Source of the DNA: Streptomyces marispadix
Lineage (GTDB): Bacteria; Actinomycetota; Actinomycetes; Streptomycetales; Streptomycetaceae
Assembly: GCF_022524345.1 (NCBI RefSeq)
Contig: NZ_JAKWJU010000002.1
Span: forward strand, 1,674,001 to 1,738,000
Length of the DNA: 64,000 nucleotides
Direction: 5' to 3'
Part shown: positions 1-64,000 of the stretch, piece after piece
Numbering within the stretch: position 1 is the stretch's first letter
How the letters are laid out: each line of letters opens with the position of its first letter
Program-made: the position numbers and the translations under genes
The notes under the pieces: model-generated
The model's input: the letters and a program-made list of their open reading frames with translations, nothing else
What the model was told of the DNA's origin: nothing
Databases searched by the model: none

Positions 1-348
1 CGAGCCCATTCCGCGCGCCCAGGACTCGGTGCCCCGTACGGGGGCGGAGTCGAGGCCGGTGAAGATGATGTCGAGGAAGACGGTGCCTGCGAGGTAGACG
101 TCGCAGGCCGGGTCTCCGGGGGCGCGGAGGGCGGCGAGCGGGTCGAAGGTGTGGGGGCCGGGCGGCACGGTGGCGTGTGCGCGTGGAGCCGCGGCGGGTC
201 CGGTCCACGGGTCCGGCCCGTAGCTGTGGTCGTGCGCGTGCTCGCTGCCCTCGGGGCGCGGGGTCGGCTCGGCGTCGCCCGTGTCTGACGCGTCCCTCGC
301 GTCCCCTGTGCCCCTCGCGTCTCCCGTGTTCCCCGCGCCCGTGCTCAC
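1..348 (-). CDS. PfkB-family carbohydrate kinase, N-terminal part (cut by left window edge)
   Basis: This is the N-terminal 116 codons of a gene that runs off the left edge. After a poorly conserved Gly/Asp/Arg-rich head of about 60 residues, the protein enters the typical first strand of ribokinase/PfkB kinases: DVYLAGTVFLDIIFTGLD, followed by a segment ending RGMGS, where the substrate-binding Gly motif of the family begins. PfkB enzymes phosphorylate sugars or sugar acids with ATP in the cytoplasm; the substrate cannot be told here. I chose the GTG at 348 because a GGAGGAG ribosome site lies just upstream and an in-frame stop lies at 484-486. It is downstream of, and co-oriented with, the glucarate-dehydratase gene, so a role in sugar-acid use is possible but unproven. 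Confidence 0.75.
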   Translation of the reverse strand, partial: MSTGAGNTGDARGTGDARDASDTGDAEPTPRPEGSEHAHDHSYGPDPWTGPAAAPRAHATVPPGPHTFDPLAALRAPGDPACDVYLAGTVFLDIIFTGLDSAPVRGTESWARGMGS

Positions 349-556
349 CCTGGACTCCTCCGACGCCTGTGGCGGCGCAGGCCCCCTACGCCGTTCCGAC
401 GGCGCCGGCGGCCTCCGCTGCTGCTGCTGGTGTCTCCGGTGTACCGCGCGGGCCGTGCATCGGGCCAACCGGCGCCGTCCGCTTCACCCTCGACGGTCCC
501 CGGGAGCCGCCGTCGCCGTCGTCCACGTACCGCCTGCGGGGGGCGCGGTCCTCAAG

Positions 557-1850
557 TCACCAGCGCGGGACGCTCGGAGCGACCCACCGCGGGTCGGCCT
601 TGCGCATGGCCGCGGCGTCGTCGCGGTCGCGCATGGTGCCGTCGTCGTCGAGCCAGCGCCGGTGGAGCGCGGCGAGCCTCTCGCGATCGATCTCGACTCC
701 GAGGCCCGGGGCGTCGGAGACCTCCACGCATCCGTCGTGGAAGGTCAGCCGCCGGGTGAGGACGTCCTCGGACTGCCAGGGGTAGTGGCTGTCGCATGCG
801 TAGTCGAGGTTGGCCACTGTCGAGGCGACATGGGTCATCGCGGCGAGCGAGATGCCCAGATGGGTGTTGGAGTGCATGGACAGGCCGATGCCGAACGTAC
901 GGCACAGAGCGGCCAGTTCGCGGGTACGGAGCAGACCGCCCCAGTAGTGGTGGTCGCTGAGCACGACCTGGACGGCGCCGGTCGCGAACGCCTCGGGGAC
1001 CTCGGGGAAGGTCGTCACGCACATGTTGGTGGCCAGCGGGACCCCCGCCTCGGCGGCGACCTCGGCCATCCCGGGCGTGCCGCTCGTGGGGTCCTCCAGA
1101 TACTGGAGCACGTCGCGCAGTTCGCGGGCGACGTGCAGCGAAGTCGCCACGGACCAGGCGCCGTTGGGGTCGAGGCGCAGCGGTGCCCCGGGGAAACGCC
1201 TCGGCCAGCGCGCGTACGGCGGCGATCTCCTCGGCGGGCTCGTACACGCCGCCCTTGAGCTTGAAGGAGCCGAAGCCGTAGTCGCGTGCGAAGCGGCGGG
1301 CCTGTGCCACGACTCCGTCTGGATCGGTGGCCGCGCCCCAGTCGTCGCCTTCGCCGACGCCGCCGGGGTGCTGCTCCCAGCGGTAGAAGAGATACGCGCT
1401 GTATTCGACGCGGTCGCGCAGCTTGTGCCCCAGCAGGGCGTGTACGGGCAGTCCGAGGGACTTGCCGAGTGCGTCGAGGCAGGCGACCTCGAACGCGGAG
1501 ACCACCGACAGCCGTAGCTTGCCGGCGGTCTGGACGCCGCGGAGCCCGCCGACGTCGACGGAGTTGTCCACGCGGGCGGAGTCGACGGCGACGCCGGAGA
1601 CGAGTGCGTTGAGGCCGTTCAGATCCGTGATCCGGCGTCCCTGGAGTGCGGCGGCCAACGGGCGTGCGATGTCGAGGTACTTGGTATCGCCGTAGGTCTC
1701 GCCGAAGCCGCTGGTGCCGTCCGCCGTGACGACCTCGACGATGAGCCTCGGCGCGTAGGGCTGGTGCACGCCCTGGGTGTTGAGCAGGGGCGGATCGGCG
1801 ACGAGGACGGGGGTGAGGCGTACGTCCGTGATGGTCAGGTCGGCGGTCAT
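557..1850 (-). pseudogene. glucarate dehydratase-like enolase-superfamily gene, interrupted by a one-base frameshift
   Basis: Conceptually joined, this is a complete glucarate dehydratase-type enzyme of about 430 residues, which removes water from D-glucarate/idarate to give 5-keto-4-deoxyglucarate. The N-terminal part (from ATG 1850) has the capping domain, the TQGVHQPYAPRLIVEV region and the FKLKGGV lysines. The C-terminal part carries the metal ligands LRLDPNG, YLEDP and ATNMCV and the catalytic Asp-His pair (LSDHHYWGG, MHSNTHLG). The reading frame changes at 1186-1196, where the minus strand has three T, four C and four G; removing any one base restores the family sequence. All expected catalytic residues survive, so this is either a very recent pseudogene or a sequencing error. 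A ribosome site GGGAG precedes ATG 1850, and a palindromic operator lies 60 bp upstream. Confidence 0.85.
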
Positions 1851-1909
1851 GGGCGGCTCCCGTCGCGTCCGTCGGCTCGCTGGCCGCTCGTGGGCTGCTG
1901 ATGTCCCCG

Positions 1910-1930
1910 TACGTGGATGACGTCCACGTA
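1910..1930. promoter_or_regulatory. perfect inverted repeat, probable operator for the glucarate gene
   Basis: Two 8-base arms, TACGTGGA and TCCACGTA, are separated by five bases (TGACG). The centre is about 70 bp upstream of the glucarate-dehydratase start, and no other gene begins here, so a local regulator (GntR or IclR type are common for such loci) is the natural candidate. No such regulator gene is inside the window. The binding protein is inference only. Confidence 0.5.
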
Positions 1931-2001
1931 TGAAAACGGAGGCTATGGAGGTGAACTGCCACCGGTCAATAGCTCGCGCAGGCGGCGCACTTGGAAAGCT
2001 C

Positions 2002-2025
2002 GCGCATACGCGCATACGCGCATAG
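2002..2025. repeat. three tandem copies of an 8-bp unit
   Basis: The unit GCGCATAC occurs at 2002-2009 and 2010-2017, with a third copy differing in the last base at 2018-2025. It is followed by a run of GCACGCAC-like sequence to about 2050. It lies between the antiporter stop and the glucarate operator. No function can be assigned. Confidence 0.6.
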
Positions 2026-2101
2026 GCACGCACCGGCACGCACCCGCACGCCCGGACCGCGATGCGCCACCCCCCATACGCGGCGCGCTCCGCACGGGGC
2101 G

Positions 2102-3358
2102 TCAGCGGGATGTGCTGGCGGAGTCCGGCTCGTCGGCGGCGGCCCGTGGAAGCTCCTCGGCGGCGGCGGCCGCCTCCGGCTTCGGCCGTGGCGGGATCTC
2201 GGCCGTCCTGCCGCGGCGTAGCCGCCGGGCGACGGGCTCCGCCCAGCGGGCGGTGAGCGGCCCGAGTACGACGAGGATGAGCACGTACGCCGTGGCCAGC
2301 GGGCCGATGCGCGGTTCGGCCCCGGCGGCGAGGCCCGCGATGACGATGGAGAACTCGCCGCGCGCCACGAGCGTGCCGCCGGCCCGCCACCGCCCGGGGG
2401 CCTTGATGCCCGCGCGGCGTGCGGCGTACCAGCCGGTGGCGACCTTCGTGAGCGCGGTGACGACGGCGAGGACGAGCGCGGGCAGCAGCACGGGCGGGAT
2501 GTCGGCGGGCTCGGTGGACAGCCCGAAGAAGACGAAGAAGACGGCGGCGAAGAGGTCGCGCAGCGGTGTGAGCAGGCTGTGCGCGCCCTCGGCGACCTCG
2601 TCGGAGAGCGCGATCCCGACCAGGAAGGCGCCGACGGCCGCCGAGACCTGGAGCTTCTGCGCGATCCCGGCGACGAGCAGCGTGAGGCCGAGCACCACCA
2701 GCAGCAGCATCTCCGCGTTGTCGGACGAGACGACCCGGCTGATGAGACGTCCGTGCCGCAGCGCGAGATAGAGCACCGCGCCGACGGTGCCCAGCGAGAT
2801 CAGCAGCGTCAGCGAACCGCCCGCGAGGCCCGCACCGGCGAGGATCGCGGTGAGGATCGGCAGATAGACGGCCATCGCCAGGTCCTCGATGACCAGTACG
2901 CCGAGGATGACGGGCGTCTCCCGGTTGCCGAGTCGGCCGAGGTCCCCGAGGACCTTGGCGATGACGCCCGACGAGGAGATCCAGGTGACCCCCGCGAGTA
3001 CGACCGCGGCGACCGGGCCCCAGCCCAGCAGCAGCGCGGCGGCGGCACCGGGCAGCGCGTTGAGTACGAAGTCGACGGCGCCGGAGGGGTATTGGGTCCT
3101 GAGGTTGGTGACGAGTTCGGAGGCGCTGTATTCGAGGCCGAGCAGGAGCAGCAGGAGGATGACGCCGATCTCCGCGCCCGTGGCGATGAATTCCTCACTG
3201 GCCTGGAGCGGGATCATGCCGCCGTGGCCGAAGGCGAGACCGGCGAGCAGATAGAGGGGGATCGGCGAGAAGCCGATGCGTCCGGCGAATCTTCCGAGAA
3301 GGCCCAAGGCCAGGATGATCGCCCCGAGTTCGATGAGCATGGCGGTGGTGTCGTGCAC
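2102..3358 (-). CDS. CPA2-family cation:proton antiporter (KefB/KhtU-like membrane domain)
   Basis: A 418-residue integral membrane protein with about twelve hydrophobic segments between residues 5 and 375. It contains the NhaA-fold landmarks of monovalent cation:proton antiporters: a GVIAKVLGDLGRL segment and the VLVIEDLAMAVYLP segment with its acidic pair. The C-terminal 45 residues are charged and Ala/Pro/Glu-rich, and there is no TrkA-N or TrkA-C domain. In many actinobacteria such antiporters sit next to a small KhtT-like regulatory subunit gene; none is visible immediately upstream or downstream. Likely function is K+ or Na+ efflux in exchange for protons at the plasma membrane. The start at ATG (GTGCACGACACC begins the frame) is the first after a GGAGG at about 3370. 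Confidence 0.85.
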   Translation of the reverse strand: MHDTTAMLIELGAIILALGLLGRFAGRIGFSPIPLYLLAGLAFGHGGMIPLQASEEFIATGAEIGVILLLLLLGLEYSASELVTNLRTQYPSGAVDFVLNALPGAAAALLLGWGPVAAVVLAGVTWISSSGVIAKVLGDLGRLGNRETPVILGVLVIEDLAMAVYLPILTAILAGAGLAGGSLTLLISLGTVGAVLYLALRHGRLISRVVSSDNAEMLLLVVLGLTLLVAGIAQKLQVSAAVGAFLVGIALSDEVAEGAHSLLTPLRDLFAAVFFVFFGLSTEPADIPPVLLPALVLAVVTALTKVATGWYAARRAGIKAPGRWRAGGTLVARGEFSIVIAGLAAGAEPRIGPLATAYVLILVVLGPLTARWAEPVARRLRRGRTAEIPPRPKPEAAAAAEELPRAAADEPDSASTSR

Positions 3359-3739
3359 GGGCGTCTGACCTCCGGGTCGGTTCAGCGGCGGCGTCCGGCT
3401 CGGCTCCGTATGCGACGGGCGGGCGACGGCGTCTCGTACGGCACGGGCGCAGAGGGCGGGCGCGGAGGACGCCGAAGGCGCGATGGGCGCGAAGGCGGAC
3501 CGGTGGACCGGCGGTGGGTCGGCTGCATCTTCGGGCCCCCGTCACGTCGGCTTCAGGACCGGCGTACGGGCCGGTCGTTGCGATGGGCGATCACTGCGCC
3601 AGGGTAATCGACCAGTAAAAGGAGCCTAGTCCCGGGGCAAAGCGAAGGTCCGGGCCGGGACGCCGCCGTCTCGTGCCCGGACCCGACGGTCACGCAGACG
3701 TGAACGCCCCGCGCCCCGCGCCCGCACCCGCGCCACTCG
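3359..3739. other. intergenic, no gene seen
   Basis: This 381-bp gap lies between the mycothiol dehydrogenase stop and the antiporter start, both on the minus strand. I find no credible reading frame, and in particular no antiporter regulatory subunit. The AT-richer patch at about 3595-3630 is the most promoter-like part for the antiporter, read on the minus strand. Confidence 0.5.
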
Positions 3740-4825
3740 TCAGAACACCACCACCGACCGCAGCACGTCCCCCGCGTGCATGCGGTCGAAGGCGTGCTCC
3801 ACCTCGTCCAGCGCGATCTTCTCGGTGACGAACTTCTCCAGATCCAGCCGCCCTTGGCGGTGGAGGTCGATCAGCATGGGGAAGTCGCGGGACGGCAGAC
3901 AGTCGCCGTACCAGGAGGACTTGAGGGAGCCGCCGCGCCCGAAGACGTCCAGCAGCGGGAGTTCGAGGCGCATCTCCGGCGTCGGCACGCCGACCAGGAC
4001 GACCGTCCCGGCCAGGTCACGTGCGTAGAAGGCCTGTCGGTACGTCTCGGGGCGGCCGACCGCCTCGATGACCACGTCCGCGCCGAAGCCGTCCGTCAGT
4101 TCGCGGATCGCCTCGACCGGGTCGGTCGAGCTGGAGTCGACGGTGTGGGTCGCGCCCATGGACTCCGCCTGCCGCAGCTTGCGTTCGTCGATGTCCACGG
4201 CGATCACCCGGGCCGCCCCGGCGAGCCGGGAACCGGCGATGGCCGCGTCGCCCACGCCGCCGCAGCCGATGACCGCGACGGAGTCGCCGCGCCCCACCTG
4301 GCCGGTGTTGATCGCGGCGCCGATCCCCGCCATCACGCCGCAGCCGAGCAGACCCGCGACCGCCGGGGACACCTCGGGGTCGACCTTGGTGCACTGACCC
4401 GACGCCACCAGCGTCTTCTCGGCGAAGGCTCCGATGCCGAGCGCCGGGGAGAGTTCCGTGCCGGAGGCGAGGGTCATGGGCTGACGGGCGTTGTGCGTGT
4501 CGAAGCAGTACCAGGGGCGTCCACGGCGGCAGGCACGGCAACGTCCGCACACCGCACGCCAGTTGAGGATCACGAAGTCGCCGGGCTCGACCTCCGTGGT
4601 GCCTTCGCCCACGGACTCCACGACGCCCGCGGCCTCATGGCCGAGGAGGAAGGGGAAGTCGTCGCTGATGCCGCCCTGCTTGTAGTGCAGATCGGTGTGG
4701 CAGACGCCGCACGCCTGCACCCGCACCACGGCCTCGCCGGGCCCGGGGTCGGGGACCACGACGGTCTCCACGCGCACCGGTTCGTCCTTGCCCGGCGCGA
4801 TGACGCCGCGCACCTCCTGTGACAT
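3740..4825 (-). CDS. mscR: S-(hydroxymethyl)mycothiol dehydrogenase
   Basis: A 361-residue zinc-dependent, class III-like alcohol dehydrogenase. It oxidises the adduct of formaldehyde with mycothiol (and reduces S-nitrosomycothiol), the actinobacterial counterpart of glutathione-dependent formaldehyde dehydrogenase. Visible features are the catalytic zinc Cys in [23 protein letters not shown], the structural zinc cluster [15 protein letters not shown] and the NAD-binding GCGGVGDAA. The start [13 protein letters not shown] matches the usual Streptomyces N terminus. The MBL hydrolase that often follows this gene is not adjacent here. It is transcribed away from the acid phosphatase. Confidence 0.92.
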
Positions 4826-4948
4826 CCGGACCCTCCGTACTCGGCCCGCACCCACCCGTCGTGGGCGCGGATTGTCGGTTGCGCTCAACTCTGCCGCCCG
4901 GGAGGCGAACCGTCGACCATGCGGCGACGTGGGCGGGGTGTCGCGTTC

Positions 4949-5011
4949 GGCAAAGTTCAAGGCAAAGTTCCATCTCCGCGCGTAGAACCCCGGGCGGGCC
5001 TCTGTTAGCTT
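4949..5011 (+). promoter_or_regulatory. direct repeat plus -10-like box upstream of the acid phosphatase
   Basis: The decamer GGCAAAGTTC occurs at 4949-4958 and 4961-4970 (12-bp period), and each copy ends in the GTTC core seen in Streptomyces PHO boxes. A -10-like TAGCTT is at 5006-5011, so the repeats would be at roughly -70 to -48, a normal activator position. Classical PHO boxes repeat every 11 bp, so PhoP control is only a suggestion supported by the phosphatase downstream. Confidence 0.4.
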
Positions 5012-5086
5012 CCCCCTGCACCACGCCGAGACAAGGCCGCGGGCCCCGCCGCGGCCCGTACGACTTCTGGAGCTTTGGAGCCCCCC

Positions 5087-5986
5087 ATGCCGCCGACCGA
5101 ACAAGACACGAGCGCACGCACCAAGACGACGTTCCCCTGGGCGCTTTCGCGCGGGCGCCGCGCCGCGATCACCGCGCTCACCGTCACGGCCGTCCTCACC
5201 GGTACCGCCCTCTTCGGCGCGGGACAGGCGACGGCCGAGCGCTCCGCGCCGGGCACCGACCGCGAGATACCCAACATCGACAAGGTCAAGGAACAGATCG
5301 CCGACTACTACGGGGACATCGAGACCCCCGACGGCGAGCACTACGCGTCCCCGAAGAGCGACTACGCCAAGCAGGTGCGCGGCATCGCGGCCGACGCCCA
5401 GCGCGATCTGAAGCGCGCCATGGCCAAGGAGCACGAGAAGTCCGGGGATTCCGCGAAGTCCGGCGCCGGTGCGGCGGGGAGCGGCGGGTCCGGGCACGGG
5501 CACAAGCCGGCCATCGTCATGGACGTCGACGACACCACGCTGCTCACGTACAACTTCGAGCGGCAGATCGGCTACAACTTCGACCCGAAGCTTCAGGACG
5601 AGTATCTGCGCACCACGGACATGGACGCCGTCTTCGGCATGAAGAAGCTGGTCAACTGGGCGCACAGCAGCGGCATCACGGTCTTCTTCCTCACCGGCCG
5701 CGCCGAGCACCAGCGCGACTGGAGCGTGCGGAACCTGAAGAACGTCGGCTACAAGGCCCCCGTCGACGCCAAGCACTTCTACCTCAAGGACAAGGAGAAC
5801 CCGCCGCCGTATCTGGAGTGCGGCTCGGACTGCACGACGGTCGAGTACAAGTCCGGCACGCGCAAGCACTTCGAGTCCGAGGGCTTCAGGATCCTCGCCA
5901 ACTTCGGCGACCAGTTCAGCGACCTCAAGGGCGGCCACGCGGAGCGCACTTACAAGCTGCCCAACCCGATGTACTTCCTGCCGTAG
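5087..5986 (+). CDS. secreted HAD-family acid phosphatase (class B/IIIB type)
   Basis: A 299-residue exported phosphatase. The N terminus has a charged start, a hydrophobic core at about residues 25-45 ([20 protein letters not shown]) and an Ala-x-Ala-like cleavage region. The HAD nucleophile motif is [12 protein letters not shown] at about residue 145; motif II is [13 protein letters not shown] and the late Asp motif is [13 protein letters not shown] Gly/Ser/Lys-rich low-complexity linker of about 25 residues precedes motif I. It would release phosphate from phosphomonoesters outside the membrane. ATG 5087 is preferred over the in-frame TTG at 5075 because GGAG at 5077-5080 is correctly spaced. 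Confidence 0.88.
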
Positions 5987-6109
5987 GGACGTACGTACCT
6001 CCGCTTACGTCGTGCGCGCGGCCGTACGGAGGGGACGCACTCAAAGTCGCGGCCGCGGCGGGCGAGGATGTAGCTCCCTAGAAGCGCAGGAACGAGGTGC
6101 GAGACATCC

Positions 6110-7129
6110 ATGAGCGGCATCCCGAGTACGGAAGACCGCGGGGCGGCGCCCGGCACCGAGCCGGTCACGCTCGCCGACGTACGTGACGCGGCCGACCGGC
6201 TGAAGGGGGCGGCGCACCGCACGCCGGTGCTCCGCTCCCGCACGCTGGACCGGCTGGTCGGCGCCGAAGTCCATCTGAAGTGCGAGAACTTCCAGCGGGT
6301 GGGGGCGTTCAAGTTCCGCGGCGCCTACAACGCCGTGTGCCGGCTGCCGTCCGCGCAGCTCGCGAACGGCGTCGCCGCCTACTCGTCGGGCAACCACGCG
6401 CAGGCCGTGGCGCTCGCCGCCCGCGAACTGGGCAGCAGGGCCGTCATCGTGATGCCGGAGGACAGCCCGCGCTCCAAGATCGACGCGACGGCCGACTACG
6501 GCGCGGAGATCGTCACCTACGACCGCTACACCGAGGACCGTGAGGCCATCGGCAGGCGGCTGGCCGAGGAACGGGGGCTTGCGCTCGTGCCGCCGTATGA
6601 GCATCCGCACATCATCGCGGGCCAGGGCACCGCGGCGCTGGAACTGCTGGAGGAGACCGGGGAGTTGGACGCCCTCGTCGTCCCGGTGGGCGGGGGCGGG
6701 CTGGCCGCCGGATCGGCGACCGCGGCGAAGGGGCTCCATCCGGAGATCCGTGTGATCGGGGTGGAGCCGGAGGCGGGCGACGACACACGCCGTTCCCTCG
6801 CGGCGGGACGCCGGGTCTCGCTGGAGGAGGTGCCGCGCACCATCGCCGACGGCCAAGCGGCCGTGACGCCCGGCGAGTTGACGTTCTCCGTCAACCGGCG
6901 GCTGCTGTCGGCCGTCGAGGTGGTGAGCGACGAGGAGATCCGTGCGGCGATGCGTCTCGCGTTCGAGCGGCTGAAGATCGTGATCGAGCCGAGCGGTGCG
7001 ACGGGGGTCGCGGCGCTGCTCGCCGGGCGCATCGATCCGCTTCCGGCCCGGGTCGGGGTCGTGGTCTCGGGCGGCAACATCGGGATACGGCGATTCCTGG
7101 AGCTGATGCGCGAGGACGGCGACGGCTGA
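6110..7129 (+). CDS. PLP-dependent threonine/serine dehydratase-like enzyme
   Basis: A 339-residue fold-type II PLP enzyme. The Schiff-base lysine is in FKFRGAYNAV at about residue 65, the substrate loop is SSGNHAQAVALAA, the phosphate-binding loop is PVGGGGLAAG and the C-terminal serine motif is VVSGGNIG. The length and lack of a regulatory ACT domain place it with the short catabolic threonine/serine dehydratases, threo-3-hydroxyaspartate ammonia-lyases and serine racemases, which cannot be separated by eye. The product would be a 2-oxoacid plus ammonia. It stands alone, 123 bp after the phosphatase, and ends before a strong terminator. Confidence 0.88.
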   Translation: MSGIPSTEDRGAAPGTEPVTLADVRDAADRLKGAAHRTPVLRSRTLDRLVGAEVHLKCENFQRVGAFKFRGAYNAVCRLPSAQLANGVAAYSSGNHAQAVALAARELGSRAVIVMPEDSPRSKIDATADYGAEIVTYDRYTEDREAIGRRLAEERGLALVPPYEHPHIIAGQGTAALELLEETGELDALVVPVGGGGLAAGSATAAKGLHPEIRVIGVEPEAGDDTRRSLAAGRRVSLEEVPRTIADGQAAVTPGELTFSVNRRLLSAVEVVSDEEIRAAMRLAFERLKIVIEPSGATGVAALLAGRIDPLPARVGVVVSGGNIGIRRFLELMREDGDG

Positions 7130-7275
7130 GCGGACCGTGGGCTCGTCAGGGGGCCACGCCCCTGGACGTGTCCGTGGCCGGTGCCCGGGACGCGTCCGTG
7201 GGGACGGCTGCCGAGTACGGGCCCTGAGCGGCGAGTTCGGGCCGCCCGCGCCGCCCCGGGCCGCCGGGAACGGCG

Positions 7276-7310
7276 AACGGCCGGCACCTGGGCAGGAGGT
7301 GCCGGCCGTT
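7276..7310. terminator. bidirectional hairpin terminator
   Basis: A perfect 14-bp stem (arms 7276-7289 and 7297-7310, AACGGCCGGCACCT type) closes a 7-base loop. It lies between two convergent genes and is followed on the plus strand by a short T/C-rich tract. The rest of the 353-bp gap (7130-7482) shows no gene. Confidence 0.75.
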
Positions 7311-7482
7311 CCTTCTCGGCGAGCCGCCCTGTGCCGCCGAGGCCCATGGATGCGCCCGAGGGCGCGTAGGACTGGTCATCGGAGGATGGGACGGTGGCGG
7401 GGGCTCTTAAAGGGGACGTCGGTTGGTCACTCGGGGTTGCTCGGGACCTACGGGGTTTCCCGTGCCGCCCGAATCGCTCGGC

Positions 7483-7755
7483 TCACTGACAGCCGGCCGC
7501 CTGGAGGCGCTGCTGGATGTTGGCGATGACGGCCTCCCGGTTGGCGATTCTCGCCTCCGACTGCGCGTCGGGGTTGGCCTGTTGCGCGGCGATGAAGTTC
7601 TGGTTGTTCTTCAGTGCCTGCTCCAGACCGGCGCAGTTCTCCGTGGCCGCCTGGCTCGTGCTGACGGTCGCCGCTGCGATCCCGACCGCGAGAACGGCTG
7701 CTCCCACGCCCGCGGCGGCCTTGACCTTCAGACTGCTCTTACGTTTCCGGGACAT
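7483..7755 (-). CDS. small exported protein of unknown function
   Basis: A 90-residue protein beginning MSRKRKSSLKVKAAAG, with a basic N terminus and a hydrophobic stretch (VGAAVLAVGIAAATVS) that ends in SQAA, a good signal-peptide cleavage context. The mature part of about 55 residues is Gln/Asn/Ala-rich, predicted helical, and contains two cysteines (ENCAGLEQ and the terminal AAGCQ) that could form a disulphide. ATG 7755 is chosen over the upstream in-frame ATG because GGAG lies seven bases before it. I do not recognise a family. It is probably transcribed on its own, downstream of rnz. Confidence 0.7.
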   Translation of the reverse strand: MSRKRKSSLKVKAAAGVGAAVLAVGIAAATVSTSQAATENCAGLEQALKNNQNFIAAQQANPDAQSEARIANREAVIANIQQRLQAAGCQ

Positions 7756-7897
7756 TGGCTGCTCCAGTTCTGAGGGGAACTCCCCCACACCGGTTCCGAA
7801 GGTACGTACAAATCCCGGGCGTTGCAGAGTTGTTATCAGGGATCAGCAAGGAACTTGACGGGACCGCCCGGGACGTATGTGACGCACCGGTATGTAC

Positions 7898-8878
7898 TCA
7901 GCGGGAGGGCCGCCGCTTGGGCACGGGGACGCGCATCACGTCCTCCGCGACCGTCAACTCCCCTTCGTAGCCCGCCCTTCGGGCCTGCCGGGCGAAGAGC
8001 GAGGCGTCCGTGTAGCGCTGTGAGAAGTGGGTGAGCACGAGGCTGCGTACGCCTGCCTCCGCCGCCGCGCGTCCGGCCTGGCCCGCCGTGAGATGTCCGT
8101 ACTCCTCCGCCAGGGCGGCGTCCTCGTCGAGGAACGTGGCCTCGATGACGAGGAGGTCGCAGCCGCGGGCCAATTCGTGTACTCCGTCGCACATGCGGGT
8201 GTCCATGACGAACGCGAAGGACTGCCCCGGCCGGGGCTCGCTGACCTCCTCCAGGCGTACGCCGCGCAGTTCGCCCGTGCGCTTCAGCCTCGATACGTCG
8301 GGGCCGCGGATGCCGCGGGCCTCCAGCCGCTCCGGGAGCATGCGGCGCGAGCCGGGCTCGTCGAGGCGGTAGCCGTAGGTCTCCACGGGGTGGGAGAGCC
8401 GGTGCGCGAAGAGCGAGAAGGGAGGCCGCTCCTCCTCCGGCTCGGCGTCCGGCCCGCCTGCGGGGCCCGTACCCGACTCCGCGGCGCCGCCCGTGCCCGT
8501 CAACTCCCCCGCACCGGCGACCGGTCGGCGGCGCAGCCGCACCGTCTCCCGGTACGCCGTCGCATAGCAGAGCCGCTCGAAGAAGCGCTCGCCGCTCGCG
8601 GGGTAGTGCGCCGTGACGGTGTGCGGCACCCGGTCGAGATTGATGCGCTGAACGACACCGGCCAGCCCGAGCGAATGGTCGCCGTGGAAGTGCGTGACGC
8701 AGATACGCGTCAGATCGTGCGCCGAGACTCCGGCTCGCAGCATCTGGCGCTGCGTGCCCTCGCCGGGGTCGAAGAGGATGCCGTGGCCGTCCCAGAGCAG
8801 CACGTAGCCGTTGTGGTTGCGCTGCCGGGTCGGCACCTGGCTGGCGGTCCCCAGCACGACCAGTTCACGCGGCGACAT
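7898..8878 (-). CDS. rnz: ribonuclease Z (tRNA 3'-processing endonuclease)
   Basis: A 326-residue metallo-beta-lactamase-fold nuclease that removes 3' trailers from tRNA precursors. Visible are the N-terminal [13 protein letters not shown], the [12 protein letters not shown] segment, the zinc motif [11 protein letters not shown], the downstream MDTRMCD and EATF segments, and LTHFSQRY with the last His ligand. Residues about 115-150 hold a Gly/Glu/Pro-rich insertion beyond the usual core. The start [10 protein letters not shown] is well placed. It follows the HIT gene by 39 bp on the same strand and is likely co-transcribed with it. Confidence 0.92.
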
Positions 8879-8917
8879 CGCGGCGTCCGCTCCCTGTACG
8901 GGGGTCGGCTGCCGCGC

Positions 8918-9295
8918 TCAGCCGGGCGGCCAGTTGAAGCCGCGCCCGCCGAGGACGTGTGCGTGTGCGTGGAAGACCGTCTGGCCCGCGCCGGAGCCGG
9001 TGTTGAAGACGATGCGGTAACCGTTGCCCGGTCCGCCCGCCCCCGCGGTGATGTTCTCCGCGGCGGCGACCTCGCCCGCTTCGACCAGCACGTCCGCGGC
9101 GAGCTGCGGCTCGGCGGCGGCGAGGGAGGCGGCGTCGGGGTAGTGCGCCTTGGGGATCACGAGAACGTGCGTGGGCGCCTGCGGATTGATGTCGCGGAAC
9201 GCGGTGATCGCCTGCGACTCGCGTACCACCGTCGCCGGCACCTCACCGGCGACGATCTTGCAGAACAGGCAGTCGGCCTGCGGTTCTCCAGCCAT
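8918..9295 (-). CDS. HIT (histidine triad) family hydrolase
   Basis: A 125-residue protein of the HINT branch. It starts with the zinc-binding-like CLFCKIVAGEVPA, has the AFRDINPQAPTHVLVIPK strand and ends with the histidine triad VFHAHAHVLGGRGFNWPPG. Such proteins hydrolyse nucleoside phosphoramidates and AMP-linked conjugates in the cytoplasm; the true substrate is unknown. It is directly upstream of rnz on the same strand. The start ATG 9295 gives the normal family length. Confidence 0.92.
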   Translation of the reverse strand: MAGEPQADCLFCKIVAGEVPATVVRESQAITAFRDINPQAPTHVLVIPKAHYPDAASLAAAEPQLAADVLVEAGEVAAAENITAGAGGPGNGYRIVFNTGSGAGQTVFHAHAHVLGGRGFNWPPG

Positions 9296-9598
9296 GCCGG
9301 GATGCTACCTGTGCTCGCCGCCGCCGCACCCTTCTGAACCACCGCGGACGCGGCCGGGGGGTGCGCAACGCGGGCCGCGGGTGCCCGCCGGGCCCGTGCG
9401 CTGTTCCGTACGGATCGCCGGTGCGCCGGATGAAGACGCCTGCGCGGTGCCGTCCGGCCGGTGGCCGTCCCCGCCGGCGGACGTCGCGGAGTACCGTCGA
9501 CATACCGGGAGTTCTCCGTGTGCCGCTTCCTGTGCGGACACCGTTCCCGGCGATCGACGACACCGGGCCGCGTCACCGCCCGGAGGCAGGCGCACGTC
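9296..9598. other. intergenic, divergent promoters expected
   Basis: This 303-bp gap separates the HIT gene (minus) from the DUF5994 gene (plus). No reading frame with coding character is seen. It should hold the promoters of both units. Confidence 0.5.
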
Positions 9599-10225
9599 AT
9601 GAGCGTGACCGCAGACCGCGCACTGATGATCCACGAACCCTTCTCCCCGCCGCCGTTGCGCCTGGCGTTGAAGCCCGAAGGCGCCCCCGCAGGTCTCCTG
9701 GACGGAGCGTGGTGGCCCCACTCCCGCGATCTCCTGCGTGAACTCCCCGCCCTCACCGATGTGCTGGACCCCCTGTGGGGGCGCATCACGCGTATCGCAG
9801 TGAACCCCACGCACTGGCCGGTCGTACCGCGCAAGATTCCCGTCAACGGGCATGTGGTCAAGGCCGGGTGGTTCACCACCGAGCAGGACCGGCATCAGCT
9901 TCTGCTGCGCTCCTACCGCGTCGGCCGCTGGGACCTGCTGGTGATGCCGCCCCGGACGGCCGCCGCCGCGGCCGCCCGTCTCATGGCCGCCGCTACGGAC
10001 AGCGCAGTGCACATGAGCGCGAGCGCGATCATCGCCGCGGACGAAGCCGCCCAGTCGGAGGAGAGCAGCCGGCGCGCCCGGGAAGAGGAGTGGGAGCCGG
10101 AAGGCGGTACCGTGCCCGCGCCCTCGGCCATGGCCGTCAACTCCGTTGTCAGCCACGCCGTTGTCAGCCACGCCGTGGCCGCCCGGCAGGGTCTCACCGC
10201 ACCGGCCCGCTCCTTCGGGGCGTGA
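9599..10225 (+). CDS. DUF5994-family protein
   Basis: A 208-residue protein with the conserved core LDGAWWPHSRDLLRELPALT, GRITRIAVNP and VNGHVVKAGWFTTEQD, which I recognise as the DUF5994 family of streptomycetes; its function is unknown. The C-terminal third is Ala-rich, then Glu-rich, then low complexity. Within it a 15-bp DNA repeat (GTTGTCAGCCACGCC, two copies at about 10144-10173) gives VVSHAVVSHAV. ATG 9599 follows GGAGG at 9582-9586. It overlaps the next small gene by four bases. Confidence 0.75.
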   Translation: MSVTADRALMIHEPFSPPPLRLALKPEGAPAGLLDGAWWPHSRDLLRELPALTDVLDPLWGRITRIAVNPTHWPVVPRKIPVNGHVVKAGWFTTEQDRHQLLLRSYRVGRWDLLVMPPRTAAAAAARLMAAATDSAVHMSASAIIAADEAAQSEESSRRAREEEWEPEGGTVPAPSAMAVNSVVSHAVVSHAVAARQGLTAPARSFGA

Positions 10226-10350
10226 GGGGCTTGGACCCGCTCGTCGTCCACGGCGTCCTCTTCGTCGTGATCGCCTCCGCGGTCATCACCATCCGTGTCC
10301 TCACCATCAGGCGGTACGACCGGAAGCGAGCCGCATCCGGCCGGTACTGA
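10222..10350 (+). CDS. possible small single-pass membrane protein
   Basis: A 42-codon frame that starts with GTG inside the stop of the DUF5994 gene (GTGA overlap), a common coupled arrangement. The product begins MRGLDPLVVHG, then has one hydrophobic helix (VLFVVIASAVITIRVLTI) and a short Arg/Lys-rich tail (RRYDRKRAASGRY). This topology suggests an anchored peptide with a cytoplasmic basic tail. The ribosome site is weak and no family is recognised, so its reality rests on the overlap and the hydrophobic pattern. Confidence 0.45.
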   Translation: MRGLDPLVVHGVLFVVIASAVITIRVLTIRRYDRKRAASGRY

Positions 10351-10425
10351 CCTCCGCCGGGCGAACCAGGCCCTCCCGCAGAGGTCTTCCAGATGCCGTG
10401 GCACGGGCCCGGCCGTGGGCCCGTG

Positions 10426-10902
10426 TCATCCGTCGGGCCCCGTTCCGTACAGCAGGTGCTGCGACAGCGCCTCGACGTCGAGGAAGTTCTCCTCGCTCCC
10501 GATCGGGACGAGCCGGCGGGTGCGCTTCAGCCATCCCGCGAGGGCACCGGCCGGCATCTCCACCAGTGCGTGGCCGTCCCGTGGTGCCAGGGAGAGGCAG
10601 CACACCGCGCGTTCATGGACCGGCCACACCAGCACGTCGCCCTCACCCACCGGCCCGTCCATCCCCGCGGTGAGCAGTTCGCGGGCGAAGACCCAGCTCA
10701 CCGGTTCCCCTAAGCCCATGTCGAAGACGACGTGTACGGCGTAGGGGTCGTTCGAGCGGTAGGCGAAGCGGGCCGTGATCGGCACCGACAGTTCCGAGGA
10801 CAGCCGCAGGAAGACTCCCAACCGGTCCTCCACGCCTGCGCCTTGGGGACGCCGCCCGCCGTCGGCCGCCCCGTCGTGCGGTTCTTCGCTGATTGCGGTC
10901 AT
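10426..10902 (-). CDS. SsgA-like sporulation/cell-division regulator
   Basis: A 158-residue protein with the SALP-family core: LRLSSELSVPITARFAYRSNDPYAVHVVFDMG, WVFARELLTAGMDGPVGEGDVLVWP and LVEMPAGALAGWLKRT. SsgA-like proteins are restricted to morphologically complex actinomycetes and guide septum placement, peptidoglycan remodelling and spore maturation; SsgB-type members recruit FtsZ. Which paralogue this is cannot be settled by eye, and the 25-residue N-terminal extension is not typical of SsgB. I chose ATG 10902; an upstream in-frame start at 10950 would add 16 residues. It is a single-gene unit facing the GAF-ANTAR pair. Confidence 0.85.
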   Translation of the reverse strand: MTAISEEPHDGAADGGRRPQGAGVEDRLGVFLRLSSELSVPITARFAYRSNDPYAVHVVFDMGLGEPVSWVFARELLTAGMDGPVGEGDVLVWPVHERAVCCLSLAPRDGHALVEMPAGALAGWLKRTRRLVPIGSEENFLDVEALSQHLLYGTGPDG

Positions 10903-11586
10903 GGTTGTCGCATCCTCATCTGACCTGCGTCTCCCGGCCTTCGAGGCCATGAGGAAACCTCACGGCACATGAGCGGTCACGGACAGTTAGGCGACGCGGC
11001 CTGCGTGTGCCGGCTGCTCTTCGGCGGGTGGAACCGCGGGAGTCCGGGCCGTAGACCGCAGGGCGGCCTCGATACGCGATCCTGGTGCGGGATTTCCGGC
11101 ACTCCGGGGCGTAGCGGCCGCAATGCCGCAGGCATCGGTGCGAACGACCGGTCCGCGCAGGCCCCGTGCCCGTCGCCGGGGACCGAGGTCGGACGCGCAC
11201 TGCCGGGCCGTGCCATGCCGGCACTTGCGTCACGAGGGCTGGTGTGAAAGCCGTCGGGGTCCGGGACGGTAAGCGGCATCGTATCCGCCGGGCTCCTGCC
11301 CGGTACAGCCTGACCACTGCCCTCTTGCTTATTTCCGCCTGATGTGCTTCCTATTCGGAGACATACTCCGGCCGCTGATGCTTCGGCGGTCTACGCTGGG
11401 GCGATTCTCACGGATCGCCCGCCCGCCCCGCCTACCGACGGCCAAGGCGACCGACACCAGGACAGCAGGACACCAGGACGCGACGGATGAGGAAGCGCAT
11501 CACGCGGGTACTGTTGCCCGGCAAGCCCTCGCAGGCCCACCGCGAAGGCCCGGACGCTCAACCAGACCGGCAAGAGACGAGCGACA
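10903..11586. other. long regulatory gap between divergent regulators
   Basis: These 684 bp lie between the SsgA-like gene (minus) and the first GAF-ANTAR gene (plus). Several open frames exist on both strands but have the Pro/Arg/Ser-rich composition of GC shadows and no ribosome sites. The AT-richer segment around 11315-11365 is the most promoter-like part. A frame that ends in a GTGA overlap with the next gene (11342-11590) is noted but not accepted. Confidence 0.45.
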
Positions 11587-12252
11587 GTGACCAGTGAGCC
11601 CATGGCGGCAGTCATTGCGCGCATCACCTCGAACAGCGACCTGACCAGTGCGCTCGCCGACAGGGCCGCGACCGTGGCAGGCGTCAGCGGCCTTGGCGCG
11701 GTCCTGACCACCTCGGCGGGGACCACCGAGAGCTTCTGGTCCGCCGGGGCGACCGACAAGGCCTTGCAGGACCTCCAGTTGACGCTGGGAGAGGGCCCCT
11801 CCGTGGACGCCGCACGGCACGGCGTCCTGGTGCTCGAACCAGACCTGGCCGAGACGCCGGACGCCCGCTGGCCGGCCTTCGCCGGTGCCGCCGCCGAACT
11901 CGGGGTGTGCGCACTGTTCGCGTTCCCGCTGCGGATCGGGGCGATCGGCCTCGGGGTGCTGCTGCTGCACCGTGACTCGCCGGGCTCGATGAGCAACACT
12001 CAGATCCGTGACGCACTGGTCCTCACCGACGCCCTGACCTCGCGTCTGCTACGGCTGTTCGTCGACGGCGAGTTCGTCGTCCTGCGTAACACGGTGCACC
12101 AGGCGACCGGGATGCTCGCGGTACAACTGGGCATCAGCCTCGACGAGGCACTCGTCCGGCTGCGTGGCCACGCCTTCGGCAGCAACCGTCCCATCGACGA
12201 GGTCGCTGCGGACGTCGTGGCGCACAGACTGGATCTCACGGACAGCCCATGA
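11587..12252 (+). CDS. GAF and ANTAR domain regulator (first of a pair)
   Basis: A 221-residue protein. Residues about 10-145 form a GAF-like sensor (ALADRAATVAGVSGLGAVLT, LGEGPSVDA, LGVCALFAFPLRIGAIGLGVLLLHRDSPG). Residues about 160-215 form the three-helix ANTAR RNA-binding domain (VHQATGMLAVQLGISLDEALVRLRGHAF). ANTAR proteins act as antiterminators on nascent RNA. The GTG start at 11587 is the first good codon; an ATG at 11602 is possible. The second member follows after 79 bp on the same strand, suggesting one transcript. Confidence 0.8.
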   Translation: MTSEPMAAVIARITSNSDLTSALADRAATVAGVSGLGAVLTTSAGTTESFWSAGATDKALQDLQLTLGEGPSVDAARHGVLVLEPDLAETPDARWPAFAGAAAELGVCALFAFPLRIGAIGLGVLLLHRDSPGSMSNTQIRDALVLTDALTSRLLRLFVDGEFVVLRNTVHQATGMLAVQLGISLDEALVRLRGHAFGSNRPIDEVAADVVAHRLDLTDSP

Positions 12253-12331
12253 CGAACCCCGACTCACCCCGGCGTACGGACGACGACAGCTTCACCACCC
12301 GGCGAGCCGGGCGTGCAATGGAGGAAGACGC

Positions 12332-13105
12332 ATGATGCGCGAGCAACAACTGGCCGCGGTGTTCGTGGAGTTGGCCGACACTCTCGTCGACGACTTCGAC
12401 GTCATAGATTTCCTGCACACCCTGGCCCACCGCTGTGTGGAACTGCTCGACGTGCATGCTGCCGGAATCATGCTCGGTGACCACCACGGCCGGCTGCGGT
12501 CGGCCGCGGCCTCCTCGGAACACGCGCGCCTCCTGGACCTGTTCGAGTGCCAGACCGAGGCCGGACCCAGCGCGGACTGCTTCCGCAGCGGAGAGCCGGT
12601 CATCAACGCCGATCTCGAGAGCGCACGCTGGCCGCGCCTCGACGAGGCCGCCCGCGAGGTCGGCTTCGCCTCGCTCCACGCACTTCCGCTGCGTCTGCGC
12701 GGCGAGGTCATCGGCGTCCTGAACCTCTTCCACCGAGAGCGCCGGACGCTGAGCGACACCGACATGCACGTCGGTCAGGCGCTCGCGGACGTCTCCACCA
12801 TCAGCATCCTCTCCCAGCGCAGTCTCCGGGAGAGCGAGATCCTCGCAAGCCAGCTACAGAACGCCCTGACCAGCAGGACCACGATCGAGCAGGCCAAGGG
12901 GATGCTGTCGGCGCGGCTCGATATTCCGATGGACGAGGCGTTCACGACGCTCCGGGACCACGCACGGGCCCATCGCGAGCAACTGTCCGCCCTCGCCCGG
13001 CGGATCACCGAGGGCGATGAAGCGCTCTTCTCCGAGCTGGCGGGCAGCGGTGCGGCACAGCCCTCAGCCACGAACACACGCGCACAACCGCCGGGCACCG
13101 ACTGA
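12332..13105 (+). CDS. GAF and ANTAR domain regulator (second of a pair)
   Basis: A 257-residue protein. The GAF part spans about residues 10-160 (LADTLVDDFDVIDFLHTLAHRC, AAGIMLGD, CQTEAGPSADCFRSGEPV, LPLRLRGEVIGVLNLFHRE). A coiled stretch leads into the ANTAR domain (TTIEQAKGMLSARLDIPMDEAFTTLRDHAR) at about 180-230, followed by a Ser/Thr/Pro-rich tail. ATG 12332 follows a strong GGAGGAAG at 12320-12327; ATG 12335 is equally usable. It differs clearly in sequence from its upstream neighbour, so the pair is paralogous rather than a recent duplication. The ligand and RNA target are unknown. Confidence 0.85.
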   Translation: MMREQQLAAVFVELADTLVDDFDVIDFLHTLAHRCVELLDVHAAGIMLGDHHGRLRSAAASSEHARLLDLFECQTEAGPSADCFRSGEPVINADLESARWPRLDEAAREVGFASLHALPLRLRGEVIGVLNLFHRERRTLSDTDMHVGQALADVSTISILSQRSLRESEILASQLQNALTSRTTIEQAKGMLSARLDIPMDEAFTTLRDHARAHREQLSALARRITEGDEALFSELAGSGAAQPSATNTRAQPPGTD

Positions 13106-13195
13106 GCCGTCCGCGTTCCGAAGGCTGGACGCCGCAGCCCCGTGCCGCCCGCGCTCCGGCCGGAGCGGATCAGCGGCCGGCGCCTGCGCCGCGTC

Positions 13196-14026
13196 TCAGT
13201 CCCAGCGGCCCGTACGCCCCAGCAGCAGCGCCGTCGCCGCCGTACCGGCCGTGGACGTACGCAGCACGCTGGGCCCCAGCCTGCACAACCGCGCACCGGC
13301 ATCGGTGAAGATCTCCGACTCCTGCGGGGAGACGCCGCCTTCAGGTCCGACGACGGCCACGATGCCGCCGTCGCGCGGGAGTCGGGCGGTGGCCAGCGGC
13401 AGTTCGCCCTCCTCGTGGAGTACGACGCCCAGGTGCGCGTCTCTCAGCAACTCGGCGACGTCCGCCGTGGAAGCGAGCGGCGCGACCTCGGGGAAACGCA
13501 GCCGCCGCGACTGCTTACCCGCCTCCCGCGCCGTCGAGCGCCACTTGGCGAGCGACTTCTGACCGCGCTCGCCTCTCCACTGCGTCACACAACGGGCCGC
13601 CGCCCAGGGCACGATGACATCGGCGCCGGTCTCCGTCATGGTCTCCACGGCGAGTTCGCCCCGGTCGCCCTTCGGCAGCGCCTGTACGACGGTGATGCGG
13701 GGCCGCGGCTCGGGCTCGGTGAGTACGGAGGTGACGGCGACCTCCAGGCGGTCCTTGCCGGAGACGGCCCGCACCGTGCCGTACGCGCCCGTGCCCGCGC
13801 CGTCCGTGAGCACGACGTCCTCGCCCGGTCGCAGTCTCCGTACCGAGACGGCGTGGCGCCCCTCGGGGCCTTCGAGCACGACGGTGCCATGGCCGCCGGG
13901 GCCCTCCCGCCCGTCGCGGCCGCCGTCCCTGCCGCCGGAGTCGCCGTCCCTGCCGTCGGAGTCGCCGTGTTCGCGTACCGCGTCCGCGAGTTGACCGGTG
14001 TCCGCCAGGAAGACGGGAGCGGTCAT
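13196..14026 (-). CDS. rsmE: 16S rRNA (uracil-1498-N3)-methyltransferase
   Basis: A 276-residue SPOUT methyltransferase. The N-terminal PUA-like part (APVFLADTGQL, GRHAVSVRRLRPGEDVVLTDG) is split by a Gly/Asp/Arg repeat insertion of about 28 residues (roughly 18-46). The SAM knot follows: QALPKGDRGELAVETMTETGADVIVPW, the RWRSTAREAGKQSRR-type basic patch, VVGPEGGVSPQE and RLGPSVLRTSTAGTAA. The start overlaps the upstream nitronate monooxygenase stop (ATGA), so the two are translationally coupled. It is the last gene of the hrcA-dnaJ transcript and converges with the GAF-ANTAR pair. Confidence 0.92.
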   Translation of the reverse strand: MTAPVFLADTGQLADAVREHGDSDGRDGDSGGRDGGRDGREGPGGHGTVVLEGPEGRHAVSVRRLRPGEDVVLTDGAGTGAYGTVRAVSGKDRLEVAVTSVLTEPEPRPRITVVQALPKGDRGELAVETMTETGADVIVPWAAARCVTQWRGERGQKSLAKWRSTAREAGKQSRRLRFPEVAPLASTADVAELLRDAHLGVVLHEEGELPLATARLPRDGGIVAVVGPEGGVSPQESEIFTDAGARLCRLGPSVLRTSTAGTAATALLLGRTGRWD

Positions 14027-15228
14027 GCGGAGCCGCCCGCGCCGCCCGACGGGTCGGCAGCGCTCCCGTGCCCGGCTCCGGAGGCGGCTCCGGCGCCGCT
14101 CGCCGCACCGCCTCCGCCCGTGCCGATGTCGCCGCCCGTACCGGGTCCCGTGAACTTCGCGAGCCTCTCCCGTGCCATCGCCAACTCCGTGACCAGCACG
14201 TCCATGAGCTGCGCTGCGGGCAGATCACGGGCGAGACGGTGGCCCTGCCCCGCCCACAGCGCCATGCCCTGCCAGTCCTTGGCCTTGGCCGCCGCCTTGC
14301 GTACCCCGGCGGTCAGATGGTGCACCTGTGGGTACGCGGCGGGAGCGTAAGGCCCGTGCTCGCGCAGGAAACGGTTGACGAGCGCACGCCCGGGGCGGCC
14401 CGTGAAGGCGCGCGTCAACTCCGTACGCGCGAACAGGGGGTTGGTCATCGCCTGCTTGTGCAGCAGGTCGGCCCCCGACTCGGGGCACACCAGGAACGCC
14501 GTGCCCAACTGCGCCGCGCTGGCGCCCGCCGCCAGCACCGCCGCGATCTGCTTGCCGCGCATCATCCCGCCCGCGGCGATCACCGGCAGCCGCACCGCCT
14601 CCTTGACCTGCGTCAGCAGCGGCAGCAGCGCGAGACCGCTGCTGGTGCCGTCGGCCTGCGGATCGTCGCGGTGAGTGCTCTGGTGACCGCCGGCTTCGAT
14701 GCCCTGCACGCACACCGCGTCCGCCCCCGACTGCTCCGCGAGCAGCGCCTCGGAGACGGAGGTGACGGTGACGACGGTGAGTGTGCCGCGCTTGGTGAAC
14801 CGCTCCAGCACATGCCGGGTCGGGCATCCGAAGGTGAACGACACAAGCGGCACGGGATCGTCGAAGAGTATGGCGAGCTTGGCCTCGTAGGCGTCGTCGG
14901 TGGTGTGGTCGGTCTCGCCCAGCTCCGTCTCGTACCACATCGCCTCGCCCGCGAGCTGGGCGCGGTAGCGCTCCACGGCGCCGGAGTCGGCGTTGTCAGG
15001 CTGCGGCATGAACAGATTGACGCCGAAGGGGCGTTGGGTCTGGCCACGCAGCCGCTTGATCTCCTCGTACATCGCCTCGGGCGTCTTGTAGCCCGCGGCG
15101 AGGAAGCCCAGGCCGCCCGCTTCGCTCACGGCACCGGCCAGCTCCGGGCACGAAGGCCCGCCCGCCATGGGGGCCTGCACAATCGGGTGCTCCGTCAGTT
15201 CGGGGAGCGGGATCGGCGACGAGGGCAT
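14023..15228 (-). CDS. nitronate monooxygenase / NPD-like FMN enzyme
   Basis: A 401-residue TIM-barrel flavoprotein. It starts HPIVQAPMAGGPSCPELAGAVSEAGGLGFLAAGY, has the VCVQGIEAGGHQS segment with the catalytic His, the FMN-binding PVIAAGGMMRGKQIAAVLAAGASAAQLGTAFL and a long C-terminal tail rich in Gly/Ala/Ser. Such enzymes oxidise toxic alkyl nitronates such as propionate 3-nitronate. ATG 15228 is preferred to GTG 15234 because AGGA is then well spaced. It lies between dnaJ and rsmE in what looks like one transcription unit. Confidence 0.88.
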   Translation of the reverse strand: MPSSPIPLPELTEHPIVQAPMAGGPSCPELAGAVSEAGGLGFLAAGYKTPEAMYEEIKRLRGQTQRPFGVNLFMPQPDNADSGAVERYRAQLAGEAMWYETELGETDHTTDDAYEAKLAILFDDPVPLVSFTFGCPTRHVLERFTKRGTLTVVTVTSVSEALLAEQSGADAVCVQGIEAGGHQSTHRDDPQADGTSSGLALLPLLTQVKEAVRLPVIAAGGMMRGKQIAAVLAAGASAAQLGTAFLVCPESGADLLHKQAMTNPLFARTELTRAFTGRPGRALVNRFLREHGPYAPAAYPQVHHLTAGVRKAAAKAKDWQGMALWAGQGHRLARDLPAAQLMDVLVTELAMARERLAKFTGPGTGGDIGTGGGGAASGAGAASGAGHGSAADPSGGAGGSA

Positions 15229-15702
15229 GTGCACATCCTGTCACGCGGCGTACGGGCGCCAGGGTCCGGACCGGCTCTGGGGCGGACGGGACCGGGACGG
15301 ACGGGGTCAGGAGAGCGGATCGAAGGACATGACGGATGTCACGGACTCGATGGGCTCTGCATCCGTTCGACCGGCACCGGTCGACCGGCATCCGTTCGAC
15401 CGGCCGGGGGCCGGTGCGGCAGCGGCCCGGCGAGTACGAGCGCGGGAAGTACGGCTGAGGGTACGAGTGCGGGTACCGCCGGTACGACTGCCGGTGCCGT
15501 GAACTCCTCGGCCCCGCAAGGCCGTTGAGCCAAAGGCCCCGCCGGACCCGGCGACTCGGGTGATTCCGGTGCCGGTTCGGTGCGGGTTCGGTGACGGGCC
15601 CGGTGGCCGGGTCATCCGGTGGGCCGGGTCGTCCGGTGGAGCGGCCCCGTCGATCGGGACCAGCGGCGTGTGAATCGGCGGCCCCGGTCGACGCCCGTCG
15701 TC
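15229..15702. other. repeat-rich gap inside the dnaJ-rsmE unit
   Basis: These 474 bp hold no convincing gene. A 17-bp direct repeat (GCATCCGTTCGACCGGC) is at 15359-15375 and 15388-15404, period 29, with further GACCGG and GGTGCCG partial copies on both sides to about 15640. The mass of CCGG-type repeats can fold, so it may reduce read-through from dnaJ into the downstream genes. Confidence 0.5.
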
Positions 15703-16839
15703 TCAGCGCCCGTTGAACGCGTCCTTCAGCCGGGAGAACAGCCCCTGCTGACCGGGCTGGAACTGGCCCGTCGGCCGCTCCTCGCCCCGCATCTCCGCCA
15801 GCCGCCGCAGCAACTCCTCCTGCTCCGGCTCCAGATTCGACGGTGTCGTCACCTCTACGTGGACGATCAACTGGCCGCGCCCGCCGCCCCGCAGATGCGT
15901 GACGCCGCGCTCGTGCAGCGGGATCGACTGCCCGGACTGGGTCCCGGGTCTGATGTCGACCTCCTCCATGCCGTCCAGGGTCTCCAGCGGCACCTTCGTG
16001 CCGAGGGCGGCGGCCGTCATCGGGATCGTGACCGTGCAGTGCAGATCGTCGCCGCGGCGCTGGAAGACGGGGTGCGCCGTCTCGTGGATCTCGACGTAGA
16101 GATCGCCGGCGGGGCCGCCTCCCGGGCCGACCTCGCCCTCTCCCGCGAGCTGGATGCGGGTGCCGTTGTCGACGCCGGCGGGGATCTTCACCGTGAGGCT
16201 GCGGCGGGAGCGGACGCGTCCGTCGCCCGCGCACTCCGGGCAGGGCGTGGGCACGACCGTGCCGAAGCCCTGGCACTGCGGGCAGGGCCGCGACGTCATG
16301 ACCTGCCCCAGGAAGGAGCGCGTGACCTGGGAGACCTCTCCCCTGCCGCGGCACATGTCGCAGGTCTGCGCGGAGGTGCCGGGGGCTGCGCCCTCGCCGT
16401 TGCAGGTGTTGCAGACGATGGCCGTGTCGACCTGGATGTCCTTGGTCGTGCCGAACGCGGACTCGTTCAGCTCGATGTCGAGCCGGATCATGGCGTCCTG
16501 GCCGCGGCGCGTACGGGACCTCGGCCCGCGCTGCGAGGCGGTGCCGAAGAAGGCGTCCATGATGTCGGAGAAGTTGCCGAAGCCGCCCGCGCCGCCGAAG
16601 CCGCCGCCTCCGCCCGCGGCACCGGCCGCCGGGTCGCCGCCGAGGTCGTAGACCTGCTTCTTCTGCGGGTCGGAGAGGATCTCGTAGGCGGTGTTGATCT
16701 CCTTGAACCGCTCCTGCGTCTTCGGGTCGGGGTTGACGTCAGGGTGCAGCTCGCGCGCAAGCCTGCGGAAGGCCTTCTTGATGTCGTCCTGCGAGGCGTC
16801 GCGCTGCACGCCGAGGACCGCGTAGTAGTCCGTCGCCAC
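15703..16839 (-). CDS. dnaJ: chaperone DnaJ (second, HrcA-linked copy)
   Basis: A 378-residue type I J-protein. The J domain has the HPD motif ([10 protein letters not shown]) at about residue 34, then a Gly/Phe-rich region, four CxxCxGxG zinc repeats ([32 protein letters not shown]) and the beta-barrel substrate domain. It stimulates DnaK ATPase and delivers substrates. The GTG start directly abuts the hrcA stop (no intervening base), so the genes are coupled. Streptomycetes usually have another dnaJ in the dnaK operon; this is the HrcA-linked copy, and CIRCE control is expected. Confidence 0.95.
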
Positions 16840-17856
16840 TTACGACTCCGCGAGGATCTGTCCGACGTACCGTGCCACTGCGCGTACCGCTCCCATCGTT
16901 CCGGGGTAGTCCATGCGGGTCGGTCCGACCACGCCGAGCTTGGCGACTGCTTCGTCGCCCGAACCGTAGCCGACCGAAACCACCGATGTGGAACTCAGTC
17001 CTTCGTGGGCGTTCTCATGCCCGATCCGTACGGTCATGCCGGGGTCCTTCGCTTCCCCGAGCAGCTTCAGCAGCACGACCTGCTCCTCCAGCGCCTCCAG
17101 CACGGGGCGGATGGTGAGCGGGAAGTCGTGCCCGAAGCGGGTGAGGTTGGAGGTGCCGCCGATGATCAGGCGCTCCTCGGTCTCCTCGACGAGGGTCTCC
17201 AGCAGGGTGGCCAGCACCGTCGAGACCGTGCCGCGGTCGTCGCCCTCGAAGGCGTCCGGCAGGTCCTGCACGAGCGAGGGCACCTCGGTGAAGCGCTCGC
17301 CCACCACACGGCTGTTGAGCCGGGCGCGCAGATCGGCCAGCGCGGAGTCCCCGATGGGCGACTGGCAGTCGATCAGCCGCTGCTCGACCCGCCCGGTGTC
17401 GGTGATCAGCACCAGCATCAGACGGGCGGGCGCGAGGGAGAGCAGCTCCACGTGGCGCACCGTCGACCGCGTCAGCGAGGGGTACTGCACGACGGCGACC
17501 TGGCGGGTGAGCTGCGCCAGCAGCCGCACCGTGCGCCCCACGACGTCGTCCAGGTCGACCGCGCCCTCCAGGAAGTTCTGGATCGCGCGGCGCTCGGGGG
17601 GCGACAGCGGCTTGACGCCCGCCAGCTTGTCCACGAAGAGGCGGTAGCCCTTGTCGGTGGGGATGCGCCCGGCGCTGGTGTGCGGCTGCGCGATATAGCC
17701 CTCGTCCTCCAGCGCGGCCATGTCGTTGCGCACCGTGGCCGGGGAGACCTGGAGGTTGTGCCGCTCCGTGAGCGCCTTGGAGCCGACGGGCTCCTCGGTG
17801 CCCACGTAGTCCTGGACGATCGCGCGCAGCACTTCGAGTCTGCGTTCACTCAGCAT
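16840..17856 (-). CDS. hrcA: heat-inducible transcription repressor HrcA
   Basis: A 338-residue repressor. The winged-helix N terminus reads [21 protein letters not shown], with [18 protein letters not shown] as the DNA-recognition region, followed by the long dimerisation and inserted domains ending [13 protein letters not shown]. HrcA binds CIRCE and keeps groE-class and dnaJ genes off at normal temperature; GroEL assists its folding. A near-consensus CIRCE lies 100 bp upstream of the start, so it represses its own operon. Confidence 0.95.
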
Positions 17857-17955
17857 CGCGCACCTCCCGTCCGGCTTCGGCTGCCCGTGTCTGCGACTGC
17901 TTCAAGGGGGCGCCGGCGACTGTGACTTCCCCGTCGTCCCCGTCGTCCCGACTCC

Positions 17956-17982
17956 CTGGCACTCTCGCCGATGGAGTGCCAG
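17956..17982. promoter_or_regulatory. CIRCE operator of the hrcA-dnaJ operon
   Basis: Arms CTGGCACTC (17956-17964) and GAGTGCCAG (17974-17982) are perfect inverted 9-mers around a 9-base spacer. This is the CIRCE architecture (TTAGCACTC-N9-GAGTGCTAA) with GC-shifted outer bases. It lies in the divergent gap before hrcA and could also affect the MBL hydrolase on the other side. Confidence 0.9.
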
Positions 17983-18090
17983 AACCTCCGGCTAAGTGTA
18001 CGGCCGGTTGCCGTGGCGTGGGCAAGAGCCGTAGGTACCGACGGTATCGCGGGGGCGCGATGCGGCGGTACGTCCCAGTAACGTCTTCGC

Positions 18091-18930
18091 ATGGCCGGGA
18101 GCGGGGACGTACACGGGGAAGCACACGAAGAGGTGCTCGGTGAGGGAGACGGCGGGGACCGGTGGGAGGAGTTGGCGCCCGGCATCACGCGGCGCAGGCT
18201 GCCCCGCTGGGACGCCACGGTGGGCGGGGTCGACATCGGGACCGGGGTGCTGGTCGTCGACACCGGTTCGGGCGTCGCGGAAGGCGCCCGTGTCCGCGAC
18301 GATCTGGCGGCCCTCTTCGGGCGCCCCGTGACACATGTCGCACTCACCCACTCCCACTTCGACCATGTACTCGGCACCGCTGCCTTCGACGGCGCCGAGG
18401 TGTACGGGGCGGAGGGCCTGGCCGGTCATCTCGGGGACGGGCGCGAGGAGTTGCGGCTGGACGCGGTGCGGCACGGGATGGCCAAAGGCCCGGCGGCGGA
18501 GGCGTCGGCGCGGCTCGTGCCGCCGCACCACGGCGTGACCGGGCGGCTCACGGCGGCGTCCGGCGAGCGCACGGTGCGGCTGGTGAACATGGGCCCGGCG
18601 CACAGCCCCTACGACATGGCCGTGATCGTCGACGTCGACGAGGGCCGTGCGGGCGAGGACCGTGAAGAACGTGAGGACCGTATCGGCGGGGGCGGCGCGG
18701 GCACGGCCGTGCGGAGGCGGGTCGTCTTCTGCGGCGATCTCGTCGAGGAGTCGGGGGAGCCGCAGGCGGGCCCGGACGCGAGCCCGTCGCACTGGCCGGG
18801 CGCACTGGACCGGCTGCTGGCGCTCGGCGGCGAGGACGCGCTGTATGTGCCGGGCCACGGGGCCGTCGTCGGTGCGGACTTCGTACGTGCCCAACGGGAC
18901 GTCCTGGCACGCCGGTTCGGAGGGTCGTGA
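18091..18930 (+). CDS. MBL-fold metallohydrolase
   Basis: A 279-residue protein with the zinc motif ALTHSHFDHVLGTAAFDG at about residue 85-105, then MGPAHSPYD with the second His site, VVFCGDLVEES with the bridging Asp, and VPGHGAVVG with the last His. Substrate unknown; the family includes glyoxalase II-like thioesterases, lactonases and sulfur-metabolism enzymes. The first 30 residues are acidic and unlike the family, and there is no good ribosome site before ATG 18091, so a later start (GTG 18134 or near the WEELAPG segment) is possible. The stop overlaps the next gene. Confidence 0.82.
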   Translation: MAGSGDVHGEAHEEVLGEGDGGDRWEELAPGITRRRLPRWDATVGGVDIGTGVLVVDTGSGVAEGARVRDDLAALFGRPVTHVALTHSHFDHVLGTAAFDGAEVYGAEGLAGHLGDGREELRLDAVRHGMAKGPAAEASARLVPPHHGVTGRLTAASGERTVRLVNMGPAHSPYDMAVIVDVDEGRAGEDREEREDRIGGGGAGTAVRRRVVFCGDLVEESGEPQAGPDASPSHWPGALDRLLALGGEDALYVPGHGAVVGADFVRAQRDVLARRFGGS

Positions 18931-19784
18931 AGAATGCCGCCATGCGCAGCCGCTCTTACGACCCCGATCTGACCCCGCCGTGGAAGCGGCGGCGGCCGGT
19001 GCCCGAGGTGCCCGCCGACCCCGATCTGGTGGTGGAGGAGATCACCACCGGCTTCTGCGGGGCCGTCATCCGTACGGAGAAGACCGCGGAGGGCCCCACG
19101 GTCACCCTGGAGGACCGGTTCGGCAAGCACCGCGTCTTCCCCATGGGGCCGGGCGGTTTCCTGCTGGAGGGGAGGACGGTCACGCTCGTACGGCCCTCGC
19201 AGGGGGCGGCCGGTGCGGCGAGCGGGGCGGCGCCGCAGCGGACGGCTTCCGGTTCCATCGCCGTCCCGGGAGCGAGGGCGCGGGTGGCACGCGCGGGCCG
19301 CATCTATGTGGAGGGCCGCCATGACGCCGAACTCGTGGAGAAGGTCTGGGGCGACGATCTGCGCGTCGAGGGCGTGGTCGTGGAGTATCTGGAGGGCGTG
19401 GACGACCTGCCCGCCGTCGTCGCGGACTTCCGTCCCGGCCCGGACGCCCGGCTCGGGGTGCTCGTCGACCATCTGGTGCCGGGTTCGAAGGAGTCCCGTA
19501 TCGCGGCCGAGGTCACCGATGAGCACGTGCTGGTCGTCGGCCATCCCTACGTCGACGTCTGGGAGGCCGTGAAGCCCTCGTCGGTGGGGATCGCCGCCTG
19601 GCCGCGGGTGCCGCACGGCCAGGACTGGAAGACGGGCGTGTGCCGGGCGCTGGGCTGGCCGGAGAACACCGGCGCGGCATGGCAGCGGATCCTGGGCCGC
19701 GTACGCGACTACCGGGATCTGGAGCCGGAGCTGCTGGGCCGGGTGGAACAGCTCATCGACCATGTGACGGTGGGGTTCTCGTAG
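18927..19784 (+). CDS. DUF3097-family protein
   Basis: A 285-residue actinobacterial protein that I recognise as DUF3097 from DLTPPWKRRRPVPEVPADPDLVVEEITTGFCGAV, GRIYVEGRHDAELVEKVWGDDLR and GVVVEYLEGVDDLP; the last two resemble a TOPRIM-like nucleic-acid fold. The function is unknown. The GTG at 18927 overlaps the upstream stop (GTGA); the ATG at 18942 (MRSRSYDPD) is an alternative that fits the usual N terminus. It sits between the MBL gene and hemW, a linkage common in streptomycetes. Confidence 0.82.
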   Translation: MKNAAMRSRSYDPDLTPPWKRRRPVPEVPADPDLVVEEITTGFCGAVIRTEKTAEGPTVTLEDRFGKHRVFPMGPGGFLLEGRTVTLVRPSQGAAGAASGAAPQRTASGSIAVPGARARVARAGRIYVEGRHDAELVEKVWGDDLRVEGVVVEYLEGVDDLPAVVADFRPGPDARLGVLVDHLVPGSKESRIAAEVTDEHVLVVGHPYVDVWEAVKPSSVGIAAWPRVPHGQDWKTGVCRALGWPENTGAAWQRILGRVRDYRDLEPELLGRVEQLIDHVTVGFS

Positions 19785-19828
19785 GGCGCCCCAGGGGGTG
19801 ACGTCCCGCATCGCGGACAATGGGACGC

Positions 19829-21067
19829 ATGCCCTCCGCACTGCCCGACGGCGATCCCGTGCCCGAAAGCGGCTCGCTGCCGCCCGACGCCCTCACGGGC
19901 CGTGACTCGCGCCCGCTCGGCTTCTATCTGCATGTGCCCTACTGCGCGACCCGCTGCGGCTACTGCGACTTCAACACCTACACCTCCGACGAGCTGCGCG
20001 GCTCCGGCGGGGTGCTCGCCTCGCGGGAGAACTACGCGGGCACGCTCGCCGACGAGATCCGCCTCGCCCGCAAGGTGCTCGGCGACGACCCGCGCAGCGC
20101 CGCCACGGTCTTCGTCGGCGGCGGCACCCCCACGCTGCTGCCGCCCGAGGACCTCGGCTCGATGCTCGCGGCCGTACGCGACGAGTTCGGGCTCGCGAAG
20201 GACGCCGAGGTGACGACGGAGGCCAACCCCGAGTCCGTCGACGGGCGTTATCTGGAGCGGCTGCGCGAGGCGGGCTTCAACCGGATCTCCTTCGGGATGC
20301 AGAGCGCACGACCGCACGTACTGCGCGTACTGGACCGCAACCACACCCCCGGGCGGCCCGAGGCCTGCGTGGCTCAGGCCCGCGCCGCGGGCTTCGCCCA
20401 CGTCAACCTCGATCTGATCTACGGCACGCCGGGCGAGAGCGACGACGACTGGCGCGCATCCCTACAGGCGGCGATCGCGGCGGGACCGGACCACATCTCC
20501 GCCTACGCCCTCATCGTCGAGGACGGCACACGGCTCGCCCGCCGCATCCGCCGCGGCGAGGTGCCCCCTACGGACGACGACGTGCACGCGGACCGCTATG
20601 TCATCGCCGACGAACTGCTCACGGCGGCGGGCATGGACTGGTACGAGGTCTCCAACTGGGCGTCCGCGTCGGACGGTTCGGCCCGCTGCCGCCACAACGA
20701 GCTGTACTGGACGGGAGCCGACTGGTGGGGCGCGGGGCCCGGTGCGCACTCCCACGTGGGAGGCGTCCGCTGGTGGAACGTGAAGCATCCGGCCGCCTAC
20801 GCCCAGGCCCTCGCCGAGGGCCGCTCCCCCGGCGCCGGGCGCGAGGTGCTGGCGGCGGAGGACCGCCGCGTCGAACGCATCCTGCTGGAACTGCGCCTCG
20901 CGGCGGGATGCCCGCTCGCTGTGCTGACCCCCGTGGGCAGGGCCGCGGCCAGGCGCGCACTCGACGACGGTCTGCTGGAGCCCGGTCCCTACGAGGAGGG
21001 ACGCGCGGTGCTGACGCTGCGCGGAAGGCTGCTGGCCGACGCGGTGGTACGGGACCTGGTCGACTGA
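19829..21067 (+). CDS. hemW: radical SAM heme chaperone HemW (coproporphyrinogen oxidase-like)
   Basis: A 412-residue radical SAM protein. The iron-sulfur motif is CATRCGYCDFN at about residue 37-47 (CxxxCxxC), with FVGGGTPTLLP, EANPESVD, RISFGMQS and the C-terminal HemN-like winged part. HemW binds heme and inserts it into respiratory enzymes; most genomes annotate it as a HemN-like oxidase. The ATG at 19829 is preferred over 19820 by comparison with the usual MPSALPDG start. It is transcribed with DUF3097, 44 bp upstream. Confidence 0.9.
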   Translation: MPSALPDGDPVPESGSLPPDALTGRDSRPLGFYLHVPYCATRCGYCDFNTYTSDELRGSGGVLASRENYAGTLADEIRLARKVLGDDPRSAATVFVGGGTPTLLPPEDLGSMLAAVRDEFGLAKDAEVTTEANPESVDGRYLERLREAGFNRISFGMQSARPHVLRVLDRNHTPGRPEACVAQARAAGFAHVNLDLIYGTPGESDDDWRASLQAAIAAGPDHISAYALIVEDGTRLARRIRRGEVPPTDDDVHADRYVIADELLTAAGMDWYEVSNWASASDGSARCRHNELYWTGADWWGAGPGAHSHVGGVRWWNVKHPAAYAQALAEGRSPGAGREVLAAEDRRVERILLELRLAAGCPLAVLTPVGRAAARRALDDGLLEPGPYEEGRAVLTLRGRLLADAVVRDLVD

Positions 21068-21163
21068 GCGGGAGCCGGTGGCGGCGGGGCCCGGGCCCGG
21101 GGCACACGCGGCACCGGGTCCGCGCGGCACGGCCGCCTCGCCGTCCCGTACACGACCGGGATG

Positions 21164-21213
21164 TTGAACTGCGGCCCGGTTGAACAGCCGCCCGGGTCGA
21201 ACTGCCGCCCGGC
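21164..21213. repeat. three imperfect 16-17 bp repeats between convergent genes
   Basis: TTGAACTGCGGCCCGG at 21164-21179 is followed by near copies at 21180-21196 and 21197-21213, all with a GAAC and a GCCCGG core. The block is between hemW and the SpoIIE phosphatase, both of which end here. Function unknown; no clear terminator hairpin is visible. Confidence 0.45.
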
Positions 21214-21257
21214 AGGGGCAGGTCGGCGATCGGAGACCTGGGACCGCGGCCCGGCGG

Positions 21258-23345
21258 TCAGTCCGGCTTCGCGCGGAGCACGAGGAGCGCCAGATCGTCG
21301 GCCGCCGCGCCGTCGCCGAACTCGTGGACGGTGCGGCGGATCTTCTCCGCCGTCTGTGCCGCGTCGAGTCCGCCGCAGTCGCCGAACACCGCCGCCAGGC
21401 CGTCGTCGTCGTCGAACTGCCGCTCCCCGCAGCGGCGTTCGGTGACACCGTCCGTAACGCAAAGCAGCGTCTCGCCGGGCTCCAGTACGACGCTCTGGCT
21501 CTCGTAGGAGACGTCCTCCTCGACGCCCAGGAGGAGTTGGGGCTCCGCGGCGGCCCGTACCTTGCCGGCGGCGTCACGCACCAGCGGCAGCGGATGACCG
21601 GCGCATACCAGAGTGCACATGCTGCCGCCGCCCTCGGAGGCGGGTCGCGGCGTCAACTCGCCGTAGATCATGGACAGAAAGCGGGTCTGCTCCCCCACTT
21701 CGCGGTTGAGCCGGTCCATGACCTCGGGGACGCTGTAGCCCTCCCGGGCCAGCAACCGCAGCACGGGGCGGGCGAGACCGGTCACGACGGCCGCCTCGGG
21801 GCCGTTGCCGCACACGTCTCCGAGCGCGAACCGCCAGCGCCCGCCGGTCCCTTCGAAGAAGTCGTAGAAGTCGCCGCCCGCCCAGGAGCCCTCACCCGCG
21901 GGCTCGTAGACGACGGCGGACTCCACCCCGGGCACGGCGACGTCGCCGGACGGCAGCAGCCCGCGCTGAAGCACGCGGCTGATGGTGGCCTGACGCGTGT
22001 AGCGGCGCGCGGAGAGCACCGCCTGGGCGACCCGGCGGGCGAAGTCCTCGACGATGCCGACGACTTCGCCGGGGATGCGGATGAGTCCGGCCCGTCCGAT
22101 GACGAGCGTGCCGACGGTCCGCTCACCGACGACGAGGCGGCAGCCGACGGCCGCGCCGCCCGGCCCGTACGCGGACGCCCTGCCGGGCCAGGCCCAGGGG
22201 ACGGCCTTGCCGCGCGGTACGCGGCCTTCCAGCTCCGGCGGGGTCCTCCTCAGCTCGGCGCGCAGCTCGTCGGTCCGCTCCTCCTGTGTGTGCCATACGC
22301 GCGACAGCCGCATCGGCTCGGCGGCGTCCGCGTCGGCGAGCCATACGGCACACCAGTCGGCGAAGCGCGGCACCAGCAACTGGCAGGCCAGGGAGGCGAC
22401 TCGGTCCTCGTCGGTCTGTCCGGCGAGCAGATCGGACGCCTCGGCGAGGAAGGAGAGGATGCCGTGGTCGATCCAGTCGGGGTCGTGGCGGCGTATGCCG
22501 GGCGCCGGGCGCTGCGCGGTCGGCGCGAGGCTCCCGGTGAGGCTGCCGCGGGGGCCGGTCCCCGGCGGCCGGGGCGACACGGGGTCGCGCTCGTGCTGCG
22601 CGTGCTCCCGCGCCTGCCGGGTGGCCGGGTCCGCGGGCGCCGCGGTCCCGGTGGGCGAACTCGCCGCGTCCGCACCGGAGTCCGCGACGACGGGCGGCGC
22701 TCCGAGCACGATCTCCTCGGGGCCGGTCGCCTCGGGTCCGGTCGCCAGGCGGAACCAGACGGTCTTGCCGTAGCGCCGGTAGGTCACGCCCCACTCGTCG
22801 GCGAGCGCCGCCACCAGCCGCAGACCGTGCCCCTGACGGCCCCGGGCGCCGCCGTGCTCCTCGTCGTGGCCCCGGCCGCCCGCGCCGCCGTCGACGGCAC
22901 CGCTCCCGCCGTCGCCCGCAGTACCGGACTCGACGGGCCTCGTGGGGTGCCCGTCCGCGACCTCGACGACGACCGCGCCCTCCGAGCGGCGGCACTCCAG
23001 CCCTACCGAGGTGCCCGCGTGCACGACCGCGTTCGTCACCAACTCGCTTGCCAGCAGCGTCACATCGTCCGCCGGGCCATGCGGGACCTCCCAGCCGCGC
23101 AGTGCCGTACGTACGAACTCGCGTGCCGCGGAGGGCGCCTGGGCGTTTCCCGCCAACGACGCCCGTACGAGGGCGTGTTCGGCGGCACCGGCGCTTCCGG
23201 CCGGGCCCGCGTCGCCCACCGGGGCACCGGCCGAAACGGACGCACGACGGTCCGCGCCGTCGTCCTCTCCGGCGGTCTCGTCCCCCGCCTCGCGGAGGTC
23301 CCCCCACCGCGTCGTCGACGTCCCCACAGTGCCTGCCCCCACCAC
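21258..23345 (-). CDS. SpoIIE-type PP2C phosphatase with anti-sigma kinase-like and GAF domains
   Basis: A 695-residue multidomain regulator. Residues about 60-215 form a HATPase/anti-sigma kinase-like domain (SAAREFVRTAL, LLASELVTNAVVHAGT, GHGLRLVAALADEWG). A GAF-like sensor follows (about 290-440; IDHGILSFLAEASDLLAGQTDED, VGCRLVVGERTVGTLVIG), then the SpoIIE phosphatase (ISRVLQRGLLPSGDVAVPGVE, GGDFYDFFEG, LGDVCGNGPEAA, LLCVTDGVTERR). Such proteins switch anti-anti-sigma factors in partner-switching cascades. Start GTG 23345 is tentative; the first 55 residues are low complexity. It is divergent from the receiver gene and ends beside hemW. Confidence 0.88.
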   Translation of the reverse strand: MVGAGTVGTSTTRWGDLREAGDETAGEDDGADRRASVSAGAPVGDAGPAGSAGAAEHALVRASLAGNAQAPSAAREFVRTALRGWEVPHGPADDVTLLASELVTNAVVHAGTSVGLECRRSEGAVVVEVADGHPTRPVESGTAGDGGSGAVDGGAGGRGHDEEHGGARGRQGHGLRLVAALADEWGVTYRRYGKTVWFRLATGPEATGPEEIVLGAPPVVADSGADAASSPTGTAAPADPATRQAREHAQHERDPVSPRPPGTGPRGSLTGSLAPTAQRPAPGIRRHDPDWIDHGILSFLAEASDLLAGQTDEDRVASLACQLLVPRFADWCAVWLADADAAEPMRLSRVWHTQEERTDELRAELRRTPPELEGRVPRGKAVPWAWPGRASAYGPGGAAVGCRLVVGERTVGTLVIGRAGLIRIPGEVVGIVEDFARRVAQAVLSARRYTRQATISRVLQRGLLPSGDVAVPGVESAVVYEPAGEGSWAGGDFYDFFEGTGGRWRFALGDVCGNGPEAAVVTGLARPVLRLLAREGYSVPEVMDRLNREVGEQTRFLSMIYGELTPRPASEGGGSMCTLVCAGHPLPLVRDAAGKVRAAAEPQLLLGVEEDVSYESQSVVLEPGETLLCVTDGVTERRCGERQFDDDDGLAAVFGDCGGLDAAQTAEKIRRTVHEFGDGAAADDLALLVLRAKPD

Positions 23346-23728
23346 TTCTACGACTACTCCCCACAGGATTATCGCAAGGGTGACAGACTGAGCTGATCCA
23401 TATGCGCCGGGTGACGAAACCGATGAGGCGGCACTGCCATGAGTGGTGAAGTATCCCGACTTCCGGTAAGCGCCCCGGAGTTCGGGGCGAGCGCGGGGGC
23501 GTACGCCCGCCCGCCTCGTGTGTTCCGTGCGACGGGAGCCGCGCGCTCCCCGCGCGCCCTCACCTGCGAGCGCACCACGACGCCGGGGTCGGCCGCCTGC
23601 GTCACCCGCCCTCGGCCCCTCGGCGCACCACCGGCTGCGAGCACCGGCCGGCGCATCTGGACGGGCTCCGTAGCCGGAGTCGGCACGCTGCTGGAGAGAC
23701 CGCCGGTCTCAAGTACGGAGGGGCTGTG
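23346..23728. other. divergent gap with one doubtful reading frame
   Basis: The 383 bp between the SpoIIE phosphatase and the receiver gene must carry both promoters. A 96-codon frame (23439-23729, plus strand, MSGEVSRLPV start) ends in a TGATG overlap with the receiver start, which is suggestive of coupling, but its product is Ala/Pro/Arg/Thr-rich with no recognisable domain. I leave it as unproven. Confidence 0.35.
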
Positions 23729-24478
23729 ATGACACCCCGGCAGGACGAACCCCGCATACCGCGCCCGTCGTACGCGGACCCGCCCGAGGAGGCGGGCGTT
23801 CTCATGGTCGACGACCGCGAGGACAATCTGCTGGCACTCGAAGCCGTCCTCGGCACGCTGGACGTGCCGCTGGTACGGGCGATGTCCGGCGAGGAGGCCA
23901 TGAAGGCGCTGCTGCGGCAGGACTTCGCCGTCATCCTGCTGGATGTGCTGATGCCCGGCATGGACGGCTTCGAGACGGCGAGCCACATCAAACGCCTCGA
24001 CCAGACACGTGACGTGCCGATCATCTTTCTGACCGGGGCGGAGTCGGCGTCCGAGGCGGGCTATGCCTTCCGGGGCTATGCGACGGGCGCGGCGGACTAC
24101 GTCACCAAGCCGTTCGACCCGTGGATGCTGCGCTCGAAGGTGTCCGTCTTCCTCGAACTGCACCGCAAGAACCAGCAGTTGCAGCGGCTGCTGGCCGGGG
24201 AACGCGACAGGCTGGGCGAGTTCGCGCGGCGCCTGGAGGCCGTGGAACGCCACCTCGCACAGCGCCCGCCGGGCGCCACGGACGGACCGGAGACCGAGGA
24301 CCGGCCGGAAACCCAGGACCGGCCGGAAACCCAGGACGGGCCGGGGCCGAAGGACGCGGACGCAGACGCCGGCCCCGGAGCGCCCGCCGCACCCGCCGTC
24401 CCCGATGCCGCCGAACTGGCCCGGCGCATCGCGGAGTTGGCCGACGCCTTGCGGGACCTGCGCGACGGGCTGCCCTGA
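23729..24478 (+). CDS. single-receiver response regulator with coiled-coil tail
   Basis: A 249-residue protein. Residues about 22-140 are a CheY-like receiver: VLMVDDRED, phospho-acceptor VILLDVLMPGMDG, FLTG and TKPFDP with the conserved Lys. A heptad-like helix (about 140-180, KNQQLQRLLAGERDRLGEFARRLEAV) follows, then an acidic Pro/Glu linker with three near-repeats of DRPETQ and a second helix at the end. No DNA-binding or enzymatic output domain is present, so it probably acts through protein contacts. ATG 23729 follows GGAGGGG at 23718-23723. No histidine kinase gene is adjacent; the SpoIIE phosphatase across the gap is the only signalling neighbour. Confidence 0.85.
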   Translation: MTPRQDEPRIPRPSYADPPEEAGVLMVDDREDNLLALEAVLGTLDVPLVRAMSGEEAMKALLRQDFAVILLDVLMPGMDGFETASHIKRLDQTRDVPIIFLTGAESASEAGYAFRGYATGAADYVTKPFDPWMLRSKVSVFLELHRKNQQLQRLLAGERDRLGEFARRLEAVERHLAQRPPGATDGPETEDRPETQDRPETQDGPGPKDADADAGPGAPAAPAVPDAAELARRIAELADALRDLRDGLP

Positions 24479-24484
24479 CGCACG

Positions 24485-24522
24485 AGGCCCGTGCGCCACC
24501 CCTGTGGGTGCCGCACGGGCCT
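24485..24522. terminator. hairpin terminator between convergent genes
   Basis: Outer stem AGGCCCGTGCG (24485-24495) pairs with CGCACGGGCCT (24512-24522). A C/C mismatch leads to an inner 5-bp stem (24497-24501/24506-24510) and a CTGT loop. It serves the receiver gene and the acyl-CoA ligase gene, which end here. Confidence 0.8.
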
Positions 24523-24557
24523 TCAGTCCGTGCCGCTCGCCGGGCCGCGAGCGCCGC

Positions 24558-26477
<1,920 letters not shown>

Positions 26478-26548
26478 GACATCCTCCGCTGGCCCGCACC
26501 TTAGGTCGGTGTGATTTGCGTGGGGTGGGTGGTGGGGGTGAGTTCTTG

Positions 26549-26564
26549 TTGACTCACGAGTAAC
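26549..26564. promoter_or_regulatory. semi-palindromic site upstream of the acyl-CoA ligase
   Basis: TTGACTCACGAGTAAC on the plus strand reads GTTACTCGTGAGTCAA on the minus strand; ACTC-AC-GAGT is a perfect core and the flanks pair except for one base. Actinobacterial TetR-family regulators of fatty-acid genes often bind TTACT-spacer-AGTAA sites, so this is a reasonable operator candidate for the acyl-CoA ligase. The regulator is not in view. Confidence 0.35.
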
Positions 26565-26672
26565 TAGAAGCAGCGGCCAGCCTAGAGGCCGTTGCCGCCC
26601 AACGTAAGGGGGCTGTCGGCCGGAACCCCCCGATCACCTCGCGATCGTCACAGGCTCCCCAGGAAACACAGA

Positions 26673-26698
26673 GAGACGGGCCGCGAACGACCCGTCTC
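26673..26698. terminator. hairpin terminator downstream of lepA
   Basis: GAGACGGG (26673-26680) and CCCGTCTC (26691-26698) form an 8-bp stem with a 10-base loop, about 50 bp after the lepA stop on the minus strand. No long T tract follows. The rest of the 273-bp gap holds only the ligase promoter region. Confidence 0.6.
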
Positions 26699-26750
26699 AC
26701 CCTGTATCTGAAGCTTTTCCGGGCCGCTCAAGTAGCCCTTTCGTTATTTT

Positions 26751-28628
<1,878 letters not shown>

Positions 28629-29065
28629 GCAGTGTCCTGTCGGGTCTGTCGGTCGGGTCGGCGGAGGGCCTCTGCCGGGAAGAGCCCCGAAAGCTTCGGG
28701 ATCCGAGACGTGACTCGGGATCCAGGAGGCACTCCGGGACGCGCTTCGGGAAGCTCTCGTACGAATTCGCAGCCCCCATGGTCCCATGCGCCCGCGGTAC
28801 GGACCGGATTGGGAGGCCAGGGGGCCTGCTGGTAGCCTGACCGACTGTGCCTCGTGCGCTCTGCGCGCCTCCCGGACCGCGATCCCAGTCGGGTACGGGC
28901 CGGGAGCGAATCGAGAACGGCCGGGAACGGACCCCGTCGAACGGGCCCGTAGCGACCGTGAACGGACCGGGAGAACACCGGTAGCGGGCCGTGATCCACC
29001 GCCCGCGGCGGAAGCTCACGACGGCATGGAAGGCATCATCACCGAACCCGTAAAGGCTCTTTTTC
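28629..29065. other. divergent promoter region of lepA and rpsT
   Basis: These 437 bp contain no credible gene. The right half (about 28880-28990) is rich in GAACGG, GACCGG and related short repeats. The rpsT leader directly before the GTG start is AT-rich (GGCTCTTTTTC). Confidence 0.5.
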
Positions 29066-29332
29066 GTGGCGAACATCAAGTCCCAGATCAAGCGGATCAG
29101 GACCAACGAGAAGGCGCGTCAGCGCAACAAGGCGGTCAAGTCGGAGATCAAGACGGCGATCCGCCGCACTCACGAGGCCGTCGCGGCCGGCGACGAGGCG
29201 AAGGCCAGCGAGGCCCAGCGCGCCGCCAGCCGCAAGCTCGACAAGGCCGTCAGCAAGGGCGTGCTGCACAAGAACAACGCGGCGAACAAGAAGTCCGCGC
29301 TCGCCAAGCGCGTCCTCAGCCTCAAGGGCTGA
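29066..29332 (+). CDS. rpsT: 30S ribosomal protein S20
   Basis: An 88-residue basic protein that binds 16S rRNA early in 30S assembly. The sequence [27 protein letters not shown]...LSLKG is the standard S20 pattern of three Lys/Ala-rich helices. It starts with GTG at 29066 behind AAAGG. As in many actinobacteria, it is divergent from lepA and upstream of the convergent holA gene. Confidence 0.96.
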
Positions 29333-29385
29333 CCGCCCCCTCCGCCGGTGCGGGTCCCACGGGCCCTCTCACTCCGTTCCGTACC

Positions 29386-29419
29386 GGCCCACTCACGGCG
29401 TGAGTTCACGCCGTGGGCC
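29386..29419. terminator. long hairpin downstream of rpsT
   Basis: CACGGCGTGA (29394-29403) and TCACGCCGTG (29406-29415) pair perfectly around two bases, and outer GGCC/GGCC segments can extend the stem past a three-base bulge. No T tract follows. It may act as a first terminator or protect the 3' end of the rpsT message. Confidence 0.55.
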
Positions 29420-29531
29420 ACGCGCCGCACGCGGCCTGCGTTCGCCACGCGGGTGCGGCGCGGAAGATCGCGAGATCGCTTCGCAGTCCCGCGAAGGACA
29501 CAGCAGGACTCAGGACACAGAACGACGAAGG

Positions 29532-29567
29532 CCCCGCAGCGCGCTCCCCGGCGCCTGCGGGGTTTTT
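29532..29567 (+). terminator. Rho-independent terminator for rpsT
   Basis: CCCCGCAG (29532-29539) pairs with CTGCGGGG (29555-29562) and is followed at once by five T. It is 200 bp after the rpsT stop. Apart from the two hairpins, the 414-bp gap 29333-29746 holds no gene; it ends in GTTCAGYGGG-like short repeats (about 29672-29757) running into the holA stop. Confidence 0.85.
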
Positions 29568-29746
29568 GAGTCCGGGGAGTAGAGGGCTTCGAGCCTGGGG
29601 CTGGGGCTTGCGGGGGTGTCGTCCTGGGACTGCAATGCCGGACTTCAGCGCGCGATGAGGGTGGGGGCGGCGTTCAGTGGGGGCCGTTGAGCGGGCCCTG
29701 TTCAGTGGGGCGGCGTTCAGGGGGCGCGCGGTTCAGCGGGCGCGAT

Positions 29747-30739
29747 TCAGCGGGAGCGGGCGGCTTTCGCCACCGCGATCACGGCCTGCTCCAAGGCGTA
29801 CTCCGGGTCGTCACCGCCGCCCTTCACCGCCTCGTCGGCCGCCGCCACGGCACGCAGCGCGGAAGACACGCCGTCCGCGGACCAGCCCCGCATCTGCTGC
29901 CGCACCCTGTCGATCTTCCATGGCGGCATGCCCAGTTCACGGGCGAGATCGCCGGGACGCATGCCACGAGGCGCGGATGCGAGCTTGCCGATGCTCCTCA
30001 CGCCCTGAGCGAGGGCGCTCGTGATCAGCACCGGGGCGACGCCCGTCGTCATGGCCCAGCGAAGAGTCTCCAGCGCCTCGGCCGCACGCCCCTCCACCGC
30101 ACGGTCCGCGACGGCGAAACCCGAAGCCTCCGCCCGGCCGGTGTAGTAGCGCCCGACCACGGCGTCGTCGATGGTGCCCTCGACGTCCGCGACAAGTTGG
30201 GAACAGGCGGAGGACAGCTCACGAAGATCGCTGCCGACCGCGTCCACGAGCGCCTGGCATGCCTCCGGCGTCGCCGACCTGCCCAGCCCCCGGAACTCCC
30301 CCCGTACGAACGCGAGCCGATCCGCCGGTTTGGTGAGCTTGGCGCAGGCGACCTCACGCGCACCTGCCTTGCGTGCGGCGTCGAGCAGCCCCTTGCCCTT
30401 GGCGCCGCCCGCGTGCAGCAGCACGAGCGTGATCTCCTCGGCGGGCGCACCCAGATAGGACTTCACGTCCTTGACCGAATCCGCCGACAGATCCTGCGAG
30501 TTGTGGACCGCGACGACCTTGCGCTCGGCGAAGAGGGACGGGCTGGTCAGCTCCGCCAGCGTGCCCGGCTGAAGATCCGCCGCGGCCAGCTCACGCACAT
30601 CCGTGTCCGGGTCGGCCGCGCGGGCGGCGGCGACCACCCGCCGCACCGCCCGCTCCAGCAGCAGCTCCTCCTGCCCCACCGCGAGGGTCACGGGGGCCAG
30701 CGGGTCGTCCGTCGTCGTGTTCTTCCGCGTACCAGCCAT
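29747..30739 (-). CDS. holA: DNA polymerase III subunit delta
   Basis: A 330-residue clamp-loader subunit that opens the sliding clamp. Recognisable segments are PVTLAVGQEELLLERAVRRVV, SPSLFAERKVVAVHNSQDL, ITLVLLHAGGAKGKGLLDA, the DLRELSSACSQLVADVEG helix and the C-terminal LRWAMTTGVAPVLITSALAQGVR ... LGMPPWKIDRVRQQMRGW. The start MAGTRKNTTTDDPLAP at 30739 matches the family; ATG 30751 would add four residues. It lies between rpsT and comEC as in other streptomycetes. Confidence 0.93.
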   Translation of the reverse strand: MAGTRKNTTTDDPLAPVTLAVGQEELLLERAVRRVVAAARAADPDTDVRELAAADLQPGTLAELTSPSLFAERKVVAVHNSQDLSADSVKDVKSYLGAPAEEITLVLLHAGGAKGKGLLDAARKAGAREVACAKLTKPADRLAFVRGEFRGLGRSATPEACQALVDAVGSDLRELSSACSQLVADVEGTIDDAVVGRYYTGRAEASGFAVADRAVEGRAAEALETLRWAMTTGVAPVLITSALAQGVRSIGKLASAPRGMRPGDLARELGMPPWKIDRVRQQMRGWSADGVSSALRAVAAADEAVKGGGDDPEYALEQAVIAVAKAARSR

Positions 30740-30793
30740 CGCGACCAGCATCCCACGCCGCACCGACACCTCGGCCTGGCGCAGAATGCCGGT

Positions 30794-31192
30794 GTGACGG
30801 ACGTACGACACATCCTGGTGCTGCCCGACCGCGACTCGGCCGAGGAGGTCGCCGAGGAGCTGAAACACCGCTACGAGCTGGCGCGACGCGGGGACGGGTC
30901 GGCACAGCGCGGGGACGAATCGGCACGACGCGATGATGAGCCGGTACGACGCGACGAAGGGCCGGTACTAGGCGACGAAGTGCTATACCCGGAGCCGCAG
31001 GACGAAGGCCCTTACCCGGAGCCGCAGTTGGTGCGGGAGGCACTCGCCGGAGAGGACGACGCGGAGGACGCCCAGTGGCTGGTCGTCCTGGAGTACCCCG
31101 CTCACGCCACTCACCTTCGCGGGGCGCCCTGGGACCCGGAGTCGCTGGACGCGCTAGCGGGGGAGTACGACGGCTGGCTGGAACGGGACTGA
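30794..31192 (+). CDS. conserved small acidic protein of unknown function
   Basis: A 132-residue protein. The N terminus (TDVRHILVLPDRDSAEEVAEELKHRYEL) looks like a compact alpha/beta domain. A central charged region follows with internal near-repeats (RGDGSAQRGDESARRDDEP, then YPEPQDEGPYPEPQ). The C terminus (AEDAQWLVVLEYPAHATHL ... LDALAGEYDGWLERD) looks folded again. The two ends together resemble a small ferredoxin-like protein split by a variable linker. GTG 30794 is the best start, 54 bp from the divergent holA start. I do not recognise a named family. Confidence 0.65.
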   Translation: MTDVRHILVLPDRDSAEEVAEELKHRYELARRGDGSAQRGDESARRDDEPVRRDEGPVLGDEVLYPEPQDEGPYPEPQLVREALAGEDDAEDAQWLVVLEYPAHATHLRGAPWDPESLDALAGEYDGWLERD

Positions 31193-31203
31193 GGGCTCCG
31201 GGG

Positions 31204-31229
31204 CCCCTCCCCCCCCCACCCCCTCCCCC
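31204..31229 (-). other. G-quadruplex-capable tract downstream of comEC
   Basis: On the plus strand, C runs of 4, 9, 5 and 5 bases are separated by single T or A bases (31204-31207, 31209-31217, 31219-31223, 31225-31229). The minus strand therefore carries four G tracts with one-base loops, an excellent quadruplex motif. It lies in the 281-bp gap between the small acidic protein and the comEC stop, both of which end here. Confidence 0.55.
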
Positions 31230-31473
31230 TCACCTCGCGGCCCTCGGCCCCGCTCCAGCCCCCCCCGCCCCGGTCGATCGGACCCTTGTGCCCCGCATAG
31301 GCGGCAGGACGTCCCGGAAGCCTCGACAGTCAGCTACTACGGACCGCCCGGTGGCCACCGGCACCCCGACCTGGCCACCGCTCTACGGTCCCCAGGGGCC
31401 CTGGGCCGCACGGAGGTGCACAGGTACGCGCGAGGCCGTCAACGGGGAGCCGGAGCCCCAACTCGCGGACGGC

Positions 31474-34400
31474 TCACGGAGGTTCACCGGACGCAGGCCC
31501 CATGGGAGCCGGGCGTTCGCTCACCACGGTGGGATCGTCCACCGCCGGGCGGCCCCCGGGCCCCGTACGGGGGTGCGTACCACCCGTGACCGCGAGCGCG
31601 CCGTCGCGATCGGTACGGCGGACGACGGCGCCCGACGCGCTGAGCGCGGTAACCGTACGCGGAGCCGGATGTCCATAGGGATTGTCCGCACCGCAACTGA
31701 TCAGGGCGATGCGCGGGCGCAGCCGTTCCAGCAGCCGCGGGTCCTGGTACGCCGAACCGTGGTGGGCGACCTTCAGCACGTCCACCTGGGGCAGTGCCGG
31801 GTAGGCGCTCAACAGCCCGCTCTGAGCGTCCGGTTCGAGGTCCCCGGGCAGCAGCAGCGACAGGCCGCCCGTGTGGAAGAGCAGCGTGACGCTGGCGTCG
31901 TTGGCGCCCTCGGGCCGCCCTCCCGTTCCGATGACTCCCGGGCCCTGGGACCGCGGGGGTCCCTGGGACTGCGGGAGTCCCGTAGATCCGGCATCGCCCG
32001 TAGATCCGGAGTCGCTGGCAGCTCCGCGGGCGCTGCCAGGTCCCGTCTCGCCCGGGGGTCCTGAGACCCCTGGCCAGAGCGCCTGCCAGGACAGCTCCCC
32101 AGTGCGGCGCCGCTCCCCGGCCATGGCCGCGGTGACGGGAACTCCGGCCCGCCGCGCCGTACGACGTACGAACTCCGCCTGTCCGGGCGGCTCTTGGAGC
32201 GTCGTCGTCTGGATCGCCCCGACGTTCCGCCCTTTCAGCACGCCTGGCAGCCCGGCGACGTGGTCCGCGTGGAAGTGCGTCAGCACCAGCAGCGGCACGG
32301 AGTCCACACCGAGGGCACGCAAGCACCGGTCGACTGCCTGCGGGTCAGGGCCCGCGTCGACGACAACGGCCGTGTGTGCCCTGCCCGTTGCGAGCGCGAG
32401 GGCGTCGCCCTGCCCTACGTCGCAGGCCACGAGCCGCCAGTCCGGCGGCGGCCAGCCCGTCAGCGGCCGTACGAGCGGAACCGGCCGGACCACGGCCAGC
32501 AGCAGAAGCACCGCGAACGCCGCGCTCAGCCAGGGCCGTCCCAGCAGTGACGTCAGCCGCGTGGCACCGGCCAGCAGCAGTACGGCGGCCGTGAGGGCGG
32601 CGAGCAGCAGCGCGCCCGTCCAGCCACCGGGCCAGCCGATCTCCGCCCCCGGGAGGCCGGCCCCGGTGCGGGCGAGCCAGGCGATCGCTTCGGCGGGCCA
32701 ACTCGCCAGCCACGCCAGGCACTTGGCGAGCGGCATCGCGAAGGGCGCCACCGTGAGGACCGCGAAGCCCAGCACGGTCGCGGGTGCCACCGCGAACTCG
32801 GCCAGCAGATTGCACGGTACGGCGACGAGGCTGACATGTGATGCCAGCACCACCACTACCGGTGCGCACACCACCTGCGCGGCCATGGCTGCGGCCAGCG
32901 CCTCCGCGAGGCGCCCGTTGACGCCCCGGCGGCGCAGGGCGGCGCTCCAGCGCGGAGCGAGCGTGAGCAGCGCTCCGGTGGCGAGCACCGACAGCAGGAA
33001 GCCGAAGTCAAGTGCGAGCCAAGGGTCGGTGAGCACGAGGAGCAGCACCGCGGCGGCCAGTGCTGGCAGCAGCGAGCGGCGCCGCCCGGTGACCAGGGCG
33101 AGCAGGGCGATCAGTCCGCATGCCGCCGCTCTCATGACGCTCGGCTCCGAGCGGCAGACGACGACGAACGCGAGGGTGAGCAGCGCTCCCAGCACGGCCG
33201 TGCCACGCAGTGGGATGCCCAGTCGCGGGGCGAGTCCTCGGCGCTCTGCGAGATGCGCCGTGCCCGGCGGCCCGATGAGCACCGCCAGGATGATCACGAG
33301 GTTGGCTCCGCTGACAGCCAGCAGATGCGTCATGTCCGTGGCGCGGAAGGCCTCTTCGAGGTCGGGGCGCAGCCGGGAGGTGTCGCCCACGACGAGGCCC
33401 GGCAGCAGGCCGCGTGCGTCCCCGCCCAGTCCGGCGGTCGCCTCCCGCAGTCCTGCGCGTAGGACGCCCGCGCCGCGCTGGAGCGCGGTCGGCTCCCGGA
33501 CCACTGGTGGCCGGCCGTCCGCGCGCAGCCGAACCACGGCGGCGATGTCCTGCCCGTACCCCTTGCGCAGGGGAGCCGTCAGCCGGGCCTCGGCCTTCAG
33601 CCCGGTGGAGGGCAGCAGCCGCTGCCAACTTGCCGACTGCGCCCCCTCCCGCTGCTGTGCGACGACCAGTACCGGCGCCCGCACGGCACGGTCGACGGGC
33701 CCCGCACGTCCGTTGGCGTCCACGGGTCGGGATCGCGAGGTGACGTGGGTGACCTCGGCGCGGAAGAGCAGCGCATCGGGCAGCTGTTGTGAACCGAGAA
33801 CGCGTGGCCGTGACCGTCGTGGGTCCTCGTCGACGGTCAACTCCACGGTCGCCGACGCATGTTGCTCCGCGAGGCGGGGCACGGGTCCGCGTCGCAGATC
33901 GGCCGCGTGCAGCGCCGCGACGGCCGCGCCGGTAGCCGCGCACAACAGTGCGGCAGCGGCCGTGAGGAGCACGGGCGCCTTCGGGCGCGGCAGCGAGCGG
34001 GCGTGGGCCGGGGACGCGGGCGCGAGTGCGGACGGCGATGAGCGCTCAGGCGTCGGCGGCGGGTGTGCGGGTGAACGGCGCCCGGGGCCGTACCGGTTGG
34101 CGAGGTTCGCGTCCTCGCTGCACGAACCAGGGGACCGGGTACGGCGTCCCGCAAGGTCCTGCCCGGGGGCCCGGCCGCCGAGCGTGGAGAGCCCGGCGGG
34201 CGGTCCGGCCATGCTGGGGCGCCTCGCGCCCCGGGCCCGTAGGAGCAGCACGGCAGCAGCCGCCACGGACGCGGCGATCCCCACCAGGGCCGCCCGCCCC
34301 GTCGTGCCCAGCGCCAGCGCAGCACCGGCCCAAGCTGCCAGCGCGAGCGGCACAAGCCGCAGGTCGGGGGCCTCCTCCCTGGCAGCGTGCCCGCGCATGG

Positions 34401-34581
34401 GCGGGCCCGACGCCGCAAGCGCGGCTCCCTCGCGCACAGCCGACGTGCGTCCCCTGGAGCCTTCGGCCCCGTGCCCCGCGGGGCCTTCTTCCTCGGGCCG
34501 TGCAGAGCTTTCTCCGCCGGGCCCGTCGACCCTGATGGCATCGGCGCCCCGCTCCCTGTCAGGGCCCGGCCGCGAGGTCAT
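31474..34581 (-). CDS. comEC: ComEC/Rec2-family DNA-uptake channel protein
   Basis: A 1035-residue membrane protein. The N-terminal 70 residues are charged; then several hydrophobic segments, a soluble OB-like domain, and the ComEC competence domain (about residues 380-690: THLLAVSGANLVIILAVLIG, then MRAAACGLIALLAL). The C-terminal metallo-beta-lactamase domain has LVLTHFHADHVAGLPGVL and VDVLKVAHHGS. ComEC forms the inner-membrane channel for single-stranded DNA in transformable bacteria; streptomycetes are not known to be naturally competent, so its use here is unclear. The start overlaps the comEA stop by four bases (ATGA). Confidence 0.9.
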   Translation of the reverse strand: MTSRPGPDRERGADAIRVDGPGGESSARPEEEGPAGHGAEGSRGRTSAVREGAALAASGPPMRGHAAREEAPDLRLVPLALAAWAGAALALGTTGRAALVGIAASVAAAAVLLLRARGARRPSMAGPPAGLSTLGGRAPGQDLAGRRTRSPGSCSEDANLANRYGPGRRSPAHPPPTPERSSPSALAPASPAHARSLPRPKAPVLLTAAAALLCAATGAAVAALHAADLRRGPVPRLAEQHASATVELTVDEDPRRSRPRVLGSQQLPDALLFRAEVTHVTSRSRPVDANGRAGPVDRAVRAPVLVVAQQREGAQSASWQRLLPSTGLKAEARLTAPLRKGYGQDIAAVVRLRADGRPPVVREPTALQRGAGVLRAGLREATAGLGGDARGLLPGLVVGDTSRLRPDLEEAFRATDMTHLLAVSGANLVIILAVLIGPPGTAHLAERRGLAPRLGIPLRGTAVLGALLTLAFVVVCRSEPSVMRAAACGLIALLALVTGRRRSLLPALAAAVLLLVLTDPWLALDFGFLLSVLATGALLTLAPRWSAALRRRGVNGRLAEALAAAMAAQVVCAPVVVVLASHVSLVAVPCNLLAEFAVAPATVLGFAVLTVAPFAMPLAKCLAWLASWPAEAIAWLARTGAGLPGAEIGWPGGWTGALLLAALTAAVLLLAGATRLTSLLGRPWLSAAFAVLLLLAVVRPVPLVRPLTGWPPPDWRLVACDVGQGDALALATGRAHTAVVVDAGPDPQAVDRCLRALGVDSVPLLVLTHFHADHVAGLPGVLKGRNVGAIQTTTLQEPPGQAEFVRRTARRAGVPVTAAMAGERRRTGELSWQALWPGVSGPPGETGPGSARGAASDSGSTGDAGSTGLPQSQGPPRSQGPGVIGTGGRPEGANDASVTLLFHTGGLSLLLPGDLEPDAQSGLLSAYPALPQVDVLKVAHHGSAYQDPRLLERLRPRIALISCGADNPYGHPAPRTVTALSASGAVVRRTDRDGALAVTGGTHPRTGPGGRPAVDDPTVVSERPAPMGPASGEPP

Positions 34582-35687
34582 GGGCTCACCTTCGGTTCGA
34601 GGTCGGCGAAGCGGCTGTCGCCGATGCCGTCGACCTCCTTGAGCTGACTGACCGAGGTGAAGCCGCCGTGCTCCTCGCGGTACTCCACGATGTGCTGTGC
34701 GAGCACCGGGCCTACCCCTGGCAGCGTCTCCAGCTCTCCCACCGTGGCGGAGCTGAGGCTCACCGGCGCCCCCTGTGCGGCTCCCCCCGGCGCTTCGGCG
34801 GCTGCCGTCCCACTGCCCGAACTCGCGCCTCCGCCGGGGCCGTTGGCTCCTCTCCCGGCACCGCTCCCCGCAGACGGGGCTCCCGGTGTCCGCCTCCCGG
34901 CGACGATCTGCTCACCGTCGACGATGCGACGGGCGCGGTTCAGCCCGCTGACATCCGTGCCGGGGCGGACTCCTCCAGCCGCGCGGAGGGCGTCGGCGAC
35001 CCTCGCCCCGGTCGGCAACTTGTAGATGCCCGGCTTGCGCACCTTGCCCCCGACGTCCACCACCAGCCGCCTGCCCTGGAGCCGACCGGCGCCGCTCCCC
35101 GCACCGGCAGGGCTCCCGGCATCGCCAGGCTCCCCCGCGGCCGCCTCCTCGGGGGCACGCTCCACAGCCGGGGCCTTCACCGCTTCGGGTCGCCCCGTCC
35201 AGAAGTGATGGACGGCGAACCCGACGGCTACGACGAGCACTACGGCGAGCGCCAGCAAGGTCCTGGGCTCGATGCCGCAGCGCAACTGCACCCACAGCGG
35301 CAGCCGTTCCGCCAGTGCGAGCCAGCTCCGCCGTCCCGCCGCCGCAGACATGCGGGGACCCGGATCGGCGCCCTCCGGCGGCCCGCCAACTTCCAGCTCG
35401 GTACGGCCGATTGGCGCCGGTGCCACCGAAGCACCGCCCGCCGAAGCACCGGCCGCCGAAGCACCGCCCACCGAGGCACCGGCTGTCGCGCCCCCGCCCG
35501 TCGAAGCTCCGTACGTCGCCGCGTGCGCCGCGCCGTCCCGGCTCTTGAGGCCGTCCGCCGCCCCCGCCCCGGCCTCATGGAACGCATTCGTCCCCCGCGA
35601 CGCAGCGCGCCGCTCGCGTCCGCGGCGTACGGCAGCTCTCGCACTGGCAACGGCGGCGGCACGCGGAAGGACCGGCGCCCCGGCCAT
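34578..35687 (-). CDS. comEA: ComEA-like helix-hairpin-helix DNA-binding protein
   Basis: A 369-residue protein. A variable Ala/Gly-rich N-terminal half (with GGAS repeats at about residues 55-90) is followed by one membrane helix (ALAVVLVVAVGFAVHHF), a linker, an SLBB domain (LVVDVGGKVRKPGIYKLPTGARVADALRAAGG) and two HhH motifs (VGELETLPGVGPVLAQHIVEYREEHGGF, VDGIGDSRFADLEP). It would hold incoming DNA for ComEC. Start ATG 35687 has GGAGGA ten bases upstream; the frame stays open to 36134 but is not protein-like. Coupled to comEC by ATGA overlap. Confidence 0.87.
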   Translation of the reverse strand: MAGAPVLPRAAAVASARAAVRRGRERRAASRGTNAFHEAGAGAADGLKSRDGAAHAATYGASTGGGATAGASVGGASAAGASAGGASVAPAPIGRTELEVGGPPEGADPGPRMSAAAGRRSWLALAERLPLWVQLRCGIEPRTLLALAVVLVVAVGFAVHHFWTGRPEAVKAPAVERAPEEAAAGEPGDAGSPAGAGSGAGRLQGRRLVVDVGGKVRKPGIYKLPTGARVADALRAAGGVRPGTDVSGLNRARRIVDGEQIVAGRRTPGAPSAGSGAGRGANGPGGGASSGSGTAAAEAPGGAAQGAPVSLSSATVGELETLPGVGPVLAQHIVEYREEHGGFTSVSQLKEVDGIGDSRFADLEPKVSP

Positions 35688-36222
35688 GCCTCGCGTGTCC
35701 TCCGGGCGAGCCGCCTCGTCGGCGCCGAGCAGCAACGTCGCGCGCTCCCCCGGCAGTCGGCCCTCTTCGTATGGGCTCCCCGAACCGGCGCGGGGCACTG
35801 CACGGCGCCCGCGCACCACCCGCGAAGGGTGACCCGGCGGCCCGCCCCGCGCACGTGCAGAACGCGGCCCCACACCTGCACCCGCACGAAGGCCCGTACC
35901 CGCACGCTGCCCGGCACGGAACCCTGGACCACGTCTCAGCCGACGTCCCGACCGCCCTCGCGGATCGTGAAGGAGACGTTGGCCGTGATGACCGTGATGG
36001 CCATGACGGCGACCCCCACCGCCCGTATGCGAAGCGCCACTGCCGCCACCGCCACCACCACGGCCAGGGACGCCCTCGTCGTGATGCCGGTCAGTGCGGC
36101 GCCGGTGGGGAACGGAACGGGATCGAGTGCTCATGCCGACCGACGTTAAAGACGATCAGGCGCTCCATGTGATCTTGCTCGATTCCTGTGGAGGAGCGCT
36201 CAGTTGTGGATATCGCCGCCAC
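35688..36222. other. 535-bp gap with one doubtful hydrophobic frame
   Basis: No firm gene lies between the DegV gene and comEA. On the minus strand a 41-codon frame (36061 to 35936, GTG start, stop TGA) would give a hydrophobic peptide with VVVAVAAVALRIRAVGVAVM and a polar end NVSFTIREGGRDVG. It has no good ribosome site and could be a GC artefact, so it is recorded only as a possibility. Confidence 0.3.
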
Positions 36223-37107
36223 TCATTTCAGCGATACGACGGTCCCCAGCAGCCCCGGCCCCGTGTGTGCGCCGATCACCGCTCCCACCTCGCTGACGTG
36301 CAACTCGCCCAGCCTCGGCACCCGTTCACGCAGGTGCTGCGCGAGCTGGTCGGCGCGCTCCTGCGCCGCGAGATGATGCACGGCGATGTCGACGTCGGCG
36401 TCTCCCGCGCGCTCCACCACGATCTCCTCCAGCCGCGCGATCGCCTTCGACGCCGTCCGTACCTTCTCCAGCATCTCGATGCGCCCGTCGGCCAGTTGCA
36501 GCAGCGGCTTGACGGCGAGGGCCGAGCCGAGGAGCTTCTGCGCGGCACCGATGCGCCCGCCGCGGCGCAGATAGTCGAGGGTGTCGACGTAGAAGTAGGC
36601 GGAGATCCCCTCGGCCCGCTTCTCCGCGGCGGCGACGGCCTCCTCCAGCGAGCCGCCCCCCTCGGCCGTACGGGCCGCCTCCAGGACGCAGAACCCCAGG
36701 GCCATGGCCACCACTCCGCTGTCGACGACCCGTACCGGCACCGGAGCGTCACGCGCGGCGAGGACCGCCGCGTCGTACGTACCGGAGATCTCGCTGGACA
36801 GATGAAGCGAGACCACGCCCTCCGCGCCCGCTTGTGCCGCCGCACGGTAGCGCTCCGCGAAGACCGCGGGGCTGGGCCGGGACGTCGTCACCGCGCGCCG
36901 CTCGCGCAGCGCCTCGGCCAGCGACCTCGCGGAGATCTCCGTGCCCTCCTCCAGCGCCCTGTCGCCGAGCACCACGGTCAGCGGGACCACGTCGATCCGG
37001 TGCTGTGCCAGCGCTGACTGCGGAAGGTAGGCCGTGGAATCGGTGACGATCGCGACCTGGGAGGACGCGCCCGGTGAGGATGCGGCGCGGGAGGTGGTGC
37101 GGGACAT
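36223..37107 (-). CDS. DegV/FakB-family fatty-acid-binding protein
   Basis: A 294-residue protein with the DegV hallmarks VAIVTDSTAYLPQSAL near the N terminus, TSRPSPAVF, LSSEISGTYDAAVLAA, VVDSGVVAMALGF, the DYLRRGGRIGAAQ motif and a C-terminal HTGPGLLGTVV. In Firmicutes such proteins (FakB) present fatty acids to the kinase FakA; actinobacterial members are less studied and no fakA homologue is in this window. The start MSRTTSRAASSPG gives a short basic leader. It is 20 bp downstream of the coiled-coil membrane protein gene, same strand. Confidence 0.9.
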   Translation of the reverse strand: MSRTTSRAASSPGASSQVAIVTDSTAYLPQSALAQHRIDVVPLTVVLGDRALEEGTEISARSLAEALRERRAVTTSRPSPAVFAERYRAAAQAGAEGVVSLHLSSEISGTYDAAVLAARDAPVPVRVVDSGVVAMALGFCVLEAARTAEGGGSLEEAVAAAEKRAEGISAYFYVDTLDYLRRGGRIGAAQKLLGSALAVKPLLQLADGRIEMLEKVRTASKAIARLEEIVVERAGDADVDIAVHHLAAQERADQLAQHLRERVPRLGELHVSEVGAVIGAHTGPGLLGTVVSLK

Positions 37108-37127
37108 GGAGGGAGGCTACCGCCGTC

Positions 37128-37886
37128 TCAGGAGGCGCTTCGCGGACGGCCCTTCTCGAAACCGGGCACACCACGCGGCACTTCGCTCCGGTCCGTCGCC
37201 GATCCGGGCGCCGAGTCGCCCATGGTCCCCATACGGCCGCCGTCCGGGGCCCTGTCCGTCTCGCGGCCCTCGATCTCATGGCCCTCGACCCCATGGCCTG
37301 CGCCCTGGACCGATGCCGCGCCTCCGACCGATCCCGGCCGTTCGCCGTGCCAGTGACGCAGCGCCCCCGACTCGATCTCGATCTGCTCGCGCAGCGGGGC
37401 CAGCCCCTCCGCGTCGAGCCTGCTGGCACGGTCCTGCGCCGCGAAGCGCAGCGAGTCCGCTGACTCCTTGATCGTCGCGACGCGTTCCCGCAGCTCAGGC
37501 AGGAGGGAACGCGCACGGGCCTTGTCCGGCTCGCGGTCCATCAGCAGGCGCATCTCGCCGTCTAGCTGCCGTGCGTGCTCGTGAAGGCGGTTGAGCAGGC
37601 CGAGTGCTTCCTGAAGGGAAGGGTCGCGGGTGACGTCCGACTCCAGGGCGCGGCGTGTGCCGTCGATGGACGAGCGCAGTTCCAGCCGCTGGCGGGCCAG
37701 CTCGCCCACCGGCCCCGGCTGGGCGCTCCTGGCGCGCAGCGCCGTCTCCTCGACGGTGCGCCGTACCTGTGTGCCCGTGCGCTCGACGCCCCGCTGCACC
37801 GCCCGCACCGTACGTACCGCGACGAAGACGCCGAGGACCACGGACAGAACGAAGAACAGCGCCAGTACGCCGATGACGAATTCCAC
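37128..37886 (-). CDS. coiled-coil membrane-anchored protein of unknown function
   Basis: A 252-residue protein. One N-terminal membrane helix (MEFVIGVLALFFVLSVVLGVFVAVR) is followed by about 140 residues of charged, Leu-rich helix with heptad character (VRAVQRGVERTGTQVRRTVEE to LRFAAQDRASRLDAEGLAPLREQIEIES). The last 70 residues are Gly/Asp/Glu-rich and disordered-looking. The layout recalls DivIVA-like or ATP-synthase b-like anchored helices, but I recognise no family. It lies just upstream of the DegV gene, with which it is probably co-transcribed. Confidence 0.7.
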   Translation of the reverse strand: MEFVIGVLALFFVLSVVLGVFVAVRTVRAVQRGVERTGTQVRRTVEETALRARSAQPGPVGELARQRLELRSSIDGTRRALESDVTRDPSLQEALGLLNRLHEHARQLDGEMRLLMDREPDKARARSLLPELRERVATIKESADSLRFAAQDRASRLDAEGLAPLREQIEIESGALRHWHGERPGSVGGAASVQGAGHGVEGHEIEGRETDRAPDGGRMGTMGDSAPGSATDRSEVPRGVPGFEKGRPRSAS

Positions 37887-38108
37887 GAGCGAGCCCCTTC
37901 GTCCGTCCGCCTCAAGCCGTCGTTCTCCAGCCTAAACGGACCTGCGGGACCGTTCGTTCCAGAAGATCCCGGCCTTACCCCGCACTCGCCCCGTAAGGGT
38001 CGCCCGCGGCACGCGGCGAGGGCCGGACGGGACGGGCTCGGACCCGTGCGGCGAGGACGGCACCGATGCCGAACGACGACGGCATGACGGCCGGAGCGAG
38101 GACGGAGT

Positions 38109-38150
38109 GAGGACGGCATGAGGACGGCATGAGGACGGCATGAGGACGGC
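38109..38150. repeat. four tandem copies of an 11-bp unit next to the leuS terminator
   Basis: GAGGACGGCAT occurs at 38109-38119, 38120-38130 and 38131-38141, with a fourth truncated copy at 38142-38150. The array runs directly into the terminator stem. It is in the 316-bp gap 37887-38202, which shows no gene. Confidence 0.8.
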
Positions 38151-38176
38151 CGGGACCGTTCGCCGGTCCCGGCCGT
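38146..38176. terminator. hairpin terminator downstream of leuS
   Basis: A perfect 13-bp stem (ACGGCCGGGACCG 38146-38158 with its complement 38164-38176) closes a TTCGC loop, 27 bp past the leuS stop on the minus strand. Confidence 0.75.
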
Positions 38177-38202
38177 CTGCCGCCGCTGCTTGGTGAAGGC
38201 CC

Positions 38203-41076
38203 TCAGCCCGGTACGACGTTCACCAGCTTCGGCGCCCGCACGATCACCTTCCGGATGCCCGCGCCGTTCAGCGCCCCGACGATCGCGGGCTCGGCCAGCG
38301 CCAGCGCCTCCAGGTCGGCCTCCGAGATCGAAGGGGAGACCTCCAGCCGGGCCCTGACCTTGCCCTTGACCTGCACCACGCACGTCACGGTCTCCTCGAC
38401 CAGGTACGCGGGGTCGGCGACGGGGAAGTCCTCGTAGACGACGGTCTCCTCGTGACCCAGGCGCCGCCACAGCTCTTCCGCGACGTGCGGAGCCAGCGGC
38501 GCGATCAGCAGCAGCATCCGCTCGGCCACCGAACGCGGCACCTCACGCACCTTGGTGACGTGGTTGTTCAGCTCGGTGATCTTCGCGATGGCGGTGTTGA
38601 ACCGCAGCGCCGCCATGTCCTGTGTGACGCCGTCGATCGCCTTGTGCAGCGCCCGCAGCGTCTCCTCGTCCGGCTCGGTGTCGACGACGGTGACCTCGCC
38701 GGTCGTCTCGTCGACGACGTTGCGCCACAGCCGTTGCAGCAGCCGGTACTGGCCGACGACCGCGCGGGTGTCCCAGGGCCGTGAGACGTCCAGCGGGCCC
38801 ATCGCCATCTCGTACAGGCGCAGCGTGTCCGCGCCGTACTCGGCGCAGATCTCGTCCGGAGTGACCGCGTTCTTCAGGGACTTGCCCATCTTCCCCAGCA
38901 GCCTGCTGACCCGCTCGCCGTTGTGGAAGTACGCGCCGTCCCGCTCCTCCACCTCCGCCGCCGGTACGGCGATGCCCCGGCTGTCGCGGTAGACGTATGC
39001 CTGGATCATGCCCTGGTTGTACAGCTTGTGGAACGGCTCGGCCGACGAGACGTGACCCAGGTCGTAGAGCACCTTCGACCAGAAACGCGCGTACAGCAGG
39101 TGCAGCACGGCGTGTTCGGCGCCTCCCACGTACAGGTCGACGCCGCCGTGCGGAATGCCCTCCCGGGGTCCCATCCAGTAGCGCTCGACGCCGGGGTCGA
39201 CCAGACGTTCACTGTTGTGCGGGTCCAGATAGCGCAGCTCGTACCAGCACGAACCCGCCCAGTTGGGCATGGTGTTGGTCTCGCGGCGGAAGCGCCGCGG
39301 CCCCTTGCCGTCGCCCAGGTCCAGAGTGACGTTGACCCATTCCTCGTTGCGCGACAGCGGCGTCTCGGGGACGGTGTCGGCGTCGTCCGGCTCGAAGGTG
39401 CGCGGCGAGTAGTCGTCGACCTCGGGCAGTTGCAGCGGCAGCATCGACTCGGGCAGCGAGTGTGCGACTCCGTCCTCGTCGTAGAGGATGGGGAACGGCT
39501 CGCCCCAGTAGCGCTGGCGGCTGAACAGCCAGTCACGCAGCCGGTAGTTGACGGTGCCGGCGCCGATGCCCTCGCTCTCCAGCCACTCGGTCATCCGCGC
39601 CTTGGCGTCGGTGACGCCCAGGCCGTCCAGACTGACGGCGTCCGACGCGGAGTTGACGATCTTCGCGTCGTACGAGACGAACGCGTCGTCCCACGTGGCC
39701 GGGTCCGTGCCCCTGCCGTCGGACGGCTCCACCACGCAGCGCATCGGCAGTTCGAAGGCGCGGGCGAAGGCGAAGTCGCGGTGGTCGTGGGCGGGTACGG
39801 CCATGATGGCGCCCGTGCCGTACCCCATCAGCACGTAGTCGGCGATGAAGACGGGCACGCGCTCGCCGCTGACGGGGTTGGTCGCGTAAGCGCCGGTGAA
39901 GACGCCCGTCTTGTCCTTCGCCTCGGCCTGCCGCTCGACGTCGGACTTGGCTGCCGCCTGCGCCCGGTACGCCGCCACGGCAGTGGCGGGGTCGGCGTGA
40001 CCGCCCGTCCACACCTCGTGGGTGCCTTCGGGCCACTCGACGGGCACCACGTCGTCGACCAGGGGGTGTTCGGGAGCGAGCACCATGTACGTCGCCCCGA
40101 ACAGGGTGTCCTGGCGGGTGGTGAAGACCTCGATCCGGTCGTCGCCCAGCGGGAAGTCGATCCGGGCGCCCTCGCTGCGGCCGATCCAGTTGCGCTGCTG
40201 GAGCTTGATCGCCTCCGGCCAGTCCAGGCCCTCCAGGTCGGACAGCAGCCGGTCCGCGTAGGCGGTGATGCGCATGTTCCACTGGCGCAGCTTCGCCTTG
40301 AAGACCGGGTAGTTGCCGCGTTCGGAGCGGCCCTCCGCCGTGACCTCCTCGTTCGCCAGTACGGTGCCCAGGCCCGGGCACCAGTTGACGGGGGCGTCGG
40401 AGGCGTAGGCCAGCCGGTACTCGCCCAGGACCTCGGCCCGCTGTACGGAGTTCAACTCCTCCCAGCGCCCGAATCCTTCGGGTGTCTCACGCTCGCCCGA
40501 CTCGAACTGCCCGACCAGTTCGTCGATCGGACGTGCCCGCTCGGCCTCCTGGTCGTACCAGGAGTTGAAGATCTGGAGGAAGATCCACTGGGTCCACTTG
40601 TAGTAGTCCGGGTCGATCGTGGCGAAGGCGCGGCGCTGGTCGTGGCCCAGGCCCAGGCGGCGGAGCTGCGCCTTCATCTGGACGATGTTCGCCTCGGTCG
40701 AGCTGCGCGGATGCGTGCCCGTCTGCACGGCGTACTGCTCGGCGGGCAGCCCGAAGGCGTCGAAGCCGAGGGTGTGCAGGACGTTGTGCCCCGTCATCCG
40801 CTGGAAGCGGGCGAAGACGTCGGTGGCGATGTAACCCAGCGGGTGCCCCACGTGCAGGCCCGCGCCCGAGGGGTAGGGAAACATGTCCATGATGAACTTC
40901 TTGGGCCTGGCGACGGTCGCGGGGTCGCCGGACAGGTCGCCGTCGCCTGGGTTCGGCGCCTCGTATGTGCCCTGCTTGTCCCAGAAGTCCTGCCAGCGCG
41001 CCTCGATGTCGGCGGCCAGTGCCGCCGTGTAGCGATGGGGAGCCGCGCTCTCCGCGGCAGTCGTCGTCTCGGTCAT
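38203..41076 (-). CDS. leuS: leucyl-tRNA synthetase
   Basis: A 957-residue class Ia synthetase that charges tRNA-Leu. The HIGH motif is HVGH in [16 protein letters not shown] at about residue 75; the editing domain, the [17 protein letters not shown] zinc-less central region and the KMSKS-equivalent [15 protein letters not shown] are present, as is the anticodon-binding C terminus ending [13 protein letters not shown] instead of KMSKS is usual in actinobacterial LeuRS. ATG 41076 ([16 protein letters not shown]) has TGAGG upstream. A leader peptide and terminator directly upstream suggest attenuation by leucyl-tRNA supply. Confidence 0.96.
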
Positions 41077-41118
41077 CGTCCTCAAAGCTCCATCGGTCGT
41101 CCCTGCCGAGCACAAATG

Positions 41119-41143
41119 AAAAATCCCCTCGCACAGGAGGGGA
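41119..41143 (-). terminator. intrinsic terminator in the leuS leader (attenuator)
   Basis: Read on the minus strand: TCCCCTC (41143-41137), a six-base loop, GAGGGGA (41130-41124) and five T (41123-41119). It is only 43 bp before the leuS start, so it ends the leader transcript rather than a gene. T tracts of this quality are rare in this GC-rich window. Confidence 0.85.
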
Positions 41144-41144
41144 C

Positions 41145-41196
41145 GCCGCGCCGATTCCGGTCCGTCTCGCCCGGGACCGGGACTGATCAGCGCGGC
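41145..41196 (-). promoter_or_regulatory. stacked hairpins between leader peptide and attenuator
   Basis: Outer arms GCCGCGC (41196-41190) and GCGCGGC (41151-41145) enclose an inner 7-bp hairpin (41180-41174 with 41163-41157, CCGGTCC/GGACCGG). The outer 5' arm overlaps the end of the leader peptide, so a ribosome at its stop or stalled at the Leu codons would change the folding. This matches the 1:2/3:4 logic of classical attenuators; the exact alternative pairing was not resolved by eye. Confidence 0.6.
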
Positions 41197-41225
41197 CGGC
41201 TAAGCAGAAGGCGTACGGCACGCAT
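41187..41225 (-). CDS. leuS leader peptide
   Basis: A 12-residue frame, [12 protein letters not shown] then TGA, with three adjacent Leu codons CTT CTG CTT. CTT is rare in streptomycetes, making translation here sensitive to charged tRNA-Leu. The stop falls in the first arm of the leader hairpins and the attenuator terminator follows 44 bp later. No strong ribosome site precedes the ATG; a -10-like TACCCT (41237-41232) lies seven bases upstream of it, so the leader could be translated as a leaderless message. Recognised by position and composition, not by homology. Confidence 0.75.
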
Positions 41226-41427
41226 GCGGTCAGGGTACCGCAAGGGCGACGGCCCTTCGCACGGGGATTTCCCCACCTGTGCGGTGGCGGGGGACATGCC
41301 TGTCCCCGCGGGGTGGCATGCACCTCCCCGCTGGGCGGCGTGCACCCAAGTCAGCGCACTCGCAGGGGAGTCGGGCACCGGCCCGGCGGCGGGACCGTTG
41401 CGGGGAGCCGCCGGGGCGAAGGCCCGC

Positions 41428-41478
41428 AAAAGCAAAGAGGGCGACCGGTCACGGACTTGCGTGGACCTCGTCACCCTC
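41428..41478 (-). terminator. terminator of the first tRNA-Ala gene
   Basis: On the minus strand GAGGGTGAC (41478-41470) pairs with GTCGCCCTC (41445-41437, one G-U pair), followed by TTTGCTTTT (41436-41428). It sits eight bases after the tRNA 3' end. Confidence 0.8.
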
Positions 41479-41485
41479 GATCGAG

Positions 41486-41558
<73 letters not shown>

Positions 41559-41802
41559 GCAACAGATCCGCCGGGGGCTCGGCCCCTCAGCGGCGTCGCC
41601 AACCTTACACGGCCTCTGCCGCCTTCCGCCAAATCGGTTTCCCGCCGCCCTCACGCGCCCCGGCCCGGCCCGCGGCCCCGGCAGGTACTGTCGACGCCCG
41701 CGCGCCCCGTAAGCCCCGCATCACCGTCCTGAAGCAACCGTCCCGCACCACGGCCTGAACCACCGCCCCGAACCAGACCCGACTCCCGGAGCCCGCACCG
41801 CC

Positions 41803-43281
41803 GTGAGCGTCCTGCCCCAGTCCGCACAGAGCCGGTCACGCGGCCGAAGCGCGCCCCTGGCCCGGGTGCTGGACCGGCCGGTGCTGATCGCCTCCGGCGT
41901 CTGCCTGCTGTCCTTCGCGGCGTTCTGGACCGCACAGCGCGCGACCGGCGTCTCCATGATCGACATCATGGTCTACCGGGCCGAGGGCTGGACGGTGCGC
42001 ACCGGCGGCGATCTGTACGCGATGCGCGCCACCTACGCCGACCTCCCGACCACCTATCCGCCTTTCGCGGCGCTGCTGTTCACACCGTTGACGCTGCTGG
42101 ACGTAGCGGACATGCGGACCCTGGGCACCGCGGGAAACCTCGTACTGCTCGTCACGGTCGTCCACCTCTCGCTCCGGCTGATCGGGAGGATGCCCCGTCC
42201 CTCCCTGGCGCCGTACAGGTCCCGGACCTCCCGGCCCGCCTGGCTTTTCCGGCTGTCCGTGCTGCCACGTCCCGCCGCCGCGCTGCTGGTCTCCTCCGTC
42301 GCCGTGTGGTGCGAGCCGCTGTGGACGACGCTGCGCTACGGGCAGATCAATCTGCTGCTGACCGCGCTGGTGCTGTGGGACCTCTCACGCCGCCACGGGC
42401 ACCGCTTCTCCGGCGCGGGAATCGGGGCGGCGGCGGGCATCAAGCTCACGCCCGCGCTGTTCGCGGTCTTCCTCGCCCTCTGCGGCACGGTGCGGGCCGT
42501 GCGCCGGCGGCGAGCGGGCCGCCATGCCGGCACCGGCGGCGGCGTCCGGAACCACGAGCTGCGCCAATCGGCCGTCGCCGCGGGCACGTTCGCCTGCACG
42601 GTGCTGCTGGGCGCGCTGGTACTGCCGCGTGACTCGCGGCGGTTCTGGTTCGACGTCCTCTTCCGCTCCGAGCGCGTGGGGCATGCGGAGATCACCGACA
42701 ATCAGTCGCTGCGCGGTGTCGTGGCACGGCTGCTGCACACCGGCGAACCCGGCTGGCCATGGCTGGTGTTCGCCGTGCTCGTGGCGGTGACCGGTCTGGC
42801 CGTCGCCGCTGCGGCGGCCTCGGCGGACCGTCGGCGACTGCCGTACGCACCGGCGTGGGCGGCTCTCGTATGCGCGGTCACGGCGCTGCTGATCAGTCCC
42901 GTCTCGTGGTCGCACCACTGGGTGTGGTGCGTGCCGCTGGTGCTGCTGCTGGGCGCGGAGGCCCTGGCGCGCCAACGGCCCCTGCCGTGGGCGGCGTCTG
43001 CCGCGGCGGCGGCACTGCTCTTCTGCTCGTACGCGCTGTGGCTCGTCCCGCACGGCGCCACCGGCCCCGTGAAGCCCGAACTGCACCAGACGGGCGGCCA
43101 GATGGTGCTGTCGGCGCTCTATCCGGCGGCAGGGCTGGGCTTCTTGGCGCTGGCCGCAGTCACGGCCGTACGGGCACTGCGCACGCCGTCACCGCAGGCA
43201 ACGGACGGCGCGAACGGAGCTGACCGCCCGCACATGGCACGGATCGCGCGGCCGAACCGCGCCGCATCGGAGGCGGATTGA
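41803..43281 (+). CDS. GT87-type polyprenol-phosphate mannosyltransferase-like membrane protein
   Basis: A 492-residue protein with about ten hydrophobic segments (first at about residue 27, last at about 455). The signature is of the DUF2029/alpha-1,2-mannosyltransferase family: IDIMVYRAEGWTVRTGGDLY with the loop Asp, TTYPPFAALLFTPL, RYGQINLLLTALVLWDL, GAGIGAAAGIKLTPALF and SPVSWSHHWVWCVPL. These GT-C enzymes use lipid-linked mannose on the outer membrane face to build lipomannan-type glycolipids or glycoproteins. Start GTG 41803 is the first usable codon. It is flanked by the two identical tRNA-Ala genes on the opposite strand. Confidence 0.85.
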   Translation: MSVLPQSAQSRSRGRSAPLARVLDRPVLIASGVCLLSFAAFWTAQRATGVSMIDIMVYRAEGWTVRTGGDLYAMRATYADLPTTYPPFAALLFTPLTLLDVADMRTLGTAGNLVLLVTVVHLSLRLIGRMPRPSLAPYRSRTSRPAWLFRLSVLPRPAAALLVSSVAVWCEPLWTTLRYGQINLLLTALVLWDLSRRHGHRFSGAGIGAAAGIKLTPALFAVFLALCGTVRAVRRRRAGRHAGTGGGVRNHELRQSAVAAGTFACTVLLGALVLPRDSRRFWFDVLFRSERVGHAEITDNQSLRGVVARLLHTGEPGWPWLVFAVLVAVTGLAVAAAAASADRRRLPYAPAWAALVCAVTALLISPVSWSHHWVWCVPLVLLLGAEALARQRPLPWAASAAAAALLFCSYALWLVPHGATGPVKPELHQTGGQMVLSALYPAAGLGFLALAAVTAVRALRTPSPQATDGANGADRPHMARIARPNRAASEAD

Positions 43282-43347
43282 GCACCGGGGCGGGTCGAGC
43301 ACGGGGAGCGGGTCGGACGGCGGCGGGGCGCGTGACGGGCGCGGGCG

Positions 43348-43581
43348 TCAAGCCGTCGCGAAGGAGTAGAAGCGCTTCAAAGTGCAGTGCTCGTCGAGCA
43401 GACGCCCGTAGATGGGCTCGCCGTCCAGTTCGCGGTAGGTCTCGATCGGATCGCCCTTTATGATCAGCGCCCTCGCGCAGTCCTCGCACCAGTACTGGAA
43501 CTCGGGATTGACCGGCTCCATGTCGCGGACGATGGGCGTACCGCTGCCGCACCAGTCGCACTTCCGGCTGTGTGCACCCAT
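43348..43581 (-). CDS. small zinc-ribbon protein (77 aa)
   Basis: Begins MGAHSRKCDWCGSGTPIV and has a second pair in FQYWCEDCARALIIKG, giving CxxC...CxxC, a probable structural zinc site. The rest (DPIETYRELDGEPIYGRLLDEHCTLKRFYSFATA) is conserved-looking and partly helical. Function unknown. It starts six bases after the stop of another zinc-ribbon gene on the same strand, so the pair forms an operon. Confidence 0.75.
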   Translation of the reverse strand: MGAHSRKCDWCGSGTPIVRDMEPVNPEFQYWCEDCARALIIKGDPIETYRELDGEPIYGRLLDEHCTLKRFYSFATA

Positions 43582-43587
43582 CAGTCA

Positions 43588-43782
43588 TCAGCCCCAGCTG
43601 TGGCCGCAGGTCGTGCACACGTAGGAAACTCCTCCATTGTCGCCGAGCATCTGGGCAACGTTCGATGAACCGCATGCCGGACAAAGCAACGTCCGGGACG
43701 ACACCGCTGGACGGCCGGTGGCTGGACCTGTGCGCGGGCGAACCGGCTGCCGGCCGACCTCGACGAGGAGCACTGCCGACAT
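43588..43782 (-). CDS. small zinc-ribbon protein (64 aa)
   Basis: The C-terminal half, LCPACGSSNVAQMLGDNGGVSYVCTTCGHSWG, is a typical rubredoxin-like/TFIIS-like zinc ribbon with two CxxC knuckles. The N-terminal half is not conserved-looking. ATG 43782 has GGGAGGG nine bases upstream; a GTG start just before SSRTLLCPACG would give a shorter 37-residue form that is only the ribbon. Directly upstream of the 77-aa zinc protein. Function unknown. Confidence 0.65.
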   Translation of the reverse strand: MSAVLLVEVGRQPVRPRTGPATGRPAVSSRTLLCPACGSSNVAQMLGDNGGVSYVCTTCGHSWG

Positions 43783-44055
43783 CGCACACGTCCCTCCCCT
43801 CGGCCCTCCCCCTTCCGGCCATCACGATTCTGCCACGTTCTCCCACTGCACAGGAGGCCCGGTCGTCGTCAGGGGTGCGGACCGCGTCGTGAGGCGCAAG
43901 CCTCACAGGATCGACGGGGCCGGGCACAATCCGGTTCCGGATGTCTCAGGGGTTATCCCCACGGAAACCCGCAACGAAGCCCGCCCCCGGGCGAGACGAA
44001 GGCCATAGACCGCGGCGAGTGGAAGGCGGGACGGCACCGGAGGGGAAACGCCGTG
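43783..44055. other. gap between zinc-ribbon operon and tRNA terminator
   Basis: No gene is seen. The right end runs into the A-rich tract that forms the T run of the tRNA terminator on the minus strand; the left end should hold the promoter of the zinc-ribbon pair. Confidence 0.45.
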
Positions 44056-44110
44056 AAAAAGCAGCGAGGGCGACTCGGCCCGCGTATCGATGCGGACACT
44101 CGTCGCCCTC
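44056..44110 (-). terminator. terminator of the second tRNA-Ala gene
   Basis: On the minus strand GAGGGCGAC (44110-44102) pairs with GTCGCCCTC (44074-44066), then GCTGCTTTTT with a five-T run ending at 44056. The arms are the same as those of the other tRNA-Ala terminator while the loops differ. Confidence 0.85.
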
Positions 44111-44117
44111 CTGATCG

Positions 44118-44190
<73 letters not shown>

Positions 44191-44431
44191 GGGCAGTTCA
44201 CGACTTCGTCCACGGAGGTCTGCCGCTCCGTCGCGTGAACGGGAGGAAGCCTAACCGGCGACCAGGCCGGATGGGAAATCAACGGGAGGTCCGTCCCTTC
44301 CCGGCGGGGCCGGATTCCCCGAGAGCCATTCCCCGGGGCCCGAACTCCTGCGGCCCGGTCTGTTGCCGCCGGTTCCCCGCGGACGCGTCCCGGACGGCCC
44401 GCATTCCCAACGGGCGGATTCCTGCGGGCAG

Positions 44432-45106
44432 TCAGTCGTCGTCGCCGAGCACCGGCTGAGGCAGGGTGCCCGCGTTGTGCTCCAGCAGCCGCCAGCCCCG
44501 CGCGCCCTCGCCGAGCACGGACCAGCAGCAGTTGGAGAGCCCGCCCAGCGCTTCCCACGTATGAGGGACCAGACCCAGCAGGCGTCCGATGGTCGTACGG
44601 ATCGTGCCGCCGTGGCTGACGACGACCAGCGTGCCGCCAGGCGGCAGCTTCTCCGCATTGCGCTCCACCACGGGCGCGGCACGGTCGGCGACCTCGGTCT
44701 CCAGTTCACCGCCGCCGCGGCGCACGGGCTCGCCGCGCTTCCACGCCGCGTACTCGTCGCCGTAGCGCTCGACGATCTCCTCGTGCGTGAGGCCCTGCCA
44801 GGCGCCCGCATACGTCTCGCGCAGAGCCTCGTCGTGCGTCACGTCGAGGCCCGTGATCGAGGCCAGTTCGGCGGCCGTCGCCACCGTGCGCCGCAGATCG
44901 GAGGCGAGGATCGCGTCGGGACGCAGCGCCGCCAGCAGACGGGCGGCGCGGCGGGCCTGTTCCAGCCCGGCGGGCGTCAACTCGATGTCGGTGGAGCCCT
45001 GGAAGCGGCGCTCCAGGTTCCAGGCGGTCTGGCCGTGCCGCCACAGGACGATGCGGCGGTCGCGGCGTACGGGCGGCGCTGGGGTCACGGCGGGCTGTGC
45101 CGTCAC
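44432..45106 (-). CDS. histidine phosphatase (phosphoglycerate mutase-like)
   Basis: A 224-residue branch-1 histidine phosphatase. The catalytic RHG motif is IVLWRHGQTAWNLERRFQGSTDIELT, with the family's LASDLRRTVATA, the acidic LRETYAGAWQGLTHEEI and the second His in VVVSHGGTIRTTIGRLLGL. Candidate substrates include mannosyl-3-phosphoglycerate-type or nucleotide phosphates; actinobacterial members next to rsfS are often called glucosyl-3-phosphoglycerate phosphatase-like, which cannot be confirmed by eye. GTG start overlaps the rsfS stop (GTGA). Confidence 0.88.
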   Translation of the reverse strand: MTAQPAVTPAPPVRRDRRIVLWRHGQTAWNLERRFQGSTDIELTPAGLEQARRAARLLAALRPDAILASDLRRTVATAAELASITGLDVTHDEALRETYAGAWQGLTHEEIVERYGDEYAAWKRGEPVRRGGGELETEVADRAAPVVERNAEKLPPGGTLVVVSHGGTIRTTIGRLLGLVPHTWEALGGLSNCCWSVLGEGARGWRLLEHNAGTLPQPVLGDDD

Positions 45107-45597
45107 CGGGCGCCGTCGCTTCCGCCGTCCTGCCCGCCCTCCATGCCGTCGGCCGCCGCCTCCCTCGCGGCGTGCTCACGGTCCTTGCCCCTGGTCGCCT
45201 TGGCGTCCTCGGGCAGGTCGAGTTGGGGGCAGTCCTTCCAGAGCCTCTCCAGCGCGTAGAAGACCCGCTCCTCGCTGTGCTGCACATGCACCACGATGTC
45301 GACGAAGTCCAACAGCACCCAGCGCCCGTCCCGCTCGCCCTCCCGGCGGGCGGGCTTGGCGCCCTGCTCCTTCAGCAGCCGCTCCTCGATCTCGTCGACG
45401 ATGGCCTTGACCTGCCGGTCGTTGGGCGCTGAGGCCAGCAGGAAGGCGTCGGTGATGGCGAGGACGTCGCTGACGTCGTAGGCGACGATGTCGTGCGCGA
45501 GCTTGTCCGCTGCCGCCTGGGCGGCGGCGTCGATCAGCTCGATGGAACGGTCCGTGACGGTCACAGGCAAGGCTTTCGAATCGGAAGCGGCGGTCAT
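45103..45597 (-). CDS. rsfS: ribosome silencing factor RsfS (Iojap family)
   Basis: A 164-residue protein with VTDRSIELIDAAAQAAADKLAHDIVAYDVSDVLAITDAFLLASAPNDRQVKAIVDEIEE and WVLLDFVDIVVHVQHSEERVFYALERLWKDCPQL, the complete Iojap domain. It binds L14 and blocks subunit joining in stationary phase. The last 40 residues are a charged Asp/Gly/Arg tail beyond the usual domain. Part of a chain nadD - LytR_C - rsfS - phosphatase on one strand. Confidence 0.95.
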   Translation of the reverse strand: MTAASDSKALPVTVTDRSIELIDAAAQAAADKLAHDIVAYDVSDVLAITDAFLLASAPNDRQVKAIVDEIEERLLKEQGAKPARREGERDGRWVLLDFVDIVVHVQHSEERVFYALERLWKDCPQLDLPEDAKATRGKDREHAAREAAADGMEGGQDGGSDGAR

Positions 45598-45648
45598 GTG
45601 TGCGTACGCAGTATCAGGAACCAGGATCTCACGCCCGCCCGCGGGCTC

Positions 45649-47370
45649 TTACCCCTTGTAATCCCTGCCCAGCACGACCGTCACATCCGCGTTCGCGGCG
45701 CTCTTGCCCTTGCGTACCGCGCTGCCGGGCAGGGCGAGGGTCTTGGCCACTTCCTCCGCCTTGGCCTTGTACTTCGCGTCGCCGTACGTCACCTGGGAGC
45801 GTGCCTGCGCCTTGCTGCCGGCGCCGCCCTTGACGACCGTGTAACCGCTGTTGACGAGGTCCGCGGAGGCCGAGTCGTCGCTGCCGCGGTCGCCGCTGGC
45901 GTTGACGACCTTCACCCTGGGTGCCGCGTCCGGGTCGGTGTTCTTGACCGTGCCTCCCAGCACCTGCTTCACCAGGCCCTCGCTGGTGCGTGCGCTGAGC
46001 GTGCCGTTGGCCCTGACGGGCAGCACCTGCGTGCGGTACGAGCCGTCCTTGGCCTGGCTCGCCAGCTTCGCCAGCGACGCCCCCAGCTCCGGCTCGGGCA
46101 GTGACGGGTCGGGGATCTGGCCGAGGGTCTCGACCGTCCTCGTCGCGGACTCCGAGTCGCTGGAGAGCTTCCGCAGCGTCTGGTGCATGACCTCGCCGAA
46201 GCGCGCGAGCTGGCGGGTCTGCGGCTCTCCCCTGCCCCGGTACGTGGCGTAGGCGACGGCCGCCTGCCCGTCGAGGGTCTGTGCCTTGCCGCGTTCGACC
46301 AGCGGCTTGTCGCCCTTCTTCTCGCCGGGGACGGTGGCGTCGGCGTCCAGCTTGATGCCGCCCACCAGCTCGACGAGGTTCTCCAGATACGGGGTGTCCA
46401 GGCGCCAGCTTCCCTTGATGTCGGCGCCCAGCAGGGTGCCGAGAGCCTCTCGGGTGGGGGCCGTGCCCTCGTCCTCGACGGCCTTGGCGAGGGTGGTCGT
46501 GGTGCCGTTCTCACCGGAGACGGCGAGGGAGTTGGGGAGCAGAACCGTATTGCCGCGCTTGGCGTCGGCGTTGTCGACGAGCAGCGCGGTGGAGCTGCCG
46601 CCGCCGTCGAGCGAGCGCAGATGCACGACGATCACGTCACGCTGCTGACCCGCGGCCGTGGCAGCGCCGCCCTTGCTCTGGCCGAGGCCCGGCAGCTTGC
46701 CCGCGTACCAGAGGTATCCGACGCCGCCGACCGCGGCGAGGACGAGGACCACCACGAGCGCGACCACGCGGTTGCGGCCCTTGCGCTTGGCCTCCTCACG
46801 GCGCTCGGTGCGGCTCTCGCTGAACTTCAGCCAGTCGATGACGTCTTCGGAGTCGTCGGCGTCCTCTTCGATGAAGGAGAACTGCTCCGTGTGATAGCCC
46901 CCGCCCTGACCGGTGCCCTGGCCGCTGCCCTGACCGGTGCTTCCCGGGCCCGTGGCGCTGCCCGGACCGTGACCGTGGCCGGACGTGGGCTCCTGCTGCG
47001 GGATCCACTGCTGGGTCTGCTGCTGCGTCTGCTGCTGTGCGGCGCCCTGCGCGGCCTGCGGATACGGCTCGGCCTGCGGCTGCCCGGCGGACGGCGCCTG
47101 CTGTCCGTACGTGCCGTAGGCGTCGTAGCCGCCGGGACCGTCGTAGCCGTCGTAGCCGTAGCCCTGCGGCTCGGACTGCTGAGGCTGCTGGGGCTGTTGT
47201 GTCTGGTAAGGCTGCTGTACCGGCTGCTGCCGCGTGCCGTACTGCCCGCCGTCGTCGTAGCCGTAGACGGGCTGGCCGTACTCGTCGTACCCGACGACCC
47301 GGGGCTCCTGCTCGGGCTGCCGCGGGTTCTCCTGCCGCCCGTACGGGTCGTAGCCGTAGCGCTCGTTCAT
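45649..47370 (-). CDS. LCP/LytR_C-type cell-envelope protein
   Basis: A 573-residue membrane protein. The N-terminal 185 residues are a Gln/Tyr/Gly-rich low-complexity region ([22 protein letters not shown]). One membrane helix follows at about 205-225 ([19 protein letters not shown]). The outer part has a LytR-CpsA-Psr-like domain ([56 protein letters not shown]) and a C-terminal LytR_C domain ([41 protein letters not shown]). LCP proteins attach teichoic or glycan polymers to peptidoglycan. Start overlaps nadD stop (ATGA). Confidence 0.83.
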
Positions 47371-47993
47371 GACTGGGGCGCCTCCTCCCCGTACAGCCCC
47401 CGCTTGTTGATGTAGCGCACCACGCCGTCGGGCACCAGATACCAGACGGGATCTCCCCGCCGCACCCGTGCCCGGCAGTCCGTCGAGGAGATGGCCAGCG
47501 CGGGCACCTCCACCAGGGACACCCCGCCGTCCGGCAGTCCGGGGTCGGTCAGGGCGTGCCCGGGGCGGGTGGCGCCGATGAAGTGCGCGAGGGAGAAGAG
47601 TTCGTCGGCGTCGCGCCAGCCGAGGATCTGGGCGAGGGCGTCGGCGCCGGTGATGAAGAAGAGGTCGGTGTCCGGGTTGGCCGCCCGCAGATCACGCAGA
47701 GTGTCGATGGTGTACGTACGGCCGCCGCGGTCGATGTCGATGCGGCTGACCGAGAACTGCGGGTTGGAGGCCGTCGCGATGACCGTCATCAGATAGCGGT
47801 CCTCGGCGGGCGACACCTGCTGGTGGCTCTTCTGCCACGGCTGCCCCGTGGGCACGAAGACCACCTCGTCGAGGTGGAAACGAGTCGCCACCTCGCTGGC
47901 GGCGACGAGGTGCCCGTGGTGGATCGGGTCGAACGTCCCGCCCATCACTCCCAGCCGCCGCTTGCCGGTGCCGGGCACTATGTCCTCTCCCAT
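47367..47993 (-). CDS. nadD: nicotinate-nucleotide adenylyltransferase
   Basis: A 208-residue NAD-biosynthesis enzyme. Nucleotidyltransferase motifs: [22 protein letters not shown] (GTFDPxHxGH), [15 protein letters not shown], and the C-terminal [10 protein letters not shown] in place of ISSTxIR. It converts nicotinate mononucleotide to deamido-NAD. Start [15 protein letters not shown] at 47993 is as in other streptomycetes. First gene of the overlapping run with the LytR_C protein and rsfS. Confidence 0.95.
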
Positions 47994-48213
47994 GCGAGCC
48001 GACCTTATCCCCTCGGACCCCGCTCCGCTGCTCCGCCTGTACGACGGGGAGGACACGGAGGGCGAGCCGGAGGAGTACGCGAGGGGCGGCGGCGCGGCCC
48101 CGGACAAGGCGGGCACGGGGCACGTGCGGCGCCGGGGGCGTGCGCTGAGCCCGTAGCGTGCGCGGACCGGCGGGCGCTCGCCCGGCGAGCACCGAGGTCG
48201 GCGGAGGCCGAGG

Positions 48214-48381
48214 TCAGCGGTCCCGGTTGAAGCGGGTGGTGATCCACAGCAGCAGAAGCAGGGCCAGCAGGGCACCGCCGCCGGTGAAGTACGGCAGCAA
48301 CGGGTCGTGCTCGCCCGCGTGCTCACCGCCCTCGGAGGCCAGGGCGGCGAAGGCGTGGTGTGCGGCGCTGGGAAGCATCAT
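48214..48381 (-). CDS. small membrane protein (55 aa), conserved in streptomycetes
   Basis: The frame gives [19 protein letters not shown], an acidic HAGEHDP segment, then [26 protein letters not shown], i.e. one short hydrophobic helix with a basic end. The same [15 protein letters not shown] ending occurs in small proteins beside nadD in other streptomycetes, to my recollection. ATG 48381 and 48378 are both possible. It lies 220 bp upstream of nadD on the same strand and is probably the first gene of that unit. Function unknown. Confidence 0.75.
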
Positions 48382-48718
48382 CGTCGGCAGGACCTATCCA
48401 CGTGTGGGCCGGACAGTACGTTGTGTGCTGCACATCGTAAGCGGGGCCGCCGCGCGTGCTGACGCCACCTCTCGCTTACCGCCGCTCACTCCGGCACCGC
48501 TTCTCGAATTCGCCGCGCCGTTCCCGCCGTTCCTCTCGTCTCCCGCCACTCCGGTCCCTTCGGTTCTCCTCCGGCACGCAACCCTGCGGGGCCTCTACGA
48601 CGTCTCCTCCCCACGTCCGGGTCCGTACCGGACGCGTTCGCCCCGGGCTTCCGGTTCCGAGCGCCTAGGCTGACCTCAACCCACCGTGAACGGTGATGAA
48701 AGCGACAGGGGGAACGCG
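48382..48718. other. divergent gap before the M48 protease
   Basis: 337 bp with no gene. It has an unusual pyrimidine-rich stretch (about 48470-48605, many TTC/CTC/CGC on the plus strand). The protease ribosome site AGGGGGAA is at its right end. Confidence 0.5.
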
Positions 48719-49840
48719 ATGAGCGACAACGCAGGCACCGAGCGGCTGCCCGGCCGCAACCGGCGCCGCTTCCCCGGGATCTCCTCCCGGGCTTACGAAC
48801 ATCCCTCGGACCGCTCGGCGCTCGTCGCGCTGCGAAAACTCAGCGGTTTCGACTCGGTCTTCAAGGCACTGAGCGGCCTGGTGACCGAACGCAGCCTCCG
48901 GCTGCTCTTCCTCGCCAACTCGGTGCGCGTCAACGACGAGCAGTTCGCGCACCTCAACTCGATGCTGCGGGACGCCTGTTACATACTGGACCTGGAGAAG
49001 GTCCCGCCGATGTACGTCAGTCAGGACCCGAAGCCGAACGCGATGTGCATCGGCCTCGACGCCCCCGTCATCGTCGTCACCACCGGCCTCGTGGAGCTGC
49101 TCGACGAGGAGGAGATGCGGGCGGTCATCGGCCACGAGGTGGGCCACGCCCTGTCGGGCCACGCCGTCTACCGCACGATCTTGCTGTTCCTCACCAACCT
49201 CGCCCTCAAGGTCGCCTGGATTCCCCTCGGCAACATGGCGATCATGGCGATAGTGACGGCGCTCCGCGAGTGGTTCCGTAAGTCGGAACTGTCCGCGGAC
49301 CGTGCGGGGTTGCTCGTCGGCCAGGACCTCCAGGCGTCGATGCGCGGCCTGATGAAACTCGCCGGCGGCAACCACCTGCACGAGATGAACGTCGACTCCT
49401 TCCTCGCGCAGGCCGAGGAGTACGAGTCGGGCGGCGACATCCGCGACTCGGTACTGAAGATCATGAACGTGCTGCCGCGCAGCCACCCCTTCACGGCGGT
49501 GCGTGCCGCGGAGTTGAAGAAGTGGGCCGAGAGCCGCGACTACCAGCGCATCATGGACGGCCACTACGACCGGCGTGAGGACGACAAGCAGACCTCGGTC
49601 TCGGAGTCGTTCAAGCAGTCGGCGGGCCACTACACCGAGACGTTCAAGAACAGCAAGGACCCGCTGATGGGCCTCGTACGGGACATCGCCGGAGGGGCGG
49701 GCGACCTGGGCGGGAAGCTCCGCGACACCTTCACCGGACGGAACAGCGGCGGAGGCGGCGGTGGCGGCGGAAACGCCAACGGCGGCAGCGGCAACAGCGG
49801 CAGCGGCGACGGCGGTTCCGGAGGCGGCGGTACCGCCTGA
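48719..49840 (+). CDS. M48-family zinc metallopeptidase
   Basis: A 373-residue protease. The active site is AVIGHEVGHALSGHAVY (HExxH) at about residue 140, with the third ligand Glu in RKSELSADRAGLLVGQ. Hydrophobic segments (ILLFLTNLALKVAWIPLGNMAIMAIVTAL) lie between the two motifs, as in HtpX-like membrane proteases. The last 35 residues are almost pure Gly/Ser/Asn. ATG 48719 is set by AGGGGGAA at 48707-48714. Substrates unknown; the family usually degrades damaged membrane proteins. Confidence 0.88.
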   Translation: MSDNAGTERLPGRNRRRFPGISSRAYEHPSDRSALVALRKLSGFDSVFKALSGLVTERSLRLLFLANSVRVNDEQFAHLNSMLRDACYILDLEKVPPMYVSQDPKPNAMCIGLDAPVIVVTTGLVELLDEEEMRAVIGHEVGHALSGHAVYRTILLFLTNLALKVAWIPLGNMAIMAIVTALREWFRKSELSADRAGLLVGQDLQASMRGLMKLAGGNHLHEMNVDSFLAQAEEYESGGDIRDSVLKIMNVLPRSHPFTAVRAAELKKWAESRDYQRIMDGHYDRREDDKQTSVSESFKQSAGHYTETFKNSKDPLMGLVRDIAGGAGDLGGKLRDTFTGRNSGGGGGGGGNANGGSGNSGSGDGGSGGGGTA

Positions 49841-49997
49841 GCGCGGCGGCGTCCCCGCGTACACGCGGCTGGGGACGCAGCCCGGCGCGCTCCACCACTC
49901 GGCAACACGGCCCGGCACACCACCCGGGTCGTAGAACTGCACAACTCGGGCCCGGCACGCGGAAGTCCGCACCGGCCGATCCGGAACTCACCGGCGG

Positions 49998-51155
49998 CTA
50001 GTCGTCCTTCGCGGCCGGGCTCGGCTGTGAACTGGTCGAGAGCACACCGCACAGCGAGGCCGAGGACCGTCCTCGTGCATAGGGGTCGGTGCCGGCCGCA
50101 CCGTCGTCCTTGGCCTTCTCACCCGCGAGCAGCGGAGCCAGCGCGTCAGACATGTCGGCGGAGCAGGGCAGCGGCCCGGCACGCATCGACACCTGCTGCA
50201 CGCTGAGCTGCTGACGCCGCAGATCCTCACGGTCGACCTGGAAGCGCACCTCGCGACGCACCGTGAAGAGGGACGACTTCTCCTTCGCCTTCTCGCCGTC
50301 GCCGTCCTCGGTGGCGCGCACGGCGTAGACGAAGACGTGGTCCGCTACGACCTCCAGCGCGTCGGCTCCCGATTCCTGCACGGTCATCGTGCCGTTGACG
50401 CGGATACGGGGGTCGGCGAGCGTCGTCTTCGACGGGTCGAAGCGGACCATCCAGCCCGTCGCGGAGTGCCGCCCGTCGTTGCGCGGATGGTCCATGCTCT
50501 GGTCGAACTGCTCGTGCTGCGCCGGGTCGAGCATGATCCGCACATCGCGTACGGCGTTGCCGCTGAGGACCGACGGGTCGAGCGAACTGGCGACGATGTA
50601 CTCCTTGGCGGCCGTCAGCGACGACAGCACCTGGCTCTCGGAGAAGTGCCGTGTGCGCCGGGCCGGAGGCAGCGTCACACCGTCGGCGCCCGCGCGGAAC
50701 TGGGCCGCCGGGCTGTGCTTGAAGAGGTCGGCCGGGGTGGCGCCCGGCACCTCGTCGCGGGGAGCGAGCGGCAGCAGGGCGTTGCGCATCGGCTCGGCGG
50801 GCGGATCGGCCGGTGCCTGGTACGGATTGCGGATGCCCATGTAGATCGCCGTGCCGAAGGCGAGGACGATCAGCAGCACCAGGACGATGCCCTGCCGTGA
50901 AGCGGTGATGGAGTCACGGCCGTAGTGGACGTGCGGCTCCGAGTCGGCCGATTCGCCCGCGAGCGGATAGGCGCGGTTGCGTACGGCGGCGTGGCCCTCG
51001 TCCTCCATGCGTTCCCGCGCGGAGTACTCCTGGAGCCGGGCAGCCTTGATGAAGGACTCGTCGAAGACGACGGATCGGTAGTCGTCGCGATATTCCTCGT
51101 CGCCCCCGGAGGCGTCGTCGGGTGTTCCCTCTGGGGGATTGCCTCGCCCGGCCAT
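49998..51155 (-). CDS. conserved single-pass membrane protein (385 aa)
   Basis: The cytoplasmic N-terminal 90 residues contain VVFDESFIKAARLQEYSARERMEDEG and end in a membrane helix (GIVLVLLIVLAFGTAIYMGI, about residues 90-110). The large outer part has LSSLTAAKEYIVASSLDPSVLSG, RDVRIMLDPAQHEQFDQSM and repeated cysteines (GPLPCSADM, SASLCGVLS). The FDESF segment resembles LDEDF in the next gene (51400-52359), so the two are distant relatives or share a docking motif. Function unknown; conserved near proA in streptomycetes to my recollection. Confidence 0.75.
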   Translation of the reverse strand: MAGRGNPPEGTPDDASGGDEEYRDDYRSVVFDESFIKAARLQEYSARERMEDEGHAAVRNRAYPLAGESADSEPHVHYGRDSITASRQGIVLVLLIVLAFGTAIYMGIRNPYQAPADPPAEPMRNALLPLAPRDEVPGATPADLFKHSPAAQFRAGADGVTLPPARRTRHFSESQVLSSLTAAKEYIVASSLDPSVLSGNAVRDVRIMLDPAQHEQFDQSMDHPRNDGRHSATGWMVRFDPSKTTLADPRIRVNGTMTVQESGADALEVVADHVFVYAVRATEDGDGEKAKEKSSLFTVRREVRFQVDREDLRRQQLSVQQVSMRAGPLPCSADMSDALAPLLAGEKAKDDGAAGTDPYARGRSSASLCGVLSTSSQPSPAAKDD

Positions 51156-51399
51156 ACCAACAGAGTAGGTCCGCCCGGCGTTCCGTAAACGCTTCGGTAC
51201 TCCGGTAAACGTGCTGATTCGCGTGTTCGTGAACACCTCGTCGCCGTGGCGTGACGAGCCGGTGACCGTACGGGCCTTGCGGGCGCGGCTGCCGGAGCCG
51301 GGGGCGGGGCGGCCTGAGAGCGGGGGTCGCGGGCGCGCGGGTCGCTTTGGTACGCGGGTGGCGTGGCGCGCGGCGGGTCGGTCGTAGCCCGGAAGCGGC

Positions 51400-52359
51400 T
51401 CAGCCGGGGCCGGGCCGCACGGGGACGCCCAGCATGTGCTGCGCTCCGTCGTACCCCTTGGCGGGGTCACCGGAATCGCCGTAGCGGCCGGTGCCGGTGG
51501 AGCCGGGCTTGCCGGAAGTGCCCGACGTGCCCGAGGAGTCGATGCCTGTCGTCGCGGGCGGAGGCGTGGGGTCCTGGCGCTGCTGCGAGGTGCCGCGGTA
51601 CACGGCGCCGAGGGCGAGAGCGACCATTCCTATGCCCATCATCAGCGCGAGCAGCCAGGCCACCGGCCGCTGCCAGCGTGCGTGGCCGCGGTAGGGGCGG
51701 CGACGCGAGGAGGCACTGTGCCGCGCGTGCGCGGGGCGTGGCCGCCGGTAGTCCGAGCCGTGTTCCTCGCCCAGGTCGAAGCGCGGGTCGTAGCGGCGGT
51801 TGATGCCGAAGCGGATGTACTGCCCGTACTGGTCGTACTGGTCGTAGGCGGCGAAACGGCCGTACTGGTACGGGGTGTGGCGGCCCGGGTCGCCGAAGGA
51901 GTCGTATCCGTACGGGCTGTACGGGCCGTAGGGCTCGCCCGGACCGAATGCCTCGTAGTGGTCGTACTCCTCGCCGTCGGCGGGCTCCAGATATTCGGTG
52001 TAGTCGGAGCGGTCGAAACGGCCCTCGTCGTCCTCGTCGGCGTCCTGGTCCTCGGGACCTGCCAGGCCGTCCGGGCCCAGAGCGCCGTCGGTGCCGTCGG
52101 GATCGTCGTCGAGGCCGAACTCGCCGTCCCTGCCCGGCCCGTAGCCGTAGCCGTCCTCGAAGCCGCGGACCGGCTCGGTCTCCGCGTGCGACTGGGCCGC
52201 CGCCAATATGCGTTCCACGGCGGTGGGTTCATGGATGGTGGCGGACCTTACGAAGTCCTCGTCGAGCACCAGGGCGGCGAACTCCTCGTCCGCGGCCCCG
52301 TGGTGGTACTCGGGCTCGTCGCCGTCCGGGAACGGCTGGCCCCCCAGGTCGTCCGGCAC
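51400..52359 (-). CDS. conserved membrane protein with acidic Tyr-rich N-terminal region (319 aa)
   Basis: Starts PDDLGGQPFPDGDEPEYHH, then AALVLDEDFVRSATIHEPTAVERILAAAQ, a helix-forming motif shared in outline with the upstream gene. Residues 80-220 are strongly acidic and rich in Tyr, Gly and Asp. One membrane helix (WLLALMMGIGMVALALGAVYRG) lies near 265, and a short Ser/Thr/Gly outer tail ends GAQHMLGVPVRPGPG. The start is uncertain: GTG 52359 is preferred by comparison, but ATG 52413 and 52425 keep the frame. Function unknown. Confidence 0.7.
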   Translation of the reverse strand: MPDDLGGQPFPDGDEPEYHHGAADEEFAALVLDEDFVRSATIHEPTAVERILAAAQSHAETEPVRGFEDGYGYGPGRDGEFGLDDDPDGTDGALGPDGLAGPEDQDADEDDEGRFDRSDYTEYLEPADGEEYDHYEAFGPGEPYGPYSPYGYDSFGDPGRHTPYQYGRFAAYDQYDQYGQYIRFGINRRYDPRFDLGEEHGSDYRRPRPAHARHSASSRRRPYRGHARWQRPVAWLLALMMGIGMVALALGAVYRGTSQQRQDPTPPPATTGIDSSGTSGTSGKPGSTGTGRYGDSGDPAKGYDGAQHMLGVPVRPGPG

Positions 52360-52552
52360 GCGTTCAGCGTAGACCTTTGCGGTCAATAAGGGCAGGGAGA
52401 AGCCGGATTCCATCACAAGAGGCATAACCGCAGGCCGTGCGCCCCCACTTGGGCACCGCTTGCGCCCGTGCCGCGTGACCTCGGCGTGCGCCGAGACCTC
52501 GCCGTGCGCCGTGCCCGACCGGACCCGGGGGGCCGGGCCGGTGGGCCGGACC

Positions 52553-53815
52553 TCAGCCGCGTGTGTGGCCGTCCCCGGTCACCACGTACTTCGTCGACGT
52601 CAGCTCCGGCAGGCCCATCGGCCCCCGGGCGTGCAGCTTCTGCGTGGAGATGCCGATCTCGGCGCCGAAACCGAACTGGCCGCCGTCTGTGAAGCGCGTC
52701 GAGGCGTTGACCATCACCGCCGTCGAGTCCACGAGCGCGGTGAAGCGGCGAGCGGCCGCGGTGTCGCGGGTGACGATCGCCTCAGTGTGGCCCGAGGTCC
52801 ACTCGCGGATGTGCCGTACGGCGGCGTCCAGCGACGGCACCACCGCCGCCGCGATGTCGTAGGAGAGGTACTCGGTGCCCCAGTCCTCCTCGGTCGCCGG
52901 GACCACGTCCGGGCTCGCCTTCTGCCACGCCTCGTCGCCGTGCACCGTCACCCCGGCACCGGCGAGGGCCTCCACGGCACGCGGCAGGAACTCCTCCGCC
53001 ACTCCTTCGTGTACGAGAACCGTCTCGGCGGCGTTGCAGACGCTGGGGCGCTGCGCCTTGGAGTCGACGAGGACGCCGAGGGCTGTGTCGATGTCGGCGG
53101 CCTCGTCCACGTACACATGGCAGTTGCCCACCCCGGTCTCGATGACCGGCACGGTGGACTCCTCGACCACGGAGCGAATGAGCGAGGCGCCGCCGCGCGG
53201 AATCAGCACGTCCACCAGGCCGCGGGCGCGCATGAGTTCACGCACGCTCTCCCGGGTCTCGCCCGGCACGAGCTGCACGGCGTCGGCGGGCACCCCGGCA
53301 CCGGCGACGGCGTCGCGCAGCACCTCGACGAGGGCGCCGTTGGAGGCGTACGCGGACGAAGAGCCGCGCAGCAGCACGGCGTTGCCCGACTTCAGGCACA
53401 GCGCGGCGGCGTCGACCGTGACGTTGGGGCGGGCCTCGTAGACGATGCCGACGACGCCGAGGGGGACGCGGACCTGGCGCAGTTCGAGCCCGTTGGGCAG
53501 CGTCGAACCGCGCACGACCTCGCCGACGGGGTCGGGGAGGGCTACGACGTCACGCACGTCGGAGGCGATGGCCGCGATGCGCTCCGGCGTGAGCGTCAGC
53601 CGGTCGACGATGGCGTCCGGGGTGCCGGAGGCGCGGGCCTTGTCCACGTCGGCGGCGTTGGCTGCGACGATCTCGTCCGTGCGGGAGATGAGCGCGTCGG
53701 CGACGGCGAGCAGCGCGGCGTCCCGGATCGTACGCGGCAGCGGGGCCAGCTCGGCTGCGGCCTCCTTGGCACGGCGGGCGGTCTCGACGACGGGCGAATT
53801 CTGCGGTGCGCTCAT
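52553..53815 (-). CDS. proA: gamma-glutamyl phosphate reductase
   Basis: A 420-residue aldehyde-dehydrogenase-fold enzyme, the second step of proline synthesis. Landmarks: [62 protein letters not shown], the catalytic Cys in [15 protein letters not shown] and the [13 protein letters not shown] ... [23 protein letters not shown]-terminal part. The start [17 protein letters not shown] at 53815 is the usual one. proB lies on the same strand 0.9 kb upstream, separated by a 139-aa gene. Confidence 0.95.
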
Positions 53816-53994
53816 GGCCCCGAGCTTAGGCGACGTGTGTGACACGGCATGCGGCCGTCCAGCGTGCGGGACGGTACCGGGAACGGCGGTGCGCACGGCG
53901 GAGGAACGGCATGGAGACGGCGGTGAGACGGCGGCAGGGATGTGTCCGGCCGTCTGGAAGACGCGCGGGGAAGACGGCGCCTGGAAGGGGCGGT

Positions 53995-54414
53995 CTAGAA
54001 GGGGTGGACGCCCATCGAGGCCGCGGGCGGCGGGCCGTACCCCTCGGCCACCCGCTGCTGGTACGTCTCGCGGCCGATGACCTCCAGGCCGACGATCTCC
54101 CACGGCGGCAGCTTCGCCGAGGTGCGGTGCTCGCCCCACAGCCGGAGCGCGACGGCGGCGGCGTCGTGCAGGTCGCGGGCCTCTTCCCAGTAGCGGATCT
54201 CGGCGTGATCGTTCGCGTACCGGCTGTTCAGCAGAAAGGGATGGTCGTAGGCGAGCTGTTCCAGAGCCCGCCGTACCTCCTTCAGGGGTGCTTCCTCACC
54301 GGCGACGCTCAGCGTGATGTGCCACAGACGGGCATGTTCACGCCTTTCGGCATCCGCGCCTCCCGTACGTGATTCGGCCCGCTGCTCGGTGTCAACGCTG
54401 ACCAGCCGTCTCAC
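53995..54414 (-). CDS. conserved protein between proA and proB (139 aa)
   Basis: A small soluble protein with [97 protein letters not shown]. This looks like a ferredoxin-like alpha/beta fold and is strongly conserved in streptomycetes, to my recollection. The GTG start at 54414 has a perfect AGGAGG six bases upstream, so the longer open frame is not used. Function unknown; its place between proA and proB may be incidental. Confidence 0.85.
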
Positions 54415-54720
54415 GGTTGGCCTCCTCGTCCGGTGGGCTGCTCTGAATCCGGGCGTCGTCGGCCTGCCGCACGACCCCCTGTACAAAGTTGACCAGCCCG
54501 GGACCGGCCGCGTGGCCGTTTTCCGCAAGGTCCCCGTGGAAAGGCTTGACTTTTCCGCGAGCCGATGACGGTTCGGACACCACTCCCCCGCCCTCTGCAC
54601 GAACCGTTCACGCCAGGGCGCCGACCGAGGGGCCGAGCGGGCCGCCGAGCGGGGGCGCCTCTCGACCCGCGGCTCAGTCGCAGCTCAGCCCCGCGCCCCA
54701 GGACTCGGCAGTCGCGCGCC
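54415..54720. other. 306-bp gap, no gene seen
   Basis: Lies between the proB stop and the 139-aa gene start, both minus strand. Its middle (about 54470-54570) is the least GC-rich part and would hold the promoter of the 139-aa gene. No terminator hairpin with a T run is obvious. Confidence 0.4.
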
Positions 54721-56046
54721 TCAGGAGTCGAGCAGCACCAGATCGTCCCGGTGCACGATCTCCCGCTCGTACGCGGGACCCAGCTCGCGCGCCAGCTCCG
54801 GCGTCGAGCGGCCCAGCAACTGCGGAATCTCCTTGGCGTCGAAGTTGACCAGGCCCCGTGCCACCGCCGTACCCCGCGCGTCCCGCAGCTCGACCGGGTC
54901 GCCGGCGGCGAAATCGCCCTCGACACCCGCGATTCCCGCGGCCAGCAGCGACATGCGCCGCTGCACCACGGCCCGTACGGCGCCGTCGTCCAGCGTCAGC
55001 GCACCCCTCGGAGTCGACGCGTGCGCCAGCCACAGCAGCCGCCCCGCGGCGCGGCGCCCTGTCCGGTGGAAGTACGTGCCGGTGCGGCGGCCCGCCAGCG
55101 CGTCCGCCGCGTGCGTGGCCGACGCCAGCACCACCGGCACTCCGGCCGCCGCCGCGATACGAGCCGCCTCCACCTTGGTCACCATGCCGCCGCTGCCGAC
55201 GCCCGCGCTGCCCGCGCTGCCGATCTCGACGCCCTCCAGATCGCTGGGGCCGGTGACCTCCGTGATGCGGGAGGTGCCGGGCGAGGCCGGGTCGCCGTCG
55301 TAGAGGCCGTCGACATCGGAGAGGAGGACCAGCAGGTCCGCCCTTACGAGATGGGCTACGAGCGCGGCGAGACGGTCGTTGTCGCCGAAGCGGATCTCCT
55401 CCGTGGCGACCGTGTCGTTCTCGTTGACGACGGGCACCGCCCCCATCGCCAGAAGCTGCTCCAGCGTCCGGTAGGCGTTGCGGTAGTGAGCGCGGCGGCT
55501 GGTGTCGTCGGAGGTGAGCAGCACCTGGCCGACGCGGCGGCCGTAGCGCGCGAACGAAGCGGTGTAGCGGGCGACCAGCAGTCCCTGCCCGACGCTGGCC
55601 GCCGCCTGCTGCCGCGCCAGATCGCGGGGACGCTTCGGCAGGCCCAGCGGTGCGAGCCCGGCGGCGATGGCTCCGGAGGAGACGAGCACGATCTCCCGCT
55701 GCGGTGCGCCCGCAGCCCCGTTCGCGGAACCGTTCGCGGGACCGTTCGCATCGGGCCCTCCGCCGGCCGCGCCCGCGCGGGCGCCCTCCGGTGCGGGTGC
55801 GGCGTGCTTGGCGAGTACGTCTACGAGGGCGTCGACACGGTCCGCGTCGAGCCCGCCCGCTGCGGTGGTGAGCGAGGAGGAGCCGACCTTGACGACGACG
55901 CGCCGCGCGCCCGCCACCTCGGCCCGCACGTCCGGGACGTCCCGTACGTGCGCCGGGCGCTCCGCGTGCCCGCCGCGTCGCGACCCCGCGCCCGCTGCCG
56001 TACCGCCGCCGTCCACGTCCCGCTGCCCGCCTGTTCCCTCTGTCAC
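54721..56046 (-). CDS. proB: glutamate 5-kinase
   Basis: A 441-residue kinase, first and feedback-controlled step of proline synthesis. Amino-acid kinase domain: RRVVVKVGSSSLTTAAGGLD, IVLVSSGAIAAGL, VNENDTVATEEIRFGDNDRLAALVA, LLSDVDGLYDGDP and GSGGMVTKVEAARIA. The C-terminal PUA domain is RGALTLDDGAVRAVVQRRMSLLAAGIAGVEGDFAAGDPVEL. Between strands 2 and 3 there is a 25-residue Pro/Gly/Asn/Ala insertion that is not part of the family core. The start GTG 56046 is tentative; the first 45 residues are not conserved. The Obg GTPase gene often found upstream of proB is not adjacent here. Confidence 0.92.
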   Translation of the reverse strand: MTEGTGGQRDVDGGGTAAGAGSRRGGHAERPAHVRDVPDVRAEVAGARRVVVKVGSSSLTTAAGGLDADRVDALVDVLAKHAAPAPEGARAGAAGGGPDANGPANGSANGAAGAPQREIVLVSSGAIAAGLAPLGLPKRPRDLARQQAAASVGQGLLVARYTASFARYGRRVGQVLLTSDDTSRRAHYRNAYRTLEQLLAMGAVPVVNENDTVATEEIRFGDNDRLAALVAHLVRADLLVLLSDVDGLYDGDPASPGTSRITEVTGPSDLEGVEIGSAGSAGVGSGGMVTKVEAARIAAAAGVPVVLASATHAADALAGRRTGTYFHRTGRRAAGRLLWLAHASTPRGALTLDDGAVRAVVQRRMSLLAAGIAGVEGDFAAGDPVELRDARGTAVARGLVNFDAKEIPQLLGRSTPELARELGPAYEREIVHRDDLVLLDS

Positions 56047-56405
56047 GCCTGTGCGCTTCCGTTCACGTTCGTCTCCATAGGCCTGCGACGCGCCACGACG
56101 CGGAGAACGTCCCGTGCATTTCCAGCCGTCCACGCCGCCCCGCTGGCCCCGCCCGGCGCCTGAGCCGCACCCGCCGCGCCACCCCGGTCTCGCAATCTAC
56201 GGGAGTGCCGCACGGCGGCGCTCGTCCGTTCCGACCAGTGGACGGGTGGGGATAATGACCTTTGTCCGCGTATCGACTCAGTACACACCGACGCAGATTG
56301 TCACCGGCCCCGTGCCCGGCATACGGTCAGTGGTCGACCACGGCCGCCACCCCCACCGGCCGGTTTCCAGCCCGACCCTCGACCTCCTGCCAGGAGTCCA
56401 GTCCC
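56047..56405 (+). promoter_or_regulatory. divergent region with a promoter candidate for the glycerophosphotransferase gene
   Basis: The 359-bp gap contains no gene. A housekeeping-like promoter is visible on the plus strand: TTGTCA at 56298-56303, 18 bases, TACGGT at 56322-56327, giving a start near 56334 and a 70-base leader. A second possible -10 region for proB lies toward 56190 on the minus strand but is not clear. Confidence 0.4.
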
Positions 56406-58514
56406 GTGCCCTCTGCCGGTCTCTCCACCCGACGCGCCGTCCAGTTGACGGCGCTGCTCGCACTGACGGTCTTCTACGCCGCTCAGCTCGCGGGCGCGCT
56501 GCTGCCGAACGTGCCGGTCTTCATCGTCGCCTCCGTGGCGGGGATCTCGCTCGACATCTACCTCACGCACAAGCAGCCCGGCCTGCTCGCCCTGCTCGGC
56601 AAGGTCCGCTTCGACGTGACCACACGCCAGTTGCTGCGCGACATGCTCATCGTCATCGGCCTGGTCCGCATCCCCGACGTCCCCCCGGACATCGAGCGTC
56701 CCCTCACGCTTCTGCTGCTCGTCGCGTACGCCGCGCACTTCCTCTGCCAGGGCGTAGCCCAGTTCGTGCGCCGCAGCCGCACACTGCCGATCCTCACCCG
56801 CAACATCGACGCCTCCGACCTGCGGCTGACGATCGCGCCGCCGCGTCTGCTGGCACGCCAGCCCAGCCGCCGTCTGCTGCGCTTCTCGATCCCCTCCACG
56901 GTCGGCCTGATGCTGAGCGCGGGCCTCGCGGACGAGATCTGGGGCATCGTCGGCCTCGGGCTGAGCGTCGCGCTGTCGCTGGGCGGCGCCCTCTACCTGG
57001 GCACCTGGATGCTCCCGAAGAAGCGCCACGCGAACGAGCAGCAGGCGCTGGAGTGGCTGGACCGCTGGCTGGCGAAGTACAAGCCGACGGTCGGCATGTA
57101 CTTCTCCGGCGGCACGACCTCCGCCTACCAGGCGAACATGTGGCTCTCCACGCTCGCCGAACTCGACGGCAACCCCGTCATCGTGCTCCGCGAGCGCTTC
57201 ATGGTGCAGAAGATCGACGCGACGGACGTCCCGATCATCTGCATCCCGAAGGTCGCGCACCTGATGCACCTTGAGCACTCGACGCTGAAGGTGATGCTGC
57301 ACCCCGCGAACTCCGGCAAGACCTCGCAGGTGCTGCGCATCCCCACCATCAAGCACGCCTTCATCAACCACGGCGAGAGCGACAAGCTCTCCTCCTGCAA
57401 CCCCTATGCCAAGGCATACGACGAGGTCTGGGTCGCAGGGCCCGCCGCCCGCGAGCGCTACCAGCTCGCCGACATCGGCGTTGACGACCGCGACGTGGTC
57501 GAGGTCGGCCGCCCGCAGCTCTCCCCGATCGAGCCCTACGCGGGCCCCCCGAAGGGCACGTACACCACCGTTCTCTACGCCCCCACCTGGGAGGGCTGGA
57601 CGAACGACCCGGGCAACACCTCGATCATCCTCGCCGGCGAGAACATCGTCCGCGCCCTGCTGGAGGACCCGGGCGTGCGGCTGCTGTACAAGCCGCACCC
57701 CATGACGGGCTCCGTCGACCCGCGTGCGGGCGCCGCCAACGCCCGCATCCAGGAGATGATCACCGAGGCCAACGCCAGGCGCTCCGGCGAGCGTCCGGGA
57801 CCCGAGGCCGCGGCCGAACTCGAGCGCTGCACGAGGAAACTGGACGAGCTGACCACCACCGCCTTCCGCCGTGGAGCGGACGAGGTGGAGAAGATGATGC
57901 TCCAGTCCACCCCGGAGGCGGACCGCGCGGAGCGCGTCGCGGCGGCGACTGCCGAGTGGGAGGCCGCCAACTGGGCCTCGTTCCCGGAGTGGGAGCACCA
58001 GATCATCACCGGCCCGCGCCCGGCGATCTACACCTGCTTCAACCAGTCCGACCTGCTGATCTCCGATGTGTCGTCCGTCGTCTCGGACTATCTGACGAGC
58101 GAGAAGCCCTACGCGGTCGCCAACACCAGCGGGCTGAGCGAGGACGAGTTCCGTGCGGGCTTCCCCACCGTACGCGCGGCGGCGATCCTCTCCCCCGAGG
58201 CGAAGGAGATCCCGGCGCTGCTGGAGTCCGTACGCGACCCGGCCAAGGACACCCTCGCCAAGGCGCGTGCGGAGCTGAAGGTCCACCTCCTCGGCCCGGC
58301 GGAGCCGCCGTCGATGAAGCGCTTCAACCAGGCTGCGATCGCGCTGTGCGAGGCCACGGTCGCCCGTAACGAGCGGGTCGCCCGCCGTACGAACGACATC
58401 CCCGGCCAGCGCGAGACCGAGGCCCAGGAGGCCGCGGAGGAAGCCGAGTTGGAGGCACCCGTCAACGGCGGCGCGTCGGCCGACCCGGAGGACGCCGACC
58501 AGGTCACGGCCTGA
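56406..58514 (+). CDS. membrane-anchored CDP-glycerol glycerophosphotransferase-like protein
   Basis: A 702-residue protein. The first 230 residues hold several membrane helices (LTALLALTVFYAAQLAGALL, FIVASVAGISLDIYL, LTLLLLVAYAAHFL, IVGLGLSVALSLGGALYLG). The rest is a GT-B-like glycerophosphotransferase domain: TVGMYFSGGTTSAYQANMWL, HAFINHGESDKLSSCNPYAKAYDEVWVAG, TVLYAPTWEGWTND, LLYKPHPMTGS and LLISDVSSVVSDYLTSEKPYAV, with a 60-residue helical insert. Such enzymes build teichoic-acid-like polyol phosphate chains. GTG 56406 has AGGAG upstream. No tag or gro genes lie nearby, so the polymer made is unknown. Confidence 0.85.
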   Translation: MPSAGLSTRRAVQLTALLALTVFYAAQLAGALLPNVPVFIVASVAGISLDIYLTHKQPGLLALLGKVRFDVTTRQLLRDMLIVIGLVRIPDVPPDIERPLTLLLLVAYAAHFLCQGVAQFVRRSRTLPILTRNIDASDLRLTIAPPRLLARQPSRRLLRFSIPSTVGLMLSAGLADEIWGIVGLGLSVALSLGGALYLGTWMLPKKRHANEQQALEWLDRWLAKYKPTVGMYFSGGTTSAYQANMWLSTLAELDGNPVIVLRERFMVQKIDATDVPIICIPKVAHLMHLEHSTLKVMLHPANSGKTSQVLRIPTIKHAFINHGESDKLSSCNPYAKAYDEVWVAGPAARERYQLADIGVDDRDVVEVGRPQLSPIEPYAGPPKGTYTTVLYAPTWEGWTNDPGNTSIILAGENIVRALLEDPGVRLLYKPHPMTGSVDPRAGAANARIQEMITEANARRSGERPGPEAAAELERCTRKLDELTTTAFRRGADEVEKMMLQSTPEADRAERVAAATAEWEAANWASFPEWEHQIITGPRPAIYTCFNQSDLLISDVSSVVSDYLTSEKPYAVANTSGLSEDEFRAGFPTVRAAAILSPEAKEIPALLESVRDPAKDTLAKARAELKVHLLGPAEPPSMKRFNQAAIALCEATVARNERVARRTNDIPGQRETEAQEAAEEAELEAPVNGGASADPEDADQVTA

Positions 58515-58559
58515 GGCCGTCGAGATCACGGCCTGAGGCCCGCGTTCGTTCTGCGTCAG

Positions 58560-58594
58560 AAGGTCCCGGGAGGCTCGATGCCTCCCGGGACCTT
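58560..58594. terminator. strong hairpin terminator
   Basis: A perfect 15-bp stem (58560-58574 with 58580-58594) closes a TCGAT loop, 46 bp after the glycerophosphotransferase stop. It separates this gene from the convergent LysR gene. Confidence 0.8.
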
Positions 58595-58654
58595 CGTCGT
58601 ACGGGGTCGTAGGGGTCGTAGGGGCTTTGCCGCGCCGGGCGGGCGTGTCCAGGG

Positions 58655-59563
58655 CTAGAGCAGCTCCCACTCGCGGGCGCGCTCGGTGAGATGGCGGTGG
58701 ACAACGGCTGCGGCGGGGTTGGCGGGGGCGCCGCCGCGGCTCGCCAGATAGAGGGTGTTGAGCGGGCGCACCCGGGGCTGGTGCAGCGCCTCCACCGAGC
58801 CTGTGGCGAGCGCCGGTTCGGCGAGATAGCGGGGCAGTACGGACACCCCGGCGCCCGCGACCACGGCGGCCAGTACGCCACGTAGATCGGGCATCGTCAC
58901 GGCCACGGGGTTCGGCGGGCGGCGGCCGAACTCGCTGCGCCAGTAACGGCGGACGATGGGCAGCTCCTCCCCGTAGGCCACGAGCGGCAGATGGGCCAGC
59001 GCGCGGACGGGTTCGGCGGCGAGACGGGCCTGGTCGACGGTACGGGCCAGGGAGGGCGGGCCCACCAGCACGAACTCCTCGTCGGCGAAAGGCGTCGCGG
59101 AGATGTTCTCCAGCCGGGGCCGCACGGAGGAGACCACCAGATCGACGCGGGCGGCGGCGAGCGCCGCCAGCAGTTCCTCCGCGAGGCCGAGCGTGATCCG
59201 CAGCCGTAGGCCACGGGCGGTGAGCGGGGCGAGAGCCGGGACCACACGGAGGGCCATCAGATCGGAGGGGCCCGCAAGATGGACCGTGCCGCGGTGGCCG
59301 AGCCCGTCGGCGTCGCCGGAGTCGAGGGCGCCGTTGAGTTCGTCGAGATGGGTGCCGATCCGCCTGGCCAGTTCGTAGGCGCGCTCGGTGGGGATGGCGC
59401 CACGGCGAGAGCGTACGAAGAGAGGCTCGCCGATCTGCTCCTCCAGGCGGGCCAGCCGTCCGCTGACGGCAGGCTGGCTCACCCCGCGCCGGGCCGCGGC
59501 GGCGGTGATCGAACCGCCCCTGTAGATCTCCAGGAAGGTGGAGAGCAGATCGAGGTCGGGCAC
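58655..59563 (-). CDS. LysR-family transcriptional regulator
   Basis: A 302-residue regulator. The winged HTH is LDLLSTFLEIYRGGSITAAAARRGVSQPAVSGRLARLEEQIGEPLFVRSRRG (residues 4-55); the effector domain runs from about 90 to 295 (TVHLAGPSDLMALRVVP, LVVSSVRPRLENISATPF, VVAGAGVSVLPRYL). LysR proteins usually control a divergent neighbour; here that is the DJ-1/PfpI gene, across the heptad-repeat region. GTG 59563 is the start. The effector is unknown. Confidence 0.9.
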   Translation of the reverse strand: MPDLDLLSTFLEIYRGGSITAAAARRGVSQPAVSGRLARLEEQIGEPLFVRSRRGAIPTERAYELARRIGTHLDELNGALDSGDADGLGHRGTVHLAGPSDLMALRVVPALAPLTARGLRLRITLGLAEELLAALAAARVDLVVSSVRPRLENISATPFADEEFVLVGPPSLARTVDQARLAAEPVRALAHLPLVAYGEELPIVRRYWRSEFGRRPPNPVAVTMPDLRGVLAAVVAGAGVSVLPRYLAEPALATGSVEALHQPRVRPLNTLYLASRGGAPANPAAAVVHRHLTERAREWELL

Positions 59564-59592
59564 GTGCGCTCCTCGGCGGGTCGGTCGTCAAC

Positions 59593-59819
59593 TGACGATC
59601 GGCGGCTGGCAGATGGTGACTGACGGGTGACGGGTGACCAATGACAGATGACGGGTGACCGATGACAGATCAGCGATGGCAGATGACAGATAGCGGCTGA
59701 CGACTGACAGGTGACGGATAACGGCGGACGACGACTGTCAGATGACAGATGGCAGACGTCGGATGACGGATGACAGATAACGGCTGACGGCTGTCAGATG
59801 ACGACTGACAGATGACAGA
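59593..59819. repeat. 32-unit heptanucleotide tandem repeat array
   Basis: The sequence falls into consecutive 7-bp units: 20 from 59593 to 59732, three extra bases, then 12 from 59736 to 59819. The consensus is TGACRGA/TGACGGC; 7 units are exactly TGACAGA, 19 begin TGAC and 30 carry C at position 4. Because 7 is not a multiple of 3, TGA stops occur in every plus-strand frame, so it is not coding. Short inverted copies flank both ends (TCGTCA at 59585-59590 and the arm at 59825-59836). It fills the divergent region between the LysR and DJ-1/PfpI genes. Confidence 0.85.
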
Positions 59820-59836
59820 TGCCCGCATCTGTCATC
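59811..59836. repeat. perfect inverted repeat at the end of the heptad array
   Basis: GATGACAGATGC (59811-59822) and GCATCTGTCATC (59825-59836) pair perfectly around CC. The left arm is the last part of the heptad array and the right arm is its only well-matched reverse copy. It could be an operator dyad for the LysR protein or a hairpin in the DJ-1 leader. Confidence 0.7.
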
Positions 59837-59960
59837 CATAAGAAAAGTGATGACAGCGCCGAGGTTAGCGGAGGAATTCCTAGGTCTGCGAGTGTTGAAG
59901 TGGAGGACGGACGGACACCGGCACAGCACCGGTGCCAAAGCGAGAGAAGGAAGATCCGCC

Positions 59961-60692
59961 ATGGCGAAGATCCTTATGGTCGTCTCTGCGGCCGACCGCC
60001 TCACACTGGCCGACGGCACGGCCCACCCCACCGGATTCTGGGCCGAGGAGGTCGCCGTCTCGCACCGTGTGCTGCGCGACGCGGGCCTCGATGTCGACAT
60101 CGCCTCCCCGGGCGGTGCACGGCCCACTGTCGACCCGATCAGCCTCGACGAACGCGGCGGCGTGGACGAGGGAGCAGCCGCCGAGTTCCGCTCGTATCTC
60201 GACTCCATCACCGATGAGTTGGCGAAGCCGCTGGCTCTCGCCGATGTGAAGGAGGCCGACTACGACGGCGTGTACATACCCGGTGGTCACGGGCCGATGG
60301 AGGATCTGGCCCACGACGCCGACCTCGGCCGTCTGCTGACCGCCTCCGACCGGAACGGCAAGATCGTCGCGGCGCTGTGCCACGGTCCCGCGGGTCTGCT
60401 CAGCGCGAGCGGTGCGAGCGGCGAGAGCCGCGACACCGGCGCCGGTTTCGCCTTCGCCGGGCGCAGGCTGACCGTCTTCTCCGACGAGGAGGAGCGGCAG
60501 GGCCTGGGGAACTCGGTGCCGTACTTCGTGGAGAGCAGGCTGCGCGATCTCGGCGCGATCGTCGAGACCGGCCCGGCGTGGGCGAGCAAGGTCGTGACCG
60601 ACGGCAATCTGATCACCGGCCAGAACCCGCAGTCCAGTGCCGAGACCGCCCGCCAGGTGATCACCGCGCTCAAGGAGCACGCCGTCGCCTGA
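59961..60692 (+). CDS. DJ-1/PfpI-family protein (Hsp31/glyoxalase III-like)
   Basis: A 243-residue class I glutamine amidotransferase-fold protein. The N-terminal strand is AKILMVVSAADRLTLADGTAHPTGFWAEEVAVSH; the acidic residue of the site is in the FWAEE turn, the nucleophile elbow is IVAALCHGPAGLL with the Cys, and the GVYIPGGHGPMEDLAHD loop precedes it. Relatives act on methylglyoxal or glycated proteins, or as holdase chaperones. ATG 59961 follows AAGGAAG. It is divergent from the LysR gene across the heptad array. Confidence 0.9.
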   Translation: MAKILMVVSAADRLTLADGTAHPTGFWAEEVAVSHRVLRDAGLDVDIASPGGARPTVDPISLDERGGVDEGAAAEFRSYLDSITDELAKPLALADVKEADYDGVYIPGGHGPMEDLAHDADLGRLLTASDRNGKIVAALCHGPAGLLSASGASGESRDTGAGFAFAGRRLTVFSDEEERQGLGNSVPYFVESRLRDLGAIVETGPAWASKVVTDGNLITGQNPQSSAETARQVITALKEHAVA

Positions 60693-60773
60693 GTGAGCCG
60701 ACGGGCCTCGCCGCCGCCTGACGGCGGCCGACGCCCAGGTCGTTCATGCGGGCGGGCAAGGCGCGTGCGTGAC

Positions 60774-60841
60774 GCCCGCCCGTCGTGTGCGGGCGGGCTC
60801 TGCACTGGCCGCCCGGGGGCTTCCCCCACCCCCGGGCGGCC
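60774..60841. terminator. two consecutive hairpins after the DJ-1/PfpI gene
   Basis: The first stem is GCCCGCCCG (60774-60782) with CGGGCGGGC (60790-60798). The second is a 13-bp GC-only stem (60807-60819 with 60829-60841) around a C-rich loop. Together they separate the DJ-1/PfpI gene from the S41 peptidase gene on the same strand. Confidence 0.7.
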
Positions 60842-60929
60842 GGACTGCCGGATGTCGTCGCCCCCGCTCCCAGGTCGAGCATGTCCGTACGGACTCAGCA
60901 GGCTCATCGACCGACGGGGGATAACGACC

Positions 60930-62462
60930 ATGTGGTTCAGGGGAATTGAGGGCGACGGGGAGGGCGACGGGGGTGCTTACGACGGTGTCCGCGGCGCCGA
61001 ATGCGGCCGTCGGACCGACGCCGCCGGAAGGACTCGGGTTCGGGCTCGGGTGACCACGGCCGTCGCCGCGTTGCTCGCCGTGACCGCCGGGGTGGTGCTT
61101 CCCGCCGCACAGGCCGCTCAGCCTTCACGGGACGGTGCGGACACCGCCCGTGCGGCGACCCCGGTGGGCGTGTGGCGCATGGACGGCTACGGCACCGTGC
61201 TGTCCGTAGGCCGGGACCGTGTCCGCGAGTACCAGACCTCCAACGCGGGCTGTCTGAAGGGGAGTTCGGCGAAGCGCGTACGCGTGCGCAACGGGACGGC
61301 GGCGCACTACGAGCAGCGGGACGGGACGAGCTTCACGCTGCGGTACGACCGGGGCAGCCGTAGCCGGGCGTCGATGCACGTCGACGGCTCTCCCGGCGAC
61401 CGCGTGCTGCGGCGCGTCAAGGCGCTGCCCGCCGCCTGCGCCCGCGAGATGCCCGGCGATCCCGTGCACGCCTTCGACGTCTTCTGGCAGACGTTCGAGG
61501 AGAACTACCCGTTCTTCGAGGCCAAGGGCGTCGACTGGCACGCCGTGCGCGACCGCTACCGCCCGCGCGTCCACTCCGGCACTACTCCGGACCGGCTCTT
61601 CGCCACGTTCCGGGAGATGGTGGCACCGCTTCACGACGCACATGTGGCCGTGCTCGCCGGGGACACCGGGACCTTCTCCCGCGTACGTCCCGGGACCCGG
61701 ATGCCGACGCCCGAACTCGACGCCGAAGTACGGAAGTTCATCGAGAAGCGTGATCTCGGGGGGCGCGGGCTGCGGCAGTTCGCGGGCGGTCGCATCGGTT
61801 ACGCCGATCTGCCCGGCGGTCAGGGCTACCTCCGTGTCTCCGGTTTCACCGGCTATACCGAGGACGGCAGTTACGCGGCCGACCGTGCCGAGCTGCGCCG
61901 CTCCCTGGACGCCGTACTGACGTCGGAGCGCATCGCGCGCCTCAAGGGCCTGATCGTCGATCTGCGCATCAACGGCGGTGGATCGGACAGCCTGGGCCTG
62001 GAGTTGGCCGCCCGGCTGACCGGCCGCCCCCACTTCGCCTACGCCAAGGCCGCACGCAACGACCCGTACGACCCGGGACGCTTCACCCGCCCCCAGCCCG
62101 CGTATGTGCGGCCCGCGCCGGGACGGCCCCGCTACACCGGGCCCGTCGCGGTGCTCACGGGCGGTTCCACGCTCAGCGCGGGCGAGACGTTCACACAGGC
62201 GCTTCTCGAACGGTCCGGCCGTACGGTGCGGATCGGGCAGCGCACGCAGGGCGTCTTCTCCGACACCCTGGAACGCCGGCTGCCCAACGGCTGGAGCTTC
62301 CTGCTGCCCAACGAGGAGTTCCGAACCCGCGAGGGCCGTACCTTCGACGGCACGGGCATACCGCCGCACATCGCCGAACCCGTCTTCACGGACGAGGAGT
62401 TCGAGCACGACCGCGATTCGGCCTTCGACCGTGCGGTCGGAGAGCTGCGCAAGGGTGACTGA
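60930..62462 (+). CDS. secreted S41-family (tail-specific-protease-like) peptidase
   Basis: A 510-residue exported protein. A 40-residue charged head precedes the hydrophobic signal (VTTAVAALLAVTAGVVLPAAQAAQ). The N-terminal half is a beta-rich domain; FWQTFEENYPFFEAKGVDWHAVRDRYRP and FATFREMVAPLHDAHVAV lead into the S41 core with IGYADLPGGQGYLRVSGF, LKGLIVDLRINGGGSDSLGLELA, the catalytic Ser in GGSTLSAGETFTQALLERSG and IGQRTQGVFSD. Substrates would be secreted or cell-wall proteins. ATG 60930 has GGGGGA nine bases upstream. No operon partner is evident. Confidence 0.87.
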   Translation: MWFRGIEGDGEGDGGAYDGVRGAECGRRTDAAGRTRVRARVTTAVAALLAVTAGVVLPAAQAAQPSRDGADTARAATPVGVWRMDGYGTVLSVGRDRVREYQTSNAGCLKGSSAKRVRVRNGTAAHYEQRDGTSFTLRYDRGSRSRASMHVDGSPGDRVLRRVKALPAACAREMPGDPVHAFDVFWQTFEENYPFFEAKGVDWHAVRDRYRPRVHSGTTPDRLFATFREMVAPLHDAHVAVLAGDTGTFSRVRPGTRMPTPELDAEVRKFIEKRDLGGRGLRQFAGGRIGYADLPGGQGYLRVSGFTGYTEDGSYAADRAELRRSLDAVLTSERIARLKGLIVDLRINGGGSDSLGLELAARLTGRPHFAYAKAARNDPYDPGRFTRPQPAYVRPAPGRPRYTGPVAVLTGGSTLSAGETFTQALLERSGRTVRIGQRTQGVFSDTLERRLPNGWSFLLPNEEFRTREGRTFDGTGIPPHIAEPVFTDEEFEHDRDSAFDRAVGELRKGD

Positions 62463-62552
62463 GCTCACCCGGGTGGGCCGGGCCCGGACGCTGCCCGGCG
62501 GCACCGGTACGTAGGGTGTCGGCGGGCCGCAGGGCGGCGGACATACACGGGT

Positions 62553-62608
62553 CGTCGACGGTCCTGAACCGTCGACGGGAGAGGGCCCCCGTCGACGGGA
62601 GAGGGCCC
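62553..62608. repeat. palindrome overlapping a 20-bp tandem repeat
   Basis: CGTCGACGGT (62553-62562) and ACCGTCGACG (62568-62577) form a 10-bp stem around CCTGA. The right arm begins a perfect 20-bp unit at 62569-62588 that is repeated at 62589-62608 (core GTCGACGGGAGAGGGCCC). The block lies 50-90 bp before the acetyltransferase start and after the S41 stop, so it may be a terminator that was partly duplicated. Confidence 0.75.
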
Positions 62609-62660
62609 TTCACGGCGAGACCGGTTGCCCCACGCCGACCCGTGGCAGCAGGCTCCGGTC

Positions 62661-63170
62661 GTGATCGAGCTTCGAGTACTGACACCGGACGACTGGCGGA
62701 GCTGGCGCTCCCTGCGCCTCGCGGCGCTCGCCGACGCACCGTACGCGTTCACGGCCCGCCTCGCCGACTGGCAGGGCGACGGGGACCGCGAGGAGCGCTG
62801 GCGGGACCGGCTGAGCATTCCCGGCTCGTACGACCTGCTCGCCCTCCTCGACGGAGAGCCCGTCGGCATGGCGGGCGGCACACCGGGCGAAGCCGAGGGT
62901 GAGGCCCGCCTGCGCTCCTTGTGGGTCGGCGCCAGGGGCCGGGGCCGCGGCGTGGCCGACCGGCTGATGCGGGCCGTCGAGGAGTGGGCGATCGCTTCGG
63001 GCGCGGGGACTCTGCGGCTGGCCGTACTGCCCGGCAACGCCCGCGCGATCGCCCTCTACCGCCGCCACGGCTTCGAGGAGACGGGGGAGACGGGCAGCCC
63101 GCTCCCCGGCGGTCAGCACGAGGTGATCATGGCCAAACGTCTCGACGGCGGTCGGCAACGGACCGGATGA
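62661..63170 (+). CDS. GNAT-family N-acetyltransferase
   Basis: A 169-residue protein of the GCN5 type: IELRVLTPDDWRSWRSLRLAAL at the start, LLDGEPVGMAGGTP, the acetyl-CoA-binding LRSLWVGARGRGRGVADRLMRAVEEWA (motif A, RGRGVA) and LRLAVLPGNARAIALYRRHGFEETGE (motif B). The substrate is unknown. GTG 62661 fits the family; the open frame starts 36 bases earlier. Its 3' end overlaps the tail of the DUF397 gene on the other strand by 44 bp. Confidence 0.88.
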   Translation: MIELRVLTPDDWRSWRSLRLAALADAPYAFTARLADWQGDGDREERWRDRLSIPGSYDLLALLDGEPVGMAGGTPGEAEGEARLRSLWVGARGRGRGVADRLMRAVEEWAIASGAGTLRLAVLPGNARAIALYRRHGFEETGETGSPLPGGQHEVIMAKRLDGGRQRTG

Positions 63171-63362
63171 GGTGCGCGAACGCGGCGGCGGGGAAGGTGA
63201 GTCGAGGTCCCTCGGGGTTCTTGGAGTCCCGTACGGCGACGGGGCCCCGCGAGGCGCGGTGAGTCGGGCGACCTCGACGCACTCGCCGCCGCTGTCTCCG
63301 CTGTCTCCGCTGTCTCCGCTGTCTCCGCTGTAACCGGACCTGATCCACCCCGTGTTGACCAG
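63127..63362 (-). pseudogene. DUF397-family gene, frameshifted and without a normal start codon
   Basis: Two adjoining frames together give a DUF397 protein. The N-terminal frame reads VNTGWIRSGYSGDSG..., then GGECVEVARLTAPRGAP; the other frame continues VAVRDSKNPEGPRLTFPAAAFAHLIRSV, the family's C-terminal half. The shift is at the GGGGCCCC run near 63240-63247 (one base missing). No ATG, GTG or TTG is found in the first frame between the preceding stop and the conserved start; CTG at 63362 is the nearest candidate. DUF397 genes are usually partnered by an XRE regulator; none is adjacent. Either a decaying gene or sequencing error. Confidence 0.7.
63291..63335. repeat. 9-bp tandem repeat inside the DUF397 gene
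   Basis: GCTGTCTCC is repeated four times (63291-63326) with a fifth, altered copy to 63335. On the minus strand each unit codes for Gly-Asp-Ser, so the array lengthens a Gly-Asp-Ser loop between the WIRSGYS strand and the GGECVEVA strand. In-frame units make it a candidate for length variation by slippage. Confidence 0.85.
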
Positions 63363-63449
63363 ACCCGGACTGCTGATCGTGCGAGTCCTCCATGACGCGG
63401 GCCATCAGATGCGCCGAGCCGTCGAGGACGGCCCCAAGTCCCCCTCCTC

Positions 63450-64000
63450 CTACGCCCCGTTGCCGAATCTCGCCGCCACCGCCTGTTCCAGGGTGAGTCC
63501 GTCGGCGTCGTCGTCGCGTTCCAGGAAGGCGTGGATGACGGCGAGGGCGACGGTGCCCATGAGGGAGCGGCGTCTCTCGTCGTCGAGGACGCCCGCGCCC
63601 GGGTCCCCGATGGCGCGCAAGGTCATGCCGTCGGTGGCGGCGGACAGCGCGTTGGCGAGGTCGTCGAGGGTGAGGCCGGGGCGCAGGCGGAGGCCGCGTT
63701 CGCGCATGACGTCCGCGTAGAGCTTCTTCCAGGAGCCCAGATAGTCCTCGTACATGGCGGAGATGGCCTCACGTACCTCGGTGTCTCCCTCGGACGCGGT
63801 CATGAGGGCGAGGCCGAGACGGACGGAGGGCATCTCGACGCCTTCGGCGGTGTGCTGGTACGCGGTCTCGTGGACGGCTCGTACGAAGTCCGGCCCGTGG
63901 ACGAGCCGTTCGGTGTTGACGTCGCGCTGTTCGCGGTAGCCGGGGCGGTAATTCTCCCGCCACACGGCGAAGTTGATGAGGTCGGCCACGAACTCGGACT
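63450..64000 (-). CDS. TetR-family regulator, C-terminal part (cut by right window edge)
   Basis: The visible 183 codons are the all-helical ligand-binding part of a TetR/AcrR protein: FVADLINFAVWRENYRPGYREQRDVNTERLVHGPDFVRAVHETAYQH, VRLGLALMTASEGDTEVREAISAMYEDYLGSWKKLYADVMRERG, DDLANALSAATDGMTLRAIGDPG and LALVIHAFLE-like helix near the end. The DNA-binding N terminus lies outside the window. The target and ligand are unknown. Confidence 0.8.
   Translation of the reverse strand, partial: SEFVADLINFAVWRENYRPGYREQRDVNTERLVHGPDFVRAVHETAYQHTAEGVEMPSVRLGLALMTASEGDTEVREAISAMYEDYLGSWKKLYADVMRERGLRLRPGLTLDDLANALSAATDGMTLRAIGDPGAGVLDDERRRSLMGTVALAVIHAFLERDDDADGLTLEQAVAARFGNGA

Follow-up and report, generated by a model that had tools for sequence, protein, structure and literature searches.

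A dispersed family of intergenic heptamer arrays in a Streptomyces clade, with the predicted operator of a TetR repressor at its core

What maintains an extended train of 7-bp units between a regulator gene and its neighbor in a streptomycete? The stretch of Streptomyces marispadix DNA that we analyzed (64,000 nucleotides; 'the window') carries such an array between a LysR-family regulator gene on its left (an ORF at positions 58655..59563, reverse strand, with domains PF00126 and PF03466) and a DJ-1/PfpI-family gene on its right (59961..60692, forward strand; PF01965). The original prediction for this locus offered two readings: a slippage-prone minisatellite that sets promoter spacing, or a cluster of weak binding sites that titrates a regulator such as the adjacent LysR protein.

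Composition of the window array

Unit parsing resolved the period-7 array at 59593-59819 into 20 heptamers of the type TGACRGN (59593..59732, forward strand), a three-base interruption, GAC, at 59733..59735 and a further 12 heptamers (59736..59819, forward strand), giving the 32 units and the single break that had been predicted. A recount likewise gave C as the fourth base in 30 of the 32 units and a TGAC start in 19 of them. The Tandem Repeats Finder (TRF) reported a period of 7 (25.4 copies, score 100) and a period of 21 (9.4 copies, score 135). The region had been described as far from ordinary intergenic DNA and as AT-rich for its surroundings, and both statements stand: identity at lag 7 is 0.641, as compared to a mean of 0.274 (standard deviation 0.033, maximum 0.395) in 2000 dinucleotide-preserving shuffles, and the GC content is 57% versus 71% for the whole 64-kb window. 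When the window was scanned in 227-bp segments (step 10), the 15 segments with the highest lag-7 identity all overlapped the array.

A coding repeat is unlikely. TGA recurs every seven bases on the forward strand; the reverse strand is partly open, with a 52-residue ORF at 59670-59828 and the tail of another at 59738-60211. An assembly artefact is also an unlikely source of the array, since the genome is assembled in two contigs and arrays of the same kind are present in the assemblies of two other species.

Inspection of the right-hand end of the array revealed a feature that the original prediction had not described. The array continues into one inverted unit, and its last heptamer thereby forms the left arm of a perfect 22-bp dyad, TGACAGA-TGCCCGCA-TCTGTCA (59813..59834), an operator-like core that closes the array. 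The end of this dyad lies 126 bases from the DJ-1 start codon. Beside it is a block, CCATAAGAAAAGTGATGACAG (59836..59856), that is largely kept in the corresponding array-free gaps of Streptomyces abyssalis and Streptomyces sp. HNM0575, and that is probably the promoter/regulator region of the LysR/DJ-1 pair.

A dispersed family of intergenic arrays

Membership in a dispersed family was the second point beyond the original prediction. A search of the S. marispadix genome (6.7 Mb, two contigs) with the window array gave 23 matches at E ≤0.001, the array itself among them, and a search for three consecutive TGACRGN units with up to two mismatches gave 184 hits, versus 5 for the reversed-pattern control. 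We took 19 further stretches from this genome, each with an array; together with the window array these 20 span 0.90 to 6.47 Mb. A short array of eight units with an exact dyad (L141) is extra to these 20.

Based on a home-made gene caller that uses codon usage, all 20 arrays are intergenic, with 11 between tandem, 6 between convergent and 3 between divergent gene pairs. With 6 of the 20 placed between convergent genes, the setting of promoter spacing cannot be what the arrays generally do. The starts of the flanking proteins display no common theme and, when read by eye, gave no hint of a recombinase or cargo next to the arrays. We also considered a common aldehyde-stress regulon, in which the DJ-1 protein (nearest to the HchA model) would join an aldo/keto reductase (AKR) described below (nearest to a methylglyoxal reductase model); both proteins fall far below the respective cut-offs, and the other array neighbors do not fit.

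Within individual loci, adjacent units match each other exactly more often than they do after shuffling within the locus, a sign of local duplication. Copying of whole arrays between loci was rejected, since no string of four or more mixed units is common to different loci among the 18 that were compared (L013 and L019 were omitted as homogeneous). Strings of two units are common to different loci 82 times (51.6 in shuffles) and strings of three units 7 times (1.25 in shuffles), each value being reached by 1 of 300 shuffles, with all counts inflated by a parser that reads some stretches on both strands. Given this excess of short shared strings, some old copying between arrays may have taken place. 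For a transposable element or MITE, which would leave a target-site duplication around the copied sequence, the empty gaps align too poorly to display a junction.

The core has a fixed geometry

We examined the arrangement of units in 51 stretches (20 from S. marispadix, 20 from HNM0575 and 11 from S. abyssalis), which yielded 52 array regions; stretches L149 and L158 contributed two regions apiece, and L173 was too short for a 55-bp cut. Most arrays head toward a dyad, in the form (TGACRGN)n - TGACAGA-N8-TCTGTCA - (NCYGTCA)m. The gap between convergent TGACA and TGTCA is exactly 12 in 28 of the 52 regions, and no region has a gap of 10, 11, 13 or 14. Most of the larger convergent gaps equal 12+7k. 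The dyad is present with at most one mismatch in 39 regions, leaving 13 in which it is absent even at one mismatch. Its spacer varies from array to array, with a central YR dinucleotide in 24 of the 28 exact dyads.

Throughout the S. marispadix genome the exact pattern TGACAR-N10-YTGTCA occurs at 14 sites, 12 of them at arrays (one array being short), and with one mismatch at 21 sites, compared to 8 in a control. Two exact dyads, L140 (C2:840367) and L142 (C2:2924897), stand without arrays; these are possible further targets of the TetR protein discussed below.

Gain, loss and constraint in relatives

The arrays are specific to one clade. With up to one mismatch, three consecutive TGACRGN units gave 0-23 hits in 60 relatives (control 0-8) versus 97 in S. 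marispadix (control 0). When two mismatches were allowed, S. abyssalis gave 70 hits (control 0) and HNM0575 gave 195 (control 6); three other genomes gave 4, 5 and 0 (controls 3, 3 and 1).

The original prediction had proposed a comparison of the same LysR/DJ-1 gap in related strains. In S. abyssalis (L028) and HNM0575 (L029) this gap retains the block CCATAAGAAA and is free of an array. Of the 80 DJ-1 loci that we retrieved (L028-L107), none displays two adjacent consensus units or the dyad. An operator array for LysR would be expected wherever the LysR/DJ-1 gap is kept. We therefore set LysR aside as the binder of the array, given that these orthologous gaps hold no array and that like arrays flank unrelated genes. 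At L017, the second of the two loci at which absence in relatives was examined, both relatives also appear by eye to be free of an array.

Occupied positions are partly shared. Eight of 22 S. marispadix loci compared match the position of a fetched HNM0575 array, none of the 22 matches any of the 11 fetched S. abyssalis stretches, and one orthologous pair was found between HNM0575 and S. abyssalis. Between orthologous arrays, both the length and the order of units differ.

These observations bear on a rival account of the family, in which neutral minisatellites grew by slippage from operator-like seeds, any binding by TetR is incidental and the arrays are functionless. The minisatellite part of the original prediction gains from the excess of identical neighboring units and from the differing unit numbers of orthologous arrays. 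The indifference of the arrays to gene orientation, their lineage-specific presence and the sparseness of the pattern in many relatives are also consistent with neutral growth. Drift would not be expected, however, to hold the gap at the change of polarity strictly to 12 in 28 of 52 regions while the spacer itself varies, nor to change the dyad arms less than the spacer. In eight orthologous pairs from S. marispadix and HNM0575, the arms differ at 6 of 80 bases and the N8 spacers at 16 of 64 (Fisher p 0.005), a comparison biased toward conserved arms, since the cores were picked by them. We regard purely neutral arrays as a serious contender, if a rather unlikely one.

The ninth pair, L159/L166 (HNM0575/S. 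abyssalis), was omitted from this count; its dyad gaps are 5 and 12, and so differ by one 7-base unit within the dyad.

The dyad precedes AKR-TetR gene pairs elsewhere in Streptomyces

The dyad is more widespread than the arrays. With no mismatches, TGACARA-N8-TYTGTCA is present in 230 of 392 Streptomyces genomes and absent from 162; among the positive genomes, 221 have one copy, 6 have two and 3 have more. Copy numbers are 7 in S. marispadix, 6 in G262 (presumably HNM0575) and 4 in S. abyssalis (G418), and the reversed-pattern control gives 0 in nearly every Streptomyces genome. Among the single copies listed, the majority have the sequence TGACAGATATTGAAATCTGTCA on one of the two strands. 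A site is also found in 39 of 60 genomes of the order, members of a second family included, with a partly different spacer there.

In the second-family genomes G038, G039, G042, G043, G046, G048 and G049, the single site is TGACAAAACTTGAAATCTGTCA, in which the left arm is changed and a -35-like TTGAAA is kept.

In 14 of 16 fetched sites, and in 13 of 14 outside the clade, the dyad precedes an AKR gene followed by a TetR gene. One exception (L191) has the dyad before another gene, which reads as aldo/keto reductase-like. The other (L187:3213) is a second exact S. abyssalis dyad, TGACAGATTCTGATATCTGTCA, that stands without an array near a gene read as beta-lactamase-like; farther from it are a MerR-like gene and another aldo/keto-type gene, as read from the starts of their sequences.

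Alignment of 16 AKR promoters (the 14 fetched sites plus L020 from S. marispadix and L149 from HNM0575) revealed in every case a TTGA(A/T/C)A hexamer inside the dyad and NANNNT 17 nucleotides downstream, the spacing of a -35 and a -10 box. The AKR site thus has the arrangement of TetR-family autoregulatory operators, in which an inverted repeat lies over the -35 box before the regulator's own operon. At these promoters the spacer, TATTGAAA, is nearly fixed, in contrast to the free spacer of the arrays, and the spacer of the window dyad contains no -35 box, unlike the AKR-promoter copy. A division of roles, with the arms of the dyad serving a protein and the spacer serving RNA polymerase, would fit this pattern. 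Traces of a next heptamer are visible outside the clade, with GTCA at +7 in 7 of 13 sites and TGAC at -7 in 5 of 13.

The position of the dyad at AKR genes also bears on an RNA element, in which the dyad would form a transcript hairpin (a terminator or small RNA); a small RNA with compensatory pairing had been named in the original prediction as part of a refuting outcome. The arms are complementary, and the dyad region alone folds better than shuffles at a z of about -4 (-4.3 and -3.8 on the two strands). However, the body of the array folds no better than shuffles (z -0.5 and 0.7), no Rfam match was found up to E 1 within 59300-60100, and at AKR genes the overlap of the dyad with the -35 box puts it upstream of the point where the transcript is predicted to begin. 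We consider an RNA element very improbable.

Another DNA-binding protein, such as a nucleoid protein, recombinase or integrase, might instead share or have taken over the dyad sequence. Tyrosine recombinases act at a crossover core accompanied by arm sites, and 7-bp arms around an 8-bp spacer resemble such a core; the variable spacer with its central YR step, and a spread that is independent of gene context, would suit such a protein. Against this, the dyad occurs outside the clade mostly as a single copy, within the promoter of a TetR gene pair, and the starts of the flanking proteins, as read by eye, suggest neither a recombinase nor cargo. Such a protein is an improbable binder, less so than an RNA element is an improbable product.

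In the literature searched, with most subscription journals outside its scope, neither the 22-mer dyad nor its 20-mer core had a match, and no prior description of the AKR-TetR operon or of the heptamer array family was found. For TGACAGAT together with Streptomyces, the titles among the matches listed were unrelated.

The candidate TetR repressor

The tetR gene of the S. marispadix AKR-TetR pair (G000:C2:1646034) lies approximately 88 kb from the window array (C2:1733593). Its product contains domains PF00440 and PF17935, and its nearest structurally solved relative by sequence is 4hku. The next-best matches to this protein in its own genome have only 25-40% identity. The recognition stretch, KATVVDVARALGVSHG, is invariant in 15 of 15 proteins. 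Against the NCBIfam SlmA model the protein scores 21.4 bits (cut-off 120), which places it outside the SlmA family.

Four of the 20 S. marispadix arrays are no more than 90 kb away from the tetR gene (G000:C2:1644821-1733593; binomial p 0.014, calculated post hoc), a proximity that could point to local spread.

A model for the arrays

The arrays form a dispersed family that is specific to one clade, and its operator-like core keeps a fixed geometry. They most likely carry the AKR-TetR operator, amplified in one clade, since elsewhere the dyad is found mostly as a single copy before the AKR-TetR genes with a -35 box inside it; the target site of one gene switch has apparently multiplied along the chromosome. 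We therefore favor, with modest confidence, a reading of the window array as a member of this intergenic family whose core is the predicted operator of one TetR repressor. The binding-site cluster of the original prediction would thus stand in altered form, with a core that matches the promoter dyad of the AKR-TetR pair and without the adjacent LysR protein as its binder. The 13 of 52 regions that lack a dyad and the lack of a shared theme among array-neighbor genes count against assigning the arrays to TetR.

We suggest that TetR would bind the dyad as a dimer, with the heptamers acting as half-sites; we know of no TetR protein with demonstrated binding to abutting 7-bp half-sites. With less certainty, the half-sites might multiply by local slippage beside a bound dyad, and the arrays might jointly keep TetR off its own promoter, acting as a repressor sponge, or alternatively might spread TetR along the chromosome. 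Local repression is possible in the window as well, given that the dyad lies a short distance before the DJ-1 start codon and beside the conserved block; TetR bound there could also repress the DJ-1 promoter. A more far-reaching and quite tentative proposal, which we think doubtful as it stands, is that a local and presumably ligand-sensing TetR has turned, within the S. abyssalis clade, into a chromosome-wide buffer or organizer, with its operator at no fewer than 20 intergenic places and flanking half-site tracks that load further dimers. If that were true, the operator of one repressor would have become a natural operator array on the scale of a genome.

Comparison with known systems

TetR-family operators normally comprise one or a few sites, whereas here there are about 20 places with trains of half-sites. 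SlmA, which acts in nucleoid occlusion, is a TetR-family protein with many chromosomal SBS sites that binds as a dimer of dimers and may spread, according to the parts of the source consulted (PMC4117426). The arrays described here resemble that system in occupying many chromosomal sites; they differ in that their candidate TetR scores below the SlmA cut-off, and heptamer arrays are unmentioned in the same parts of that account (PMC4117426). Natural decoy sites, or DNA sponges, are extra binding sites that lower the amount of free regulator and can tune it, as described in the sections consulted (PMC7686491). The arrays would likewise be extra sites for a regulator, and titration is a candidate role for them.

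A parallel in form is Chloroflexus aurantiacus, for which the portions consulted describe 22 heptamer-derived satellites, (GATAGRA)n, in which one short-period heptamer similarly recurs at many loci of one genome; the sequence is different, and those portions mention no operator dyad (PMC6749651).

It is usual to place regulators with a single target in one class and proteins that mark whole chromosomes in another. Related Streptomyces may display a step between them, with one site in many genomes and about 20 in one clade. Orthologous loci at which positions are shared or empty make the spread of an operator testable, as they do the driving of repeat growth by a bound repressor and the tuning of a repressor by natural sponges. 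The arrays and dyad together predict the operator of the conserved AKR-TetR operon.

The heptameric direct repeats of Streptomyces SARP proteins, and PHO boxes, are also bound by regulators and are spaced by about one helical turn; the units described here differ in that they follow one another directly at 7-bp steps and are oriented toward a dyad. The window contains one further short repeat at 63289-63331, a perfect 9-bp tandem repeat of CCGCTGTCT in 4.8 copies.
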